Origin: Armatimonadota bacterium
Lineage (GTDB): Bacteria > Armatimonadota > Fimbriimonadia > Fimbriimonadales > Fimbriimonadaceae
Assembly (NCBI GenBank): GCA_016125185.1
Contig: WGMG01000011.1
Location: 1-64,000, forward strand
Length of the DNA: 64,000 nucleotides
Direction: 5' to 3'
In this document: positions 1-64,000 of the stretch, in pieces
Layout of the letters: each line of letters begins with the position of its first letter
How positions within the stretch are numbered: position 1 is the stretch's first letter
Notes under the pieces: generated by a model
Told to the model about the DNA's origin: nothing
The model's input: only the letters and a program-made list of their open reading frames with translations
Database searches by the model: none
Made by a program: the position numbers and the translations under genes

Positions 1-2
1 AC

Positions 3-125
3 AAATCCAAAAAGACCGTCATCGTCGCATGCGCAAGGAAACTCGCACACGTCGTCTGGGCAATCCTAACGAACGACGAAGACTACAGCCAAGAGATATT
101 CATGAAACAGGCAAGGCTCACTTGA
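3..125 (+). CDS. IS110-family transposase, C-terminal end (partial)
   Basis: An open frame runs in from the left edge of the window and stops at TGA 123-125, giving about 40 residues. The peptide has the signature of the end of IS110/IS1111 (DEDD, Transposase_20) transposases: a basic KSKKT stretch, then VACARKLAHVVWAIL, then a DEDY motif and a short tail. In this family the same motif order (GKPKKxAxxACxRKLLxxxxA) closes the protein. The catalytic parts lie outside the window. No start is visible because the gene is cut by the window edge, not by a mutation. The assignment rests on 40 residues only. Confidence 0.72.
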   Translation, partial: KSKKTVIVACARKLAHVVWAILTNDEDYSQEIFMKQARLT

Positions 126-335
126 CAAGACAGCATCTAAGCTCTGCGATCCCTCCGGGATCGTTCCTGCATGGTAGTCGGCATTGGGTGCAGGGTGCTA
201 GCTTTGCAAGAGCGCAGAACACAGTGTGCGGTAGAGTGGGAGTTGGGGGCGGCAGTCGGCAATTGGTGTGTCATCGCGGCCGCTCGGACCATCCTTTGTG
301 CCAAGGGATAGCCTCGTTTTCGAAGGCTTTCGGCT
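126..335. other. Non-coding stretch after the transposase tail
   Basis: No supported gene. It should contain the right end of the IS110-like element, but the exact end cannot be placed from one copy. It holds a short inverted repeat around 148-163 (GATCCC, TCC, GGGATC). Around 176 and 254 lie two imperfect copies of a motif close to GTCGGCATTGGTG. At 301-320 it holds a 20-bp string that recurs in the non-coding DNA at 30411-30430. The 129-residue ORF across this region is rich in Arg and Gly, resembles no family and runs against the enzyme gene at 336. Confidence 0.5.
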
Positions 336-2852
336 TCAGGATTCTTTTGTTCGGTGGATGGTGGCCCAGACTTCGCGCTTGGCGTCGAGGTCGCGGAATT
401 GTTTTCGTCCGGGGATGATGTCGAGGTAGAACGTTGCGATTTCGTGCGGTTTCATCTTGGCTTTGAGTCGCACGGCTTTGATGCTGAACGGAGCGAGTTT
501 TTGGGGTTCGGATGTGAGGATTTCGGCGTGGTCGCAACCGAAGTAAACCTCTTCTTCGATCTCGCCCAGGAGGTTGGTTTTGTAGGCTTTGGCGATGGGG
601 CCGGGGAGGGTGACTTCGGCGGTGCACTCAACGCCGTCGTATTCGACGAGGCGGAGGACGAAGGGGTGGCCCATACCCTCGCCGCCGTAGCTATTCAGGC
701 CGTGCTTGCAGAAAGACTCTTGCTCACGATAGAAGGCGGTGGCGAGGACGCCCGGCGTGTGGATGGTGACAGCGGAAAAGTCATCCGGCATTTCGGGTTG
801 GCCCTTTTCGGGTAGCTCCCGTTCCTGGTGAGAAAGCCACGTTGAAGCGTAACTCGCTCGGTGGTTTTGGCGCGATTGGCGTACGCAGTCTGCGTTGCTG
901 AGGCCATCATGAACGTAGAGACGATAGCCCCCACCGCCTGACCACTTCTGCTTTTTGCCGTCCCACGGATCGAGGGACATGACGACATTTTCTATGTGGT
1001 CCTCACAACGGAACCATTGCTGGCTCCCGCTGTGGGTGATGAGAAGGTTAGAACCTTGGGGATAAGCGATATCTACAAAGGATTGAGCCGTGAAGGCTCC
1101 CTCGACGGATTCAAACCATTGCTTGCTGGTCATCCAGTCGCCCTCTGGATACTTTCTTTTCCCGGACGAACCGGTGCCGACTTCGTGGACGGCGAATGGG
1201 CTGTCGCTTCGAATGACAGCGTTTTGACCCAGGGGGAACAGGACTCGAACTGCGCCGCCGTAGCCGGGGTCGATCGCCTGCTTGTAGCCCATTTCGGTTT
1301 CGATGGTGAAGCCAATGTTCAGCTCGCCCGTCTCGATTCCCGCCGTAATCGTCAGATTGGCGACGTCAAACTCGCCGGTGAGTAACTCTAATTCACCGCC
1401 ATCCACATGCACTGCATTCGGTCGCTTCGCCTTGGTGCCGGCGATGATCGTGTTTCCTTCGAACCCAAACGCAAAGGAAAGCTGAAGGTTTTCGATGGTG
1501 CCGTTAGCGTTGGTGAATTCGAGAATGGTCAGCGTGTCGGTATCGAATCTCACTCGCATTTCGGCGAATTCGAAGGTGGCAATGGAGCCCTCGAGCTTCC
1601 ATTTCTGATCTTCACTTAGTCGCTCTGGGACGACTCGGTAACCGAACGACGGGGCGACCCGGTGATTGACGATGGCCTCGAAGCTGTTGGAATTGAACAG
1701 CATCTGGTCATCACGGTCGCGTAGAACGCGTTTTGCAAGCCTTTCCGTAGAGCTATTTCGGGCGGCGAGGTATCCGATCTTGCTTGCTTCAAACTCGGCA
1801 ACATGTCCGCACAAGCCTTCGCACTCGTGATTATCGTGGTGCTGGTAGGCGAGTAGAGTCCGCCACAATTCTTCAAGCTCCCAGGTTGGGTAGACATCCC
1901 AAGGATCGTATGGGCGGCCGAAGAGGCTGAGGATTGCGGCGGCTGACTCTTCTTGGCAAATGATTTGTTCCCATTCGGCCGACTCGCTGGGGTGATGATC
2001 GCTGTTCTTGCCGAGCGTCATCCCGTGCCAAACATCGTCGAGTTTGTAGGGTCGAACGGGGAGGTCGCGGCCTGTCCATTTAGCGAGGTACTCGCCGAGG
2101 GTGAGGGCTTCTACCCGGAACCTCGGATCGGCTTTGAGTTCGGCGAGCATCGGGAGCATGAGTTCGGAACGGCACATCCAATCTTGGGTGGGCATGAGTT
2201 CGAGCCACTGGAGGACGAGGGGCGGGATGTCGTCGGTGGTCGGCGGATTGGCGGCGAGGTCGTCGAGCAGGATACGGAAGTCTTCGGGCCACTGGTGAAG
2301 GTTGAGCCGGTTTCGGGTTGCAGTCGGGATTTGGGTTCCATCGATGCCCTGCCAGGCGACGACGGGCACGTCTTCGAACGGCACTTCGGGTGTGTGCCAG
2401 GTCCATTGGAAGTAGAGGGACGCGCCGGTGTAGCCGCATCCGGCCAGCATTTGGGGGAGTTGGGGGTAGAAGTCGAACTCTTCTTCCCAGAAGGTGCGGG
2501 GCCGGGTTCCGAGTACGCGGATGGCGGTTCGGACGCCGTAGATGCGCTGACGGACGTTGGATTCGCCGCCGTGAAAGAGTCCGTAGGGCTGACCGTAACT
2601 TGCGCCGACGACCTCGATGATGCCCTGCTTGATCGCCTCGCGGAGGGCGGCCAACTGCTCGGGGCATTCGGAGGCCATTTTTTCGTATCCGATGCCGTCG
2701 AAGTTGACGTTGCCTTTGACGCCAGCCTTTTGGCAGTAGGCGAGCATGTCGTCGGTTGAGCCGGGCAGGACGTCGTAACCCCACAGCCACTGCATATCGA
2801 CCCAGTGCATGTGGTTTCCGAACGTATAGGCGAGCGGGATTGGCTGGCTCAT
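336..2852 (-). CDS. GH38-like glycoside hydrolase (alpha-mannosidase-related)
   Basis: An 838-residue protein. The N-terminal 350 residues look like the catalytic barrel of GH38-type enzymes: an early HMHWVDMQW segment where GH38 has its metal-binding His-x-Asp, and a WEEEFDFYPQLPQ segment where GH38 enzymes carry the nucleophile loop (usually DxFG). The C-terminal half is beta-rich, as in GH38. The match is distant, so substrate is open; a glycosidase of the wider GH38/GH57 type is the safe call. There is no signal peptide, so it is probably cytoplasmic. An in-frame start 18 codons upstream is possible, but ATG at 2850-2852 was chosen because a TAGAAT box ends 8 nt before it, which predicts a leaderless mRNA. 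It is divergent from the SGNH hydrolase gene. Confidence 0.65.
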   Translation of the reverse strand: MSQPIPLAYTFGNHMHWVDMQWLWGYDVLPGSTDDMLAYCQKAGVKGNVNFDGIGYEKMASECPEQLAALREAIKQGIIEVVGASYGQPYGLFHGGESNVRQRIYGVRTAIRVLGTRPRTFWEEEFDFYPQLPQMLAGCGYTGASLYFQWTWHTPEVPFEDVPVVAWQGIDGTQIPTATRNRLNLHQWPEDFRILLDDLAANPPTTDDIPPLVLQWLELMPTQDWMCRSELMLPMLAELKADPRFRVEALTLGEYLAKWTGRDLPVRPYKLDDVWHGMTLGKNSDHHPSESAEWEQIICQEESAAAILSLFGRPYDPWDVYPTWELEELWRTLLAYQHHDNHECEGLCGHVAEFEASKIGYLAARNSSTERLAKRVLRDRDDQMLFNSNSFEAIVNHRVAPSFGYRVVPERLSEDQKWKLEGSIATFEFAEMRVRFDTDTLTILEFTNANGTIENLQLSFAFGFEGNTIIAGTKAKRPNAVHVDGGELELLTGEFDVANLTITAGIETGELNIGFTIETEMGYKQAIDPGYGGAVRVLFPLGQNAVIRSDSPFAVHEVGTGSSGKRKYPEGDWMTSKQWFESVEGAFTAQSFVDIAYPQGSNLLITHSGSQQWFRCEDHIENVVMSLDPWDGKKQKWSGGGGYRLYVHDGLSNADCVRQSRQNHRASYASTWLSHQERELPEKGQPEMPDDFSAVTIHTPGVLATAFYREQESFCKHGLNSYGGEGMGHPFVLRLVEYDGVECTAEVTLPGPIAKAYKTNLLGEIEEEVYFGCDHAEILTSEPQKLAPFSIKAVRLKAKMKPHEIATFYLDIIPGRKQFRDLDAKREVWATIHRTKES

Positions 2853-2899
2853 TCGGTTGGATTCTACCGAGGTGGTGGCGGTGGTACGCTGGCGGCAAG
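2853..2899. promoter_or_regulatory. Divergent promoter region with two TANNNT boxes
   Basis: Only 47 bp separate two divergent start codons. On the minus strand TAGAAT ends 8 nt before the ATG at 2852. On the plus strand TACGCT (2885-2890) ends 9 nt before the ATG at 2900. Neither start has a Shine-Dalgarno match. Both spacings place a predicted transcription start at or next to the start codon. Confidence 0.55.
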
Positions 2900-3616
2900 A
2901 TGACATCTGCCTTGCTTGTCGCTCTTTCGCTTGGGTTTGTCTCGCCGCAGGCTTCGCCCAAGACCTATTTGTCGGACGTGGTTCAGCGGATGACGAAGGA
3001 TTGGCCGAACAATCGGATGGTGGAGATTGTGTGCCACGGGCACAGCGTGCCTGCGGGGTATGCGAAGACGCCGGAGATTCGGGCGGCGGACGCGTATCCG
3101 AATCTGCTTCGGTTGGCTTTGTTCGAGCGGTTTCCGCACGCGGTGATCAATGTGACTGTGACGGCGATCGGGGGTGAAAATTCGATTTCGGGTGAGAAGC
3201 GGTTTGCCCACGACGTGCTGGAGCGACATCCCGATGTGGTGACGATCGACTATGGATTGAATGACCGAGGATTGGACCCAGTGGCGGTGCGGAATGCGTG
3301 GCAGTCGATGGTTCGGCAAGCAAAGGCACAGAACATCAAGGTGATCTTGATGACGCCGACAGCCGATCAATCGGCGAAGATGGACGACCCGAACGATCCG
3401 CTGGTCCAGCGGGCGGTGATGATTCGGGAGTTGGCAAAGCAAGAGGATGTCGGACTGGTCGACAGTTTTGAGGCGTTCCGCTTGGCAGTGGCGGGCGGGA
3501 AGCCGCTTGTGTCGCTGATGGCCCAGGTCAATCATCCAAATCGGCAGGGTCACGAGCTCGTGTTGGCGCGGCTTCTGGAGTGGTTTCCGAAGCCAGAAAG
3601 CGGTTCGGCCCGGTAG
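2900..3616 (+). CDS. SGNH/GDSL-family hydrolase
   Basis: A 238-residue secreted esterase-like protein. It begins with a short hydrophobic segment (MTSALLVALSLGFVSPQA) that reads as a signal peptide. SGNH blocks appear in order: a degenerate block I around CHGHSVPAG (the usual GDS is GHS), a Gly block around AIGGENS, the Asn block YGLNDRG, and a C-terminal HPNRQGH block with the catalytic His. The family hydrolyses acyl or acetyl esters, often on carbohydrates, which suits the neighbouring GH38-like gene. The open frame extends further upstream, but ATG 2900 matches both the signal peptide and a TACGCT box 9 nt upstream. Confidence 0.8.
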   Translation: MTSALLVALSLGFVSPQASPKTYLSDVVQRMTKDWPNNRMVEIVCHGHSVPAGYAKTPEIRAADAYPNLLRLALFERFPHAVINVTVTAIGGENSISGEKRFAHDVLERHPDVVTIDYGLNDRGLDPVAVRNAWQSMVRQAKAQNIKVILMTPTADQSAKMDDPNDPLVQRAVMIRELAKQEDVGLVDSFEAFRLAVAGGKPLVSLMAQVNHPNRQGHELVLARLLEWFPKPESGSAR

Positions 3617-3661
3617 TTTTCCGATGTATTTAACCTGAAGGTTCCGTGCTAGAATGGTGCC

Positions 3662-4327
3662 TTGGAAGGAAATCGCGCGCCCAATAAGGACTGGCTGCCG
3701 TATGTGCTGCCGATTGCGCTTTTTCTGGCGATCACGTTTGCCGAGGGGAAGGCTCCCGAGTACTACGTTTGGATCTATTTTGCAAAGATCATCGTGGTTG
3801 TTGGCGCGCTGATTTGGGCGAAACCGACGTGGCGCGACATCCAATACGACCCAAAGCTCGTGGTGAAATCCGTCGTTCTGGGATTGATTTTGTTCGCGGT
3901 TTGGGTTGGAATCGAGAAGTATCTGAACTACCCGCACATGGGAGATCGGTCGGCTTATAATCCGTTTGAGAAGATTCCCGATGCCGGGCTTCGGACGGCG
4001 TTTATTGCCGTGAGGTTCTTGGGCCTGGTGCTCGTGGTTCCTTTCATGGAGGAGCTTTTCTGGCGGTCGTTCTTCCTGCGGTACGCCAGCAATTCCAAGT
4101 TCTCGTCTTTGCCGATTGGGACCCACAACGAGGCAGGGGCGCTGATCGCCTGCTTGATCTTTGCTGGATCGCATCCCGAGTGGATTTCTGCGTTCATTTT
4201 CGCAGTGGCGTTGACGATTTTGGTGGGGCGAACGAAGAGCATCTTTGCGTGTTTTGTGACCCATGCGGTGACGAATTTGGCGTTGGGGATTTATGTGATG
4301 TCGACCGGGTCTTGGCACCTCTGGTAG
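3662..4327 (+). CDS. CPBP-family membrane protein (CAAX-protease-related)
   Basis: A 221-residue polytopic membrane protein with about six hydrophobic segments. It carries the CPBP/Abi signature: EELFWRSFFLRY, the Glu-Glu-x3-Arg motif, then a GSHPEW segment and a final FVTHAVTNL block with the second conserved His. This matches CAAX prenyl protease-related proteins, intramembrane glutamic-type proteases whose bacterial substrates are mostly unknown. The start is TTG 3662; no ATG or GTG lies in frame nearby. TAGAAT (3650-3655) ends 6 nt before that TTG, supporting the choice and suggesting a leaderless transcript. Confidence 0.82.
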   Translation: MEGNRAPNKDWLPYVLPIALFLAITFAEGKAPEYYVWIYFAKIIVVVGALIWAKPTWRDIQYDPKLVVKSVVLGLILFAVWVGIEKYLNYPHMGDRSAYNPFEKIPDAGLRTAFIAVRFLGLVLVVPFMEELFWRSFFLRYASNSKFSSLPIGTHNEAGALIACLIFAGSHPEWISAFIFAVALTILVGRTKSIFACFVTHAVTNLALGIYVMSTGSWHLW

Positions 4328-4593
4328 TTCATTTGATCGAATGATTTTCGGGGCTTTTGGTGGATTTTCCCCTCCCGTCACCTGACACAAGTCAGGAGAC
4401 ACCCATCCATATTGCAACTGCCTTTGTGGCAGTTGCAATATGGACCGTCCAAATTTCCTTCGGACAATTTGGAGAGGGAGTGGGGCTGACCTTCCATCCC
4501 TTGCTTGTTTTTTGAAAAATACTATACGCAGAGAGTATTTTTGGGGAATACTTCGTAGTAGTTACTTGGCACCCCAACCGCGAAGAGTTCCCT
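4328..4593. repeat. Intergenic element with a long perfect hairpin (copy A)
   Basis: The gap holds a structured repeat at about 4371-4487. A short hairpin, CTGAC-ACAA-GTCAG, is followed by GGAGACACCC and then a perfect 17-bp stem: TCCATATTGCAACTGCC (4406-4422), loop TTTGT, and its complement (4428-4444). A third inverted repeat (TCCAAATT/AATTTGGA) follows, ending in GGAGAGGG. The same order and much of the sequence recurs at 7551-7665, so this is a dispersed element and not only a terminator. The last 100 bp before the exporter gene show no clear promoter. Confidence 0.75.
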
Positions 4594-6198
4594 TTGGCTA
4601 GTTCTGCAACCTTTTCGACCGCTATTCCGAGTCTCGACATCAATCATAAGTACCGCTGGCTGATTCTCATCGGCCTGATGACGGCGGCGGTCATGGAGAT
4701 TTTGGACACCACTATCGTCAACGTCGCTTTGCCGACGATGGCGGGGAACCTCAGCGCCACCACAACCGAAGTGGCATGGGTTTCGACGGGCTACATCCTT
4801 TCAAACGTCATCGTTTTGCCGATGACGGCGTACTTGACGGGCGTCTTTGGGCGGCGAAACTACCTTTCGGCTTCGATTCTGATCTTCATCATTTCGTCGT
4901 TTTTGTGCGGTGTCAGCCATTCGCTGGTCGAACTAGTGCTGTGGCGCATCTGCCAGGGCATCGGCGGCGCGGCGTTGCTTTCGACGGCTCAGGCGACGAT
5001 TCGCCAGATTTTTCCCAAACAACAGCAGCCGATGGTGCAGACCATCTTCCTGCTCGGCATCATTGTGGCTCCGACGCTTGGGCCTACGCTGGGCGGTTGG
5101 ATTACGGAAAACTACACCTGGAATTGGTGCTTTTTCATCAACGTACCCATCGGCATCGCGTCGTTTTTCCTGGTTTCGAACTTCCTTCAGGACCCGCCGG
5201 GGATGCGGAACGGCAGTCGGCAACCGGACTGGCTAGGCATCAGTCTGCTCGCGGTTGGGCTCGGGTCGTTGCAGTATGTTCTCGAGGAAGGCAATCAGCA
5301 CGATTGGTTTCAGGACGACATGATTGTCCGGCTGGCGGTGCTTTCGGCGATCTGTTTGATCGTGCTTTTGTGGTGGCAGTTCTCGCCGCGCAACAAGCAA
5401 CCGGTCATTGAGTTTCGGGTGCTGAAGAATCGGGATTTGACGGCGGCGATCCTGCTGTTTGTGTCGATGGGCTTCGGCCTGTACGGGGGCGTTTTTATTT
5501 TTCCCCTCTTTTCGCAGGGCATCTTGGGCTTTAACCCGACTGAGACGGGCTTAGCTCTTCTGCCCGGTGGCATTGCGACGGCGACTTCGTCGATGATCGT
5601 TGGCCAGCTGCTTTCCCGCACGAAGATCGACCCGAGGTACATCATCATGCTGGGGGTTGGACTCTTCATCTTTTCGATGTGGGACCTGGCGCATCTGTCG
5701 GTGATGTCGGGATTTGAGGATGTGAAGTACCCACTCTTGATCCGCGGATTTGCGCTTGGGTTCTTGTTTGCGCCGATTAATAGCGTCGCGTATGCGAATA
5801 TCGATCCTCGGGAAGCGCAGCAGGCGTCGGGCTTGATTAATCTGGCGCGGCAGCTTGGCGGGTCCTTCGGCATCGCGTATTTGGGAACGTTTGTGACGAC
5901 GAGGACGGCGTTCCACCGGGCTTCGCTGGTGGACCACCTTCAGCCGGATAATCTGGCGGTTCAGAATCGAATCGACATGGTGACGCACGGCGTGATGGCG
6001 CGAGGCGTTGATGCCGAAAGGGCGCACCAGGCGGGTGTGGCGATCTTGAATGGAACGGTCAACAAGCAATCGGCGATGCTGGCGTTCAACGACTCTTGGA
6101 TGCTGATTTTGGCGGCGTTTGTGGTGGCGACTCCGGCGATCTTCTTGCTGAGGAAGCCAAAGGCGTCGGGCGGTGCTCCGGCGGGCGGGGGACACTAG
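4594..6198 (+). CDS. DHA2-family MFS drug/solute exporter (EmrB/QacA type)
   Basis: A 534-residue membrane transporter with 13-14 hydrophobic segments. Family motifs are clear: MEILDTTIVNVALPTM in helix 1, the loop 2-3 motif around GVFGRRNY, and the antiporter-type motif C region LGIIVAPTLGPTLGGWI. Members are proton-driven exporters of drugs, dyes or metabolites across the inner membrane, often with an HlyD-type adaptor; no adaptor gene is adjacent. The start is probably TTG 4594, because the conserved N-terminal helix needs residues upstream of the first in-frame ATG. There is no good Shine-Dalgarno site. Downstream (6211-6309) are three tight hairpins. Confidence 0.9.
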   Translation: MASSATFSTAIPSLDINHKYRWLILIGLMTAAVMEILDTTIVNVALPTMAGNLSATTTEVAWVSTGYILSNVIVLPMTAYLTGVFGRRNYLSASILIFIISSFLCGVSHSLVELVLWRICQGIGGAALLSTAQATIRQIFPKQQQPMVQTIFLLGIIVAPTLGPTLGGWITENYTWNWCFFINVPIGIASFFLVSNFLQDPPGMRNGSRQPDWLGISLLAVGLGSLQYVLEEGNQHDWFQDDMIVRLAVLSAICLIVLLWWQFSPRNKQPVIEFRVLKNRDLTAAILLFVSMGFGLYGGVFIFPLFSQGILGFNPTETGLALLPGGIATATSSMIVGQLLSRTKIDPRYIIMLGVGLFIFSMWDLAHLSVMSGFEDVKYPLLIRGFALGFLFAPINSVAYANIDPREAQQASGLINLARQLGGSFGIAYLGTFVTTRTAFHRASLVDHLQPDNLAVQNRIDMVTHGVMARGVDAERAHQAGVAILNGTVNKQSAMLAFNDSWMLILAAFVVATPAIFLLRKPKASGGAPAGGGH

Positions 6199-6363
6199 GG
6201 TTTTAGGTTTGAGGATGGCAATCCTCACTTTCATCTCGCGAAGGCTTCGCGGTCCAAAGAACAAGTCATCCACCCCGTCGCTGCGCCACCCCTCCAATCT
6301 TTGGAGGGGAAAGGTTTGGTTTCCTCGCGCCAAAAATTAGCCTCTTAGCTCTTCGTGGATGCT
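6199..6363. terminator. Three consecutive hairpins between convergent genes
   Basis: Three perfect inverted repeats lie in 100 bp: GAGGAT/ATCCTC with a 4-nt loop (6211-6226), CGCGAAG/CTTCGCG with a 1-nt gap (6237-6251), and CCCCTCCAA/TTGGAGGGG with a 3-nt loop (6289-6309). They lie between the converging exporter and the gene at 6364, so at least one probably ends transcription. None is followed by a strong T run. The GC-rich arms resemble dispersed intergenic repeats elsewhere in the window. Confidence 0.5.
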
Positions 6364-6897
6364 TCAGAGACCTGGGCCGTCGCCGACGGGGACGCCGATC
6401 ATGTGTCCGAGGGCGCCGGCCAGGACTTGGGATTCGGATTCCATATTGTGGCGAACGATCTCGCCGGGAATGATTTCGTCCCACTTCATCCAGTCGGGCC
6501 AGATGGAATTGTTGACAAAGTCGCCCTGCCCGTAAAAGCGGAAGAGGATGACTTCTTTGCCATCGCGTAACCACAGGCCGACGCGGAAGAGGTCCTCTTC
6601 GGTATGCGAGAACCAATTGCTCCCCATGATGTCGCGGTAGGTGTAGACGACTTCCTGAACCCGATCGAAGGTGATCACTTGGTTATTGCGGACGAACCAA
6701 AACGTTCGGTCCTGGATGCGCACAATGCGGTTGTTTGGGTCGATGGTGACCCGGCGCTTGCGACCGCCAAGAGTGAGGAGTGCAGTGCGCCAGCCAGACT
6801 CGATCACGAGGAATGGATTTTCGGCTCGGATGACGGGCCGAGGAGCGAATGCCTTGGTTACGAGACGAGAGAGAATGTTCTCGGTAAAGTCGCTCAT
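6364..6897 (-). CDS. Conserved hypothetical protein, PH-like fold suspected
   Basis: A 177-residue soluble protein with no signal peptide or membrane segment. I do not recognise a family. Its middle part alternates strands rich in V, I, R and F (residues about 25-120, for example RRVTIDPNNRIVRI and DRTFWFVRNNQVI), like small PH-domain or tubby-like sensors; this fold is a guess. The C-terminal part is charged and ends in a Gly-rich tail. ATG 6895-6897 is preceded on its strand by TAACAT ending 9 nt upstream, inside a GTTAAC-ATTG-GTTAAC palindrome that could be an operator. It is divergent from dps. Confidence 0.55.
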   Translation of the reverse strand: MSDFTENILSRLVTKAFAPRPVIRAENPFLVIESGWRTALLTLGGRKRRVTIDPNNRIVRIQDRTFWFVRNNQVITFDRVQEVVYTYRDIMGSNWFSHTEEDLFRVGLWLRDGKEVILFRFYGQGDFVNNSIWPDWMKWDEIIPGEIVRHNMESESQVLAGALGHMIGVPVGDGPGL

Positions 6898-6915
6898 CGT
6901 TAACCAATGTTAACG
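6898..6915. promoter_or_regulatory. GTTAAC palindrome over a start-proximal -10 box
   Basis: The 18 bp next to the minus-strand start codon contain two GTTAAC sites separated by 4 bp, themselves an inverted repeat, flanked by CG on both sides. The TAACAT -10-like box of the gene at 6364-6897 lies inside. A regulator bound here would block that promoter. dps begins 124 bp away on the other strand, so the site could also influence it. Confidence 0.4.
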
Positions 6916-7021
6916 CTTTTGGGCCTTTTGGGTTGCAACGAAAGTAACGTCTATGAAATGCAACGGTCCCCTTAGCGCAATCGTGGGAAGAGGAGTAAAA
7001 CGCAATTAGTTGGAGGAGAAA

Positions 7022-7516
7022 ATGGCAAACAAAATCGAAAGTCTTATCGAACATTCCTTCGCCGTCGTGACGGGACCGCAACGAGAAACGAACCAGCGGG
7101 TGCTTCAGCCGATCCTCACCGACCTGATCGCTTTCAGCCTGACGGTGAAACAGCTTCATTGGAACGTGATCGGACCAAATTTCCGGCCGATTCATCTTCA
7201 CCTCGACGAGATTCACGCCGACATTTTGGGAGCCATCGATACGGTGGCGGAGCGCTTGACGGCGTGCGGCCACAGTCCGGTTGGGACATTGAAAGCGACC
7301 CTTGAGAACACGGAGCTTTCGGACGTGCCGGAAGGTTTTACGAAGGATCGCGAAGTTCTGCTTTTGGCAGGGCATCAGCTTCAGGAACTTTCGGGTCTGA
7401 TTCGGTCGCGGATGGAGAGCATCGAGGACGTGGATACGGTGACGGCGGACATCCTTCACGGCATCGTGGAGACGCTTGAGAAGCATCACTGGATGATCGC
7501 GGCACAGGGCGCGTAA
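7022..7516 (+). CDS. dps: Dps-family DNA-binding ferritin-like protein
   Basis: A 164-residue ferritin-like protein of the usual Dps length. The Dps signature is intact: KQLHWNVIGPNF with ferroxidase His46, then IHLHLDEIHADILGAIDTVAERL with the His, Asp and Glu ligands shared between two subunits. Dps forms dodecamers that oxidise iron with peroxide, store it, and protect DNA in starvation and oxidative stress. The start is ATG 7022: GGAGGAG at 7012-7018 is one of the few strong Shine-Dalgarno sites in this window, and a TTG 12 nt upstream is unlikely. Monocistronic, followed by repeat element copy B. Confidence 0.93.
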   Translation: MANKIESLIEHSFAVVTGPQRETNQRVLQPILTDLIAFSLTVKQLHWNVIGPNFRPIHLHLDEIHADILGAIDTVAERLTACGHSPVGTLKATLENTELSDVPEGFTKDREVLLLAGHQLQELSGLIRSRMESIEDVDTVTADILHGIVETLEKHHWMIAAQGA

Positions 7517-7677
7517 GTTTCTCGCTTTTTGCTAACGGTTAGTGGATTGGCCCTCACCCGTCTCCTGACATAGGTCAGGAGACACCCTCTCCACACTGTA
7601 ACTGCCTTTGTGGCAGTTTCAACTGTGGACCCTCAATTCAAGAAATGGGAGAGGGAATTGGGGTTGTCGAGGGCCCC
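7517..7677. repeat. Intergenic element with hairpins (copy B)
   Basis: This is the second copy of the element at 4371-4487. It keeps the order CTGAC/GTCAG hairpin (7565-7578), GGAGACACCC, then a long stem with arms near 7590-7606 and 7612-7629 around the same TTTGT-type loop, and ends in GGGAGAGGG plus a G/T-rich tail. The long stem has a bulge and mismatches here, whereas copy A is perfect. Most of the differences are compensated or in loops, which suggests selection on structure. It lies between convergent genes. Confidence 0.72.
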
Positions 7678-9201
7678 TTATTTCAGAAGGTCTTTGACGA
7701 CGTGGCCGTGGACGTCGGTAAGGCGGAAATCGCGGCCTTGGTAGCGGAACGTTAGTTTCGTGTGGTCGATTCCAAGTTGGTTGAGGATCGTGGCTTGGAG
7801 GTCGTGGACGTGGACGGCGCCAGGGGTGAAGTCGTCAATGCTCGGGTCGATGACTTTGCCGTCTTTGTCGACGATGTTGTATCCGTAGTCGTCTGTTTGA
7901 CCGTAGACCATGCCGGGTTTGACGCCGCCACCCGCCATCCACATGGTGAAGGCGCGGGGGTGGTGGTCGCGGCCGTAGTTTTCGTGGGAGAGCGGGCCCT
8001 GGGAGTAGACGGTGCGGCCGAACTCGCCGCCCCACACGACCAGCGTTTCGTCCAGGAGGCCGGTCCGTTTGAGGTCTTTGATGAGAGCGGCGCACGCCTG
8101 ATCGATGTCTTTAGCTTGGCTCGGCATGTCGATGCCAAGGTCGGTGTGGAGGTCCCAACCCCGGTGGAAGATTTGGATGAATCGCACGCCGCGCTCAACC
8201 ATGCGGCGGGCGAGGAGGCAGTTGGCGGCGAAGGTTCCGGGCTCGTGGGCGTCTTTACCGTACAGCTCGAAGGTTTCGGCCGATTCTTTGCTGAGGTCCG
8301 TGAGGTCCGGCACACTGGACTGGAGCTTGTAGGCGAGTTCGTATTGGGCAATGCGAGCGGCGATTTCGGGATCACCGAAGTCCGAGAGCGATTGGTGGTT
8401 GAGGGCGGCAACCTGATCGAGCATCGCGCGGCGGGCTTCGCGGCTCATGCCGTCTGGATCGTTCAGGTAGAGAACCGGATCGCCGTTTGAGCGCAAGCTG
8501 ACGCCTTGGTATTCGCTGGGCAGGAAGCCGGTGCCCCAGAGACGGGGGTAGACGGGCTGGTTGGGCTTGCCGCTAGAGACCTTGCTATGAAGAACGATGT
8601 AGGTCGGCAGGTTCTCGTTCATACTGCCGAGGCCGTAGCTGACCCACGCGCCCATGCTCGGGCGTCCGGGAAGAGTGCTTCCGGTCTGGATGAAGGTCGT
8701 GGCCGGGTCGTGGTTGATGGCCTCGGTCCACATGGATTTGACGACGCAAAGCTCATTGACGACCGAAGCGGTGTGAGGGAGAAGTTCGCTGACCCAAAGG
8801 CCGTCGCTGCCGTTGTCGTGCTGAGAGAATTTGTACTTGGACGGCGCGATGGGGAATCGCGCCTGGCCGCTCGTCATGGTGGTGATGCGTTGGCCGCGGC
8901 GGACCTCGTCGGGCAGGTCTTGGTTGAAATGGTCGTTGAGCTTTGGCTTGTAGTCCCAGAGGTCGAGCTGGCTGGGGCCACCACTCATGAAGAGGTAGAT
9001 GACGCGCTTGGCTTTAGGGGCGAAGTTGGGGAAGCCGGGGAGGCCATGCTGGCCGTCAGCCGCGCTCGCCAATTCGAGAAGGCTCCCGATTCCGCCGACG
9101 GCCAGGAGGCGACCGAGCGCGGCGGTCCCAATGCCGAGCGTGGCCCGCCCGAACAACTGCCGGCGGGTCATCATCAGGTTGGCTTCTTCGATTGGGTTCA
9201 T
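7678..9201 (-). CDS. DUF1501 secreted protein (sulfatase-like fold)
   Basis: A 507-residue protein of the DUF1501 family, common in Planctomycetes, Verrucomicrobia and Armatimonadota. It begins with a twin-arginine-type signal (RRQLFGR at residues about 13-19, then a hydrophobic stretch), so export folded by Tat is likely. The alkaline-phosphatase/sulfatase-like core shows [18 protein letters not shown] near the start, [12 protein letters not shown], and [12 protein letters not shown] plus [11 protein letters not shown] in the middle. Enzymatic activity of the family is not well established. Its start is 2 bp after the stop of the cytochrome-DUF1549-DUF1553 gene, a pairing seen widely in these phyla; both are probably one transcript. 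Confidence 0.9.
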
Positions 9202-9203
9202 GG

Positions 9204-12110
9204 CTAGTGTTGGGAGAGGAATTCGTCGGTGTTCATGACGCCCGAGCAGAGGATCATCCAGACGGCTTGCTCGGTGGGCGGGGCGATGTTGGATTGAGGC
9301 GAATCGCCGACCTGTAACAGCTTCTTCGCGGCGACATCGTCGCCTTTGTAGATGCTGCGGAGGCGGGCGAGCGATTGGGTCATGAGTTGGACTTCGGCGG
9401 GTTTGGGCTGGCGTTCCAGGGTTAGGCTGTAGAGCTTTTTGAGACGGTCTTCGTCAGTGCCGGGGGCCTTCAGGACTCGCGCGGCGAGGGTTCGGCTGGC
9501 TTCCAGGAACGCGGGCTCGTTCATCATGGCGAGAGCCTGGAGGGGAGTGTTGGTGGTGCTTCGGCGGACGATGCAACTATCGCGAAGCGGGGCGTCGAAG
9601 GTCACCATGACGGGCGGTGGACTGGTGCGCTTCCAGAACATGTAGAGGCTTCGCCGATAGATGTCGGTGCCGTGGTCGCGGACGTAGATGTGGGTTGCGC
9701 TGGCCGGGTCCGAACTGCTTTCCCAAAGGCCGTCGGGTTGGTAAGGTTTGAAGCCGTGACCACCAATCTTTTCGACGAGGAGTCCGCCTGCGTAGAGGGC
9801 CTTATCACGGATGACTTCGGCATCAAGGCGGAAACGGGGTCCGCGCGAGACGAGCCGATTTTCGGGATCTTTCGCGAGCTTGTCCTTGGTGATTTTGGAC
9901 GACTGGCGGAAGGCGGCCGAGGTGACGATGAGGCGATTGAGGGCCTTCACGCTCCAGCCGTGCTTGGCAAAGCTGACGGCGAGGTAGTCGAGGAGGGGTT
10001 GATCGACGGGCCATTCGCCCTGACTGCCGAAGTCCTCGGGAGTTTTGACGATGCCGACGCCGAAGTGCTGTTGCCAAATGCGGTTGGCAAAGACGCGGGC
10101 CACGAGGGGATTTTGAGCATCGGTGAGCCAGTTGGCGAAGCCGAGTCGGTTGTTGGGTTGACCGACGGGAAGGGTGCCGAGGGCGGCGGGAATGTGGCGT
10201 TGGACTTGGTCGCCCTTTTGGTTGTATTCGCCGCGCTTTAGGACAAAAGTGGGGCGGGGCTGAGCCATTTCCTTAGCGATAAGGGTCATCGGGATGGCGT
10301 CTTCGAAGTCCTTCTTGTCCTTTTGGAGCTTTCGATAGTCTTGCGAAAGCTTGGATTCGGGGCCCTCAGTCAAGAACACGTCGCGCATCTCGTCGATGGC
10401 TTTGGGGTCGGTTGGGGTCTTGCGATAGGCGGCGACAGCCATATCGCTTCGGTCGCCTTTGACCTTGCCGAAGCGGATGTTGAGCCCGTCGAAGGAGACG
10501 CCGTTGATGACCTTGGCGATCAGTTCGTTATCACCCGCGCGGAAGTCGGCGCGGACCACATCGACGCCCTGATTGAGGCCACGCCCGATCTTGTGGGAGT
10601 GGATCAGCTTACCGTTCAGCCACATGCGGATGGCGTCGTCGCTGGCGACGTTGAAGGTGACGGTCATCGCCTTGGGGAAGGTTACGGTGCCCTTGACGTA
10701 GACCGAGGAATTGTCCTTGCCGATGATGCCGGGAAAGTCTTTGCCAAGCTCGAAGGCGAACGGCTTCCAGGTGGCGGCGGGTTGGCCGGGCTCACCGGGA
10801 AAAGCCTTGTCGAAGGCTTCGTCGAAGTTGGCGGCGGTGTAAACCGGACTGATCATCCAATCCTTCGTGGCGGGAATCGGCTCGACGTGCTGATCGAACC
10901 AATCGGCGGCTTGGGCGGCATCGACCTTGGTTCGTATGTCGGCTAGATCCTTGCCCATCGCGGCGATCTTGGCTTCCTGCTCGGGCGAGGAGGCGCGAAC
11001 GTAGGGCGGTGGGAGCGAGATGTTGCCATCGAGCGGCTCGTCCTGGGTGCTATCGAAGTAGGCGTAGAGGCCGTAATAGTCCTTCTGCTTGATGGGGTCG
11101 TACTTGTGATCGTGGCACTTGGCGCAACCGACGGTGAGGCCCAGCATGACGGTGGAGGTCGTGTCCACGCGGTCAAAGGTGTTGCGGGCAAGGAACTCCT
11201 CGGGGATGGCGCCACCTTCGTTCGAGGTTAGGTTCATGCGGACGTAGCCGGTGGCGACGAGTTGTTCGGTGGTGGGGTTGGGAAGCAGGTCGCCCGCGAT
11301 CTGCCAGCGGACGAATTTGTCGAACGGCAGGTCCTTGTTGAAGGCTTGGATGACCCAGTCGCGGTAGGGGTAGACGGCGCGCTCGTTGTCGAGTTGGAGG
11401 CCGTGGGTGTCGCCATAGCGAACGGCATCGAGCCAGTAGCGGGCTTGGTGCTCGCCGTATTCGGGAGTGGCGAGGAGCTTATCGACAAAGCGCTCGTAGG
11501 CGTCGGGGGACTTGTCCTTTTTGAAGGCTTCCAGCAATGCGGGATCGGGCGGAAGACCGGTGAGGGTTTGGGCGGCGCGGAGGGCGAGCGTGTCGCGGTC
11601 GGCTTCGGGTTCAGGCTTGAGACCGGCGGCGTCGAGCTTGGCCATGACGAACCGATCGACCGGATTCTTGACCCATTTGGGGTCGCTGACCGGAGGAATT
11701 GTCGGCATGGTGGGCGGGACGTACGACCAATGCTTTTCGTATTTTGCGCCTTGGGAAATCCAGGTTTTGAGGGTCTCGATCTGGGCTGGGGTTAGGGGTT
11801 TGACGCCAGAATCGGACGGTGGCATTCGGTCGTCGGGATCTTTGGCCGAGACGCGCTCGATCAATAGCGAATGATCCGGTTGGCCGGGGACCACTGCCTT
11901 CTTGGTCGCTCCCTCGAAGGAATCGAGGCGGAGGCCGGACGCGGCGGCTTCGACATCGGGTCCGTGGCAGCGGAAGCAATGCTCGCTGAGGATGGGGCGA
12001 ACATCCTTATCGAAGTTGACGGGTTCGACCTTGGCCGTTTTTTGGCTGATGGGCCAAGCGACACCCGCAATTGCAAGCGCAAGAGAAAACAGGGAGAGCG
12101 TGAGCTTCAT
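9204..12110 (-). CDS. Cytochrome c-like PSD1/DUF1549/DUF1553 secreted protein
   Basis: A 968-residue exported protein. After a signal peptide ([20 protein letters not shown]) comes a planctomycete-type cytochrome c domain (PSCyt1) with one CFRCH heme motif, then DUF1549, a galactose-binding-like insert (residues about 440-530) and DUF1553 at the C-terminus. A second CAKCH motif sits in DUF1549. These proteins are thought to help degrade complex polysaccharides or organics at the cell surface, but the reaction is unknown. ATG 12110 was chosen over ATG 12131 because the latter overlaps a TATAAT box; that box ends exactly 19 nt before 12110. It is followed after 2 bp by the DUF1501 gene. Confidence 0.9.
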
Positions 12111-12225
12111 TTCGACGCTGAACGCCCCCATTATACGGCGATGAGGATGTCGTCAAAAGTACTGAGTGGACATTTGAACGGGAAAGTGGACATAGCGAAG
12201 GCGTCAGAATAGGATTTGGCTCGCC

Positions 12226-13857
12226 ATGACCAACCTGGATATTGCTCAAGCCGCTACATTGCGGCCCATCACCTCCGTTGCCGCCGATTTTGGACTCGGT
12301 GACGACGACTTTGAAGCCCTCGGCCGATATAAAGGGAAGCTAACGCTGGACGCGGTTCAGCGTCTCACCTCGAAGCAGACGGGGAAGCTGATCTTGGTGA
12401 CGGCGATGAGCCCGACGCCGTCGGGCGTGGGCAAGACGACGGTGACGGTTGGGCTAGCACAGGGGCTTTGCTCGATCGGTAAGCGAGCGATTCCGGCGAT
12501 TCGCGAGCCAGCTTTGGGACCGATTTTTGGGATCAAGGGTGGAGCTTGCGGGGGCGGATACAGCCAGGTTTTGCCGATGGAGGACATCAACCTCTTTTTC
12601 ACCGGCGATTTCCCCGCAATTACGGCGGCGCATAACCTGCTGAGCGCGCTTCTGGACTCGCATCTGAACCATGGAAACGAGCTTGGGATCGACACAAGGG
12701 GGGACCTGTGGCCGCGGACCCTGGACATGAACGACCGGGCGTTGCGGCAGATCGTCGTTGGGCTTGGGGGACGGAGCAATGGTCCTACGCGGGAGGACGG
12801 CTTTGTGATCACCCCGGCGAGCGAGATCATGGCGATTTTGTGTTTGTCGACCTCGCTGACCGACCTGAAGGAGCGGTTGGGTGCGATTGTGGTGGGACAT
12901 AACCTGCGGCGTGAGCCGGTGTATGCGCGCGACCTGCGGGCGCATGGGGCGATGGCTGCGCTGTTGGCGACGGCGATCCGGCCGAATGTGGTGCAGACGA
13001 TGGAGGGCGGCTTGGCGTTTGTTCATGGTGGTCCGTTTGGGAATATCGCGCACGGGTGTTCGTCGATTTTGGGCACGCAATGCTCGCTTGGGTTGGCCGA
13101 CTATACGGTGACGGAAGCGGGTTTTGGTGCGGATTTGGGAGCGGAAAAGTTTCTCAATATCCTATGTCCGCGCCTGGGGCGAGGGCCCGATGCGATCGTG
13201 TTGGTGGCGACGATTGCGTCGCTGAAACATCAGGGCAACGGCGATTTGACGTTCGGGGTTGGGAACCTACGGAGGCATGCGGAGCATCTGCGGAACTATG
13301 GGCCCGAGATCGTGGCGGCGGTGAACCGTCGGGCAGAGGATACGGACGACGAGCACGCCGAGTTGATCCGGCTTTGTGCTGAGTTTGGCGTGAAGGCGGT
13401 TTCGTGCAACCCCTGGGGAGCCGGAGGTCCGGGTTGCGCCGAGCTGGCGAAATTGGTTTGCGAAGTGGCGGAACGGACGGTGCCGACGACCCAGCTTTAT
13501 GCGCGGGAGGATGCACTGGAGACGAAGCTGTTGAAGATCGTTCAGCGGGCGTACGGCGGGCAGGATGTGGAGATGTCGGATAAGGCGCGCAAGAACCTCA
13601 AGTGGCTTGAGGCGAACGGCTTTGGGAATTTGCCAGTGTGCGTGGCGAAGACACAGTACAGCCTGAGCGACGATCCGTCGCTTTTGAACGCGCCGGACGG
13701 GTTTACGTTGCACGTGCGAGAGCTTCGGCTTTCGGCGGGGGCGGGGTTTGTCGTGGCGGTTTGTGGCGAGGTGATGTTGATGCCGGGGTTGGGGAAGACG
13801 CCGACGGCGTTCGCGATCGACATCGACGATGACGGGAAGATTTCGGGGTTGTTTTAG
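12226..13857 (+). CDS. fhs: Formate--tetrahydrofolate ligase
   Basis: A 543-residue cytoplasmic enzyme, near the usual 555. It joins formate to tetrahydrofolate with ATP to make 10-formyl-THF for purine and formyl-Met synthesis. The P-loop reads TPSGVGKTTVTVGL, a slight variant of the usual TPxGEGKTT. Other family blocks are REPALGPIFGIKGGACGGGYSQV, TGDFPAITAAHNLL and the FNPWGAGG-like region (CNPWGAGGPG). TAGGAT (12210-12215) ends 10 nt before ATG, so the mRNA may be leaderless. Monocistronic. Confidence 0.95.
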   Translation: MTNLDIAQAATLRPITSVAADFGLGDDDFEALGRYKGKLTLDAVQRLTSKQTGKLILVTAMSPTPSGVGKTTVTVGLAQGLCSIGKRAIPAIREPALGPIFGIKGGACGGGYSQVLPMEDINLFFTGDFPAITAAHNLLSALLDSHLNHGNELGIDTRGDLWPRTLDMNDRALRQIVVGLGGRSNGPTREDGFVITPASEIMAILCLSTSLTDLKERLGAIVVGHNLRREPVYARDLRAHGAMAALLATAIRPNVVQTMEGGLAFVHGGPFGNIAHGCSSILGTQCSLGLADYTVTEAGFGADLGAEKFLNILCPRLGRGPDAIVLVATIASLKHQGNGDLTFGVGNLRRHAEHLRNYGPEIVAAVNRRAEDTDDEHAELIRLCAEFGVKAVSCNPWGAGGPGCAELAKLVCEVAERTVPTTQLYAREDALETKLLKIVQRAYGGQDVEMSDKARKNLKWLEANGFGNLPVCVAKTQYSLSDDPSLLNAPDGFTLHVRELRLSAGAGFVVAVCGEVMLMPGLGKTPTAFAIDIDDDGKISGLF

Positions 13858-14150
13858 GCTTCGCTTTCGCAAACATAGATGAGATGGTGGCGAGAGTCGC
13901 CTTCCTTCGAACGGGCCAACGGCTGGGCTTCGCCCGGGTCGTCCCGACTTTCGGGACTCCTTGGACTCTTCAAGGTCCGGTTCATAATCCAGCCCTTCGA
14001 GCCACTTTGCGGCTCTGCGGACCGGGCTAAATTAGAACGCCCCTTCAGGGCTCCATATGGACTTTTGATGTCGCAGGTTTGTGCTGAGAACAAACATCCC
14101 CAGTACTTCGACCGGCTCTGGAGGGGAGCCAGTTACGTTACACTAAAGGT
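13858..14150. repeat. Cluster of short hairpins, no gene
   Basis: This 293-bp gap holds no convincing ORF. It is packed with small inverted repeats: GGCGA-GAG-TCGCC, GGGC-TTC-GCCC, GTCCCGA-CTT-TCGGGAC, AGCC-N7-GGCT and a CCCCTTCAGGGG-like unit, spread over about 13890-14075. Each is 10-20 bp with a tiny loop, and they follow one another with little spacing. A TACACT box (14139-14144) at the end serves the oxidoreductase gene. Confidence 0.55.
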
Positions 14151-15764
14151 GTGAAGCCCGCCGACTTGAAGTCCTCCTACGACGTTGTCGTGGTCGGTAG
14201 CGGGCACAACGGCTTGGTCGCGGCGGCGTATTTAGCGCGGGCCGGGAAGTCGGTTTTGGTTTTGGAGCGGAATTCGACTTTGGGCGGGGCGACGGCTTCG
14301 CAGAAGGTCTTTCCCGATTACGAGGCGTACCTTTCGCGCTATTCCTACCTGGTGTCTCTCTTTCCGCAGAAGATCGTCAACGACTTGGGACTGACCTTTC
14401 GGACGGAGCGGCGAACAACGGCTTCCTTTACGCCGTACGATAGCAATTCAAAGGGGCTGGTGCTTTCGAACGTCGATGAGGTGCGGTCGCGGGAGTCGAT
14501 GAGGGAGATGACAGGCGGCGATCAGGCGTGGGCTGATTACGAGCGGCTGATGGCGCTGGAGACGGCTTTAGCTGGGCGAGTTTGGCCGACCCTGCTGGAG
14601 CCTTTGCGCGCGCGGAACGAGTTTGAGGCGGCGATGGAGTCGCCTTTGGAGAAGGAGGCTTGGCGGTCGTTTGTGGAGGAACCTTTGGGCGGCGTGATCG
14701 AGCGATATGCCCAGCATGACGCGTTGCGCGGCCTGGTGATGACGGACGGCAAGATCGGCGTGTTTACCCATCCCGACGACCCATCCCTGATTCAGAATCG
14801 ATGCTTTTTGTACCACGTGATCGGCGGTGGGAACGGCGAATGGCGCGTGCCGGTAGGCGGGATGCGGTCGCTGGTGAATTCGCTTTTGGATGCTTGTCGG
14901 TCGGCGGGTGTCGAGTTTATGAGTTCGACTTGTGTTCAAGGTGTTTCGCTCGGCTCTGAAGTCCATGAAGTTCGGTTCGATCACGAGGGGGCTGATTTTG
15001 CGGTCGATGCTCGCTCTGTGCTGGTGAACGCGGGTCCTAAGACGTTCGCTCGGCTCTTTGGGTTGGCTTGGGAGCCAACGGCGACGGACGAGGGATCGGT
15101 GGTGAAGATCAACATGCTTTTGCGGCGCTTGCCGAAGGTTCGAGCGGCGGGAGTGTCGTCGGAAGAGGCGTTTGCCGGATCGTTCCACATCGACGAAGGA
15201 TACGAGCAGATGCGGCAGTCGTTTGCGACGGCGGCGACGGGCGTGGTGCCAAACCCGGCTCCGGGCGAAATGTATTGCCATACGCTGACGGACCCATCGA
15301 TTTTGAGCGATGAGTTGCGGCGTGAGGGGTACCACACGCTGACGCTGTTCGGGCTCGACATGCCTTATCGGCTGTTCGAAGAGGACCACGACGCGCGGAA
15401 GCGGCGGGTGCTGGAGCTTTATCTGGAGGGGCTGGACCGAATCTGCGCGGAGCCGTTTGCGGACTGCCTGGCATTTGATGCGGACGGGCGTCCGTGCATC
15501 GAGATCAAGACGCCGCAGGACCTTGAGATGGAGGTCGATCTTGATCTCGGGAACATCTTCCACAACTCGCTTTCGTGGCCGTTTGCCGACCGGGCGGAGG
15601 ACACAGGGACCTGGGGTGTTGAGACCGAGTTTCCTCGTGTTTATCGAGCCGGGTCGTCGGCGTTGCGAGGCGGCGCAGTGAGCGGAATACCCGGCCATAA
15701 CGCGGCGATGTGCCTGCTTGAGGCGGAGAGCCGTCTTGAAGCAGAACGGGTTACCCTGCGCTAG
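14151..15764 (+). CDS. FAD-dependent oxidoreductase, phytoene-desaturase-like
   Basis: A 537-residue flavoprotein. The N-terminal dinucleotide-binding motif is VVVVGSGHNGLVAAAYLARAG followed by an acidic residue (LVLERN), the GxGxxG...E pattern of FAD binding. The body matches the NAD(P)/FAD oxidoreductase group related to phytoene desaturase CrtI and human PYROXD2. The C-terminal FAD block is around SALRGGAVSGIPGHNAA. The substrate is not known, and no carotenoid genes are nearby. Start is GTG 14151, with TACACT ending 6 nt upstream. Its stop overlaps the stop of the convergent peptidase gene by 4 bp. Confidence 0.85.
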   Translation: MKPADLKSSYDVVVVGSGHNGLVAAAYLARAGKSVLVLERNSTLGGATASQKVFPDYEAYLSRYSYLVSLFPQKIVNDLGLTFRTERRTTASFTPYDSNSKGLVLSNVDEVRSRESMREMTGGDQAWADYERLMALETALAGRVWPTLLEPLRARNEFEAAMESPLEKEAWRSFVEEPLGGVIERYAQHDALRGLVMTDGKIGVFTHPDDPSLIQNRCFLYHVIGGGNGEWRVPVGGMRSLVNSLLDACRSAGVEFMSSTCVQGVSLGSEVHEVRFDHEGADFAVDARSVLVNAGPKTFARLFGLAWEPTATDEGSVVKINMLLRRLPKVRAAGVSSEEAFAGSFHIDEGYEQMRQSFATAATGVVPNPAPGEMYCHTLTDPSILSDELRREGYHTLTLFGLDMPYRLFEEDHDARKRRVLELYLEGLDRICAEPFADCLAFDADGRPCIEIKTPQDLEMEVDLDLGNIFHNSLSWPFADRAEDTGTWGVETEFPRVYRAGSSALRGGAVSGIPGHNAAMCLLEAESRLEAERVTLR

Positions 15765-16942
15765 CCTCGGAAGAATCGCCTGGCGGCGTCCATCCAGGGG
15801 TCGCCCGCTTTTGGCTGGACGAGGATTTTGGGCTTCCAGAACTCACGCGGCGTGCCGTCGACGTGATAGATTTTCTCGGTAGGAAATTGGACGCGGAGCT
15901 TGGAAACGGGTAGCTCGAAGCCGGAAATTGCGCCGCGGAGTCCGGCCATGTGGGTGCCGATGACGGTTCCGGCCCTGGTAGCGTCGAAGCCGATCGCGAT
16001 GCCTTCGCCCATGCTTCCGGTCCAGTGGTCAACGAGGATGGCGACCTTGGCCTTTGGAGTTTGGCTGTAGCGCGGGTTGGCGTACTCGACCCAGTCGTGG
16101 ATCGTGTTGGTGTCAATCTCGTAGAAGGTGTGGCGCTGGAAGGCCCGGCGGGAGCGGACGAAGTGGCCGAGGATGGCGCGGGCGACGGAGGAATCGCCGC
16201 CGCTAGGAGTGTTGCGGAGGTCGATGACGATCCGTTTGGCTTTGAGAATATCGGCGCGGTGATGGTCGAATTCGGTGACGAGGCTATATTGGCCGAGGCT
16301 GTTTTCGGGGCGGAGGTAGAGGATTCCGCCAGGAAGGTTTTCGACGTCGAGGGCTTTGTCGAACGAGGGCTGGGCGGCAGTCGCGAAGCTGAGTTCGAAA
16401 GTTTTGCCGCTTCGCTTGACGGTGAGTTTTCGGGGCGAATCCCATCGTCCGGCGAGGGCGGCGTTGAGGCCGTATTCGGCGGCGCGTGGGTCGGTTTTGC
16501 GGACGTGAAGCCACTCTTCGGAGGCGGCTTTGGCAGTTTTACCGTTGATTTGGAGGATGACGTCGCCGTTTTTGACTCCGGCTTTCTGGGCGATGGAGTT
16601 CGGGCGGACCTCCTCGATGATGGCGTTATCGCCATGCCAGGCGGCGTAGATGTCGGCGCCGGTGGGCACGAGGCGGGGCGAATGGTCGTCGTTGGAGCCT
16701 AGGCCAGCATGGAAATCGTGAAGCTCGCCGATGAGGTCTTCGAGGGCGCGCAGGACGTCGGTTTTGGTTTTCGCGTCTCGGAAAGTCGGCTCGTAGGCTT
16801 TTTGGAGAGCGTCGAAGTCGATTTTGTCTTGGTGGGTGTAGGCACCGGCGAGGCGGATGTCCTCGATGAACTCTTTGAGGTCGGCGGTGTAGTCGGGGGC
16901 TTGGATGAAGCATGCAGCGGCGAATGCAACACAGGAGAGCAT
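15761..16942 (-). CDS. S41-family carboxy-terminal processing-type peptidase
   Basis: A 393-residue exported serine peptidase. It has a short signal peptide (MLSCVAFAAACFIQA), a helical N-terminal domain, a PDZ domain (about residues 105-190, with AQKAGVKNGDVILQINGK) and the S41 catalytic domain. The catalytic Ser lies in DHWTGSMGEGIA, with RIVIDLRNTPSGGDSS earlier. S41 peptidases cleave near protein C-termini in the periplasm and act in quality control. No clear promoter is seen close to the ATG. It converges on the oxidoreductase gene with a 4-bp overlap. Confidence 0.88.
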   Translation of the reverse strand: MLSCVAFAAACFIQAPDYTADLKEFIEDIRLAGAYTHQDKIDFDALQKAYEPTFRDAKTKTDVLRALEDLIGELHDFHAGLGSNDDHSPRLVPTGADIYAAWHGDNAIIEEVRPNSIAQKAGVKNGDVILQINGKTAKAASEEWLHVRKTDPRAAEYGLNAALAGRWDSPRKLTVKRSGKTFELSFATAAQPSFDKALDVENLPGGILYLRPENSLGQYSLVTEFDHHRADILKAKRIVIDLRNTPSGGDSSVARAILGHFVRSRRAFQRHTFYEIDTNTIHDWVEYANPRYSQTPKAKVAILVDHWTGSMGEGIAIGFDATRAGTVIGTHMAGLRGAISGFELPVSKLRVQFPTEKIYHVDGTPREFWKPKILVQPKAGDPWMDAARRFFRG

Positions 16943-17015
16943 GGGAATCCAGATTTTGGCATATGGGCAGTTGCGGAGGACACAGGAATTCGGGTTAAAT
17001 ATAGGTCTTGACCTC

Positions 17016-17091
<76 letters not shown>

Positions 17092-17099
17092 AAGTTTAC

Positions 17100-17116
17100 G
17101 GCTCCTTACGGGAGCC
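17100..17116 (+). terminator. tRNA terminator hairpin
   Basis: GGCTCC, loop TTACG, GGAGCC, followed by TCTTTCATTT. It lies 9 bp after the CCA end of tRNA-Ala and is a plausible intrinsic terminator for it. Confidence 0.6.
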
Positions 17117-17193
17117 TCTTTCATTTGTGGAGTTTTGGGGCGAGAAGTTTATCCCGCCGAGCTTGCGAGGGAAATGAGCGAAGCGAATCGGGA

Positions 17194-17217
17194 AGCCCCC
17201 TTACCTCCACCAAAGTT
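17194..17217 (+). repeat. Copy of the tRNA-Ala 3' tail plus flank (24 bp)
   Basis: A 24-bp perfect copy of 17073-17096, that is the 3' part of the T arm, the 3' acceptor strand, CCA and the first 5 bp after it. It ends 3 bp before the ATG of the GIY-YIG reading frame. Only the tail is present, so it cannot make a tRNA. Confidence 0.9.
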
Positions 17218-17220
17218 CTG

Positions 17221-17475
17221 ATGTTCTTCGTTTACATCCTTTGGAGCGAATCTCGTCAGAGATTCTATATGGGTCATTCCGCTGATTTTGAAGACCGACT
17301 GATAAGGCATAACGAAGGGCGATCTAAAGCGACAAATCCTGGAGTCCCGTGGGTCCTGAAGTACACCGAAAGTTTTGACACAAAGGCTCTCGCAGTGCCG
17401 AGAGTTGGAGATTAAGTCGTGGAAATCGGCTGACCGGATTAAGGAGCTCATTGGAGAGCGTCCCGCTAGGCGGGA
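17221..17475 (+). pseudogene. GIY-YIG nuclease (URI-type), frameshifted
   Basis: The frame from ATG 17221 encodes MFFVYILWSESRQRFYMGH, the GIY-YIG core (VYI...YMG), then the Arg/Glu region DRLIRHNEGRSKATNPG and GVPWVLKYTESFDTK. It then breaks near 17392-17402. The expected continuation RELEIKSWKSADRIKELIG is present in another frame (from about 17402), consistent with a 2-bp loss in a CG-rich spot. A homing-type or repair nuclease of about 85 residues has therefore lost its C-terminal helix in frame. It lies between two fragments of the upstream tRNA gene, with an AT-rich start and no own promoter seen. A sequencing error cannot be excluded. Confidence 0.78.
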
Positions 17476-17504
17476 CAAGAGGTCAGGGGTTCGAGCCCCC
17501 TTAC
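17476..17504 (+). repeat. Copy of the tRNA-Ala 3' half (29 bp)
   Basis: A perfect 29-bp copy of 17055-17083, covering the 3' side of the anticodon stem, the variable loop, the T arm and the first bases of the 3' acceptor strand. It follows directly after the end of the GIY-YIG coding sequence and a GTCCCGC/GCGGGAC hairpin (17460-17475). With the copy at 17194 it brackets the nuclease gene. Confidence 0.9.
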
Positions 17505-17848
17505 TGTACTCTGCGGTCTTCAGCTATGTAGGCAAATTGCCGCACCGCGATGTGGCGTGGGTAGCGACACGGCTTGAGCACTCCATAGTGGCTGAACCCC
17601 TGTGATCTCTATTGGGCGCTTAGACGTGCTGTTGGGCAGTCCCGATTTGCTTCGCATATTTCCCTTCGGCGGGAACTTCGTGATGCCCACCCTCCCAGAC
17701 ACTGGTAAATCTCAAGTTCACCCACCCGTAAAGCGGCTCTCTGGATGTGAACATTATTTTGGACATTATTAAGCCTTGGAGTACCTCCGTCCTTTCCTCG
17801 GTCACAAGTATAGTAACCATTGAACCTTCGCGGTTTGGGCCCCACAAG
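17505..17848. other. Non-coding DNA before the GH38-LamG gene
   Basis: No gene is supported. It contains a relic of a dispersed structured repeat (GATGCCCACCCTCCCA at 17682-17697 and ACTGGTAAATC shortly after), which recurs at about 23864-23948. Near the gene a TATAGT box (about 17809-17814) could be the -10 element, leaving a leader of about 30 nt with no Shine-Dalgarno motif. Confidence 0.45.
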
Positions 17849-20800
17849 ATGAAGTTCCGATTCCTTTCTTCCGCGCTTGCAATCACTTTCAGCGCCTTCG
17901 TGATGGCGCAACAGAAGCCGACGCTTTACGTCGTGCCGTATGCCCACTTGGACACGCAATGGCGGTGGAGCTACCCTCAGGTGATTCGCGAATACCTTTG
18001 GAACACGATGGAGGACAACTTCAAGCTGTTCGATAAATACCCGCACTACACCTTCAACTTTGGCGGGTCGCGACGGTTCGAAATGATGAAGGAGTACTTC
18101 CCCGAGGAGTACAAGAAAGTCGTCGCCGCCGTCAAGGCGGGGCGATGGTTCCCGGCTCCAGCGAGCGTCGACGAGACGGAAGTGAACATAATTTCGGGCG
18201 AGTCGGTCATTCGCAACGTTTTGTACGGGAACGAATACTACAAAAAGGAGTTCGGAGTCACTAGCGACGAATTCATGCGTCCCGATAGCTTCGGCTTTCC
18301 CTATTCGTTGCCGACGCTTCTCAGCCACGCGGGGATCAAGGGGTTCTCGACTCAAAAGTTGACTTGGGGCTCAACGGTTGGCATTCCGTTTAACGTCGGT
18401 GTTTGGGTCGGGCCAGATGGAAGCGGCGTCGTTTCGGCTCTGAATCCAACCAGCTACGGCAGCCGCGTGACTGACGATCTCAGCAACGATCCCGAGTGGA
18501 TCAAGCGGCTCTCGGAGGACCCGATTCCGGTGGACTATCGATACTACGGAACGGGTGACCGGGGCGGCGCGCCCGCCGAAAGTTCGGTGGCTAACGGCGA
18601 AAAGAGCGTCACCAGCGACGGGCCCATCAAGGTCATTCAGGCGGGAGCGGACGTGATGTTCAAGACGCTCACTCCCGAGCAGATTGCCAAACTTCCGAGG
18701 TACCAGGGCGAGCTTCTTCTCACCCAGCACAGCGCGGGTTCGATGTCGTCGCACAGCGAAATGAAGCGCTGGAACCGCAAAAACGAGTTGCTGGCGGATG
18801 TCGCCGAGCGGGCTTCGGTTGCCGCCTCGCTGTGGGCGCAGACTCCCTACCCGATGGCCAAGCTCAACAAGGCGTGGGACCTGACTCTTGGTTCGCAAAT
18901 GCACGATATGCTTCCCGGAACCTGTCTTCCCAAAGCGTACGAATATGCTCAGAACGACGAGAACATCGCTCAGAATTCTTTCGCATCGACGGTGACGACT
19001 GCGGTCGGCGCGGTGGCCTCGCGATTGAACACCTCGGCCAAGGGAACGGCGCTAGTCGTTCAGAACCCGCTCTCAATCGCTCGCCAGGACGTGGTGGAGG
19101 CCGAAGTGCCGCTGACGGGATCGATCACGGTTTACGGTCCCGATGGACGCGCGGTTCCGACCCAGGTGAAGTCAACTGACGGTCAAACGAGTCACATTCT
19201 TTTCTTGGCCAACGTGCCCGCCAACGGGTTTGAGGTTTATGACGCGCGGCACGGTCAATCATCGCGATTTGATTCGGTTCGGGCGACGAAGAGCACCCTT
19301 GAGAATGGATATTTCCGAGTTACGCTCAATGCGGCGGGAGACATCGCGTCGATCTACGACAAGCGAGCAAAGCACGAAGCGTTCAAGTCGCCGTCTCAGT
19401 TGGACTTCCAGCATGAGAATCCGGCCGAGTGGCCCGCCTGGAATATGGATTGGGACGACCAAAACAAGCCGCCGTATGCTCACTTATCGGGTCCGGTGAC
19501 GATGAAGCTCGTTGAGCATGGCCCGGTCCGATCCACGATTGAGGTCACCCGAGAGACAGGAGGCTCGAAGTTCGTCCAGCGCATCAGCCTTGCGTCGGGA
19601 CAGGCTGGCGACCACGTCGAAGTGGAAAACCTGATCGATTGGAGCACGCGGGAAACGGCGCTCAAGGCCGCTTTCCACCTCACCTCGCCCAATTCGAAGG
19701 CAACCTTCGGAATGCAAGTTGGGGCTATCGTTCGGGAGAACAATAACCCGAAGAAGTACGAACTTCCGGTGCATGGCTGGATGGATGTGACCTCGCCGGA
19801 CGGCAAGCACGGAGTTGGAATTCTCAGTCCGTTCAAGTACGGATCGGACAAGCCAAGTGACGACACGATCCGCCTCACGCTGATCTACACGCCGGGAACG
19901 CGAGGCGGTTATGAGGACCAGGGCGTGCAGGACTTTGGCCGCCACTCGATCGTTTACGGAATCGTTCCCCACGCGGGCGATTGGCGACAGGCCAATATGC
20001 CTTGGGAGTCGGCTCGCCTCGCTCAACCGCTTCGGGCATTTGTCACGAGCAAGCACGAAGGATCGTTGGGCAAATCGAAATCTTTGGCGTCGACTTCGAG
20101 CAATCAAGTTGAAATCCAGGCGATTAAGCAGGCCGAAGATAGAGACGGCTACATTGTGCGGTTGCGGGAACTGACCGGTCGCCCGGCGAGCAACGTCGTG
20201 GTGACGATGTCGAACGCCGTAGTCGGCGCGGAGGCGGTCGATGGCCAGGAGCGCCCTCTGGGCTCGGCGGAGACGCGGAACGGAAAGCTGATCGCCAATG
20301 TGAAGGGATTCGGCTTAGCCTCGTTCCGAGTTCGATTGGCGACGCCGAAGATCATGCTTCCGCAACCCAGTTCCAGCCCGGTGGCTCTGCCGTTCGATCT
20401 CGATGTCGTGAGCACATCGCAAAACGACAAGGACGGCGATTTCGACCACCACGGACGAACGTTGGCGGCCGAAGAGTTTCCGAGTCAGCTCAAGGTCGAC
20501 AACATTGAGTTTAAGCTGGGCCCAACCACCGACGGCGCCAAGAACGCCTTGAGCGCCACGGGGCAGACCATCCGCATTCCCAAGGGATACCAAAGGCTCT
20601 ATCTGTTGGCGGCGGGAACCTCGGATACCCAGACTTCCATGACCATCGGCAGTCATCGGGTGAACTTCAAAGTTCCTTCTTGGGCGGGCTACATCGGCCA
20701 ATGGGACACTCGTCTTTGGAAGGGCGAACAGCCGGAACTCGCATATGGTTGGAGGCTTCCTTTCGACGGGCTTGCGCCAGGATATGTGAAGCAAACCGAA

Positions 20801-22063
20801 CTGGCGTGGTACACGTCGCACTGCCACCTGGCGGGAGAAGGGAACGGCTACTACCAGTACACCTACCTCTTCAACCATGGATTCGATATTCCGAAGGGCG
20901 TGACCAGTGTTCGGCTTCCGGTCGATCCCAATTTGCGCATCTTTGCCATCTCGGTGGCCAAGCAAACTGAAGATCAGACCTCGCCCGCGATGCCGTTGAT
21001 CGATACTCTGGACGATCATAAGCCGGGAGGCATGCCGAGCATCGTGGTACCGTCGGGCGCTTCGAGTGAAGGCGTCGATGTCACCCTGACTCCGCCGCTG
21101 TATTGGAAAGGCGACAACCTTCGATACACGACGGATGGCTCCAAGCCGACGGCCAAGTCGCTTCGATACACCGGACCGATTTTTGTGGGCCGACCGACGA
21201 CCATCAAGGTTGCTCAAATCAACGATAATGGAACGTCGGGGCCGGTTGCCGAAAAGCGCGTCGAGGCCCGAGATTCGGTTCCGCCAAAGCTGGTCACCGG
21301 GACCATCATTCGGAGCCTGGGATTTGTTTCGATGGCGTTCAGCGAACCGATTAATCGGTCCGAGGGTGAGAGCGTGTCGAGCTATCAGATTTCGGGCGCG
21401 AAGATCGTCGCGGCGAAACTGTCGGACGATTCGCGATCGGTCTTCTTGACTCTCGATCGCGCCCTGGCCGATGACGCTCGGGTGACGGTTTCGACCAAGG
21501 TCCATGACCGAGTCGGAAATTCGTCCACCATCGAGTTCAATGCGGGTGCCGAAATGAAGCCGGTTTTCGACTTGCTGGAGCCGGTGCAGTCCAAGACTCA
21601 AACCTTCGACGCTCCGGTCCCCCGCAAGGGAACGGATTCCTGGACACTCAATTTCTGGGTCAAGGTTGACAAGCAACCGGAACCAAGAACGGTCCTGGCT
21701 GGATTTGGACGCGCGCGTGACGGGCAGAGCGGAACGGGTCGATACATCGCCAGCTTCCCGCGGGGCCTTGAGTTTTGGGCCGCCAACCAGGACGTTACGT
21801 CGAACGTCCGGCTCGACCTGAATCGATGGCAGATGCTCACGGCGACGTTCGACGGAACGATGCTTCGCCTCTATAAAGACGGCCAGAAGATTGGTGAGGG
21901 CACCCCGCATCTCAGCGACGACAACGGTCGGGTCAATGTGATGCCGATCGACCCTTGGCAACAACGGCGCACACTGGACGGCGAAATCAAGGACTTCACC
22001 ATTTGGCCGGTCGCGCTTCCGGCTGAGGCCATCGAGAAGCTTCAAAGTCGCACTTCCGGTTAG
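17849..22063 (+). CDS. Secreted GH38 alpha-mannosidase-type enzyme with LamG domain
   Basis: A 1404-residue exported protein. After a signal peptide (MKFRFLSSALAITFSAFVMA) comes a full GH38 catalytic domain: VVPYAHLDTQWRWS with the metal-binding His-x-Asp, and RPDSFGFPYSLP with the nucleophile Asp. Middle-domain helices and the GH38 C-terminal beta domains follow to about residue 800. Beyond these are a linker domain, a chitobiase-C-like motif (LRYTTDGSKPTAKSLRYTGP, about 1090-1130), a bacterial Ig-like domain and a C-terminal LamG/concanavalin domain (about 1240-1400). The last parts probably bind glycans. ATG 17849 was chosen for the signal peptide; the frame is open 34 codons further upstream. 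Confidence 0.88.
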   Translation: MKFRFLSSALAITFSAFVMAQQKPTLYVVPYAHLDTQWRWSYPQVIREYLWNTMEDNFKLFDKYPHYTFNFGGSRRFEMMKEYFPEEYKKVVAAVKAGRWFPAPASVDETEVNIISGESVIRNVLYGNEYYKKEFGVTSDEFMRPDSFGFPYSLPTLLSHAGIKGFSTQKLTWGSTVGIPFNVGVWVGPDGSGVVSALNPTSYGSRVTDDLSNDPEWIKRLSEDPIPVDYRYYGTGDRGGAPAESSVANGEKSVTSDGPIKVIQAGADVMFKTLTPEQIAKLPRYQGELLLTQHSAGSMSSHSEMKRWNRKNELLADVAERASVAASLWAQTPYPMAKLNKAWDLTLGSQMHDMLPGTCLPKAYEYAQNDENIAQNSFASTVTTAVGAVASRLNTSAKGTALVVQNPLSIARQDVVEAEVPLTGSITVYGPDGRAVPTQVKSTDGQTSHILFLANVPANGFEVYDARHGQSSRFDSVRATKSTLENGYFRVTLNAAGDIASIYDKRAKHEAFKSPSQLDFQHENPAEWPAWNMDWDDQNKPPYAHLSGPVTMKLVEHGPVRSTIEVTRETGGSKFVQRISLASGQAGDHVEVENLIDWSTRETALKAAFHLTSPNSKATFGMQVGAIVRENNNPKKYELPVHGWMDVTSPDGKHGVGILSPFKYGSDKPSDDTIRLTLIYTPGTRGGYEDQGVQDFGRHSIVYGIVPHAGDWRQANMPWESARLAQPLRAFVTSKHEGSLGKSKSLASTSSNQVEIQAIKQAEDRDGYIVRLRELTGRPASNVVVTMSNAVVGAEAVDGQERPLGSAETRNGKLIANVKGFGLASFRVRLATPKIMLPQPSSSPVALPFDLDVVSTSQNDKDGDFDHHGRTLAAEEFPSQLKVDNIEFKLGPTTDGAKNALSATGQTIRIPKGYQRLYLLAAGTSDTQTSMTIGSHRVNFKVPSWAGYIGQWDTRLWKGEQPELAYGWRLPFDGLAPGYVKQTELAWYTSHCHLAGEGNGYYQYTYLFNHGFDIPKGVTSVRLPVDPNLRIFAISVAKQTEDQTSPAMPLIDTLDDHKPGGMPSIVVPSGASSEGVDVTLTPPLYWKGDNLRYTTDGSKPTAKSLRYTGPIFVGRPTTIKVAQINDNGTSGPVAEKRVEARDSVPPKLVTGTIIRSLGFVSMAFSEPINRSEGESVSSYQISGAKIVAAKLSDDSRSVFLTLDRALADDARVTVSTKVHDRVGNSSTIEFNAGAEMKPVFDLLEPVQSKTQTFDAPVPRKGTDSWTLNFWVKVDKQPEPRTVLAGFGRARDGQSGTGRYIASFPRGLEFWAANQDVTSNVRLDLNRWQMLTATFDGTMLRLYKDGQKIGEGTPHLSDDNGRVNVMPIDPWQQRRTLDGEIKDFTIWPVALPAEAIEKLQSRTSG

Positions 22064-22078
22064 GAGTGCGACTTTGAA
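22041..22078. terminator. Perfect 14-bp hairpin shared by convergent genes, stop codon in loop
   Basis: Arms TTCAAAGTCGCACT (22041-22054) and its exact complement (22065-22078) enclose a 10-nt loop that contains the TAG stop of the GH38-LamG gene. The last codons of that gene therefore form one arm. The convergent hydrolase gene ends at 22081. It probably terminates in both directions although no T run follows. Confidence 0.65.
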
Positions 22079-22080
22079 CG

Positions 22081-22929
22081 CTACGGCTTGGCGTCGAGAA
22101 AGTCGTTGACCATGGGGATGATGACGGATCCGCGCTGCATCAGCGTGACATGGGTGGTGTCGGGCAAGATGGCCAGCCGCGATGACGTGCGCGGTCCCAT
22201 GTCGCCGTGGGTTTCTCCGCCTTTGAGTCGAAACATCTCGGCGATGTGCGAGAGCAGAATGCCGTCCGCGTCGCCATTGATGAAGAACATCGGCGCTTTG
22301 GTGGCCCTTATTTTGTCAGCTCCGAAGTCATACGGTTTGGAGGCCGAGGCGACGATCCGCTGGACGAACTGCGGAAAGTAGTCGGGAGTTGGGCTCAGTC
22401 GCTTGTACTCGGTCTCGATGGGCGAGCCTTTGAAGACGTCCGCCGTGAGGCCCGCGATGGCCTCGCGCGAACCCGCGACCATGCCGTCACTGCGGAAGGT
22501 GGACGAAATGATCACCGCCTTTCGTACGCGGTCGGGATGGCGGATGGCGCACTGCAACGCCACCTCTCCGCCCATGCTATAGCCGATCAGGTCTGCTTGG
22601 GAAATCTTCAGATATTTGAGTAGGGCGGCCACATCGTCGGCGAGGTTTTCGGGCGAGGGTTCTCGCGAGATGTCGGCGGTGCGGCCATGGCCTTGCATTT
22701 CAACGGCGATGACCTTTCGCGTTTTGGAAAGCTCGTCGATCCAGCCATCCCAGTTGATGGTGATGGTCATGAACGCGCCGTGAAGTAACACCACGGGTTG
22801 GCCACTCCCGTGAATCTCGTAGTACATCTTGAGCCCATTGACCGGCGCGTAGCCGGTCGTGGGTTTGGATTGGGCCGATGCAACAGTCATGACAAGCATC
22901 ATGGCTAGCAACGCTGCTAACCACCGCAT
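22081..22929 (-). CDS. Alpha/beta hydrolase, exported
   Basis: A 282-residue alpha/beta-hydrolase. A signal peptide ([20 protein letters not shown]) is followed by the fold: oxyanion segment VVLLHGAFM, nucleophile elbow GYSMGGE, an Asp in [10 protein letters not shown] and the catalytic His in [10 protein letters not shown]. Substrate unknown. The ATG at 22927-22929 shares its G with the TGA stop of the AHSA1 gene (TGATG), so translation is probably coupled. It is the third gene of an ArsR-AHSA1-hydrolase operon. Confidence 0.88.
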
Positions 22930-23411
22930 CAATCCGACTCCATCGTGGCGAGAAGTTCTTCGAGTTGGTCGAGGACCTCGGGCATTGCGCCGGTCGCTCC
23001 GGTTTCAACCGCTTCGGGCGACGGATAGCGATCGTGAATGATCAGAAGTGTCTGGTCTTCCATTTCTTCGAAGGTCACGGTGGTGATGGTTTGGCCCGCG
23101 TCGCCTTCATCGTTGGTCCAAACTAGGCGTGAGGTCGGTGTCACTTCGACGTAGGTTCCGAAAAATTCCATCGTCGAACCCTCGTGGAGGAATGCTAAGC
23201 GGTACTGGCCGCCGACGCGGATATCCATGTCGCAGGCGACCAGGTTCAGCCCGTACGACTTTGGAACCCACCATCGCCGGAATAGTTCGGGCGTGGTCCA
23301 CGCCTTGAACACGAGGCGGGTGGGTGCGTTGACGGTGCGTTTAACAACGACTTCGCATTCAGAAATTCGCTCTACGGTCGTGTTGTTCTTGTTTTGGCTA
23401 TTTAGGTGCAT
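22929..23411 (-). CDS. SRPBCC/AHSA1-family protein
   Basis: A 160-residue START-like protein of the activator of Hsp90 ATPase homologue 1 family. Signature segments are [24 protein letters not shown] near the N-terminus, [13 protein letters not shown] and [19 protein letters not shown] in the middle, and a C-terminal helix [10 protein letters not shown]. Such proteins form a hydrophobic-cavity fold; the ligand is unknown. It overlaps the ArsR gene by 14 bp upstream and the hydrolase by 1 bp. The ArsR-AHSA1 pair is very common, and the regulator is expected to control it. Confidence 0.9.
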
Positions 23412-23754
23412 TTGCGTTCTCCTGCTGTTTCAATTCTTCGACTATAAGGTCCAGTTCATCAAAGCGTGCGGCCCAGAGTTGGTGATACCTCTCGATCCAC
23501 GCCGCCTCTTCTTCGAGTCCGCGCTGTCCGAGCCTGCAGGTTCGGACGCGGCCGATCTTCTCGGTCCTGACGAGCCCGGCTTGCTCCAGGACGCCGACGT
23601 GCTTCTTCATGCCCGTGAGGGTCATTTGGAATTTTTCGGCAAGAGCCGTGATCGAGGCGTCGGCACGTCCGAGTTGCTCCAGGATGCCGCGCCGGGTGGC
23701 GTCTGATAGCGCGCCAAACGAGGTATCGAAGTGGGTTTGACTATACTGAACCAT
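23398..23754 (-). CDS. ArsR-family transcriptional regulator
   Basis: A 118-residue winged-helix regulator: FGALSDATRRGILEQLGRADASITALAEKFQMTLTGMKKHVGVLEQAGLVRTEKIGRVRTCRL contains the ArsR core, with the recognition helix around TLTGMKKHVGVLE. No cysteine metal-binding motif is seen in the recognition helix, so it is of the non-metal ArsR type usually paired with AHSA1 genes. The start codon lies inside an 11-bp-arm inverted repeat that also contains the TATACT -10 box, which ends 7 nt before the ATG. Autorepression of a leaderless operon transcript is the natural reading. Confidence 0.92.
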   Translation of the reverse strand: MVQYSQTHFDTSFGALSDATRRGILEQLGRADASITALAEKFQMTLTGMKKHVGVLEQAGLVRTEKIGRVRTCRLGQRGLEEEAAWIERYHQLWAARFDELDLIVEELKQQENANAPK

Positions 23755-23768
23755 TTAGTTCAGTATAG
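23741..23768. promoter_or_regulatory. Operator and -10 box of the arsR operon
   Basis: A perfect inverted repeat with arms CTATACTGAAC and GTTCAGTATAG around a 6-nt centre. On the gene's strand the left arm contains TATACT, the centre contains the start of ATG, and the right arm lies in the first codons. A dimer bound here would cover the -10 box, transcription start and translation start at once. Confidence 0.8.
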
Positions 23769-24195
23769 CGGATGTTTGGGGAGTATGCAAGGGGATTGGA
23801 AAAATGGCTGCGTATCGTTTTGGCGTTCGATGACGAGTCAGCATTGGTGCTTTCTTGGCTTACCACTGGTAAATCCCAGCTTGCGGACAAGCAGACGTCT
23901 TTACCAGTGCCACCTCTAGCTTGGGTGGGCAAGATGCCCACCCTCCCAATGGGCTCTGGGCTTTGACTATCCATGAATCCTCCCCACCGTCCCGATGTCG
24001 CTGTGCTCCACTTCCTTTCAGCGGAATCTAAGGAGTTTGCTTCGCGATGCTCGCTCACCGACTCCACATGAATCCTCCCTGGGAAGCAGCGTGGTCAGTC
24101 GGGTATTTGACATGGTCGCTCTTATAGTGATTTTCGAGATAGCTTCTAGCCAACACTTAATCAGTCTTCATATAATGAATCACTAGCCAAGTCAA
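23769..24195. repeat. Structured intergenic repeat region, no gene
   Basis: This 427-bp gap shows no supported gene. It contains a nested stem-loop: outer arms CACTGGTAAA (23864-23873) and TTTACCAGTG (23900-23909) enclose an inner hairpin GCTTG-CGGA-CAAGC. A second hairpin GGGTGGGCA-AGA-TGCCCACCC follows at 23923-23943. Fragments of the same element occur near 17682-17711. ATGAATCCTCCC is repeated about 100 bp apart (near 23971 and 24069). A TATAAT box (24171-24176) ends exactly 19 nt before the next gene. Confidence 0.6.
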
Positions 24196-25392
24196 ATGGG
24201 TTTAAGATTTCATCGGTCATTTAAGCTGTTTCCTGGGGTTCGGCTCAATGTTAGCAAGAGCGGATTCAGCACTAGTTTTGGAGTGAGAGGAGCCACCATT
24301 AATGTGGGACCTCGTGGTGTAAGAGGGACGGTGGGAATACCAGGTACCGGACTCTCCTATAGCGCCAAGATTGCTCCAGGCGCTCCTAGTTTGCCTGTTG
24401 GGGCTCCGTATTGGTCTCCGCCCCATTCCGCTCGACGAGGAAATCCGGTCCTACCCGTGCCGCCTCAAAACGTTCCCTACATCCCCTCGCAAGGAATGAA
24501 TCAGATTTCGAGTGCGGCAGTGGAATGGCTAACTTCGGACGGATTGCAAGACTTGAGAGACATGCTCGTGGATGCTAAGAGGCAGCGTCAGGAGATTCGA
24601 GAAGACTTGCTGTCAACAAAAAAGGAATTGGCGGCTCGTGAGAGGGAGCTTCGGTGGAAGGACAGTTTCCTTAGATTTCTTTTCAAGAAAAGGGTTGCCG
24701 AACTTTCCCAACTTGTTCCTGAATTACGTCGACATATCGGTGAGCTCAACGCATGGAATGAAGCGACACACATTGATATCCAATTTGAAACAGGCAATCA
24801 GGCTCTAAGGGCATACGGAGATCTGGTTCGGGCTTACGAGGCATGCCGAAATTGCCAAGCAATATGGGATGTCACTGCCGACCGGGCCACGAATCGAGTA
24901 GTGGAAAGGACTACCGCCACGAGGTCCGTCGATAGACGCCCGGTGCGGTTCGAGTACGATGACAGCGACATTATCAGGTTCAAAGGTAGGGCGATGAGGC
25001 TTTCGAATGCCAACGGAGACGACCTGCTTCTTTATCCCGGAATCATTCTCATTCCCAGGGCAGACGGAGCTTTCGCTTTGCTGGACTTTCGTGATGTCAT
25101 GTTGCATTCAGGGGCCGTTGACTTCATCGAGTCCGAACGAATTCCGGCAGATTCGAAAGTTGTCGGTCACACCTGGGCCAAGGCAAATAAGGATGGCTCC
25201 CCGGATCGACGCTTTGCTAGCAACTACCAGATTCCGGTCTGCGAATATGGGCGGCTCCATTTCGCAAGCCGGACCGGTTTGAACGAGGAGTTCCAACTGT
25301 CAAATTCCATGGCGGCCATATCTTTCGGACATGCTTTCACTGCCTATTCGAGAGCCCTTTCTATGGCACCGAGTTCAGTTACTGCGCCCTGA
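24196..25392 (+). CDS. DUF4236 protein with coiled coil and C-terminal domain
   Basis: A 398-residue protein. Residues 1-60 are a clear DUF4236 domain (MGLRFHRSFKLFPGVRLNVS, then GVRGATINVGPRGVRGTVG and IPGTGLSYS). A Pro-rich linker (about 65-100) leads to a charged helical stretch (about 110-200) rich in Glu, Arg and Lys that should form a coiled coil. The remaining part, about 200-398, is not recognised; it holds a CRNCQ pair of cysteines and beta-rich segments. No signal peptide. Function unknown; DUF4236 occurs in proteins of unclear role. TATAAT ends 19 nt before the ATG, with no Shine-Dalgarno site. Codon use is more A/T-rich than neighbours, suggesting recent acquisition. Confidence 0.75.
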   Translation: MGLRFHRSFKLFPGVRLNVSKSGFSTSFGVRGATINVGPRGVRGTVGIPGTGLSYSAKIAPGAPSLPVGAPYWSPPHSARRGNPVLPVPPQNVPYIPSQGMNQISSAAVEWLTSDGLQDLRDMLVDAKRQRQEIREDLLSTKKELAARERELRWKDSFLRFLFKKRVAELSQLVPELRRHIGELNAWNEATHIDIQFETGNQALRAYGDLVRAYEACRNCQAIWDVTADRATNRVVERTTATRSVDRRPVRFEYDDSDIIRFKGRAMRLSNANGDDLLLYPGIILIPRADGAFALLDFRDVMLHSGAVDFIESERIPADSKVVGHTWAKANKDGSPDRRFASNYQIPVCEYGRLHFASRTGLNEEFQLSNSMAAISFGHAFTAYSRALSMAPSSVTAP

Positions 25393-25522
25393 GTTTGCCA
25401 CATTTGGTTGGCAATGGAGCGCCCTGAACGTGCGGAGCGCATCTTAACCTGGTTTATTGGCGAGGTTCATTTGCTGAGCCACGAATGGAGGGATTCATTT
25501 GCCATAATTTGAACCTAGAGCG

Positions 25523-26935
25523 ATGGTGGTCGGTCGTATTTCCTTGTTGTTGGTTTGCCTTGTGCCGTGGTTGATGGCCTTTCGGAGCGACGAGCCGGTA
25601 GTCCGATTGCCGAAGGCTAAATATTCCAAGGAGGTTGTGGAACTTGGGCGCATGCTTTTCCGCGACAAGGGTCTTTCGAATCCGCCAGGTCAGGCGTGCA
25701 TCAGTTGCCACGATCCGGCGGCAGGCTATACCTATCCCGATTCGGAGGTGAATAAGGTTTACGGCACCGTTCCTGGCGTGGTGGTGGGGCGATACGGCAA
25801 CCGACGACCCCCTTCCTTGGCCTATTCACCGTTTTTGGCGGCGGGCTTGCCCCACTACGACAAGGCGGCGTTAGCGTGGGTTGGCGGGCTGTTTTGGGAT
25901 GGCCGAGCGAAGAGTTCGCTTGAGCAAGTTCAATTCCCTCTGTTCAATCCGAACGAGATGAACAATCAGATTCACGGCGTCGGTCAACCGGCGATGGTGG
26001 TCGAAAAGATCAAAACGGGGCCACTGGCGGGTGCCTTTAAGAAGGTGTACGGGGCCAACGTCTTTTCGCTTCCAGTTGAGCAGGTATTTGGAAAGATTTC
26101 GGAGGCGATCGTTGCTTACGAGGCATCGCCGGAGGTGTCGCCGTTCACCTCCAAGTACGACGCGTACCTGGAGGGCAAGGCGGAGTTGACGCCTCAGGAG
26201 CTATTGGGGCTTCGGTTAGCGACGGGCACGTTGACCGGTCGCCCGGGCGGATTGCCGTTCAAGAAGTCGGCGCACTGTATGGATTGTCATGGAGCGAGCT
26301 TTGACTTGAGTGCAGGGCCGGACTTGTGGACGAACAGTTGCTATGCGAATTTAGGGGTGCCACGAAACAAGGCGAGCCTGTACTTCAAGATGAGCGACCA
26401 GAAGAAGAACCCCGATGGATACAACGCCCGTGGTGATGCTTACGTCGATATGGGGTTGGCGGGGTTCATCTACCCGTACTACGGTTGGAGTCCGCGCAAG
26501 CCGCACGGGCCCGACCCGCTCCAATTGATCGGCACGTTTAAGGCTCCGACGCTTCGCAACGTGGACAAGCGGCCTAATGCGGGATTCGTGAAGAGCTACA
26601 TGCACAATGGCTACTTTAAGAGCCTGAAAGATGTGGTGCACTTTTACAATGCCCGCAATCTGACCGATGTTCCAGGCGAACTGATCGACTATACGAAGCC
26701 CGACCCTTACGCGGCGCTGAAGGGCAAGCCGCTATTCCCGCCGCCTGAGTACCTGGACGCGAATACCTTGATCAACCCGACGGGTTTGAGTGCAGCCCGA
26801 GGCGCGCCGACGACGCCCAGCAACGCGATGGACCCGGACGCCATGCAGATCGGCAATTTACACCTCACGGACAAGGAGGAGGACGCAATCGTCGCGTTTT
26901 TGAAATGCTTGTCCGACGGCTACTTTAAGCGATGA
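25523..26935 (+). CDS. Di-heme cytochrome c peroxidase-like protein
   Basis: A 470-residue exported protein with an N-terminal hydrophobic segment (ISLLLVCLVPWLMAF) and two c-type heme motifs, CISCH in the first third and CMDCH in the middle. It matches the bacterial cytochrome c peroxidase/MauG group: ELGRMLFRDKGLSNPPGQACISCHDP is typical of the first heme domain, and a C-terminal block KAPTLRNVDKRPNAGFVKSYMHNG carries the second-domain signature. Members reduce hydrogen peroxide or modify proteins in the periplasm. The gene ends at a strong bidirectional terminator shared with the kelch gene. Confidence 0.88.
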   Translation: MVVGRISLLLVCLVPWLMAFRSDEPVVRLPKAKYSKEVVELGRMLFRDKGLSNPPGQACISCHDPAAGYTYPDSEVNKVYGTVPGVVVGRYGNRRPPSLAYSPFLAAGLPHYDKAALAWVGGLFWDGRAKSSLEQVQFPLFNPNEMNNQIHGVGQPAMVVEKIKTGPLAGAFKKVYGANVFSLPVEQVFGKISEAIVAYEASPEVSPFTSKYDAYLEGKAELTPQELLGLRLATGTLTGRPGGLPFKKSAHCMDCHGASFDLSAGPDLWTNSCYANLGVPRNKASLYFKMSDQKKNPDGYNARGDAYVDMGLAGFIYPYYGWSPRKPHGPDPLQLIGTFKAPTLRNVDKRPNAGFVKSYMHNGYFKSLKDVVHFYNARNLTDVPGELIDYTKPDPYAALKGKPLFPPPEYLDANTLINPTGLSAARGAPTTPSNAMDPDAMQIGNLHLTDKEEDAIVAFLKCLSDGYFKR

Positions 26936-26939
26936 AAAA

Positions 26940-26968
26940 ATGGCCCGCTCATCGCTGAGGCGGGCCAT
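26940..26968. terminator. Bidirectional intrinsic terminator
   Basis: Arms ATGGCCCGC and GCGGGCCAT with an 11-nt loop, preceded by an A run (GATGAAAAA) and followed by CTTTT. It lies between the convergent peroxidase and kelch genes and can end both. Confidence 0.85.
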
Positions 26969-26987
26969 CTTTTCGATGTGGTTCCGG

Positions 26988-28937
26988 CTATTGACTGACG
27001 GTCCAGTTCAACTGATTCAGGTGGGCTTGCCAACCGGCGGCGGTGAGCGCCTTGTAGGTCACGAGGACCCGCATTTCACCAGTCGTCTGATTGACGAACC
27101 GCGATAGCTGGCCGGTTGCGCTGACGCTGACCGTTTGATCGGCGGTCGTAGCTCTTCGCGAGTCGACCTCCTCCCAAGCGTTGGTCAGGAAGTTGAACAT
27201 CGAAACCACCTGACCGGGGCCAAGATTGTTGACGTTAGCGACGAACGTGATTCCAAGTCCACTCGGGTTCAGGACCGGCGAAATGCCGTTGATCTGAATC
27301 ATGAACGGAGTGTCGCGGAGGTTGGTTCGGCTTGGGCCGATGTTGAGGTTCAGATAGTCGGAATCGGCGGCCGCGAGACTGGCTACGTTTCCGCTGGATA
27401 CGATTCCCTGCAGAACTTGGTAGGAGGTGGGGGCGACTTGTACCGTGCCGATGTTGATCGATCGACCAGCCGAGGCGATTCCGTTGCAGACGACCTCGAT
27501 GACGGATGGGCCCTTTTCGATATTGCTGGGAATGTCGAAGAAGGTCGACACGGGCAAGGAGCCGGTGGCGACGGCCATCGTGCTATGGTCGTGAGTCTTG
27601 CAGTAGCGGACGTGGCCGGTGGCGCTATTCGTGATTCTCACCAACGGGTAGTTCGAGTTGTTCGTCGAATCGTCTCCGTAGGCGCTGCCATTGGAGAGAC
27701 CGTTGAACTGAGTACCGCTGATGATATAGGTCTTGCCGGTCAACGCGCCGGAAGATGGGTAGGCGCTGATGGTCGGTCGCCAGGCGTCGTTTGGTACGTT
27801 GTTGGTCGGCGAGTAGATTTCGACGTCCTTCGAGAAGTCCGTGAACATCACTTGCCCGTTGGGCAAGATCAGGAAGTTCCCCACGTAGGACGGGTTGCCG
27901 CTGGAGTTCGGTACGTTCGCGACCTCTAACAGCGAAGTTCCATCCCACTCGTAGAAGTGGCTGGGCGAGTTGAAGACTCCCGGGCTGGTGTAGGCCAAGA
28001 TGTGGCCATTTGGCAACAGGACGGCGGGGCCGTCAGCGATGTCCAACTGACCGCCGACATTCGGAAAGTCGGGCGCGCTGACCCACGATCCAGGGTTGTT
28101 GGTGCCGGTCCCGGGGGTGTAGATGGCATTGTGTCCCGTTGCGCCAAAGGCGAAGACCTTCCCATCGGGCATGAGGACCATGGGGCCAAGCTCTTGGGAG
28201 GAGGAGTCCTCTAAGCGCTGGGGTGTATCACCCGCCGAAACCCAGGTGTCGAGCGACGGGATGTACTTTTCTGCATGGGGCGCGTTGATGGCGTCGCAGG
28301 TCATGATGGTGCCATCGGGGAGGAGCACCCAGCCTTCCTCGTCGAATCGGTCCAGTTTGCCGGTTCCCGATAGGTTGGTCCACTGCAAGGTGCCAGGATC
28401 CAGGATTGACAATTGCTTGTCGAACGGATGGGCGAGGAGGAATCGGCCGTCGGGCATGACTTGGCACTGCGCGTCGCCGATCTGGCTCCAACCAGAGGGC
28501 GCAGCCAACGAGGTCCAGGTGTTCGTGGCCGGATTGTAGACCGAGCCTTTGTTCGTCCAAACGGCGCCTTGGTTTAGGTTGTATTCGCCGCCAATCACGA
28601 CGACACGGCCATCGGCCAGGACGGAAGAGGCGAAGTACAGGGGGCCATAGTCAGACGACATCGTGCCGATCGTCGACCAGGTTCCATCACGATAGGAACC
28701 AAGCGATGTTGGAGTGAGTTTGTACCAGGTGTTCGTCTGAGGACTGTGGCAAATGACGGTTCCGTCCGTCATGAGAATCGGCACGCCAACTGGACCCGGT
28801 GGGTTCGTGGAAGTACGTTGCCAACTTCCCGAATCGGGAGATTGAGGACGAGAATTAACCTTTCTTTGGGCATTGGCCGTGGTGACCAGGGAAAGCGCAC
28901 AACCCACACATGCCGCTGCAATGGAAAAGGAACGCAT
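26988..28937 (-). CDS. Secreted kelch-repeat protein, galactose oxidase-like
   Basis: A 649-residue exported protein. A signal peptide (MRSFSIAAACVGCALSLVTTANA) precedes a beta-propeller formed by about seven kelch-type repeats, each with a LPDG or MPDG turn and a W (for example VLADGRVVVIGGEYNL, QVMPDGRFLLAHP, VLMPDGKVFAFGAT), up to about residue 390. The C-terminal third resembles the Ig-like domain (DUF1929) that follows the propeller in galactose oxidases (TYIISGTQFNGLS, THDHSTMAVATGSLP). Copper ligands were not verified, so a structural or binding role is possible. TATAAT ends 5 nt before the ATG on its strand. Confidence 0.82.
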   Translation of the reverse strand: MRSFSIAAACVGCALSLVTTANAQRKVNSRPQSPDSGSWQRTSTNPPGPVGVPILMTDGTVICHSPQTNTWYKLTPTSLGSYRDGTWSTIGTMSSDYGPLYFASSVLADGRVVVIGGEYNLNQGAVWTNKGSVYNPATNTWTSLAAPSGWSQIGDAQCQVMPDGRFLLAHPFDKQLSILDPGTLQWTNLSGTGKLDRFDEEGWVLLPDGTIMTCDAINAPHAEKYIPSLDTWVSAGDTPQRLEDSSSQELGPMVLMPDGKVFAFGATGHNAIYTPGTGTNNPGSWVSAPDFPNVGGQLDIADGPAVLLPNGHILAYTSPGVFNSPSHFYEWDGTSLLEVANVPNSSGNPSYVGNFLILPNGQVMFTDFSKDVEIYSPTNNVPNDAWRPTISAYPSSGALTGKTYIISGTQFNGLSNGSAYGDDSTNNSNYPLVRITNSATGHVRYCKTHDHSTMAVATGSLPVSTFFDIPSNIEKGPSVIEVVCNGIASAGRSINIGTVQVAPTSYQVLQGIVSSGNVASLAAADSDYLNLNIGPSRTNLRDTPFMIQINGISPVLNPSGLGITFVANVNNLGPGQVVSMFNFLTNAWEEVDSRRATTADQTVSVSATGQLSRFVNQTTGEMRVLVTYKALTAAGWQAHLNQLNWTVSQ

Positions 28938-29022
28938 GGCGAATTATAAACTAGGCCCGATAGCCGAAGTGTTATGGGATGCGTATTACCGCAAGATTGC
29001 TAGGTTCTTTCTATTGGAATTC

Positions 29023-30288
29023 TTATCGTACGCGAAGGATGACTGGGTGGTCGGTCAGCGTCAACGTGAGGCTTTTGGCCCGTTCGATTTCCTTGGTTGG
29101 CTTGGTGCCGATGGTTGGGTCGTAGACGACGACCGAGCTTGCAGGCTTTTCGAGGTCGATTTCGATTGAGTCTTGGCCCGGAAATCGTTCGCTCCAAACG
29201 ATGAGATCGAAACTTCCGTCGGCCCGAGAGAGGAGTAGATCGTGGTTGGTTTTGGGTTGATTGGGGATCGAATAGCCCAGCGATTTTCCATATTTGCCGG
29301 TCGGGCTCTCTTGGTGGAGGATCGTGGTGAGATTGTGGAGGTATTCGCCAGCGGGTCGAATGGTGTAGTCCGGTCGGACGAGACCGAAGGCTTGATTGCC
29401 ACCTCCATCGACGCGGTCGCGGAGCAGATAGAGGGCGGTGTAGCTCCAGCCTCGCTTGAACTGGGATAGGTAGAGGTCGACGATCAGTTTGCCGTGGGTC
29501 ACTTCGTCGACTTGGCTGTCGATGGTGAGTCCGGTTTCGGTGGTGACCCTTGGGAGGGTTTGGAGATCATTTTCGGAATAGCCGGGAAAGTGCTTGGCCC
29601 AGGTGCGACCGAATTCGCCATAAAGGCCATCGATGGGGCAGTTGGGGCTGGGATCGGAAGTGTTCCATGCCTTGTTGTCGATCAGCTTTGGAGAGTTGGG
29701 GTGAAAGACGTAGTTGTGGACGTTGGCGAAGTCTGCGTATTGGGTTCCGGCGGGGAAGGTCGTATTTGCACCGCTCGGAATCTTGAGGAATTGGAGACCC
29801 GTATTGTCGAACTGGGCTCCGGCTTCGCTGGGGCTCCAGACGGGATATTTCTTCAGGAGCGGGTCAGCTTTGACAGCGGCGTAGAGGTCGCGCTGGAGTT
29901 CGGCGACGGGTCGCCAAGAGGTTTGTCCGCGTCCGCCGGTTGCGCCGTTGTAGGTGATCGGCCAATTGTTGGGTTCGTTGGGACCTTCGAAGGCGAGGAG
30001 CGCATCGGCTTTTGCGAGGTTGCGACCCTCGCGAAGGAGGCGTTTGAGGTCGGTGCCGCCACTGCCGAAGCCAAAACTGAATTTGGCTCCGGTTCGCTGG
30101 TGGAGTTCGAGGAGGTCAGTGATCGAGTCCATGCTTTCATAGCCGGAGCGGAACCAGCGGATGCCGATGTATTTGGCCAGGCGGGCGGTTTCGTCGAGCT
30201 TTTCGCCGCGGGCGCTGATGGCGGAGTTTGCGCCGATGCTATCCAGGAATTTCTCGACGGGGATTGCGGGGGTCGGCGGGAGCCACAT
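29023..30288 (-). CDS. Clan GH-A type glycosidase
   Basis: A 421-residue protein with a TIM-barrel glycosidase look. The acid/base Glu is expected in FEGPNEPNNWP (about residue 107) and the nucleophile in VTTETGLTI (about 240), the usual strand-4 and strand-7 spacing. The last 80 residues are beta-rich and probably form a small C-terminal domain. GH family cannot be fixed by eye (GH39, GH5 or related). No signal peptide is evident at the chosen ATG. TAAACT ends 6 nt before that ATG, which supports both the start and a leaderless mRNA. Confidence 0.75.
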   Translation of the reverse strand: MWLPPTPAIPVEKFLDSIGANSAISARGEKLDETARLAKYIGIRWFRSGYESMDSITDLLELHQRTGAKFSFGFGSGGTDLKRLLREGRNLAKADALLAFEGPNEPNNWPITYNGATGGRGQTSWRPVAELQRDLYAAVKADPLLKKYPVWSPSEAGAQFDNTGLQFLKIPSGANTTFPAGTQYADFANVHNYVFHPNSPKLIDNKAWNTSDPSPNCPIDGLYGEFGRTWAKHFPGYSENDLQTLPRVTTETGLTIDSQVDEVTHGKLIVDLYLSQFKRGWSYTALYLLRDRVDGGGNQAFGLVRPDYTIRPAGEYLHNLTTILHQESPTGKYGKSLGYSIPNQPKTNHDLLLSRADGSFDLIVWSERFPGQDSIEIDLEKPASSVVVYDPTIGTKPTKEIERAKSLTLTLTDHPVILRVR

Positions 30289-30547
30289 GGAGGTAGTTTA
30301 CAAGTTTAGGCTTCAGGATTGAGTGAGTTGGTGCTGGGGTAGCTGAGGGGCTGTTGTACAGCTGTCGTCTATCCCTCGGTTCGCTCGTTTCTCGCTCACC
30401 GATCCCTTCGCCAAGGGATAGCCTCGTTTTACGATGGCTTGCGGCTTGCGGCTTGCGGCTTGCGGCTTGCGGCTTGCGGCTTGCGGCTCGCGGCTTGCGG
30501 CTTGCGGCTTGCGGCTTGCGGCTCGCAAGAGCAGAGAGCAGAGAGTG
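30289..30547. repeat. Tandem array of a 7-bp unit (GCTTGCG), no gene
   Basis: From 30437 to 30527 the unit GCTTGCG is repeated about 13 times with a few single-base variants (GCTCGCG). Because 7 is not a multiple of 3, every plus-strand frame stays open, giving spurious ORFs. Just before it, at 30411-30430, lies a 20-bp string (CCAAGGGATAGCCTCGTTTT) also found at 301-320. GGCTTCAGGATT also occurs beside both sites. Confidence 0.85.
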
Positions 30548-32767
30548 TTACGAACCGCTCTTCAGGGGGCCACCGGGCATGTGGGATTGCAGGAATCCGA
30601 GGATCAGGTTGAACAGGTGTTCTACGGTGCCTTGGCCTTCGCTGATCTCGTGGGTTCGGTTCGGGTAGGACATCATGGTGAACTGCTTGCCCTCGGCTAC
30701 CAGGCGGTCGATCAGCCACTCCGTATTTTGGTAGTGACAGTTGTCGTCGCCGGTGCCGTGGATCACGAGGAGGTCGCCATGCAGGCCCTTCACGAAGTTG
30801 ACCGGGGAGTCGTTGAAGTACGCCTGCGGATGCTCTTTGGGCAGCCCAGAGTAGCGTTCCGTGTAGATCGTGTCGTAAAGCGAAATATCGGTCCCGGGGG
30901 CGACGGCGATGCCGAGCGACCAGATGTCGGGATACGAGAAAAGGGCTTGCAGGGTGTTGGTGCCGCCGGTGCTCCAACCCCACACACCGATCCGCTTGGA
31001 ATCCACGTACGGGAGGGCGGCCATCTGTCGCGCAGCGGCGGCTTGGTCCGCAGCGATGATGGGATTCATATTGAGATAGATCGATTTTCGCCAAGCCCGG
31101 CCTTTGAGCGCGGGGGTGCCACGGTTATCGAATGTGCAGACGATGTAGCCTTTCTGGGCGATCAGCCACCAAAGCATTTGCTGGACGCCGAGCCACTGGT
31201 CTTTCACCTGGACGCCGGCGGGTCCGCCGTAGACCTCAAAGAAAACGGGGTATTTCTTCGTCGCATCGAAGTTCGGGGGATAGACGACGATCGCGTCCAT
31301 TTTCCGCTGTCCATCGGCGGTGGAGAAGGTGCGGCGCTCGAGGGAGCCCTTGTCGATATTTTCGACCCTGAGGGTGAGGGCCTTGTTGGCGGTGATCACC
31401 CGAAGCGTGCGGTGCAGTGGGAATTCGACGAGGTCGCGTTGAGTGGGAACACCCAGACGAGAGTAGTCGTGAATGGCGAGAGCGCCGTCGGGCGAAATAT
31501 CGTAGCTGTTTGTCCCGTCCAGGTTGGCGGGAGTGAGCCGATAGGGTTCCTCATTATCCAGCGAAGTTTGATACAGGTAACGCTGGGCGGCAGCGCCGGG
31601 GGACGCATAGAAGAAGATGGCGTTGCCCGCGGTCTGGATACCGTCGGTATCAACGTCATATTCGCCCGGCGTGAGGTCGGAATCTTTGCCGTTGCGGTCC
31701 ACGGCATAGAGGTGCCTTTGACCGCTCCGTTCGCTCAGGGTCAGGAACTTCTGACCTTGGGCTACCCATGCCACGCCGGTTGGCGCGGTATCCATGATGT
31801 CCACCCAAGCGGGGTCTTTGTCGCTCCAGATGAGGTGTTCTTTGCCCGTTCGGGCGCTGACGAGGTAATAGTCGTCCTGATTCTGCCGACGGTTGAGAAA
31901 CTGGATCAGGAGTTCTTTTGAGTTTGCGGCCCAATCCATGCGGGCAAGGTAGCCGTTATCGGGAGTCGCCTTAGGATTCATCCACTTGACGCGCCCGCCG
32001 TAGGTCGAGACTACGCCGATGCGGGCTCGGGCGTTGGGTGTTCCCGCTTGAGGATAGGGAAACTTCTTGATCACCTGTGTCTTGTTGGACTGGTCAACGA
32101 GGGTGAACATGGCTTCAGGCGAGGTGTCGAGCTGCCAAAAGGCGATCTGCTTGCTGTCGGGGCTCCAACGCCACCCGTCGCGGAGGCCAAGCTCCTCTTC
32201 GTACACCCAGTCGAAAGTTCCATTGACGGTTTTTTCGGCTCCGTCATGGGTGATCGAGCGGATTCGCCCGGTTTGCAGGGAGCACACATAGATGTTGTTG
32301 TGGTACACGTATCCCGCTGATTTTCCGTCAGGCGAGATCTTGGCGAACATCAGTTCCGATTGGGCTTTGCTGGGGCCGAGGCGGCGGAGCTTGCGCGTCT
32401 TCAGGTCGAAGACGTAATAATCCCCCCTGGTATTGAGGCGCCAAACCTTTTTTGAATTTCCATAAAGGAGGACCTTGTCGTCGGTCATCGATGCGGTTTC
32501 GGGCTTAAAACCGTCGAGGTCTTCAGCCTTCACCAAGGTTTTGATTTCGCCCGATTCGGCGTCGATTTTAACCACCGCACCTTGTTGGATGGACAGCAAG
32601 GAGTGACTTCCGGGAAGCCAATGGCCGATGGGGCCGTCGGTAGCTGAACTGTACCGGCCGTCAAACAGACTTTCTATCGAGAGCTGTTCCTGCGCCGCCG
32701 CTAGGCGGCAAGCGAAAGCGACTATGAGGGCGCAAATGGCCCGTGGGCCGCGAACGGCTCGTCTCAT
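30548..32767 (-). CDS. S9-family dipeptidyl peptidase IV-like protein
   Basis: A 739-residue exported peptidase. A signal peptide with a basic start (MRRAVRGPRAICALIVAFAC) is followed by the eight-bladed DPP-IV N-terminal propeller (with HDGAEKTVNGTFDWVYEEE, containing the EE pair that holds the substrate N-terminus) and the C-terminal hydrolase domain. The nucleophile is Ser599 in GWSTGG; the Asp lies in HGTGDDNCHYQ and the His in PNRTHEI. It removes N-terminal dipeptides, often with Pro or Ala at position 2. Monocistronic, with TAGCAT ending 9 nt before the ATG. Confidence 0.92.
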   Translation of the reverse strand: MRRAVRGPRAICALIVAFACRLAAAQEQLSIESLFDGRYSSATDGPIGHWLPGSHSLLSIQQGAVVKIDAESGEIKTLVKAEDLDGFKPETASMTDDKVLLYGNSKKVWRLNTRGDYYVFDLKTRKLRRLGPSKAQSELMFAKISPDGKSAGYVYHNNIYVCSLQTGRIRSITHDGAEKTVNGTFDWVYEEELGLRDGWRWSPDSKQIAFWQLDTSPEAMFTLVDQSNKTQVIKKFPYPQAGTPNARARIGVVSTYGGRVKWMNPKATPDNGYLARMDWAANSKELLIQFLNRRQNQDDYYLVSARTGKEHLIWSDKDPAWVDIMDTAPTGVAWVAQGQKFLTLSERSGQRHLYAVDRNGKDSDLTPGEYDVDTDGIQTAGNAIFFYASPGAAAQRYLYQTSLDNEEPYRLTPANLDGTNSYDISPDGALAIHDYSRLGVPTQRDLVEFPLHRTLRVITANKALTLRVENIDKGSLERRTFSTADGQRKMDAIVVYPPNFDATKKYPVFFEVYGGPAGVQVKDQWLGVQQMLWWLIAQKGYIVCTFDNRGTPALKGRAWRKSIYLNMNPIIAADQAAAARQMAALPYVDSKRIGVWGWSTGGTNTLQALFSYPDIWSLGIAVAPGTDISLYDTIYTERYSGLPKEHPQAYFNDSPVNFVKGLHGDLLVIHGTGDDNCHYQNTEWLIDRLVAEGKQFTMMSYPNRTHEISEGQGTVEHLFNLILGFLQSHMPGGPLKSGS

Positions 32768-32898
32768 CTTTTCACCATGCTACCACCGCTTGACATCTTG
32801 TAGGGTGGATAGTATTCTCTTTTCGTTGCCTGTAGGGCGCGCCGACGCTTTTGTCGAAGGGGCTATGCCCGCCTACGAATCTATCCCGTAGTGCGCCT

Positions 32899-33528
32899 AT
32901 GTCAAATCTCGAAAACCTTCGGAAGCAAGCCAAGCAGATTCTGCGGTGGCATCGCGATGGCGAAACCACCGTGGCTCCGATCCTTCGGGCTCATCGGTCC
33001 GAATTCGAATCGCTTAGCGACCAGCAAATCCTCGATGCACCGTTTAAGTTAGCTGATGCTCAAGAAGTGGTTGCGCGGCGAGAAGGCTTCGAGTCATGGT
33101 CTGCACTGCTTCACGGACATGAAACCATGAAAGCACCCGAAAATAAAGCAACCCATTCACCCTTCTTGACAGCGGCTGAACCGCAGCTTTTTGTCACCGA
33201 CTTACCCGCCGCCCTGGAGTTCTATCAATCCGTCTTGGGATTCTCCGTTCGATTCTCCTACGGCGAGCCGCCTTTTTACGCTCAGGTGTTTCGCGATGCG
33301 GTGAGCCTAAACCTGCGATTGGTCCACGAGCCGGTGATGTTGGCGGAATTGGTCAAGTCAGAAGAGTTGTTGGCGGCGAGCATCACGGTCAAGAACGTGA
33401 AAGAGCTATTTCTTGAGTTCCACGAGGCAGGAGCGGAGTTTCATCAGTCCTTAGTAACCCAGCCGTGGGGCTCCCGAACCTTCATTGTGAAAGATCGGGA
33501 GGGGAACCTGCTCTTGTTTGCGGAATAG
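32899..33528 (+). CDS. Glyoxalase/VOC-family protein with helical N-terminal domain
   Basis: A 209-residue protein. The first 75 residues (NLRKQAKQILRWHRDG, then SLSDQQILDAPFKLADAQEVVARREGFESWSAL) are a helical domain often fused to glyoxalase-like domains or ankyrin proteins. The rest is a single VOC module (AEPQLFVTDLPAALEFYQSVLGFSV to WGSRTFIVKDREGNLLLFAE) of the bleomycin-resistance type. Such proteins bind metals or small ligands; the substrate is unknown. ATG 32899 fits the start of the helical domain; no strong promoter box is close. Confidence 0.82.
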   Translation: MSNLENLRKQAKQILRWHRDGETTVAPILRAHRSEFESLSDQQILDAPFKLADAQEVVARREGFESWSALLHGHETMKAPENKATHSPFLTAAEPQLFVTDLPAALEFYQSVLGFSVRFSYGEPPFYAQVFRDAVSLNLRLVHEPVMLAELVKSEELLAASITVKNVKELFLEFHEAGAEFHQSLVTQPWGSRTFIVKDREGNLLLFAE

Positions 33529-33533
33529 CGGTT

Positions 33534-34196
33534 TTAGCTCTTGCCCACGAGTTTGGCTTTGACTTCCGACCAGCCCGGCGCGTAGTCTGGCTTGATGGAC
33601 CACGCCTTGAGATCGCGAATGTCGATGGTGCCGCCCTGGGTTCCGCAGAACCCGAGACCGGCGGCACCCTTGGTCGCCGGTTCTTTCAGCGTCGGATGCG
33701 TGCCGTAGAGGGTCACGCCATCGACTTGCATCAACACTTCGTCGCCCTTCTGTTCGGCCACGACGTGGTACCAGTGGCCATCTTGGAAAGTGACTTTGTC
33801 GGTGGTGGCGAGCTTGGCCTTGCCGGAGTCGGCGTCGAGGGAGAGGCCGTCCTTTTGGAAGGAGAATCGTGCTTTGTGGTGGCCGTACTCGATGAACGGG
33901 GCGAGTTTGGTGAACGTGCCGCCGCTGAATCGGATGTCGAATTCGGCGCAAAAGTCTTGCGGAGTTGAGGGGATGGCCATACGCGGCTCTAAGCCTTTGT
34001 GATCTTTCCGACCGGCTTGGTATTCAGGCGTAGAGGGTTCGCCCGAAACGATGCCATTTGCGAGTGTCCAACGCGTTTTCTGCCTTGGCGACCAGACTTT
34101 GGCGGCAAGGTCGGTTTTGTCCGGTGCGGGCGATTGAAGGACTAGTTTGTCGGGGACGGTCATCAGCGGATTGGCGAACACGAAGAGCGTGAGCAT
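33534..34196 (-). CDS. Secreted LamG/DUF1080-like protein
   Basis: A 220-residue protein of mostly beta structure. Its core (FCAEFDIRFSGGTFTKLAPF, then DGHWYHVVAEQKGDEVLMQVDG and IDIRDLKAW) matches the concanavalin-like DUF1080/3-keto-glycoside hydrolase fold, widespread in Planctomycetes and Armatimonadota, where some members split 3-keto-sugars. A short hydrophobic N-terminus (MLTLFVFANPLMTV) could be a signal peptide. ATG 34196 is the preferred start; a GTG at 34253 would add 19 residues. Divergent from the XylR-like regulator of the arabinose cluster, and 3-keto chemistry would fit the oxidoreductases there. Confidence 0.65.
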   Translation of the reverse strand: MLTLFVFANPLMTVPDKLVLQSPAPDKTDLAAKVWSPRQKTRWTLANGIVSGEPSTPEYQAGRKDHKGLEPRMAIPSTPQDFCAEFDIRFSGGTFTKLAPFIEYGHHKARFSFQKDGLSLDADSGKAKLATTDKVTFQDGHWYHVVAEQKGDEVLMQVDGVTLYGTHPTLKEPATKGAAGLGFCGTQGGTIDIRDLKAWSIKPDYAPGWSEVKAKLVGKS

Positions 34197-34290
34197 CCTC
34201 GGCGTGAACGATGCGCGGTGGCGGTTGTTTGGCGGAGTGTCCAAAGGACCCACGATTTGTTACCAGTCTTCCTGACAAAATAATGTAGTT

Positions 34291-35439
34291 ATGCAACGAC
34301 CTCGGCCCAGGGTAGCGCTAATCGTTGAGACCTCGACGGCGTATGGCCGGAAGATTCTTGAGGGAATCTCGAAGTTCGTGAGCACGCACGAGCGGTGGTC
34401 GTTGTTCGTCGATGAGAGGGAGTTGAACGCACCGCCACCGGATTGGCTGTTGGACTGGGATGGGGATGGAATCATTTGTCGTTCCACGACCCCGGAACTC
34501 GCCCAGCAACTGCGGCGACGGAAGATTTCGGTTGTCGATCTGAACGATCGGTTTGGGAATTTGGGTTTGCCGCATGTGGAGTCGGACATGCGAGCGCTTG
34601 GCGTGTTAGCAGCCCAGCACTTGGTCGATTGTGGGTTCGGGCAAATCGCCTTTTGCGGCTACCGGGACGAGAAGTGGAGCGAGTCGCGACTGGAAGGACT
34701 GCGGTCGGTAGCTGCGCCTTGCGCGACGTTTGAGAGCCCTCTGCTCAACCTTCGCAAGGGCGATTGGGACCACGACCAAAGTGAACTTCGAGAGTGGGTT
34801 CGGAGCTTGCCAAAGCCGGTGGGAATCGTGGCTTGTAACGATGTGCGGGCCTTGCATGTGTTGGATGCGTGCGAGTCACTGGGGCTGATCGTGCCGGGTG
34901 AGGTTTCAGTCGTTGGGATCGATAATTCGGAGACGTTTTGCTCGCTTTGCAATCCGTCACTTTCGAGCGTGGTGCCGAACGCATCGGCGGTTGGGTATGA
35001 GGCGGCGGCGATGCTCGATATGATTCTGAGTGGGCATCGACCAAGGTCGGAATCGGTCTTGATTGCGCCGAAGGGGATAGTGGTTCGGCAATCGTCCGAT
35101 TCGGTCGCGGTTTCGGATCGGCTGGTGGCGGAGTCGCTTCGGTTCATCCGTGAGCACCTTCGGGAGAAAATCGACGTGGCTCATGTGGCAGCGTTCGCCA
35201 AAGTGTCTCGCTCCACTCTGGAACGGCGATTTTCGTCGGCGATTGGTCAGACGCCGCACGAGGCAATCGCTAGAGCTCGATTGGCCCGCGCTTTGAAGCT
35301 CTTGTCGGAGACGACTTGGCCGTTAAGCCGGGTGGCGGACGAAGTGGGGTATTCCCACGCCGAATACCTGATCACCGTCGTTGAAAAGGCGACGGGCCAA
35401 AGCCCGAGTACTTACCGAGTGACGAAAAATCGTAGTTGA
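34291..35439 (+). CDS. XylR-like regulator (LacI-type sensor plus AraC-type DNA-binding domain)
   Basis: A 382-residue regulator. The first 265 residues are a periplasmic-binding-protein-like sugar sensor (RVALIVETSTAYGRKILEGI, then VSVVGIDNSE and LSSVVPN), and the last 100 are two AraC helix-turn-helix motifs (IDVAHVAAFAKVSRSTLERRF and WPLSRVADEVGYSHAEYLITV). This order is that of E. coli XylR. It stands directly before the dehydrogenase, Gfo/Idh, GH51 and GH127 genes on the same strand, so it probably activates them in response to a pentose such as L-arabinose or xylose. TAATGT ends 4 nt before the ATG. Confidence 0.9.
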   Translation: MQRPRPRVALIVETSTAYGRKILEGISKFVSTHERWSLFVDERELNAPPPDWLLDWDGDGIICRSTTPELAQQLRRRKISVVDLNDRFGNLGLPHVESDMRALGVLAAQHLVDCGFGQIAFCGYRDEKWSESRLEGLRSVAAPCATFESPLLNLRKGDWDHDQSELREWVRSLPKPVGIVACNDVRALHVLDACESLGLIVPGEVSVVGIDNSETFCSLCNPSLSSVVPNASAVGYEAAAMLDMILSGHRPRSESVLIAPKGIVVRQSSDSVAVSDRLVAESLRFIREHLREKIDVAHVAAFAKVSRSTLERRFSSAIGQTPHEAIARARLARALKLLSETTWPLSRVADEVGYSHAEYLITVVEKATGQSPSTYRVTKNRS

Positions 35440-35493
35440 TTGGCGAAAAACCTCATTGCGCGTGGCCTACCTTTCGGAGGATAGTGACGTCAT

Positions 35494-36522
35494 ATGACGG
35501 CAATCCCTTCCGTGATGACGGTTCCGCACTTTGTGGGTGGCGGCAAGATTTCGACGACGGAAAAGCCGGTGCCCGAACCTGGGCCCGGCCAACTCTTGAT
35601 CAAAGTTCAGGCGAACGCGCTGTGCGGGTCGGAGCGCGGGCAGTTTTGGGACGGAACCGAAGTGACGCCCGGCCACGAGGCGGCAGGGACGGTGGTGGCG
35701 GTCGGACCGGGAACGACGACGCCGGTCGGGACGACGGGCGGAGTCTTCCTCATGGACTTTTGCGGCGAGTGCCGAAACTGCCTGGCGGGCTACACAAACC
35801 AATGCCTGGCGAAGCGAGGCGACATGGGATTCAATCGCGACGGCGGGTATGGAGTCTACGAACTGATCAACGGGAGCCTCTTCTTTCCCACGCCTGAGCT
35901 GTCGGCGACCGAAGCGACGCTACTGTTGGACGTGATGGGTACAGGTGGGCATTCGATCCGGCGGGCGAAGCGAGCCCACGACGACATTCGTTCCATTCTG
36001 ATTCCGGGGGCAGGACCGGTGGGATTGGGAATCTTGGCGATGGCCAAATTGATGCTGGGGCCCGACGTGCCGGTGGTGATCTCGGATGTGGTTCCGTATC
36101 GGCTCCAACTGGCCGAGCAACTCGGCGGACTTCCGGTTTTGAGTTCGGAAATGTCGCTGGCAGACGGCCTGAAGCGGCACGGCCTGAACGCGCCCGATGT
36201 GGTCATCGATGCGGCGGGTAAGGAGTCGGTTCGCGATGAGTGCATGGCGCTGTTGGCGCATCGGGGCGTGCTGGTAAGCGTGGCGCACGGCGGCGGATTG
36301 ACGATCAAAAGCCTGTACGGCGACTTCGTTTTTCGAGAGATGACGCTGATTGGAAGCGAGTACTTTGCTTACTGCGAACTTGCCGCGAACTACGACCTGC
36401 TGATGAAGAACCGAGCGATGATGAATTCGATCATCACGCATCGGTTTGGAGTCGGCGAGATCCAGGCGGCGTTCGACCTTTTCTGGGCCGGAAGCACGGG
36501 TAAGGTGGTCATCGAACAATGA
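35494..36522 (+). CDS. Zinc-dependent alcohol/polyol dehydrogenase (MDR family)
   Basis: A 342-residue medium-chain dehydrogenase. It has catalytic-zinc residues (NALCGSERG, PGHEAAG), the structural-zinc cluster Cx2Cx2Cx7C (CGECRNCLAGYTNQC), and a Rossmann motif (GAGPVGLGILAMAK). It would oxidise a sugar or polyol with NAD(P). Its stop overlaps the ATG of the next gene by 4 bp (ATGA). GATAGT ends 8 nt before the ATG. A 10-bp palindrome GTCATATGAC covers the start codon. Expected to act on a sugar released by the downstream hydrolases. Confidence 0.9.
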   Translation: MTAIPSVMTVPHFVGGGKISTTEKPVPEPGPGQLLIKVQANALCGSERGQFWDGTEVTPGHEAAGTVVAVGPGTTTPVGTTGGVFLMDFCGECRNCLAGYTNQCLAKRGDMGFNRDGGYGVYELINGSLFFPTPELSATEATLLLDVMGTGGHSIRRAKRAHDDIRSILIPGAGPVGLGILAMAKLMLGPDVPVVISDVVPYRLQLAEQLGGLPVLSSEMSLADGLKRHGLNAPDVVIDAAGKESVRDECMALLAHRGVLVSVAHGGGLTIKSLYGDFVFREMTLIGSEYFAYCELAANYDLLMKNRAMMNSIITHRFGVGEIQAAFDLFWAGSTGKVVIEQ

Positions 36523-37466
36523 AAGTCGCCGTGATTGGAACGGGGGGATGGGGGCTTCAGCATGCGCGGGTGTTTTCCCAGCATCCGAAGGTTGAGCTTT
36601 GCGCGGTGACCGGGCGGAATGCCGAAAGAGCCGAGGCCCGCGCTAAGCAGTTTCACACGAAGGCTTATACCGATATCGACCAAATGCTGACCACGGAGCG
36701 GCCCGACCTCGTCAGCCTATGCCTGCCGAATCAGGGGCATTTTGAGCCGACGATGCAGGTGATCCGGGCCGGTTTTCCGCTGATTGTCGAAAAGCCGCTG
36801 GTGTTCGAACTGGATGAGGCAACCGCCTTGCTGGAGGCGGCGGGTGATCGATTCTTTGCGATCTGCTTCAACCACCGATGGGCAAACCCGGTTCGCATGG
36901 CCAAGGAGGCGATTGAGACCGGAAAAGTCGGCGACATCGTCTTCGCGTCGTGGCGATTCGGCGGCGAAGGGTCGAGCGATCACCCTTACGCGAACTTGAT
37001 CGAGACTCAGTGCCACGGGTTCGATATGTTGGAGCATCTTTGCGGGCCGATCGAGGCGCTTTCGGCGGAGATGACGGCGCACCCATCGACGATGGCGCTT
37101 TCGCTGAAGTTTCGATCGGGGGCGGTAGGGAGCCTGCTGGGCTCTTACGATACGTCGTACGCCTACCCCGAGACTCAGCGGATCGAGGTGAGCGGATCGA
37201 AGGGGCGGTTTGTGATCGACGACACGGTGGCGCGGTACCGGTTCAACCAGGCGGGCAACGAGACGGGCGAGATTTGGGAAGCGGGGTACTTCAACGACTA
37301 CGACCGCGAGTTCCACCGGACCTTCGATTCGTACATGGACGCCGTTATTGAGGCATTTCTGGGCGGGCAAGCCCCGCCAGTTCATGCCCGGGCGGGTTTG
37401 CGGGCGCTTGAGCTGGCTCACGCGGCAATTCGATCATCGGAAAGCGGAACTCGGGTGACGGTCTGA
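36519..37466 (+). CDS. Gfo/Idh/MocA-family sugar oxidoreductase
   Basis: A 315-residue NAD(P)-dependent oxidoreductase. The N-terminal nucleotide motif is VAVIGTGGWGLQHARVF, followed by the conserved EKP (IVEKPLVFE) of the active-site region and a C-terminal substrate domain with a His (ETQCHGFDMLEHLCG). Members oxidise or reduce sugars and inositols. It is translationally coupled to the dehydrogenase (4-bp overlap) and is followed after 1 bp by the GH51 gene. Together they suggest oxidative handling of pentoses. Confidence 0.9.
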   Translation: MKVAVIGTGGWGLQHARVFSQHPKVELCAVTGRNAERAEARAKQFHTKAYTDIDQMLTTERPDLVSLCLPNQGHFEPTMQVIRAGFPLIVEKPLVFELDEATALLEAAGDRFFAICFNHRWANPVRMAKEAIETGKVGDIVFASWRFGGEGSSDHPYANLIETQCHGFDMLEHLCGPIEALSAEMTAHPSTMALSLKFRSGAVGSLLGSYDTSYAYPETQRIEVSGSKGRFVIDDTVARYRFNQAGNETGEIWEAGYFNDYDREFHRTFDSYMDAVIEAFLGGQAPPVHARAGLRALELAHAAIRSSESGTRVTV

Positions 37467-37467
37467 G

Positions 37468-39813
37468 ATGCTCTGGGCGTCGTTGGTCCTGCTTCAGGCG
37501 AGTCGAACGGTTATCGATCCGTCGGTCGAACTAGGTTCGGTTTCTAGTTCGATGTATGGCTCGTGCATCGAGGACGTCAACCACGAAATCTACGGCGGGA
37601 TTTATGCCCAGACGATCTTTGGCGAGAGCTTTGAGGAGCCTCCGGCAGGGTTGAGCCCGAAGGGTTGGAAGGTTTACGGCGGCAACTGGGTGCCGGACGG
37701 GAACGGAGTTCACGTTTCGTCGGGGCCGGGTTTTAAGCTGGTAGCTGATGGCAAGGGAGGGCAGGATCAGGAGATTGAGGCCGACGTCGCTATCGCGAAC
37801 GATTTTGGGATAAATGCGGGTTTCCTGCTTAAGGTGAGCGGCGCGGGGGTCGGGGCCGACCAGTTCGACGGGTACGAGGTTTCCTTTTCGCCGCGTGAGC
37901 AGAGGGTCATTCTCGGCAAGCACGAGCACGACTTTCATCAGCTAGCGGAAGCGCCGGCCGTTTTGGCCAGCGGGCGTTGGCATCACCTTCGGGCGCAGGC
38001 GGACGGGGGACGTATACGGGTGTATATGGATTGGGAAGAGAAGCCTCGAATCGACTTTGTCGATCCTCATCCGTTGTCGGGCGCGGAGGTTGCGCTTCGG
38101 ACGTGGCATTCGGATGCTTCGTTTCGCGATGTTCGGGTTGGCGGATTTTCGGCCGGGTTCAATTGGAGCGGCGCGGGGACCTCGCCCCGATGGGATGTGG
38201 TTCGTTCGCCGGGTGGGCGCGGGGCTTTGCGATTTGAGCGAGATGGCTACAACGGAACCTACGCTCAGCACCTGATTTGCCGGGTAGCCGGAGAACGGAT
38301 TGGCGTTGCCAACCGGGGCCTCAATCGATGGGGGATTGCCTGCCGGAAGAGGCAAGTCATGGCAGGGGGAATCGCGCTGAAGGGAGATTCCATTCCGGTC
38401 ACCATCGCCTTGCAGAGTGCAGATGGGTCGCGGACCTACGCGATGCAGAAACTGACGCCATCGACGGCTTGGAAGTACGCGCGATTTAGCTTGACGCCCA
38501 GCGAGACCGACGCGAACTGCCGATTGGCGATTTGGATCGATCAATATGGTGAGGTCGGGATTGATCAGGTCGAATTGATGCAACCGAAGTCGAATCTTTA
38601 CCACGGGTTGCCGTTGCGGGCGGATATTGTGACCGAGTTGAAGCGGTCGGGAGTGACGTTCCTGCGGTACGGCGGGACGATGGTGAACACCCAAAACTAC
38701 CGGTGGAAGAATATGATCGGGCCACGCAAACTCCGTCCGCCATACGTGGGGCATTGGAATTCGAGTTCCACGAATGGCTTTGGCATTTTCGACTTTCTGG
38801 ACCTTTGCGAGGAGGCGGGATTCGGAAGCGCATTTGCGATCAATGCGGAGGAGTCTCCAGCAGATGTGTCTGACTTGGCCGACTACCTTTTCGGGCCTGC
38901 GACGTCAACTTGGGGGCGTCGGCGCGTGGCGAATGGGCACCCCAAACCGTACAAAGTCGACTATATCGAGATCGGCAATGAGGAATGCCTTGCGAGCCGG
39001 ACGAAGGAGACTTATGGGCACTACGCCGAGCAGTTTGCTCGGGTGGCCGACGCGATCCACGCCCGGTACCCGGATGTGAAGCTGGTTAGTGCGGCTTGGT
39101 GGCTCAGCGATTCACCTTTGATGCAAGACGTGTTTCGTGCCATCGACGGCAAGGCGGCGGCGTGGGACATTCACGTCGGCGGCGACGATCCTGCTTCTGG
39201 CTTTCAGGTCGAGCGGGAGATTTCGGGCATCCGGGAGAAGTTTCGAAGCTGGAATCCGAACTCGACGATGAAGACGGTGATTTTTGAGGAGAACGGCGGG
39301 ACACACTCGCTCCGGCGAGGATTGGGCCATGCGACGAACGTCAACGCGGCGCGCCGCCTTGGCGACTTCGTGCTCGTTGACTGCGCGGCGAACTGCCTTC
39401 AGCCGGTGCAACAAAACGACAATGGTTGGGATCAGGGGCAGGTCTTCTTTGACCCCTCGCGAGCCTGGCAAATGCCGCCTGCGGTGGTGAATCAGCTACT
39501 GCAGTCGGGGCATCAGCCGGTGCGAGTGGCCGCGACCACGGATAGCGGCTTAGATGTTTTTGCCGCCAAGAGTCGAGACGGCAAGACGGTATGCGTGACG
39601 TTGGTGAACATTAAGGGTGAGCCGGTGCGAACCAAGCTGTCCCTTCGCGAGGGTGCGTTCAAGTCGGCCGTAATGCGGTGTGTATCTGGCGATCTCGGGA
39701 CCGTGAACTCGCCGGGAGTGAATCGAACTCCGATATTGACTCACAACCTACCCCTCGACGGCGCGGTGGAGATACCCGCCTACGCCGTCGCGACCATCGA
39801 AATGAAGCTTTAG
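37468..39813 (+). CDS. GH51 alpha-L-arabinofuranosidase
   Basis: A 781-residue enzyme with an N-terminal segment that may be a short signal (MLWASLVLLQASRTV). Residues about 55-210 form a LamG/DUF1080-like insert, and a second carbohydrate-binding-like part follows. The catalytic barrel begins around LRADIVTELKRSGVTFLRYGG. The acid/base Glu is in YIEIGNEE (about 505), and the nucleophile Glu in VIFEENGGTH (about 607-608). GH51 enzymes release terminal L-arabinofuranose from arabinans and arabinoxylans. The start is 1 bp after the previous stop, and a GH127 gene follows after 3 bp, so arabinose release is a joint task. Confidence 0.88.
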   Translation: MLWASLVLLQASRTVIDPSVELGSVSSSMYGSCIEDVNHEIYGGIYAQTIFGESFEEPPAGLSPKGWKVYGGNWVPDGNGVHVSSGPGFKLVADGKGGQDQEIEADVAIANDFGINAGFLLKVSGAGVGADQFDGYEVSFSPREQRVILGKHEHDFHQLAEAPAVLASGRWHHLRAQADGGRIRVYMDWEEKPRIDFVDPHPLSGAEVALRTWHSDASFRDVRVGGFSAGFNWSGAGTSPRWDVVRSPGGRGALRFERDGYNGTYAQHLICRVAGERIGVANRGLNRWGIACRKRQVMAGGIALKGDSIPVTIALQSADGSRTYAMQKLTPSTAWKYARFSLTPSETDANCRLAIWIDQYGEVGIDQVELMQPKSNLYHGLPLRADIVTELKRSGVTFLRYGGTMVNTQNYRWKNMIGPRKLRPPYVGHWNSSSTNGFGIFDFLDLCEEAGFGSAFAINAEESPADVSDLADYLFGPATSTWGRRRVANGHPKPYKVDYIEIGNEECLASRTKETYGHYAEQFARVADAIHARYPDVKLVSAAWWLSDSPLMQDVFRAIDGKAAAWDIHVGGDDPASGFQVEREISGIREKFRSWNPNSTMKTVIFEENGGTHSLRRGLGHATNVNAARRLGDFVLVDCAANCLQPVQQNDNGWDQGQVFFDPSRAWQMPPAVVNQLLQSGHQPVRVAATTDSGLDVFAAKSRDGKTVCVTLVNIKGEPVRTKLSLREGAFKSAVMRCVSGDLGTVNSPGVNRTPILTHNLPLDGAVEIPAYAVATIEMKL

Positions 39814-39816
39814 ACC

Positions 39817-41778
39817 ATGACTCGCCGCACCCTGCTCCAAGCCCTCTCGGCCAGCGCCCTTCCCTCATTTGTGATGTCTTTTGTGCCCCGATCTGGTGAT
39901 CTTCGGATCACTCCGGTTCCGATTGAAAAGGTAACCATCGACGATGCGTTTTGGGCGCCCAAGAGAAGGGTTTGGCGGGATGTGACCATCCATGATTGCC
40001 TATCGAAGTTTGAAGTGGCATTTGCTAATTTCGACCGAGTTCGCGACGGCAAGACCGGGGGGCACGTCGGCGCTCCGTGGTTCGACGGTTTGATCTACGA
40101 GATGATTCGCGGGATTGCCGACTTCCTTCGGAGCGAGCCAAGCGCAGAATTGGAGTCGGAAGTTGACTCGTTAATCGACCGAATTGTGGCGGCGGCAGAC
40201 CGGCGACCGGATGGGTACGTCAACACCTACACGCAACTGCAGGAGCCTGGGCACGAATGGGGCCTGCACGGCGGACTGGAGGTTTGGCAACACGAGTTCT
40301 ACAATGCGGGGGCTCTGGTCGATGCGGGAGTGCACTACTATCGAGCGACGAAGAAGACCAAACTGCTCGGTGCGGCGGTGCGGCTGGCGAATACGATTTG
40401 CGATTTGATTTCCGATGAGACGGGCCGGAACCTGGTTCCCAGCCACGAGCTTCCCGAAGAGGCCATGCTCGGTTTGTACGAACTTTTGATGGAGTATCCC
40501 GACTTGCAGTCGTCTGTCGCAGGAGCGTCGAATCCTCAACGGTATCTGGACCTCGCTGAGTTTTGGATCGAAAATCGGGGTCGGAACTGTTTGACGATCG
40601 ACTGGTCGAATCGGGATCGGGCGGGCGACGAGGTTCGCGCGATGAAGGACTACGATCATGGCCGCCCTTCGTGGGGTGACTACGCCCAAGATCGCACGCC
40701 GATTTTGGAGCAAACCGAGGTGGTGGGCCACGCGGTGCGTTCGACCCTTTTGTGCTCAGCAGTGGCGGCGGTTGGGCGGGCCAATGGGAAGACTTCCTAC
40801 AAAGCGGCGGCGACCCGGCTATGGGAAAACATGGTTTTCAAGCGGATGCACATTACCGGTGGGGTTGGCGCGTCGGCGAATGAAGAAGCGTTTGGCGCGG
40901 ATTATCAACTGCCGAACGATGCCTACTTGGAGACGTGTGCGGCGGTCGGGGCTGGGTTTTTCCACGCCAACATGCACCAGCTAACAGGCCACGGTCGGTA
41001 CGCCGACGAGCTTGAGCGAGTTCTATTCAATGGTGTTTTGTGTGGCGTCTCGGTGAGCGGGGACCGTTACACGTATCAAAATCCGCTGGTGCTCGACGAA
41101 TCGCGCACCAGGTGGAGTTGGCACGAGTGTCCTTGTTGTCCGCCGATGTTCCTGAAGATCATGGGGGCGATGCCGAGCTACCTTTATTCGACGGATTCGG
41201 ACTCGCTGTATGTGAATCAGTTCGTAGGGAGTCGGGCCGAGGTGGAGTTGGGCGGACGTTCTATCCAGGTTGTTCAGACGACGGAGTATCCGTGGAATGG
41301 GGCGGTACGATTGGCGATCGAGACGGATGGCCCAGCAAAGTTTTCCCTCAAGATTCGGGTGCCGGGTTGGGCCTCGAAGCCTCGGTTGAAGGTCAATGGA
41401 TTGATGGTCGAAAAAGCATCGGTCGTGGATGGCTATGTGACGGTTTCCCAGGTTTGGAAGTCGGGCGACGTCGTCGAGTTTGAACTGGACATGCCCATTC
41501 GACGGGTGAAGGCGGACCCTCATGTGACCGAGAATCAGGGCAACGTGGCTGTCGTCCGAGGGCCCCTGGTTTATTGCTTTGAATCGTGCGATTGCCGTGA
41601 GCCGTCCGCGTCTCCACGACTTGCTGCCGGTGAGCCGGTGCTGGAGGCTTGGGAGGATCGCCTGGGCGGCATCGTGGCCATAAAGACTGGCCCGCACGAT
41701 GCCTATGCGATTCCGTTTTTTGCGAACGGTAACCGTGGTCCAGTGAAGATGCAGGTTTGGCTGCCTGCGTCGATTTAG
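39817..41778 (+). CDS. GH127 beta-L-arabinofuranosidase
   Basis: A 653-residue exported enzyme (Tat-like start MTRRTLLQALSASALPSFV). The (alpha/alpha)6 barrel is followed by beta domains. By comparison with the structurally known HypBA1, all zinc/nucleophile residues are visible: Glu372 and Cys374 in YLETCAAVG and Cys440-Cys441 in HECPCCPP. The family removes beta-linked L-arabinofuranose using cysteine as the nucleophile. Last gene of the arabinose cluster; only 3 bp after the GH51 stop. Confidence 0.9.
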   Translation: MTRRTLLQALSASALPSFVMSFVPRSGDLRITPVPIEKVTIDDAFWAPKRRVWRDVTIHDCLSKFEVAFANFDRVRDGKTGGHVGAPWFDGLIYEMIRGIADFLRSEPSAELESEVDSLIDRIVAAADRRPDGYVNTYTQLQEPGHEWGLHGGLEVWQHEFYNAGALVDAGVHYYRATKKTKLLGAAVRLANTICDLISDETGRNLVPSHELPEEAMLGLYELLMEYPDLQSSVAGASNPQRYLDLAEFWIENRGRNCLTIDWSNRDRAGDEVRAMKDYDHGRPSWGDYAQDRTPILEQTEVVGHAVRSTLLCSAVAAVGRANGKTSYKAAATRLWENMVFKRMHITGGVGASANEEAFGADYQLPNDAYLETCAAVGAGFFHANMHQLTGHGRYADELERVLFNGVLCGVSVSGDRYTYQNPLVLDESRTRWSWHECPCCPPMFLKIMGAMPSYLYSTDSDSLYVNQFVGSRAEVELGGRSIQVVQTTEYPWNGAVRLAIETDGPAKFSLKIRVPGWASKPRLKVNGLMVEKASVVDGYVTVSQVWKSGDVVEFELDMPIRRVKADPHVTENQGNVAVVRGPLVYCFESCDCREPSASPRLAAGEPVLEAWEDRLGGIVAIKTGPHDAYAIPFFANGNRGPVKMQVWLPASI

Positions 41779-41868
41779 TCCGCGTCTTTGCGAGGAGGGT
41801 GGGACCTTAACTTGCCTTTTCGGTAAATCGTCGTATAATGGCGTTGATAGTATTGATAAAAGGATTTG

Positions 41869-42813
41869 ATGAGAGCGGCGAATCTCTCGCTTTTCTTGTC
41901 TGACCAAGACATGGATATGTTGGGAATGAAGATTCTTCCCTATAGGATGCTGGACCGTCGGGGTTCAGTTCGAGACAAGGATGTTCGTTTTGTCGACCTG
42001 AGAGTTCGAAGGATGGCTCTTGTCGTAGGCTTTGTTTCTTTTATCATTGCGGCAAGTCTTCAGGTCGTGGCTCCTCCGTTTCTATCGGTTGGGTTCCTTT
42101 ACATCGTGCCGGTAGGCGTTCTTTCGTATTGGATTGGTTGGGAAGCTGGTCTATCTTTGGTCGGCGCGGCTATGGCTGTTAGCCTCGTAGTGGACAAGTC
42201 GATGCTTGGTCTCCATCGGGATTGGCAGGTTGGTGCCTATCTGGCGACGATCTTGCTTCCACTAGCCGGGTTTTCGTTCTTTCTTGGGCGGCTAAGCGCG
42301 AAATTGCGAGAGTATCACTTCTCGTCGACGACGGACCGTTTGACGGGGCTTCCGAATAGGACTTATCTGGAGACATTCGGTTCAAGGATTTTCTCCGACC
42401 ATAAGAAGACCCAAGCCGAGGTCGTCGGGGTGATGATTGACTGCGACCGATTCAAGGAGATTAACGATGCTTTTGGGCACGCGGCCGGAGATCAGGTTCT
42501 AAAGATTCTTGCCGACGTCCTTAATAGCGAAGTCAGGAAAACGGATTTGGTCTGTCGGCTAGGCGGCGATGAGTTCTTTCTCATGCTGTTCGATGTGCCG
42601 GAGAAGGTTGTGAAAGGGGTCATCGGCAGAATTGAAGATCGATTTCGGCGTGGCGTTCACGAGGTCGGGTACGAGTCTTCGCTGTCGGTTGGAGTCGCTC
42701 TGGGCGTGCAGGCTCTCGATTCCGTGACCGAGGTCCTAGCTTCAGCGGATTGCCAAATGTACGACCGCAAAGGCGAGAAGAAATCGAGTGTCGTGGCCCA
42801 CTTTTGGCGGTGA
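41869..42813 (+). CDS. Membrane GGDEF diguanylate cyclase
   Basis: A 314-residue protein. After a short cytoplasmic N-terminus come three to four hydrophobic segments (about 45-140), then a GGDEF domain with an intact active site GGDEF (232-236) and an I-site RKTD five residues upstream for product inhibition by c-di-GMP. It makes c-di-GMP from GTP. The chosen start is ATG 41869 with AAAAGGA as Shine-Dalgarno (a TTG one codon upstream is less likely). TATAAT (41834-41839) is a good -10 box. It precedes the Kai/two-component genes by 190 bp and is probably a separate transcript. Confidence 0.88.
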   Translation: MRAANLSLFLSDQDMDMLGMKILPYRMLDRRGSVRDKDVRFVDLRVRRMALVVGFVSFIIAASLQVVAPPFLSVGFLYIVPVGVLSYWIGWEAGLSLVGAAMAVSLVVDKSMLGLHRDWQVGAYLATILLPLAGFSFFLGRLSAKLREYHFSSTTDRLTGLPNRTYLETFGSRIFSDHKKTQAEVVGVMIDCDRFKEINDAFGHAAGDQVLKILADVLNSEVRKTDLVCRLGGDEFFLMLFDVPEKVVKGVIGRIEDRFRRGVHEVGYESSLSVGVALGVQALDSVTEVLASADCQMYDRKGEKKSSVVAHFWR

Positions 42814-43004
42814 TCAAAAGCCAATCTAACCATAGAAATCTATAAAATGTTTTACTGAACGGCATCTCGTTGAGCCGATAAATGTTCTTTGTACCTATTG
42901 GCCGTTTTCTTTATCTTTATTTTTCGTAGAATGATTTGCGCAAATGCCTTGCCGCAAATCGCTGAGTTTCTAACAGGGTCGGCTTGAATTAAGCTCCCTG
43001 TTTA

Positions 43005-45398
43005 GTGTCTAATACGGGTAGGTGTTTTATCATCGTTTTTTTTCCGGAGCGTGCTGAGAATCGAACCCCTTACAGATCTACAGCAATCGCTTTGGGTGTT
43101 CTGACCGTCGTCGTTGCGTTGTTTGTATTGGCGGGCTGGACCTTCGGAATATCGAGCTTCACCAGTGTTTTGCCCGGAATGGCGACGATGAAAGCGAATA
43201 CCGCGATCACCTTCGTTCTTCTCGGTTCTTGTCTCGTGGCGCGTGTCGTCAGTGTGTCCTCTCCAGCCATGCAGAAGGGTGGTCGTAATTTGTGCCTTGC
43301 ATTGGGTGCGGGGGCCTTCTTTCTATCTTTGCTGACGCACTTCGAAGATCTTTTTGGATGGCAGTTAGGTATCGACCAACTGATCTTCGCGGATCGAAAC
43401 TCTCCTCATGCCCTCTTTCCTGGTCGGATGTCCTCGGGAACTTCTTTATGTTTTGCCTTGGTAAGCGCCTCGCTTCTGATCGCGGAGATTTTTGGCGAAC
43501 CACGACGCTGGATTGGGGACTTGTTAGCGGTTGTGGCGGCGTGCATCAGCTTGGTGGCATTAGTGGGCTACGCCTTCGACGTCATTGCGCTTTACCAAAT
43601 GACGCTTTTCGGCTCGATGGCGCTCCACACAGCCGCCCTGCTGTTTGCCCTTTCAATTGGAGCCTTGATCACTTTGCCGCAAGAAGGGCTGATGAGGCAC
43701 CTCACCAGTCCGCTCTTTGGCGGGAGGATGGCAAGACCGATCTTCCTCATCGGCATTATCTTTATGTTCCTCATCGGACTTCTGACGAGCCGATTTGGCC
43801 GTAATGGAACCGCCCCTGGCTCGGCCCTTGCCGTTGCGACGGTGGCAAACACCGCAGCGCTTGGAGTCGTGGTTTGGTTATCGGCGGCCTGGATGAACCA
43901 ACTTGACGCCAACCGTCGGGCAACAGAAGTTGAGAATGCCAGGATTGCCGCCATGGTTAGGTCATCTGGGGCGGCGATTATCGGCAAGGACTTGGATGGC
44001 GTTATTACGAGTTGGAACGAATCGGCGGTAAAGCTCTACGGTTACACGGCACAAGAAGCTATCGGGCAGCCAATCACCCTCATCGTTCCACCGAAGATGA
44101 TGGCGGAGGTTGCTCACATCATGAGCGAAATTCGGTAGGGCCGTCCGATCCTTCACCTCAACACGGTGAGACGACGGAAGGATGGAACGCTTGTGGAAGT
44201 TTCGCTTTCTACTTCGCCTACGAGAGATGCCGATGGGAATCTGGTGGGGGCGGCGGCGGTTGCGCGCGACATCACCGATTCAAAACGCATGGAGCGCCTT
44301 AATGAGATCATCGTCGAAGCTTCACCAGCTTCCATCGTCATGGTCAATGCCGATGGAGATATTGCCCTCGTCAACAGTTCGACGATCGAAACGTTTGGAT
44401 ACCAGGGCGACGAACTGATTGGTCAGAGTGTAGACGTTCTGCTTCCCGAACCATTAATGGCCGAGCATCAGGCTCTTCGTAGGGGGTTTATGCAGCGTCC
44501 AGTTGCCCGGCAAATGGGGGCTGGTCGCGACCTCAATGCACGGCGGAAGGATGGCTCCGAGTTTCCGGTCGAGGTCGGGTTGAGCCCGGTAGAGACAGTT
44601 CAAGGCACTTTTGTTCTTTGTACCGTTATTGACATCACGCAGCGAAAAGAGGATGAAGCCACGATCCAGCAGCATGTCGCAACACTAGAGCAGTTCAACG
44701 AGGAGCTGAAGCGTTCGAACGCCGAATTGGAGCAGTTCGCCTACATCGCCTCTCATGACCTGCAAGAGCCCTTGCGGATGGTGGTGAGCTACATGGGGTT
44801 GTTCGAGTCGAGATACAAGGGCAAGCTCGACGAGCGGGCGGATAAGTACATCAATTACGCCGTGGACGGAGCCTCACGCATGCAGCAGTTGGTCAACGAC
44901 CTGCTCGCCTACTCCCGCGTGGGTTCGCAGGGGAGGCCGTTTGTCAATATTGGTGTCGATCGGGTTTTGGATCAGGTACTTCGCGGCTTGTCGGGAGCCG
45001 TTGCCGAGTCAGGGACCCAGATCAAGCGCGACCCCATGCCCGAGGTCATGGCCGACGAGTTGCAGTTGGGGCAGGTCTTTCAGAACCTGATCGGTAATTC
45101 GATCAAGTTTCGGGGAACCGAACCTCTGACCATTCATATCGGCGTGGAGGAAGACGATGCTTTTTGGACGTTTTCGGTTTCGGATAACGGCATTGGGGTC
45201 GAGCCGGCCTATGCGGAGCGAATCTTTCAAATGTTTCAGCGGCTTCACGAACGTGGCGTGTACGAAGGAAGCGGTATTGGGCTCGCGATTTCGAAGAAGA
45301 TTATCGAGCGGCACGGGGGGAAGATTTGGCTGGACGCCGAGACAAAAGACGGCGCTCAATTTCGGTTCACGCTTCCAAAGAAAAGGATGGCAGCATAA
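43005..45398 (+). pseudogene. Hybrid membrane histidine kinase, split by an in-frame TAG
   Basis: Reading from GTG 43005 to the TAA at 45396-45398 gives 797 codons in one frame, interrupted only by TAG at 44136-44138 (codon 378). The first part has about eight membrane segments (residues 25-300) and begins a PAS domain. The second completes it (GRPILHLNTVRRRKDGT), then a second PAS, HisKA with His584 in SHDLQEPLR, and an HATPase (FQNLIGNSIKF, DNGIGV, GSGIGLAI). PAS families usually have R, K or Q at the stop position (IRxGRP), so CAG or AAG to TAG is the simple explanation. GTG 44166 could restart a soluble kinase. Next gene starts at once. Confidence 0.8.
44136..44138 (+). other. In-frame amber codon inside the kinase gene
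   Basis: TAG, followed by GG, splits a PAS domain between IMSEIR and GRPILHLN. The frame before and after is the same, so no frameshift is needed. TAG is a normal stop here: many complete genes in this window end in TAG (for example at 3616, 4327, 6198, 13857 and 22063). Confidence 0.85.
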
Positions 45399-45884
45399 AT
45401 GACACATATAAAAACATTTGCCAACCGTACTGTAGAGATTTTGCTTGTCGAAGACAATCCTGGCGATGTCGACTTGGCGAGAGAGACGATGGAAGAAAGC
45501 ATCATCCCTATCTCTTTAGTCGTCGCCAAAGATGGAGTTGAAGCCATGAACTACCTTAATAAAGTGGGGCTTGCCGGGGACCGAATGCCGGACCTGGTTT
45601 TGCTTGATCTAAATCTGCCAAAAATGGATGGGCGAGCTGTGCTAGAAGCAATGCGAGCTAACGAACTGCTCTTGCTCTTGCCTGTCATCGTTCTCACCTC
45701 GTCTGATGCCGAGCAGGACATCGCTGAAAGCTACAAGAAAGGAGCGAATTGCTATGTCAAGAAGCCAGGCGACATCAATCACTTCCGGAATGTCATTCGT
45801 CAAATCGAAGAGTTCTGGTTCACGATCGTCAAACTTCCGCCGGAAAATTATCCCCCTTTTGAGTTGGGAGGCACCGTTGGCTGA
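45399..45884 (+). CDS. Rcp1-type single-domain response regulator
   Basis: A 161-residue receiver with no output domain. Acidic pocket at residues 18-19 (VEDNPGDV), phospho-acceptor Asp70 in LVLLDLNLPKMDG, conserved Thr/Ser in VIVLTSSDAEQD and Lys in YVKKPGDINHF. This is the Rcp1 type that pairs with SHDLQEPLR-type kinases such as phytochromes. It begins right after the kinase stop and overlaps the next gene by 8 bp. It probably relays phosphate from the upstream kinase. Confidence 0.9.
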   Translation: MTHIKTFANRTVEILLVEDNPGDVDLARETMEESIIPISLVVAKDGVEAMNYLNKVGLAGDRMPDLVLLDLNLPKMDGRAVLEAMRANELLLLLPVIVLTSSDAEQDIAESYKKGANCYVKKPGDINHFRNVIRQIEEFWFTIVKLPPENYPPFELGGTVG

Positions 45885-46707
45885 TTTCCTCGATACGCGG
45901 GTGCTTCTCCTGGTTGAAGACAATCCGGGCGACGCCGACCTCGTGGTCGAGCTCCTCGAAGAATCGGGCAGTCATTACAAAGTTGTGCGAGCCACGCGGA
46001 TGTCAGAGGCGGTGGACAAACTGAAGAATTCCGAGGTTGACGTTGTCCTGCTTGACCTACGTCTTCCCGATTCAAGCGGGCTGGACTCTTTGCGTGAGAT
46101 CAAGAGCGTTGCCGAGCAGATTCCAATCGTGATTCTGACCGGATTGGAGGATGAAGCACTGGCAATGGAGTGCATCAACGCCGGAGCGCAGGACTACTTG
46201 GCCAAGTCCGAATTGAAGCCGATTTCGCTCAAACGCACGATCGGTTACGCGATCACTCGACTTCGCGAGGCCCAATTGCGCGAGTTGCAGAGTCTCCTCG
46301 ACCGGTACCGAACCATGTCGACTCATGGCTCAACGACGACGGTCACTTCTGGGTTGCTGGGATCGGCTCCGGTCAAGGAGCGGCTGTCGGGAGAGTACGA
46401 CGAGTTCGTCGCTCAGTACGAGCAGCTCATGAAGGAGTACCTCGACCTTTTGATCCTGAAAAGGGAGAAGCCGCGCGAGCAAATGGAGTACATGGTGACC
46501 CGTCTCGGCGACGCTGGATCCGGTCCAAGGGACCTTATTGACGTTCACCTGGAAGCTCTTGATCGAGCTTCGCACGGTCACACCCATGAGCGCACAAGAT
46601 TTCTTATCGTTGAAGGACGGCTTCTTGCATTAGAGATGATGGGATTACTCGTGGACTACTACCGAACTGGAAGCCGAAGGCAGAGAACCTGGCAGGGACA
46701 ATTATGA
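45877..46707 (+). CDS. Chimeric receiver + KaiA/RsbU-like helical protein
   Basis: A 276-residue protein. Residues 5-125 are a receiver domain (Asp60 in [10 protein letters not shown]; Thr88; Lys110). A helix and a polar linker (130-165) lead to a helical domain (about 168-268) whose pattern matches the C-terminal dimerisation/KaiC-binding domain of Kai[21 protein letters not shown], then [14 protein letters not shown], which resembles the KaiA segment VLEIHMELMDEF, and a final [19 protein letters not shown], like the KaiA YRLTLIDVIAHL-CEMYRR end. RsbU N-terminal domains share this fold. Start is TTG 45877 with GGGAGG six bases upstream. The stop overlaps kaiB by 4 bp. It may be a KaiA3-like activator; the alternative is an RsbU-type adapter. 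Confidence 0.72.
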
Positions 46708-46985
46708 AATACAGACTAAGACTCTATATCACTGGGCGTACGATTAACTCGCAGACGGCTATCGATAATTTGAGGCAAATTTGCGAGACGGACCTCAAGG
46801 GTAACTATAGAATTGAGGTCATCGACGTATTGGAACATCCGCTACTGGCGGAAGACGAGAAGATTCTTGCAACACCTACTCTGGTTAAACAATTGCCGGA
46901 GCCGGTGCGCAAAATCATTGGCGATCTCAGCGACAGGGAAAAGGTTTTGTTGGGTTTAGATTTAATTAGCTCGACGATCAATTAA
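46704..46985 (+). CDS. kaiB: KaiB clock protein
   Basis: A 93-residue thioredoxin-like-fold protein. KaiB signatures are strong: LRLYITGRT at the N-terminus, [51 protein letters not shown] through the C-terminal half. KaiB binds phosphorylated KaiC after switching to its thioredoxin-like fold and, in cyanobacteria, sequesters KaiA to close the daily cycle. Its ATG overlaps the stop of the KaiA-like gene (ATGA), and kaiC starts 14 bp after its stop. Confidence 0.96.
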
Positions 46986-46999
46986 GAAAGGCTCAAAAC

Positions 47000-48535
47000 A
47001 TGAATAGTGCATCAACAAGATATGACTTGCCAAGGCTCATAACGGGCATTCCTGGTTTCGACCAAATAACGAATGGTGGACTGCCAGAAGGACGATCAAC
47101 ACTTATCGCTGGAACGGCGGGAAGCGGAAAGACCGTCTTTGCAATTCAGTTCCTCCTGATTGGAATTCGCGACTTTGACCAACCTGGCGTCTTCGTCACC
47201 TTTGAAGAAGCCCCAGTCGACCTGGTTCAGAATGTTCGGTCGTTCGGGTGGAATCTGGATGAACTCATCAAGCAGAAGAAGTTCGCGATCGTCGACGCGA
47301 CCCCGGAGCCAGGTGAGGAAACGCTTCAGACGGGCAACTTTGATCTAGCTGCTCTGATGGCTCGAATCGAGCATGCGATCCGCGAAGTTGGAGCAAAGAG
47401 AGTGGTGCTTGACGCGGTCGGTGCGTTGTTCCCCCAATTCAGCGATTCGAACCTGATTCGTCGTGAACTTCATCGAATCGCCGGTGGACTCCGCAAGCTA
47501 AAGATGACCACGATGATTACCATGGAGCGAACGGAGGAAGATGGCCCTGTCGGCCGGTTCGGTGTCGAGGAGTTTGTAGCCGATAACGTCATCCTTTCTC
47601 GCAACCGTCTTGAGCATGAAAAGCGCCGTCGAACGCTGGAGGTTCTGAAGTTCCGCGGCGCGATCCACCAAAAAGGCGAATATCCGTTCACGATCGATCA
47701 AAAGGATGGCGTCACCATCATTCCGCTTTCGGCCACCGAGCTTAAGCAAAAGTCTTCGGACATTCGAGTGTCTTCGGGTGTGCCGGAACTAGACCGGATG
47801 TGCGGAGGCGGCATGTACCGCGACTCCATCATTCTAGTCAGCGGCGCGACCGGTACAGGCAAGACTCTGACCGTGACCCAGTATGTGAAGGCGGCCATCG
47901 AGGCCAACGAACGAGCCTTGCTTTTCGCGGCAGAAGAGAGCCGCGAGCAGTTGACGCGAAACGCCACTTCGTGGGGCGTGGATTTTGAAAAGGCCCAGCA
48001 GGATGGGCTCCTGCGCATCGTGGCTCGATATCCGGAAGTCATGGGCCTGGAAGATCACCTTCTGCAGATTCGACGGGATATCGAAGAGTTCAAGCCTCAC
48101 CGGGTTGCGGTTGACAGTATGTCGGCTTTCGAGCGAGTCTCGTCCATGAAGTCGTTCCGTGAGTTCGTCATCGGTCTGACGGGGCACATCAAACAGTTGG
48201 AGATTACGGGGCTTTTCACCAATACGACCTCGATGTTGATCGGCGGCGAATCGATTACGGAGACCCACATCTCGACAATTACCGACACGATCATCCTCCT
48301 GCGATACGTGGAACTCCAAGGTGAGATGCGTCGAGGTCTGACGGTCCTCAAGATGCGGGGAACCTGGCACGAAAAGAACATTCGAGAATACGTGATCGAT
48401 GGCGACGGAATGCACATCAAAGACGCCTTCCAGGGTGTCAACGGCATCATCAGCGGGACGCCGACTTACAGCTATCGCGACGAGCGTCAGCACTTGGCGA
48501 CTATGTTCCCGCCGGAAGGAAGCGATGTGCCGTGA
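47000..48535 (+). CDS. kaiC: KaiC clock ATPase/autokinase
   Basis: A 511-residue double RecA-type ATPase, close to the 519 of Synechococcus. CI: Walker A GTAGSGKT (38-45), catalytic Glu69-Glu70 (TFEEAP). CII: Walker A GATGTGKT (282-289), Glu312-Glu313 (AAEESREQL). The phosphorylation segment SITETHIST keeps Thr420, Ser425 and Thr426, matching T426/S431/T432 of Synechococcus. The A-loop-type segment IISGTPT lies at 483-489. KaiC hexamers phosphorylate and dephosphorylate themselves, paced by CI ATPase. Shine-Dalgarno AAGAAAGG precedes the ATG. Its stop overlaps the next GTG by 4 bp. Confidence 0.96.
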   Translation: MNSASTRYDLPRLITGIPGFDQITNGGLPEGRSTLIAGTAGSGKTVFAIQFLLIGIRDFDQPGVFVTFEEAPVDLVQNVRSFGWNLDELIKQKKFAIVDATPEPGEETLQTGNFDLAALMARIEHAIREVGAKRVVLDAVGALFPQFSDSNLIRRELHRIAGGLRKLKMTTMITMERTEEDGPVGRFGVEEFVADNVILSRNRLEHEKRRRTLEVLKFRGAIHQKGEYPFTIDQKDGVTIIPLSATELKQKSSDIRVSSGVPELDRMCGGGMYRDSIILVSGATGTGKTLTVTQYVKAAIEANERALLFAAEESREQLTRNATSWGVDFEKAQQDGLLRIVARYPEVMGLEDHLLQIRRDIEEFKPHRVAVDSMSAFERVSSMKSFREFVIGLTGHIKQLEITGLFTNTTSMLIGGESITETHISTITDTIILLRYVELQGEMRRGLTVLKMRGTWHEKNIREYVIDGDGMHIKDAFQGVNGIISGTPTYSYRDERQHLATMFPPEGSDVP

Positions 48536-50400
48536 TCTCGTCTTCCGTTTATCGAGTGCTCCTGGTCGAGGATAATCCAGGAGATGCGGACCTCGCTCGC
48601 GAGGGGCTGGCCGACATCACAAGTTGCTCGTTTGAGACTCGCCATGTCGTCAGCCTTCGTGATGCGCTTCAGGCCCTGAGTAAGGAGAAGGTCGATGCCG
48701 TCGTGCTCGATCTGAACCTTCCCGATTCTCAGGGTTTGGAAACTTTGCGCGCCATTCAGCGTCATGGTGAGGACTCGGCGATCGTCGTTCTTTCCGGTGC
48801 TGCCACCCACGACATGGTGATCGAAACCTTGCGGACGGGAGCCATGGACTTTGTCGATAAGAATGCGGCACCCGCCCAACTGATCGGGCGTGCTGTGGTT
48901 AGTGCGCTCCGGCGAAATGAGGCGTTTGAGCTGCATCGACAAACAGAACGACTGGTCTCGGTCAACCCAGACGCAATGCTGGTTGTCGACTCCAAGAATG
49001 TTGTTCAATTTGTCAACGAAGCCGCCTTGACGCTCTTCGGAAAAGAACGGCATGAACTTGTGGGGCAAACACTGTTCTTCTCGGTGCGGGAAGGGCGGAC
49101 AACGGAGATCGAGGTTATTTCGAAGCGGGAGACACGGTTCGGAGAAATGAACGTGGTCGATATTTCCTGGAACGGTGCTCCGGCGATTTTGGCGAGTGTT
49201 CGCGATGTGACCCGACAAAGAATTCTCACCTCTCAGCTCCAGCAGTCGCAAAAGCTTCAGGCGCTCGGCACGCTTGCTGCCGGCATTGCCCACGATCTCA
49301 ACAATATTCTGAACGTCGTGGTTGGCAACGCCCAACTAGCCAAGATGCAATCCGATATGGGGCAGAGCACGGAAGACACGATCGCCAGCGTCGTCGACGC
49401 GGGCAACAAAGGGCGGGAATTTGTAAGCCGAATTCTGGACTTTACGCGAAAGCGGCAATCCAGCCTTGGAGCGGTCGATCTTGAAGCGACAGTGAACGAA
49501 GTGGCCAATCTCGTTCGCACGGGTGTGCCGTTGGCGGTCAAGCTGAATGTGCGGTGTGAAGAGAAGTTGCCCAAGATTTACGCTGATCCAGTGCAGATTA
49601 ATCAGGTTATTTTGAATTTGTGTTCGAATGCGGTTCAAGCGATTGGGGATGCTCCGGGGCAGGTCGATTTGGTTTGTGAATTGGTTTCGATGGGGGCCGA
49701 AGAGCGTTCTGAGCTTTTTGGCGTCTCCGAGGGTCCGTTGGTGCGGCTGACGGTCAAGGATACGGGCGCCGGAATGAGCAAGGAAGTTCAGGAGCAGATT
49801 TTTAATCCATTCTTTACGACCAAGGTGCAGGGGCGCGGGACTGGACTTGGGTTGGCGATCGTTCACAACATCATGGAAAATCATGGTGGGGCGATTACGG
49901 TGCAGAGCGAGCTTGGTAAAGGCACCGCCTTCAAGCTGTATTTCCGGCTGGTGACCGACCTGGCCGATCTCGATACAATCGAGGGCCGGTCGATGCCGAT
50001 GGGCACGGCACAGAGAGTCGTTTATGTGGACGATGATGAAGCCCTTGCCCGAATCGTGCGGAATCAACTGCGGTTGCTCGGATACGAAATCATGGCGTTT
50101 ACCAACTCTCAAGACTGCCTGGACTATGTTCGAGTCAAGAACGACGAGGTGGACCTTCTGATTGCAGACTATTCAATGCCGTATCTCGACGGTATTTCGT
50201 TGATTCGCGAGGTGCTGTTGGTTCGACCGGACCTTCCGGCCGTTTTGGCGTCTAGCGTGGTTCGACCCGAGGATATTGAAGCTGCCAAGGAAGTCGGCGC
50301 CATTGATTGCGTGTGTAAGCCATTCACGATTGAAGAAATGGCGGATAGCATGGCAAAAATATTTGAATTGGTTGAAGCTAGAAATGCCGTTCGGGGCTAA
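48532..50400 (+). CDS. REC-PAS-histidine kinase-REC hybrid protein
   Basis: A 622-residue soluble protein. N-terminal receiver (1-125, Asp60), PAS (about 138-235), HisKA with His254 in GIAHDLNNIL, HATPase (N box LNLCSNAVQA, DTGAGM, GTGLGLAI) and a C-terminal receiver (495-615, Asp546). This NtrB-like H box differs from the SHDLQEPLR type of the upstream kinase, so it is a separate phosphorelay. Start GTG 48532 overlaps the kaiC stop (GTGA). It is the last gene of the Kai operon and a likely output or input kinase of the KaiC timer, as SasA and CikA are in cyanobacteria. Its end overlaps the convergent VOC gene. Confidence 0.9.
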   Translation: MISSSVYRVLLVEDNPGDADLAREGLADITSCSFETRHVVSLRDALQALSKEKVDAVVLDLNLPDSQGLETLRAIQRHGEDSAIVVLSGAATHDMVIETLRTGAMDFVDKNAAPAQLIGRAVVSALRRNEAFELHRQTERLVSVNPDAMLVVDSKNVVQFVNEAALTLFGKERHELVGQTLFFSVREGRTTEIEVISKRETRFGEMNVVDISWNGAPAILASVRDVTRQRILTSQLQQSQKLQALGTLAAGIAHDLNNILNVVVGNAQLAKMQSDMGQSTEDTIASVVDAGNKGREFVSRILDFTRKRQSSLGAVDLEATVNEVANLVRTGVPLAVKLNVRCEEKLPKIYADPVQINQVILNLCSNAVQAIGDAPGQVDLVCELVSMGAEERSELFGVSEGPLVRLTVKDTGAGMSKEVQEQIFNPFFTTKVQGRGTGLGLAIVHNIMENHGGAITVQSELGKGTAFKLYFRLVTDLADLDTIEGRSMPMGTAQRVVYVDDDEALARIVRNQLRLLGYEIMAFTNSQDCLDYVRVKNDEVDLLIADYSMPYLDGISLIREVLLVRPDLPAVLASSVVRPEDIEAAKEVGAIDCVCKPFTIEEMADSMAKIFELVEARNAVRG

Positions 50401-50777
50401 ATTGGAAGTCGAGTCGGCTCGGTGAATTCGAGCCGATTTCCCCATGGGTCGTGACAGTAGAAGCGGCGGATGTCAGGCCGAGTCGTGTCCCATTCACAGT
50501 CGATTCCCGCTCGTAATAGACGGTCGTGCAAGGCATCGATGTTTTGGCAACAGAAGGCGGGATGGGCTTTGGGGGCTGGACGGAAGTCTTTTTGGACGCC
50601 AATATGGATTTGGGTCGGGCCGAGTTGGAACCAGCATCCGCCACGTGCCCTAAGTTCCTCTGGCTTTTCGATTTCTGGGAGGCCGAGGAGGTGACCGAAG
50701 AACTTTCTAGCCGCGTCTTCACAACCCTCGGGGGCAGCGAGTTGGACATGGTCTATGTCGTCGATGAAAGGCGTCAT
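50397..50777 (-). CDS. VOC-family (glyoxalase-like) protein
   Basis: A 126-residue single VOC module: IDHVQLAAPEGCEDAARKFF at the start, GGCWFQLGPTQIHIGV, AHPAFCCQNIDALHDRL and the closing RRFYCHDPWGNRLEFTEP. It has the typical size and metal-ligand His/Glu pattern of small glyoxalase-like enzymes. Substrate unknown. The ATG overlaps the stop of the glycoside hydrolase-like gene upstream by 4 bp, so the two are coupled. Its stop overlaps the convergent kinase gene. Longer open frames upstream overlap that gene and are not used. Confidence 0.88.
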   Translation of the reverse strand: MTPFIDDIDHVQLAAPEGCEDAARKFFGHLLGLPEIEKPEELRARGGCWFQLGPTQIHIGVQKDFRPAPKAHPAFCCQNIDALHDRLLRAGIDCEWDTTRPDIRRFYCHDPWGNRLEFTEPTRLPI

Positions 50778-51964
50778 TTCTTGCGGCCAAAGACGTCCTT
50801 GATCGCGTCGAGGTAGGCCATTTTGTGTTCGGTGTCGGGTTCGAGGTAGCTGCCTTCGGTCCACTCGTTCCAGCAATTGATGTTGAGGATCGGCAGGCTC
50901 TTCGGGTTGGCGAGAAGGCGCTTCTTGGTCATTTCGAGGGCGGTTTTGAAGTTCTCCGGCGTGTTGTTGGCGATGGTGTTGGTGAATGGGTAGCCGTAGT
51001 TGCCAAAGTCTTGCGACTGGTCGGCGCGCGGGCTGGGGTCCCAGCCGACGGTGACGTTCGGAATGTACGGCACGTCGAAGGTCTTTTCGGCGTTGGTCCA
51101 GTAATCCATGTACCGGTCGCGGACGTAGTTGTAGTCGGTTTTTTGTTCGGGCAGGCCAGAATGGTGGACCCACACGTAGGAGGTCACCGAGTCGAAACCG
51201 AGTTCGCGGACGAGCTGACCAGAGTTCATCGTGGTCTTCTCGCCGGGCAAGATGACATGCTCCCAGACGACGGCGTTAAGATGGAGGCCAGGTAGACCAG
51301 CGGCGCGAGCTCGGGCGCGGAAATCGTCCAGAGCGGATCGGGTGGCGGCGAGGCTTCCAAAGCTCTTGATCAGGTTATTGAGGTCGTAAAACGACAGGTA
51401 CGGCTTGCCGTCGATGCGCCAATAGTTCTTCTTCGAGAAGTACTTTTTGATGAGCATGTCGGTGATCTCGTGGAACTTCTCGGGGGTCACCTGGCCGGGG
51501 TAAAGCAGGGGTGGCGGCGCTCCGCGGTGGTACGGGTGAATGTCGTACCAATCGTGGTTGGCCCACATGAAGGCGAACTTGAGGCGGCCATTGTTTTTGG
51601 CCTTGAGGAAACCCTTGTCGATGGTGTCTTCGAGGAACGGACCGTCGTTGTAGTAGTACCAATCGAAGATGAAGGCGTCGACGCCGTGGTCCGATGCGGC
51701 GGCGATTTTCTGGGCCATCGCTTTGGGGTCGGACTCGTCGGTGTAGCCCCAGAGCGGAACTTTCGGCTGGTCGTGGCCCGGAAATCTTGGCTTGGCGTTC
51801 TTGATCAACTCCCACTCGGACCAAGTGGGGCCTTTGGTTTTGGCGTTGCGAGAGTCGCCCGGGTGGTAGTTGCCAAAGTAGTAGGCGGCGACGGTGATGG
51901 GAGGAACTTTGGGCGCGGCCGCGAGCGAGGCGTTCATGAGGCATCCGAGAAGCAGACCGAGCAT
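50774..51964 (-). CDS. WbsX/GH99-like glycosidase, exported
   Basis: A 396-residue protein with a signal peptide (MLGLLLGCLMNASLAAA). Family features of the WbsX (PF14307) group, a barrel related to GH99 and GH71: VAAYYFGNYHPGD, GVDAFIFDWYYYNDG, FAFMWANHDWYDIHP, and the end motif INCWNEWTEGSYLEPD. Although once called glycosyltransferases, the barrel suggests a glycosidase. TAAAAT ends 6 nt before the ATG. Its stop overlaps the VOC gene by 4 bp. Confidence 0.85.
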   Translation of the reverse strand: MLGLLLGCLMNASLAAAPKVPPITVAAYYFGNYHPGDSRNAKTKGPTWSEWELIKNAKPRFPGHDQPKVPLWGYTDESDPKAMAQKIAAASDHGVDAFIFDWYYYNDGPFLEDTIDKGFLKAKNNGRLKFAFMWANHDWYDIHPYHRGAPPPLLYPGQVTPEKFHEITDMLIKKYFSKKNYWRIDGKPYLSFYDLNNLIKSFGSLAATRSALDDFRARARAAGLPGLHLNAVVWEHVILPGEKTTMNSGQLVRELGFDSVTSYVWVHHSGLPEQKTDYNYVRDRYMDYWTNAEKTFDVPYIPNVTVGWDPSPRADQSQDFGNYGYPFTNTIANNTPENFKTALEMTKKRLLANPKSLPILNINCWNEWTEGSYLEPDTEHKMAYLDAIKDVFGRKK

Positions 51965-52024
51965 GGGGAGATTTTACTTTCAGTTCTCGCCAGTCCGGGG
52001 TGGACCGGCGAGAACTGGGGTCGA

Positions 52025-54538
52025 TTACTTCGAGACGGCAGCGATGCCCGCGTCGGCGTAACGGTCACCACCATCGTCGTGGACGTGGACGGCGATGACG
52101 TTTCCGGTCGCCTTGAGACTAGCGATGACCGTCTTCGGCAGTTGGTAAGTGTCGTATCCAGCGGCACCGGGAGCATGGACGGCGAGGACGCCATTGATGT
52201 ACACCTCGGCGCCGTCGTCGTGAGCCAAGATCAGGCGGACATTCTCAGCCGAAACCTTGCCGAGGTCGAAGGTCGTGCGCATCCAAATGTCCTTGGTCTT
52301 CCACGGCGTGCGGATCTGCCCGCCGCGGTTGTCACCCTCGCCAAACCCGGCCGGAGCGACGTTCCAATTGGAATCATCGAAGACTGCGTTCGACCAACCG
52401 TCGCCCGGAGTGGCGTCCACGTAGCGCCAGTCCACCGCCTTTTGGGTCGAGATGGGGAGGATCGGCGTGAGCTTTGGCGGGACCGGGAGTTTGGCCCAGT
52501 CCTTGGCCGTATCCTTGTCGCGCGCGGCGTACTTCTTCCAGAACGGCGTGTCGAGCATCTTGATGAAGACGCCGCCGACGACGGATCGAGCCTGGAAGCC
52601 TTGCTGCTTGGCGTTGACGGTGTCGTACCAGTCGGACATCGGATTTCGGTCGGGCGTTTCGTTCAGGAACGCGATGACGGGGTCGAGAATCGTCTCGAAG
52701 TCGTCGCGCTTGCCGGTGAGGGTCGCGGTCCAGATTTCCCAGTCCAGCTTGGTGTAGTCGCGTCGGTTATCGAGCGGCAGGCCGTAGCCGTGCATCTTCG
52801 TTCGGTAGTACGCCATCTCTTCGGTGGCGACGGAACTCGGGAAGAGATTGAGGCCCAGCAGGCGGTCCCAAACCAGGTTGTACTTTTGGCTCCAGGTGTT
52901 GGGCTGGTCGAAGGCGAGGCGGTAGTGGTCGCCTTCCTTCGCTTCCTTCACCCATCGATCGGCAAACTCCTTGGCCAGCTTGTGGTAGGTGGCGGCTTCC
53001 GACTTCTTGCCGAGCTTATCGGCGAGGTACGCAAAGCTATCCAGGCCGACGATGGCCTTGATCGACAGGTTGACATTGTGGCCGAGGTGACCGGCGAAGT
53101 CGTCGGTGCAAAGCTGACGCTCGGGGTCGAAGCCCTTGCTAGCCAGATACTTGGCCCAGCGCGTGAGCACCGGCCAGTACTTGGCCGAGTATTCGGCGTT
53201 GCCCTCGACCTTGGCGAGCGCGGCTAAGAGAATAATCATGTTGCCCGTCTCTTCGACCGGCATTTGGTTGTCTTCGGTGAACTCACCGCCGCCGTACACC
53301 TGGCCGTTGGCCTTGGGGTAGGTGCCCATGTCGTGCGGGGCGAAGGGGAATTTCCAGCGTGGCGACGAGGCGTATTCCATCAGCGGCGTGAGCGACGCCT
53401 TCGTGAGGGTCGGGCTGAAGAAGAGCATCTGCGGCGCGGCGGGGTAGAGGACGTCGACGGTGGCGATACAGCCGTTGCTGAAGTTCTCCTTGCTGAACAT
53501 CAACGGCTGTCCGTTGGCGTCGGCGACGACCTTTTGCGCGGCGAAGCTCTGGCGATAGGCAAGGCTGCCGAGGCGGCCGTAGTTTTCGCCACCGGTTTTG
53601 ACGAGATCGGCCAGCAGTTGGCTGTCGAACTTCTCGCACTTGGAGACGTTGGCGGCGTATTCCTGCTCGGCGAGCGCCATCATTCGGTTGCCATCGAGGC
53701 CGTTTCGACGCCAGTAGGGACGCAGATTGTTCTGCATCAACTGGATGCTGTATTCGTCGTCGTAGCCGAAGACGATGTGGCTAGTCTTGCGGTTCTTGCC
53801 GATGGTGCCCATCGAAAGGGAAATGGCGGCGAGCGGAGCCTTTCCGGCGTTGGTTGGCTTGGACGGCTCGGTTTTGCCGACCATGCCGGTTTCAGCGAAC
53901 GACTTGGCGGGAGCGGCGGCGATGGCGGCGTCACCGGAGGTGCCGATGAGTAGGTGGCCCCAGTCGATGCGCAGATTGTCTCCGCGCTTCTGCAGGGTGG
54001 GTTGATCGACGCTCGAGATGCGAAGCAGGTTGAGTTTGCCGACTTGGGTCTTGCTCCATTCGACTTGCTGGCTGGGCTCGTTAACAGCGATGACCGGACT
54101 GGCATCGAAGTAGACCGAAACCTTGTGCGACGCGCCGTCGAGAGATCGGACGGTCCAGGAGATGTAGCTGGCGGGACGGGAGAAAAGGTCGAGGTCGTCG
54201 GGCAGCATTGGGGTTGTGAACTTGAGCAGGACCTCGATGCCTCCGCCTTCGAAGCGATAGACGGTGCGAGTGGGATAGACGCCGACGCTGGTTTGCGTCA
54301 TCGCCGGGAGATCAGCGGGAGCCGCGCCCATGATTCGGAACGCCTTGCCATCGACGCGAACCATACTGCGGATGGGTTGCGGAGTTCCGGTCCAGTGGCT
54401 CACCGGCCCATCGGTCAGGGCGTCGGTGCGCGACCAGAGGCTGAAGTACGGATCGTGGGTCACGAGGGGAACGGCCGGGGGGCGGAACCCATTTTGCGAA
54501 AGCGAGGCGGCGACGAGCGCAGTTGCGATATTCAGCAT
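52025..54538 (-). CDS. DUF4965/DUF5127/DUF1793 glutaminase-type glycosidase-like protein
   Basis: An 837-residue exported protein. From MLNIATALVAASLS (signal peptide) the body shows DUF4964/DUF5127 beta domains, then the DUF4965 and DUF1793 helical parts (MGTYPKANGQVYGGGEF, MPVEETGNMIILLAALAKVEG, GHNVNLSIKAIVGLDSFAYLADKLG, KYNLVWDRLLGLNLFP). Fungal relatives are called glutaminase GtaA, but bacterial members often sit with glycoside hydrolases. The C-terminal 140 residues form a galactose-binding-like domain (WSNAVFDDSNWNVAPAGFGEG). ATG 54538 was chosen for the signal peptide; the frame is open further upstream. Confidence 0.82.
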   Translation of the reverse strand: MLNIATALVAASLSQNGFRPPAVPLVTHDPYFSLWSRTDALTDGPVSHWTGTPQPIRSMVRVDGKAFRIMGAAPADLPAMTQTSVGVYPTRTVYRFEGGGIEVLLKFTTPMLPDDLDLFSRPASYISWTVRSLDGASHKVSVYFDASPVIAVNEPSQQVEWSKTQVGKLNLLRISSVDQPTLQKRGDNLRIDWGHLLIGTSGDAAIAAAPAKSFAETGMVGKTEPSKPTNAGKAPLAAISLSMGTIGKNRKTSHIVFGYDDEYSIQLMQNNLRPYWRRNGLDGNRMMALAEQEYAANVSKCEKFDSQLLADLVKTGGENYGRLGSLAYRQSFAAQKVVADANGQPLMFSKENFSNGCIATVDVLYPAAPQMLFFSPTLTKASLTPLMEYASSPRWKFPFAPHDMGTYPKANGQVYGGGEFTEDNQMPVEETGNMIILLAALAKVEGNAEYSAKYWPVLTRWAKYLASKGFDPERQLCTDDFAGHLGHNVNLSIKAIVGLDSFAYLADKLGKKSEAATYHKLAKEFADRWVKEAKEGDHYRLAFDQPNTWSQKYNLVWDRLLGLNLFPSSVATEEMAYYRTKMHGYGLPLDNRRDYTKLDWEIWTATLTGKRDDFETILDPVIAFLNETPDRNPMSDWYDTVNAKQQGFQARSVVGGVFIKMLDTPFWKKYAARDKDTAKDWAKLPVPPKLTPILPISTQKAVDWRYVDATPGDGWSNAVFDDSNWNVAPAGFGEGDNRGGQIRTPWKTKDIWMRTTFDLGKVSAENVRLILAHDDGAEVYINGVLAVHAPGAAGYDTYQLPKTVIASLKATGNVIAVHVHDDGGDRYADAGIAAVSK

Positions 54539-54638
54539 GATGATCTTGGGTGGAGCTAGGCCCGCGATGGGTCGATCGAGTTCGACCGATTCGATGATAT
54601 CCGACCTGGAGTCAGAGTCGAACCTTAGCGGCAAAGCC

Positions 54639-54661
54639 AAAATATGTTTTGAACATATTTT
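54639..54661. promoter_or_regulatory. 10-bp-arm AT-rich inverted repeat
   Basis: AAAATATGTT, TTG, AACATATTTT: a perfect inverted repeat about 100 bp upstream of the DUF4965 gene, between it and the SDR gene. The AT content stands out in this GC-rich DNA. It resembles a regulator operator more than a terminator. Confidence 0.5.
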
Positions 54662-54688
54662 GAAATGTCCAATTCTCTCAGACCTTTG

Positions 54689-55402
54689 CTACCACGGGTA
54701 ATCGTTCCCTTCGTAGTCGCGAAGGGCCAGTTCAGGACTTCGGTCGGGGTCGAGGAAATAGTTGAGCGCGAAGGTCGCTCCTTCTTCGGGTTCGTAGCGG
54801 GCTTGATCGTTTCGCTCTCCGGACATATAGGTCTTTAGCCAGCCCGGGTGGTAGAGCCGCAGGTCGAAGCCTTGGGGGCCGAGGTCGTTGGACATATTCT
54901 TGACGGCCATATTGAGGGCGGCTTTGGACATGCAGTAGCCGAACCAGCCGGTGCGGGCGCTGGCGCCGATGCTTCCGGCTTCGGACGAGACGAAGCAGAG
55001 CCGCTTGGCCCGGCCCTGGTCGAGAAGGGGAAGAAAGGCGTGGACGAGGCGCAGGGCGCCGATGGCGTTGACGTTGAATTCGTCGGCCATGTTGCCGAAG
55101 TTCTGCTCCTGACGGATGGTTTGAAGTTGGTGGGAGCGATTGATGGCGGCGTTAGAGATGAGGAGGTCGATATGGTCGACCTTCGTTGCGGCGACCATTG
55201 CGGCGGCTTGGACGGACTCGTCGGAACCGACATCGAGGGTGAGCAGATGGCAAGTGTCGGGATATTGCTTGGCCAGGTCGTCGAGATCAGGCCAATCCAT
55301 GTGCTTTCCGGCGAGGACGATCCACCCTTTCTCCAGCAGTTGGCGGGTGATGGCGAGTCCGAGTCCGCGGTCGGCTCCGGTGACGAGTGCGACGTTTTCC
55401 AT
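54689..55402 (-). CDS. Short-chain dehydrogenase/reductase
   Basis: A 237-residue SDR. Cofactor motif TGADRGLGLAITRQL, NxxxN-type NAA in LISNAAINR, catalytic Ser in CFVSSEAGS and YxxxK in YCMSKAALN. Substrate unknown. The ORF extends over 110 codons upstream, but ATG 55402 fits the family start and has TACGCT ending 9 nt before it. It is divergent from the carboxylesterase gene across a 38-bp gap. Confidence 0.88.
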   Translation of the reverse strand: MENVALVTGADRGLGLAITRQLLEKGWIVLAGKHMDWPDLDDLAKQYPDTCHLLTLDVGSDESVQAAAMVAATKVDHIDLLISNAAINRSHQLQTIRQEQNFGNMADEFNVNAIGALRLVHAFLPLLDQGRAKRLCFVSSEAGSIGASARTGWFGYCMSKAALNMAVKNMSNDLGPQGFDLRLYHPGWLKTYMSGERNDQARYEPEEGATFALNYFLDPDRSPELALRDYEGNDYPW

Positions 55403-55440
55403 CCGCCTTTCAGCGTAGCCGATGTGGGTAGCCTGATGGG
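55403..55440. promoter_or_regulatory. Divergent promoter with two TANNNT boxes
   Basis: The gap between two divergent starts is only 38 bp. TACGCT on the minus strand (55412-55417) ends 9 nt before the SDR ATG. TAGCCT on the plus strand (55429-55434) ends 6 nt before the esterase GTG. No Shine-Dalgarno site serves either start. Confidence 0.55.
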
Positions 55441-56862
55441 GTGATCGATCGACGCGGATTTCTGGTGGGAGCGGCGGGACTCGCCGTTCGTCCGTGGCAG
55501 TTTTTGGACGCGGCGGGGCCGACCGTCCGGGTGGAGCAGGGGACGCTTTTGGGCCGGGACGAGCGGGGATTGCGGGTGTTTCGTGGCATTCCGTTTGCCC
55601 GTCCCCCACTTCGATTTCGAGCGCCGGAGCCGCCTGCGCAGTGGTTTGGGGCCCGGCGTGCGTTCGACAATGCTCCAGCCGCAATGCAGTCGGGTCAGGG
55701 GGATTCGGAAGACTGTCTGTACCTGAATATTTGGGCCCCGAAAGGTGAAGGGCCATTTCCGGTTTACGTCTGGATTCACGGCGGAGGCAATGTTGGCGGT
55801 GGGACCAACGGCCAGAGCGGGGCTTCGTTTGCCCGCGACGGCGTCATCGTCGTGACGGTGGCTTACAGGCTGGGAGCCTTTGGGTATCTGAAGCTCGATG
55901 ATCTGCTGGGGCCGGAGTACGCGGGGAGCGGGGCGAACGGCATTCGCGATTTGATTGCGGCTCTGCGCTGGGTTCAGCGGAATATTGCCGCGTTTGGCGG
56001 CGATCCCGGTTCGGTGACGATCGGCGGGCAGTCGGCGGGGGCCAAGAATGTGGCGGCGTTGGTCGCTGCGCCGGAAGCGAAGGGGCTGTTTGCGAGGGCG
56101 ATCATGGAGAGCGGGAGCGGGCACACGGTGCATACCCCCGCCCAGGCGTCGGACGTGACGCGGGCGTTGCTGGCGGCTCTCAATCTGCAAGAAAAGGATG
56201 CTGAGCGGCTGCTGTCGCTGTCGGCGAAAGAGCTTTTGGATGGTCAGCATCGGTTGCTGGACCACTATCCGCACAACTATCCGTTTCGACCAGCGACCGG
56301 GAACTCGGTTCTGTCGAAGCGGCCGGTCGACTTGGTGGACAACCGCATTCCGCTCTTGATTGGGACGAATCGCGACGAAGGGCTGTCGTTTATGGATCGA
56401 TCGAGCGTGGATCGGCCGGTCGAATCGCGCGCGACCTCGAACATTCCGTTCTCGGCGGTGCCGGAGTTGGAGGCGAGATACAACAGGGCCTTTGCCTCGC
56501 TGAGTTCGCTGGAGCGGCGGATTCGGCTGATTTCGGCGGAAGAGTATTGGATGCCCAGCGTTCGATTTGCCGAGGCGCATTCGCACCGAGGCGGGAAGAC
56601 GTGGATGTACCGGTTTGACCACACCAACCAGGAAGGCCACGTGATGCACGGGGCGGAACTGGATTTCGCCTGGAACCACCATGAAGGGTGGTCGATGCAC
56701 GAGATTTGGGTGGACTTTATGCACGGGCGTGAGCATTCGGGCTGGCCACAGTACGACGGTCGAGATCGGAAGACCATGATCTTTGGTCAGGACGGCGGAA
56801 TGTCCGTGGTGGAGGACCCGCGCGGCGACGAGCGGAGGCTGTGGGACGGCATTTTGTCGTAA
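55441..56862 (+). CDS. Type-B carboxylesterase
   Basis: A 473-residue exported esterase with a Tat-like start (DRRGFLVGAAGLAV). Type-B family blocks are intact: EDCLYLNIWAP, the oxyanion loop WIHGGGNVGGG, and the nucleophile Ser198 in GGQSAGAKN; the His is probably in FAWNHHEGWS. It hydrolyses carboxylic esters. Start is GTG 55441, predicted leaderless from TAGCCT 6 nt upstream. The amidohydrolase gene follows after 24 bp. Confidence 0.9.
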   Translation: MIDRRGFLVGAAGLAVRPWQFLDAAGPTVRVEQGTLLGRDERGLRVFRGIPFARPPLRFRAPEPPAQWFGARRAFDNAPAAMQSGQGDSEDCLYLNIWAPKGEGPFPVYVWIHGGGNVGGGTNGQSGASFARDGVIVVTVAYRLGAFGYLKLDDLLGPEYAGSGANGIRDLIAALRWVQRNIAAFGGDPGSVTIGGQSAGAKNVAALVAAPEAKGLFARAIMESGSGHTVHTPAQASDVTRALLAALNLQEKDAERLLSLSAKELLDGQHRLLDHYPHNYPFRPATGNSVLSKRPVDLVDNRIPLLIGTNRDEGLSFMDRSSVDRPVESRATSNIPFSAVPELEARYNRAFASLSSLERRIRLISAEEYWMPSVRFAEAHSHRGGKTWMYRFDHTNQEGHVMHGAELDFAWNHHEGWSMHEIWVDFMHGREHSGWPQYDGRDRKTMIFGQDGGMSVVEDPRGDERRLWDGILS

Positions 56863-56886
56863 TGGGTGAACTGGTATCCTTCGGCG

Positions 56887-58044
56887 ATGACTCTCGCTGA
56901 AATTCGCCACGACCTGCACGCCCACCCTCAGGTTCGATTTGAGGAGGTTTTTGCCTCGGAACTGGTTCAACGCGAACTGACGGCGCTTGGAATCGAGTTT
57001 AAGGCGGGCCTGGCGAGAGGGACCGGCGTGTTGGGCTATCTTCCGGCCACGACCGACCCAGCGACGGCACCGACCATCGCCTTGCGGGCGGACATGGACG
57101 CCCTGCCGATCCATGAAGACACCGGCTTGCCGTATGCGTCCACGATTCCGAATCGGATGCACGCCTGTGGGCACGACGGTCACACCACGATCCTGATAGG
57201 GGCGGCGCGTGAGTTGGCGGCGAAGACCCACCGGCCGAACAACATTCTCTTCGTGTTTCAACCGGCGGAAGAGGGCGGCGGAGGCGGAAACCTGATGGTT
57301 CAAGACGGGTGTCTGAACGGCTCGGTGCTCGGCAAGAGGGCCGATTTTATGTTCGGTTTGCATGGGTGGTCGACGGTCAAGCTGGGCCACGTGGCGACCC
57401 GGGTTGGTTCGCTGATGGCTTCGACCGACGACATGATGGTCGAGTTTCATGGTCAGGGCGGGCATGCGGCGGCACCAGACACGACGAAGGATCCGGTTGT
57501 GGCGATCGCCCACTTGGTGACGGCGTTACAGTCGATTGTGGCGCGCAATGTGGACCCGTTCGCGAATGGCGTGGTGACAGTCGGCCAGGTACACGGAGGG
57601 ACGACGCACAACATCATTCCGATGTCGGCGTGGCTTCAGGGCACGATTCGGGCGATGAACGACGAGGTGCGCGATCGACTTTGTGAGCGAGTTCGGACGA
57701 TCGCTCAGGGCATCGCGGACGCCTTTGAGATGAAGGCCGAAATCAAGGTCGAGCGAGGTTATCCGGTGGTGGTCAATGACGGAAAGGCGGTCGAGCGGTT
57801 CTTGCGGGTCGCACGAAATGAGCTTGGCGACGAGTTTGTTTCCGACGACGCGAAGCCGACCATGGGTGGAGAAGACTTTGCCTATTACGGGGCCGAATGT
57901 CCGAGTTGTTTCTATCAGTTGGGGCTCATCCCCGAAGGACGGGATGACTACGCAAGCGTCCATACGCCTTACTTCGACTTCAACGACGATGCGATCGCGG
58001 TTGGGGTCAAGCTGATGACTGGCCTGGCGCTCTCGACCGAGTAG
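56887..58044 (+). CDS. M20-family amidohydrolase (aminoacylase/hippurate hydrolase type)
   Basis: A 385-residue zinc peptidase-like enzyme without a signal peptide. Metal and catalytic blocks: ALRADMDALPIHEDTG, HACGHDGHTTILIGAA, PAEEGGGGG with the catalytic Glu, and GGEDFAYY near the end. Members hydrolyse N-acyl amino acids. ATG 56887 was preferred over the upstream in-frame codon because TATCCT ends 6 nt before it and the family begins with LAEIRHDLHAHP. Confidence 0.92.
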   Translation: MTLAEIRHDLHAHPQVRFEEVFASELVQRELTALGIEFKAGLARGTGVLGYLPATTDPATAPTIALRADMDALPIHEDTGLPYASTIPNRMHACGHDGHTTILIGAARELAAKTHRPNNILFVFQPAEEGGGGGNLMVQDGCLNGSVLGKRADFMFGLHGWSTVKLGHVATRVGSLMASTDDMMVEFHGQGGHAAAPDTTKDPVVAIAHLVTALQSIVARNVDPFANGVVTVGQVHGGTTHNIIPMSAWLQGTIRAMNDEVRDRLCERVRTIAQGIADAFEMKAEIKVERGYPVVVNDGKAVERFLRVARNELGDEFVSDDAKPTMGGEDFAYYGAECPSCFYQLGLIPEGRDDYASVHTPYFDFNDDAIAVGVKLMTGLALSTE

Positions 58045-58075
58045 GCGTGGAATACTCTCTTTAGAGGGTCGTCGA

Positions 58076-58270
58076 ATGGAAAATGAGCAAGAACAGCCGC
58101 TTTTGCCGTGCCCGTCGCCGTGCGTCAAGCACTGTGGAATCGACGAGTCGCTGATCTGTTCCGGTTGCTATCGGACGGGGCGAGAGGTTGCGGCGTGGCC
58201 GAAGATGACGGACCAGGAACGATGGGATTTGTTGCTGGAACTGGATCGGCGGCGGGCCTCAGATTCCTAG
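58076..58270 (+). CDS. DUF1289 small Cys-rich protein
   Basis: A 64-residue protein with the DUF1289 signature: PCPSPCVKHCGIDESLICSGCYRTGREVAAWPKMTDQER. The spaced cysteines suggest binding of zinc or another metal, but no function is established. It follows the amidohydrolase by 31 bp. Its end overlaps the end of the DUF1439-like gene on the other strand by 12 bp. Confidence 0.9.
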   Translation: MENEQEQPLLPCPSPCVKHCGIDESLICSGCYRTGREVAAWPKMTDQERWDLLLELDRRRASDS

Positions 58271-58807
58271 CTCGATAACGACTTCGCCGTTCTTGATTTG
58301 GAGCGACTTCAGTCGGCGGCGGATTGCGAGCGCTTTTGTATCGCCTTGTCGGAGTCGGTAGATCGGGTTGCGCGAAACGTAGGTTTCGATGCCCTGGGCC
58401 AGTATCTGGCTTGCGGCGGTGCGGTAGCGATCGGGCATGCCTCCGAAATCGACTTGGGAGATGAGGGCCCGGGGATGATCGAGGAAGAGTTCTCCCATGT
58501 CAGCTTGGTAGCGCAGGTTTCCGGTCGCCGAAACGCGCGCGTGAAGGGAAGATGTGCCAATGGCGGAGGCGTCGGCGGTCACGGCCATTGACACCAGATC
58601 GGTGGCTGGGTCGATCGAAATGGTGGGCTGGTCCAGGCGATATCGATAGAGCGTTTCGTTGCGCTCGACCGGGAATTGGTGGGCGACATCGGCTTGAATT
58701 TCCGCCGGAGTTAGGCGGATGGTTCGATGCAGAATGAGGCGGAGACCGACGACCGCAAGCATGAGGAGCAGAACTCCCACGACCAGCGCTCGACGTCGAT
58801 TCCTCAT
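58259..58807 (-). CDS. DUF1439-like membrane-anchored or periplasmic protein
   Basis: A 182-residue protein with an N-terminal hydrophobic anchor (ALVVGVLLLMLAVVGLRLIL). The rest is mostly beta with the DUF1439 (YceB-type) pattern, beginning LTPAEIQADVAHQFPVER and ending in an amphipathic part IKNGEVVIELGI. Family members are tubular lipid-binding-like proteins of unknown role. TACGCT ends 9 nt before the ATG. Confidence 0.7.
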   Translation of the reverse strand: MRNRRRALVVGVLLLMLAVVGLRLILHRTIRLTPAEIQADVAHQFPVERNETLYRYRLDQPTISIDPATDLVSMAVTADASAIGTSSLHARVSATGNLRYQADMGELFLDHPRALISQVDFGGMPDRYRTAASQILAQGIETYVSRNPIYRLRQGDTKALAIRRRLKSLQIKNGEVVIELGI

Positions 58808-58853
58808 GGCATTCCTAGCGTAACACGCTTTCGACGAATTGGAGTTCGCAAGA

Positions 58854-58864
58854 CAATCGTTTGA
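58854..58864. promoter_or_regulatory. LacI-type operator, site C
   Basis: CAATCGTTTGA matches 11 of 12 positions of the operator found at 61092 and 62450 (TCAATCGTTTGA, with a central CG). It lies where the -35 element of the lacI-type gene should be, 16 bp before TATAAT (58881-58886), which suggests autorepression. Confidence 0.6.
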
Positions 58865-58905
58865 CTGGTGCGGATGGGCGTATAATGACCCATCGAAACG
58901 GCACG

Positions 58906-59913
58906 ATGGTAAGGCTCAAAGACGTTGCTTATCTGGCCGGATACGACATTTCGACCGTATCCAAAGTTCTTCAAGGCGGGAAAATTCACGCCTCAGAAGA
59001 GGCTCGACAGCGCATTTTGAAGGCCGCGGACGAGCTGGGATACCGACCAAATTTGGCGGCGCGAGCCCTGCGCACCCGGCGTTCTGGCGCGATCGTCATG
59101 GCGTTTCCGAAGTTTGGCGATCCAGTTCATCCGGCGCTGACACAAGGGGCGGAAGAGGCGGCGAACCGCTTGGGGCAAGCATTCCTGGTTTACAAATATC
59201 CCGAGCCGGTGGCGACGGAAGCGTTATTGAATCTGGTTTTGCAGGGGCGGGCGGACGGGATCATCGTCTCGGACGACCTGCCCGAAGAGCAGTTTTTGCC
59301 GAAGGCGGCGGGGAGCAAGATTCCGATTGTAACCCTGAATCGGCAGGCGGGGGAGGTTGTTCCCTCGGTCGTGTTGGACGACGAAGAAGGATTTACGGTA
59401 CAGGCCAGCTATCTGCTGGGGCTGGGGCACTCGCAGATCGCGTTTGTGGCCGTTCATCCCGAGAGTCAGACTTCGCAGTTCTGCATGGCGGCGTTCTTGG
59501 AGACGTGCGCGGCGGCCGGGCATCCAGTACCGGAGGATCGAATTTTGTCGTGCTTGTACGACGGAAGCGACGTTCAGCCAGTGATTCGGGCGATTTTGGG
59601 AATGAACCCACGTCCGACCGCGATTGCGACGGCAAGCTTGGTGACGGCGATGCGGATCATTCAAGGACTGGTGGAATCGGGAATCAAGGTTCCGCAGGAG
59701 ATGAGCGTGATTGGCTACCACGATTCCCCAATGGGCGAGTGGAGTACGCCACAGACCACAACTATTCGAATGCCGAGCGTAGAGCAAGGGGCTCGGTCGG
59801 TGGAGAGATTGTGTGCACTGATCGCGGGCGAGCCAGGCGACATGCAAGAAATCGTCAGCACGCCAATCATGGTGGTCGAGCGTGGGTCCTGCAGTCGAGT
59901 CACGAAGCGCTAA
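58906..59913 (+). CDS. LacI-family transcriptional regulator
   Basis: A 335-residue repressor. MVRLKDVAYLAGYDISTVSKVL is the LacI helix-turn-helix and RQRILKAADELGYRPNLAARALRT the hinge; the rest is a sugar-binding-protein-like sensor ending in MSVIGYHDSPMGEWSTPQTTTIRMP. ATG 58906 is favoured over ATG 58885, which overlaps TATAAT; that box ends exactly 19 nt before 58906. An operator-like site overlaps the promoter, and the same 12-mer lies upstream of the prepilin and DUF4832 genes, defining a small regulon. Confidence 0.93.
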   Translation: MVRLKDVAYLAGYDISTVSKVLQGGKIHASEEARQRILKAADELGYRPNLAARALRTRRSGAIVMAFPKFGDPVHPALTQGAEEAANRLGQAFLVYKYPEPVATEALLNLVLQGRADGIIVSDDLPEEQFLPKAAGSKIPIVTLNRQAGEVVPSVVLDDEEGFTVQASYLLGLGHSQIAFVAVHPESQTSQFCMAAFLETCAAAGHPVPEDRILSCLYDGSDVQPVIRAILGMNPRPTAIATASLVTAMRIIQGLVESGIKVPQEMSVIGYHDSPMGEWSTPQTTTIRMPSVEQGARSVERLCALIAGEPGDMQEIVSTPIMVVERGSCSRVTKR

Positions 59914-59920
59914 AGCAAAA

Positions 59921-59946
59921 CGGACTTCCTGGAGGGAGGAAGTCCG
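59921..59946 (+). terminator. Terminator of the lacI-type gene
   Basis: Arms CGGACTTCCT and AGGAAGTCCG with a 6-nt loop, followed by AAAATTGCATT. It starts 8 bp after the regulator stop and separates it from the convergent lipoprotein gene. Confidence 0.75.
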
Positions 59947-59971
59947 AAAATTGCATTAGTATCGTTTGAAA

Positions 59972-60144
59972 CTAATTCCCGTTATTGGCGGCAGGAGGAG
60001 TATTCCCGTTAGCGGTGGTACCCCGCGCCATTCCAATATTCTGTGGCCGCGTTGGCGGCGCTTTCACGATATGTTCGCCTTCGCACCCGGCGAGGATGCC
60101 GCCGAAGACGGCGGCAAGGAGAGCGAAGGCGAGAGTTCGTTTCA

Positions 60145-60145
<1 letters not shown>
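59972..60145 (-). CDS. Small predicted lipoprotein (57 aa)
   Basis: GTG at 60143-60145 shares one base with the TAG stop of the prepilin gene, giving a 57-residue protein: KRTLAFALLAAVFGGILAGC with lipobox LAGC, then a Pro/Asn/Gly-rich tail ending PAANNGN. After lipid attachment at Cys21 only about 36 residues remain outside. Function unknown; gene order and overlap link it to the prepilin-like protein. A longer frame exists upstream but overlaps that gene. Confidence 0.65.
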
Positions 60146-60993
<848 letters not shown>

Positions 60994-61090
60994 CTCTCTA
61001 CCTCAGAGATTTGCCGTCGGCTTGACCCGGTCGGCTTATTTCAGTGGGAGTGTAACACTGGTTCTTAACTTTTGCGAGAGACAAAATTCG

Positions 61091-61104
61091 ATCAATCGTT
61101 TGAT
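61091..61104. promoter_or_regulatory. LacI-type operator, site A
   Basis: ATCAATCGTTTGAT has 5-bp inverted arms around a central TCGT, the LacI-family arrangement. The 17-mer TCAATCGTTTGATTTCT starting at 61092 is identical to the minus strand at 62445-62461. It lies about 100 bp upstream of the prepilin gene, just after the stop of the DUF4832 gene. Confidence 0.65.
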
Positions 61105-61121
61105 TTCTCTTACACCCCTGG

Positions 61122-62405
61122 TTACGGCTTAATTTGAACCTGACCAAGGGTTTGCCAGCCGTCAATCTTGTCGATTTGATTGGCAAATTCGACGTCGGGA
61201 ACCCGGTTGTAAGGATCGATTACGCCGAGGGCGAGACGATATTTTCCCGGCTTTGTGGCGAAAGAAACCGACCCATTTGCGCTGAAGTTTCCGGGTAGCC
61301 ACTTGCGAATATCGATGGTCGAATCGGTCTGGGCGGCAACGTGGTCTTGGTCATCGAGCAGGGCGAAGCGAACGGTCCAGAGGTAGTAGAACGGGGCGAC
61401 ACCGTCGTTCGTTCCTTCGATTCTGAAGGCGAGATTTTTCCCGTCGATTTGAGCGAATGCTTTGGTGAGGGAAAACTGATAACCCATTGTGCGGATGAGT
61501 TGGCGGCAATTGGACTTGAACGTGTCGGACTCGATATTTTCAAGAGCTGGGCAGTAGGGACCGATCCACGTGAAGTGGACATCTTGGACGGCCTTAAGGG
61601 TGGTCGAGTATTCGTCCACCATGTACTGTTTAGACGCAAAGGGCACCATTTCGCCTCCGCGCGGATACTGCTTCCAATTCGCTCCGAGGTTGTGGGCTAA
61701 GATTCCAGGCAAGAATTTCCAGTCCTCGGAACCGACGGTGTCTTGAGGAATCATGTCGTCGTGGAAGCCAAGGTTAGTGTAGGAGCCAGCGACACCGGAC
61801 GGATTGCGAGCCATCAGCTTCTTGTCGGGAAAGGCCTTCGTCATGGTGTCGAGGACCTGCTTTTGAAAATCATCGGACGCGAATAACTCCGTCCGCGGCC
61901 AGGTGTGCCACTCGCCCCAGAATCCTAGGAGGCCAACTTGGATAAAGGCTACTCTGGGATTGGAGTTATACCGGGCACCCAAAGCCTTGATGAACTTGAG
62001 AAGCGCCTTCTGCAGGCGAGGATTGCTGTAGTCTGGACTTTTGCCTCCGCCGTAATCGGTGTAGGGCGTCATCTTCAGTCCAGCATCGATCAGCCATTGG
62101 GGCACTCCCGTCTTTTCGGTGGGATAGTCCATGTTGACTCGGAAGACGACAAGTTTGCCTTTTGCGGCAGGAATATCCCAAGTCTTCTTCTCCCATTCGT
62201 CGAATTTGTACACGCCGTCCTGCGGTTCTAGTTCGTTCCATTTGACGTTGAAATAAACCATCGAATAGGGTTGTTGAATCTGAGAACCTTCGCCGACGTA
62301 GGGGGCCCAGCCCTTGAGGGGATTGACGATTGGTCCGGGGGCAGGTTTGTACGTCCACTCGTAGGTGGTGCCAAGAAAATGGGCGGCGAGGAGGGCGGTA
62401 ATCAT
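61122..62405 (-). CDS. DUF4832 (DUF4874-type) glycosidase-like protein
   Basis: A 427-residue exported protein. A short hydrophobic start (MITALLAAHFLGTTYEW) precedes a barrel of the GH42-like DUF4874/DUF4832 family: NPLKGWAPYVGE, VYFNVKWNELEPQDGVYKFDEWE (a typical strand of beta-galactosidase-type barrels), QVGLLGFWGEWHTWP with a likely catalytic Glu, and a C-terminal beta-sandwich (FRIEGTNDGVAPFYYLW). Probably a glycoside hydrolase; substrate unknown. TAGAAT ends 12 nt before the ATG, and a LacI-type operator lies about 45 bp upstream. Confidence 0.83.
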   Translation of the reverse strand: MITALLAAHFLGTTYEWTYKPAPGPIVNPLKGWAPYVGEGSQIQQPYSMVYFNVKWNELEPQDGVYKFDEWEKKTWDIPAAKGKLVVFRVNMDYPTEKTGVPQWLIDAGLKMTPYTDYGGGKSPDYSNPRLQKALLKFIKALGARYNSNPRVAFIQVGLLGFWGEWHTWPRTELFASDDFQKQVLDTMTKAFPDKKLMARNPSGVAGSYTNLGFHDDMIPQDTVGSEDWKFLPGILAHNLGANWKQYPRGGEMVPFASKQYMVDEYSTTLKAVQDVHFTWIGPYCPALENIESDTFKSNCRQLIRTMGYQFSLTKAFAQIDGKNLAFRIEGTNDGVAPFYYLWTVRFALLDDQDHVAAQTDSTIDIRKWLPGNFSANGSVSFATKPGKYRLALGVIDPYNRVPDVEFANQIDKIDGWQTLGQVQIKP

Positions 62406-62449
62406 GGTCTTGTCTTCATTCTAAAGGATCGCAGAGCGAGATTCAGAAA

Positions 62450-62461
62450 TCAAACGATTGA
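62450..62461. promoter_or_regulatory. LacI-type operator, site B
   Basis: TCAAACGATTGA is the exact reverse complement of the 12-mer at site A. A further half-site TGTTTGATCG follows at about 62463. It lies between the divergent DUF4832 and Gfo/Idh genes, so one repressor could control both. Confidence 0.65.
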
Positions 62462-62535
62462 CTGTTTGATCGTTCGGAATTCGTACGATTCGAGCCTGGA
62501 AAGCGACGTATCATCGTGGGGAGCCGCGCAGAAAA

Positions 62536-63789
62536 ATGTTGTCTTCTTTGAAATTTGCTATCCTTGGTGCCGGTGGTCGGGGCCAGATGTTCAGCGAGTG
62601 GCTGGCGAACGAATGCGGACCAGGATCGGTGGTCGCGGTCGCCGAGCCCGACCCCGTCCGACGGGCCCTCGTTTCGGATGCCCACGGTATTCCCGCTTCG
62701 CACTGCTATGAGACTTGGGAAGAGCTTTTGGCTCAGCCGAAGCTGGCCGACATTGTGATCAACACGACTCAAGATCACGCCCATATCCGCTCGGCAGTGA
62801 AAGCGATGGAAGTCGGCTACCACATGCTTTTGGAGAAGCCAATGGCGGTGTCCTTGGCCGACTGCGAGACGATCAACGACGTGCGAAAACGCACCGGCCG
62901 AATCGTCAGCGTGTGCCACAGCCTCCGCTACCATTCGGCGTTCACCGAGGTGCGAAACATCATTCAGTCAGGCGTGTTGGGCGAGGTGGTTTCGTATGAT
63001 CAGCTCGAAGCAGTCGAGCACATTCATATGTCGCATTCGTTTGTGCGAGGGAACTGGGGCAACGAAGGCGCTTCGACCTTTATGCTTCTGGCGAAGAGTT
63101 GTCACGACATCGATATTCTCATGGATATGGTCGGCTCCGAGGTCACCAGCGTTTCTTCGTACGGCAAGCTGAGCTTCTTCCGCAAGGAGAATGCCCCCGA
63201 GGGAGCGCCTAAATTCTGCGTTGAGGGATGTCCGGCCTCAGAAACTTGTCCGTACGATGCGACGAAGATTTACCTGAGCGATTCTGGTTGGGCCCGATAC
63301 GTCGGTTTCCATCGCTTAGCGCGTCAGCAGGCGATCGACGCCTTACGTGTTAGTAGCTACGGCAAATGCGTTTTTCAATCGGATAACGATGTGGTGGACC
63401 ACCAGGTTGTGGCGCTCAATTTTGAGTCCGGTGCTACGGCGACGTTTACCATGACGGCGTTTACGCCGACAGGTGGGCGCTTCATCCGAGTACACGGCAC
63501 CAAGGGCTACTTGGAAGCCAAAATCGACGAGCGAAAGCTGACCTATTGGGAGTTTTGGCGAAGCAACAAGAAGACGGAAATCGACCTTCCGAACTCGAAA
63601 GGCGCTCATGGCGGCGCAGACGCCGAAGTGATGAAGATTCTGATTCGAGCCGTCGAGCAAAACGATCCATCGCTGGTTCGAACGGATACAGAGACATCGT
63701 TAAGGACACATACGGTGGTATTTCGAGCCGAAGAATCGCGACGGACTGGGCAAACCGTTGATTTGCGGTCCCAGATCGGCGCGCACTAG
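62536..63789 (+). CDS. Gfo/Idh/MocA-family oxidoreductase with Cys cluster
   Basis: A 417-residue NAD(P)-dependent oxidoreductase. N-terminal motif FAILGAGGRGQMFSEW, then the active-site LLEKPMAV and a conserved His in AKSCHDIDIL. An insert at about 230-245 has three cysteines (FCVEGCPASETCPYDATKIY), seen in a subgroup of this family and possibly binding zinc. Sugars are the usual substrates. It is divergent from the DUF4832 gene and shares the LacI-type site B. Its stop lies directly against the stop of the cyclophilin gene. Confidence 0.9.
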   Translation: MLSSLKFAILGAGGRGQMFSEWLANECGPGSVVAVAEPDPVRRALVSDAHGIPASHCYETWEELLAQPKLADIVINTTQDHAHIRSAVKAMEVGYHMLLEKPMAVSLADCETINDVRKRTGRIVSVCHSLRYHSAFTEVRNIIQSGVLGEVVSYDQLEAVEHIHMSHSFVRGNWGNEGASTFMLLAKSCHDIDILMDMVGSEVTSVSSYGKLSFFRKENAPEGAPKFCVEGCPASETCPYDATKIYLSDSGWARYVGFHRLARQQAIDALRVSSYGKCVFQSDNDVVDHQVVALNFESGATATFTMTAFTPTGGRFIRVHGTKGYLEAKIDERKLTYWEFWRSNKKTEIDLPNSKGAHGGADAEVMKILIRAVEQNDPSLVRTDTETSLRTHTVVFRAEESRRTGQTVDLRSQIGAH

Positions 63790-64000
63790 CTACTTCATTA
63801 GACGGATATTTTTGATCGTGATCGGCGGTGTGAGCGACTGCTCCTTCGACGGTTGGCCCTGAATCTTCCTGACGATCTCCATGCCTTTGACCACGTGCCC
63901 GAAAGCGGCAAACCCCTGTCCGTCGGGATTGCGCTTGCCGCCGAAATCAAGTTCGGGCTGGTCGCCAATGCAGATGAAGAAGTCGGAAGTGGCGGTGTCG
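63790..64000 (-). CDS. Peptidyl-prolyl isomerase, cyclophilin type (partial)
   Basis: The gene runs off the right edge; 69 codons before the stop at 63790-63792 are visible. They read as the C-terminal part of a cyclophilin: SDFFICIGDQPELDFGG-KRNPDGQGFAAFGHVVKGMEIV, then a tail RKIQGQPSKEQSLTPPITIKN. The usual bacterial cyclophilin has this SQFFI...LDGG...FGxVxxGMDVV pattern. It assists folding at proline bonds. It has no visible start because it is cut by the window edge. Confidence 0.92.
   Translation of the reverse strand, partial: DTATSDFFICIGDQPELDFGGKRNPDGQGFAAFGHVVKGMEIVRKIQGQPSKEQSLTPPITIKNIRLMK

Follow-up and report, generated by a model that had tools for sequence, protein, structure and literature searches.

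Layout of the kai operon and its interrupted kinase gene

Analysis of the window (the whole stretch of 64,000 nucleotides from a bacterium of the phylum Armatimonadota) revealed a kai operon headed by a sensor histidine kinase gene that is split by an in-frame TAG. The features of the operon and their positions in the window are shown in Table 1.

Table 1. Features identified in the kai operon and in its interrupted kinase gene (positions in the window).
Feature	Position	Strand	Remarks
N-terminal part of the kinase, 377 aa	43005..44138	+	Eight hydrophobic segments and first half of PAS1
In-frame TAG stop	44136..44138	+	Falls in PAS1, at codon 378 of the read-through frame
C-terminal part of the kinase, open frame of 419 aa	44139..45398	+	Remainder of PAS1, PAS2, HisKA, HATPase_c
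Single-domain response regulator	45399..45884	+	Start directly after the kinase stop (TAA, then ATG)
Response regulator with a probable KaiA-like C-terminal four-helix domain (KaiA3-like)	45880..46707	+	Start codon uncertain
kaiB	46704..46985	+	NCBIfam
kaiC, with HISTITD motif	47000..48535	+	NCBIfam
Second histidine kinase, intact (RR-PAS-HisKA-HATPase-RR)	48532..50400	+	

The kinase frame opens with GTG at 43005 and the TAG closes the ORF 43005-44138; this codon is the sole break in a frame of 797 codons (43005-45398). The read-through kinase of 797 aa carries a PAS domain at residues 313-423 (PAS1), a second PAS domain (PAS2), HisKA at 575-641 and HATPase_c at 684-793. Eight hydrophobic segments (an 8-TM sensor) precede PAS1, and this input domain is without a match in any Pfam family. 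Comparison of PAS1 with the closest PAS domain fetched, that of locus L052 from the same genus, revealed an alignment that runs without gaps over the TAG, where the residue of L052 is arginine. With one lesion and gapless PAS homology across it, substitution of a single base suffices to account for the interruption.

These results confirm the claim of the initial annotation that a single in-frame TAG splits a sensor kinase, the frame being open from 44139 to 45398 with PAS homology on both sides, and they support its view that one base change explains the break, residues being neither lost nor gained. The position of the kinase at the head of a Kai operon is likewise confirmed, as kaiB and kaiC both pass NCBIfam cut-offs. 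KaiB is over the cut-off of NF006798 and below that of TIGR02654, while KaiC, with a double KaiC ATPase domain, passes both its NCBIfam models (679 bits on TIGR02655, cut-off 546). KaiB occurs sporadically in the phylum, with 14 of the 291 genomes exceeding the cut-off, and no relevant paper linking Armatimonadetes with KaiC turned up in a text search.

A whole-genome search with PAS_9 gave 26 matches, among which an internal stop was found only in the match at 43977-44279. Read across its stop, this match has the best E-value of the 26 (9.5e-16); by this measure the domain is without decay, which fits a young event. None of the 34 HATPase_c matches in the genome contains an internal stop, so that within these two families no further in-frame TAG was found in the 25 other PAS_9 and 34 HATPase_c matches. 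The proposal that the other domains are intact and the event young is thus supported by the conserved domains flanking the single lesion. A sample of 461 kb from the same genome was also scanned for interrupted genes by coding score; the 17 same-frame candidates were judged by eye to be normal neighbouring genes and none to be interrupted, with a filter that failed to list the TAG at 44136-44138 itself and can therefore miss similar cases.

Searches for relatives of the kinase found no ortholog among 291 genomes of the phylum, where the one match, to the N-terminal sensor part, is distant (31%). Among 61 genomes (its own and those of relatives) partial matches or paralogs were found besides the kinase itself, and a search of genome contigs gave weak relatives of 23-26% identity. 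Plasmid sequences gave kinase matches of up to 44.5%, none of which covers the sensor part, and the viral contigs searched gave no match.

A KaiA-like neighbour directly upstream of kaiB

The neighbour of kaiB is more interesting than the stop. The stop itself is ordinary and is of mild interest in that the gene it interrupts likely encodes the input kinase of the kai operon. The protein encoded at 45880-46707, directly upstream of kaiB, contains an N-terminal receiver domain (PF00072, E 1.9e-23) followed by a C-terminal domain without sequence match in Pfam or the PDB. KaiA_C and RsbU_N were considered for this domain and set aside, as neither gave a Pfam match. Modelled alone, the domain is predicted to form a four-helix structure (pLDDT 85.9). 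The best Foldseek matches of the model in the PDB are KaiA C-terminal domains, with weak E-values of 0.05-0.3, and its TM score against 1v2z is 0.67. Its Z-score is 11.3 to a KaiA C-terminal domain, compared with 9.2 to RsbR and about 8.7 to globins. Since the E-values are weak and RsbR and globins also score, the fold alone is no proof of kinship with KaiA. Fold and place beside kaiB together suggest that the domain likely resembles KaiA, and that the genes likely form a kaiA3-kaiB-kaiC operon outside Cyanobacteria, in which the regulator may act as KaiA. With an apparently KaiA-like regulator next to kaiBC, the presence of a complete KaiABC oscillator in the phylum becomes testable.

A profile built from the C-terminal domain found seven genomes in the phylum with a strong match, four of which also have KaiB over the cut-off. 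The probability of this co-occurrence by chance is about 1e-4 if the genomes are taken as independent, which related genomes are not. In three genomes, the present one, G214 and G249, the gene with the KaiA-like domain lies directly upstream of kaiB. Four other proteins with the domain were read, and in these it is preceded by different N-terminal parts.

Several arrangements of the domain were observed in these relatives. At L116 (8781-10166) and L117 (9671-11677), from two other genomes of the phylum, the KaiA-like domain lies beside kaiB and other N-terminal parts replace the receiver. Three genomes of one genus (L121, L122 and L123) have the KaiA-like domain and no KaiB match; in the proteins of L121 and L123 the domain likewise follows other N-terminal parts.

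Explanations of the in-frame stop

We consider an ordinary recent nonsense mutation, in which one substitution changed a sense codon of PAS1 to TAG, to be the probable explanation of the stop (probability about 0.7). Among the 7173 possible substitutions in the kinase frame 239 give a stop, and nonsense events of this kind are hence ordinary. One recent base substitution would have turned the PAS1 codon into TAG, and RF1 would terminate there, giving a membrane stub of 377 aa with half a PAS domain. The kinase half (PAS2-HisKA-HATPase) would then be either unmade or made in some amount by downstream re-initiation, and the re-initiated product would be a soluble kinase severed from its sensor. 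The downstream Kai genes are intact, and loss of the first kinase may be tolerated because the operon retains a second, intact histidine kinase. As the start of the response regulator adjoins the kinase stop, lost translation could also lower the expression of this regulator.

The main rival to a young nonsense mutation is an assembly error: the consensus would carry a wrong base, or that of a minority variant, at the TAG, and the kinase of the organism would be intact. A lone substitution in a well-conserved gene looks identical in either case, and the lack of decay in PAS1 read through the stop is as expected from such an error. The genome shows no general sign of base errors, however, since no other interrupted domain was found among the 60 PAS and HATPase matches, and it is assembled in 13 contigs with a contamination value of 0.08, figures with which a single error is still compatible. 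We regard an assembly error as unlikely.

It is also conceivable that the stop is kept, the locus giving either its membrane half and a soluble kinase as separate proteins or, by limited readthrough, short and full-length forms; we consider this quite unlikely. If true, a kept split would uncouple the first kinase of the Kai operon from its sensor. A locus that now consists of two genes, with a membrane stub followed by a soluble kinase that is made from a downstream start and maintained by selection, is very unlikely in our judgement. Every kinase domain downstream of the TAG is intact, and several in-frame starts occur within 160 nt of it. The candidates include GTG 44166, GTG 44193 and ATG 44289, the last at the PAS1-PAS2 junction, and restart at any of them would yield a soluble PAS2-HisKA-HATPase kinase. 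The initial annotation had offered restart at GTG 44166 as one option; this codon has no Shine-Dalgarno-like match upstream, whereas GTG 44193 is preceded by AAGGA at a distance of 10 nt, and GTG 44166 is not the favoured site of a restart. The AAGGA may nevertheless be incidental because its bases fall in the codons of a conserved R-K-D-G motif. Analysis of 276 genes, each at least 600 bases long, sampled from the same genome, using the starts of the longest ORFs, revealed Shine-Dalgarno-like matches about as often as at random positions, hardly above background, which makes the start-site test weak either way. A maintained division into two genes is further disfavoured by the position of the TAG, which lies inside the PAS fold and away from a domain border, and by the searches of relatives, as no split arrangement was found in the 291 genomes of the phylum or in the 61-genome search.

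Programmed or suppressor-driven readthrough of the TAG, giving some full-length kinase, had also been proposed. The frame does continue past the stop and a hairpin can form directly after it, and yet the genome gave no sign of such decoding. TAG is the commonest stop in the 461-kb sample (155 of 390 called genes), and both release factors are encoded, one with a PAT motif and one with an SPF motif, which we take to mark RF1 and RF2, respectively. Reassignment of TAG was rejected on this stop usage and the presence of RF1. The search for suppressor tRNA genes that the initial annotation had called for was run on the genome and revealed no CUA anticodon among the 46 readable anticodons of 47 tRNA matches; the remaining match, of 30 bits, is also without CUA and was not called by ARAGORN, and a suppressor tRNA was rejected accordingly. 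This tRNA-like stretch (L075 9910-9979; G000:C5:62909-62978) is perhaps a tRNA remnant. An RNA readthrough signal was rejected as well, the fold z-scores of -1.1 for the stretch downstream of the TAG and -2.0 across it being within the spread of the operon, where 5% and 16%, respectively, of windows of equal size fold at least as well. With RNA structure thus ordinary and no second stop-interrupted PAS or kinase domain found among the PAS and HATPase matches, readthrough is not supported and we consider it highly improbable.

Comparison with known systems

The lesion resembles those of young bacterial pseudogenes that arise by nonsense mutation, with the same single stop, no other lesion and in-frame homology on both sides; no difference from these was found. 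In domain content and order the kinase agrees with PAS-PAS sensor histidine kinases (TIGR00229 sensory_box with HisKA and HATPase_c) and differs from them in being split by a TAG and in having an 8-TM input domain without a Pfam family.

KaiA3 of Synechocystis (Sll0485) consists of a receiver and a KaiA-like C-terminal helical domain, and its gene lies directly upstream of kaiB; the paper describing it names five genera outside Cyanobacteria (PMC11372060). The protein encoded at 45880-46707 has the receiver and the place directly upstream of kaiB in common with KaiA3, and its predicted helical C-terminal domain may be KaiA-like. It differs in that its host phylum lies outside Cyanobacteria, and the likeness drawn here is one of layout and fold. 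A histidine kinase encoded with kaiBC has been mentioned for Rhodobacter sphaeroides (PMC5520375), and there, too, genes for a kinase, KaiB and KaiC share one operon, a likeness drawn from its description. Unlike the arrangement in Rhodobacter sphaeroides, the kinase gene in the present operon is interrupted, and the operon also contains a probable KaiA-like regulator.
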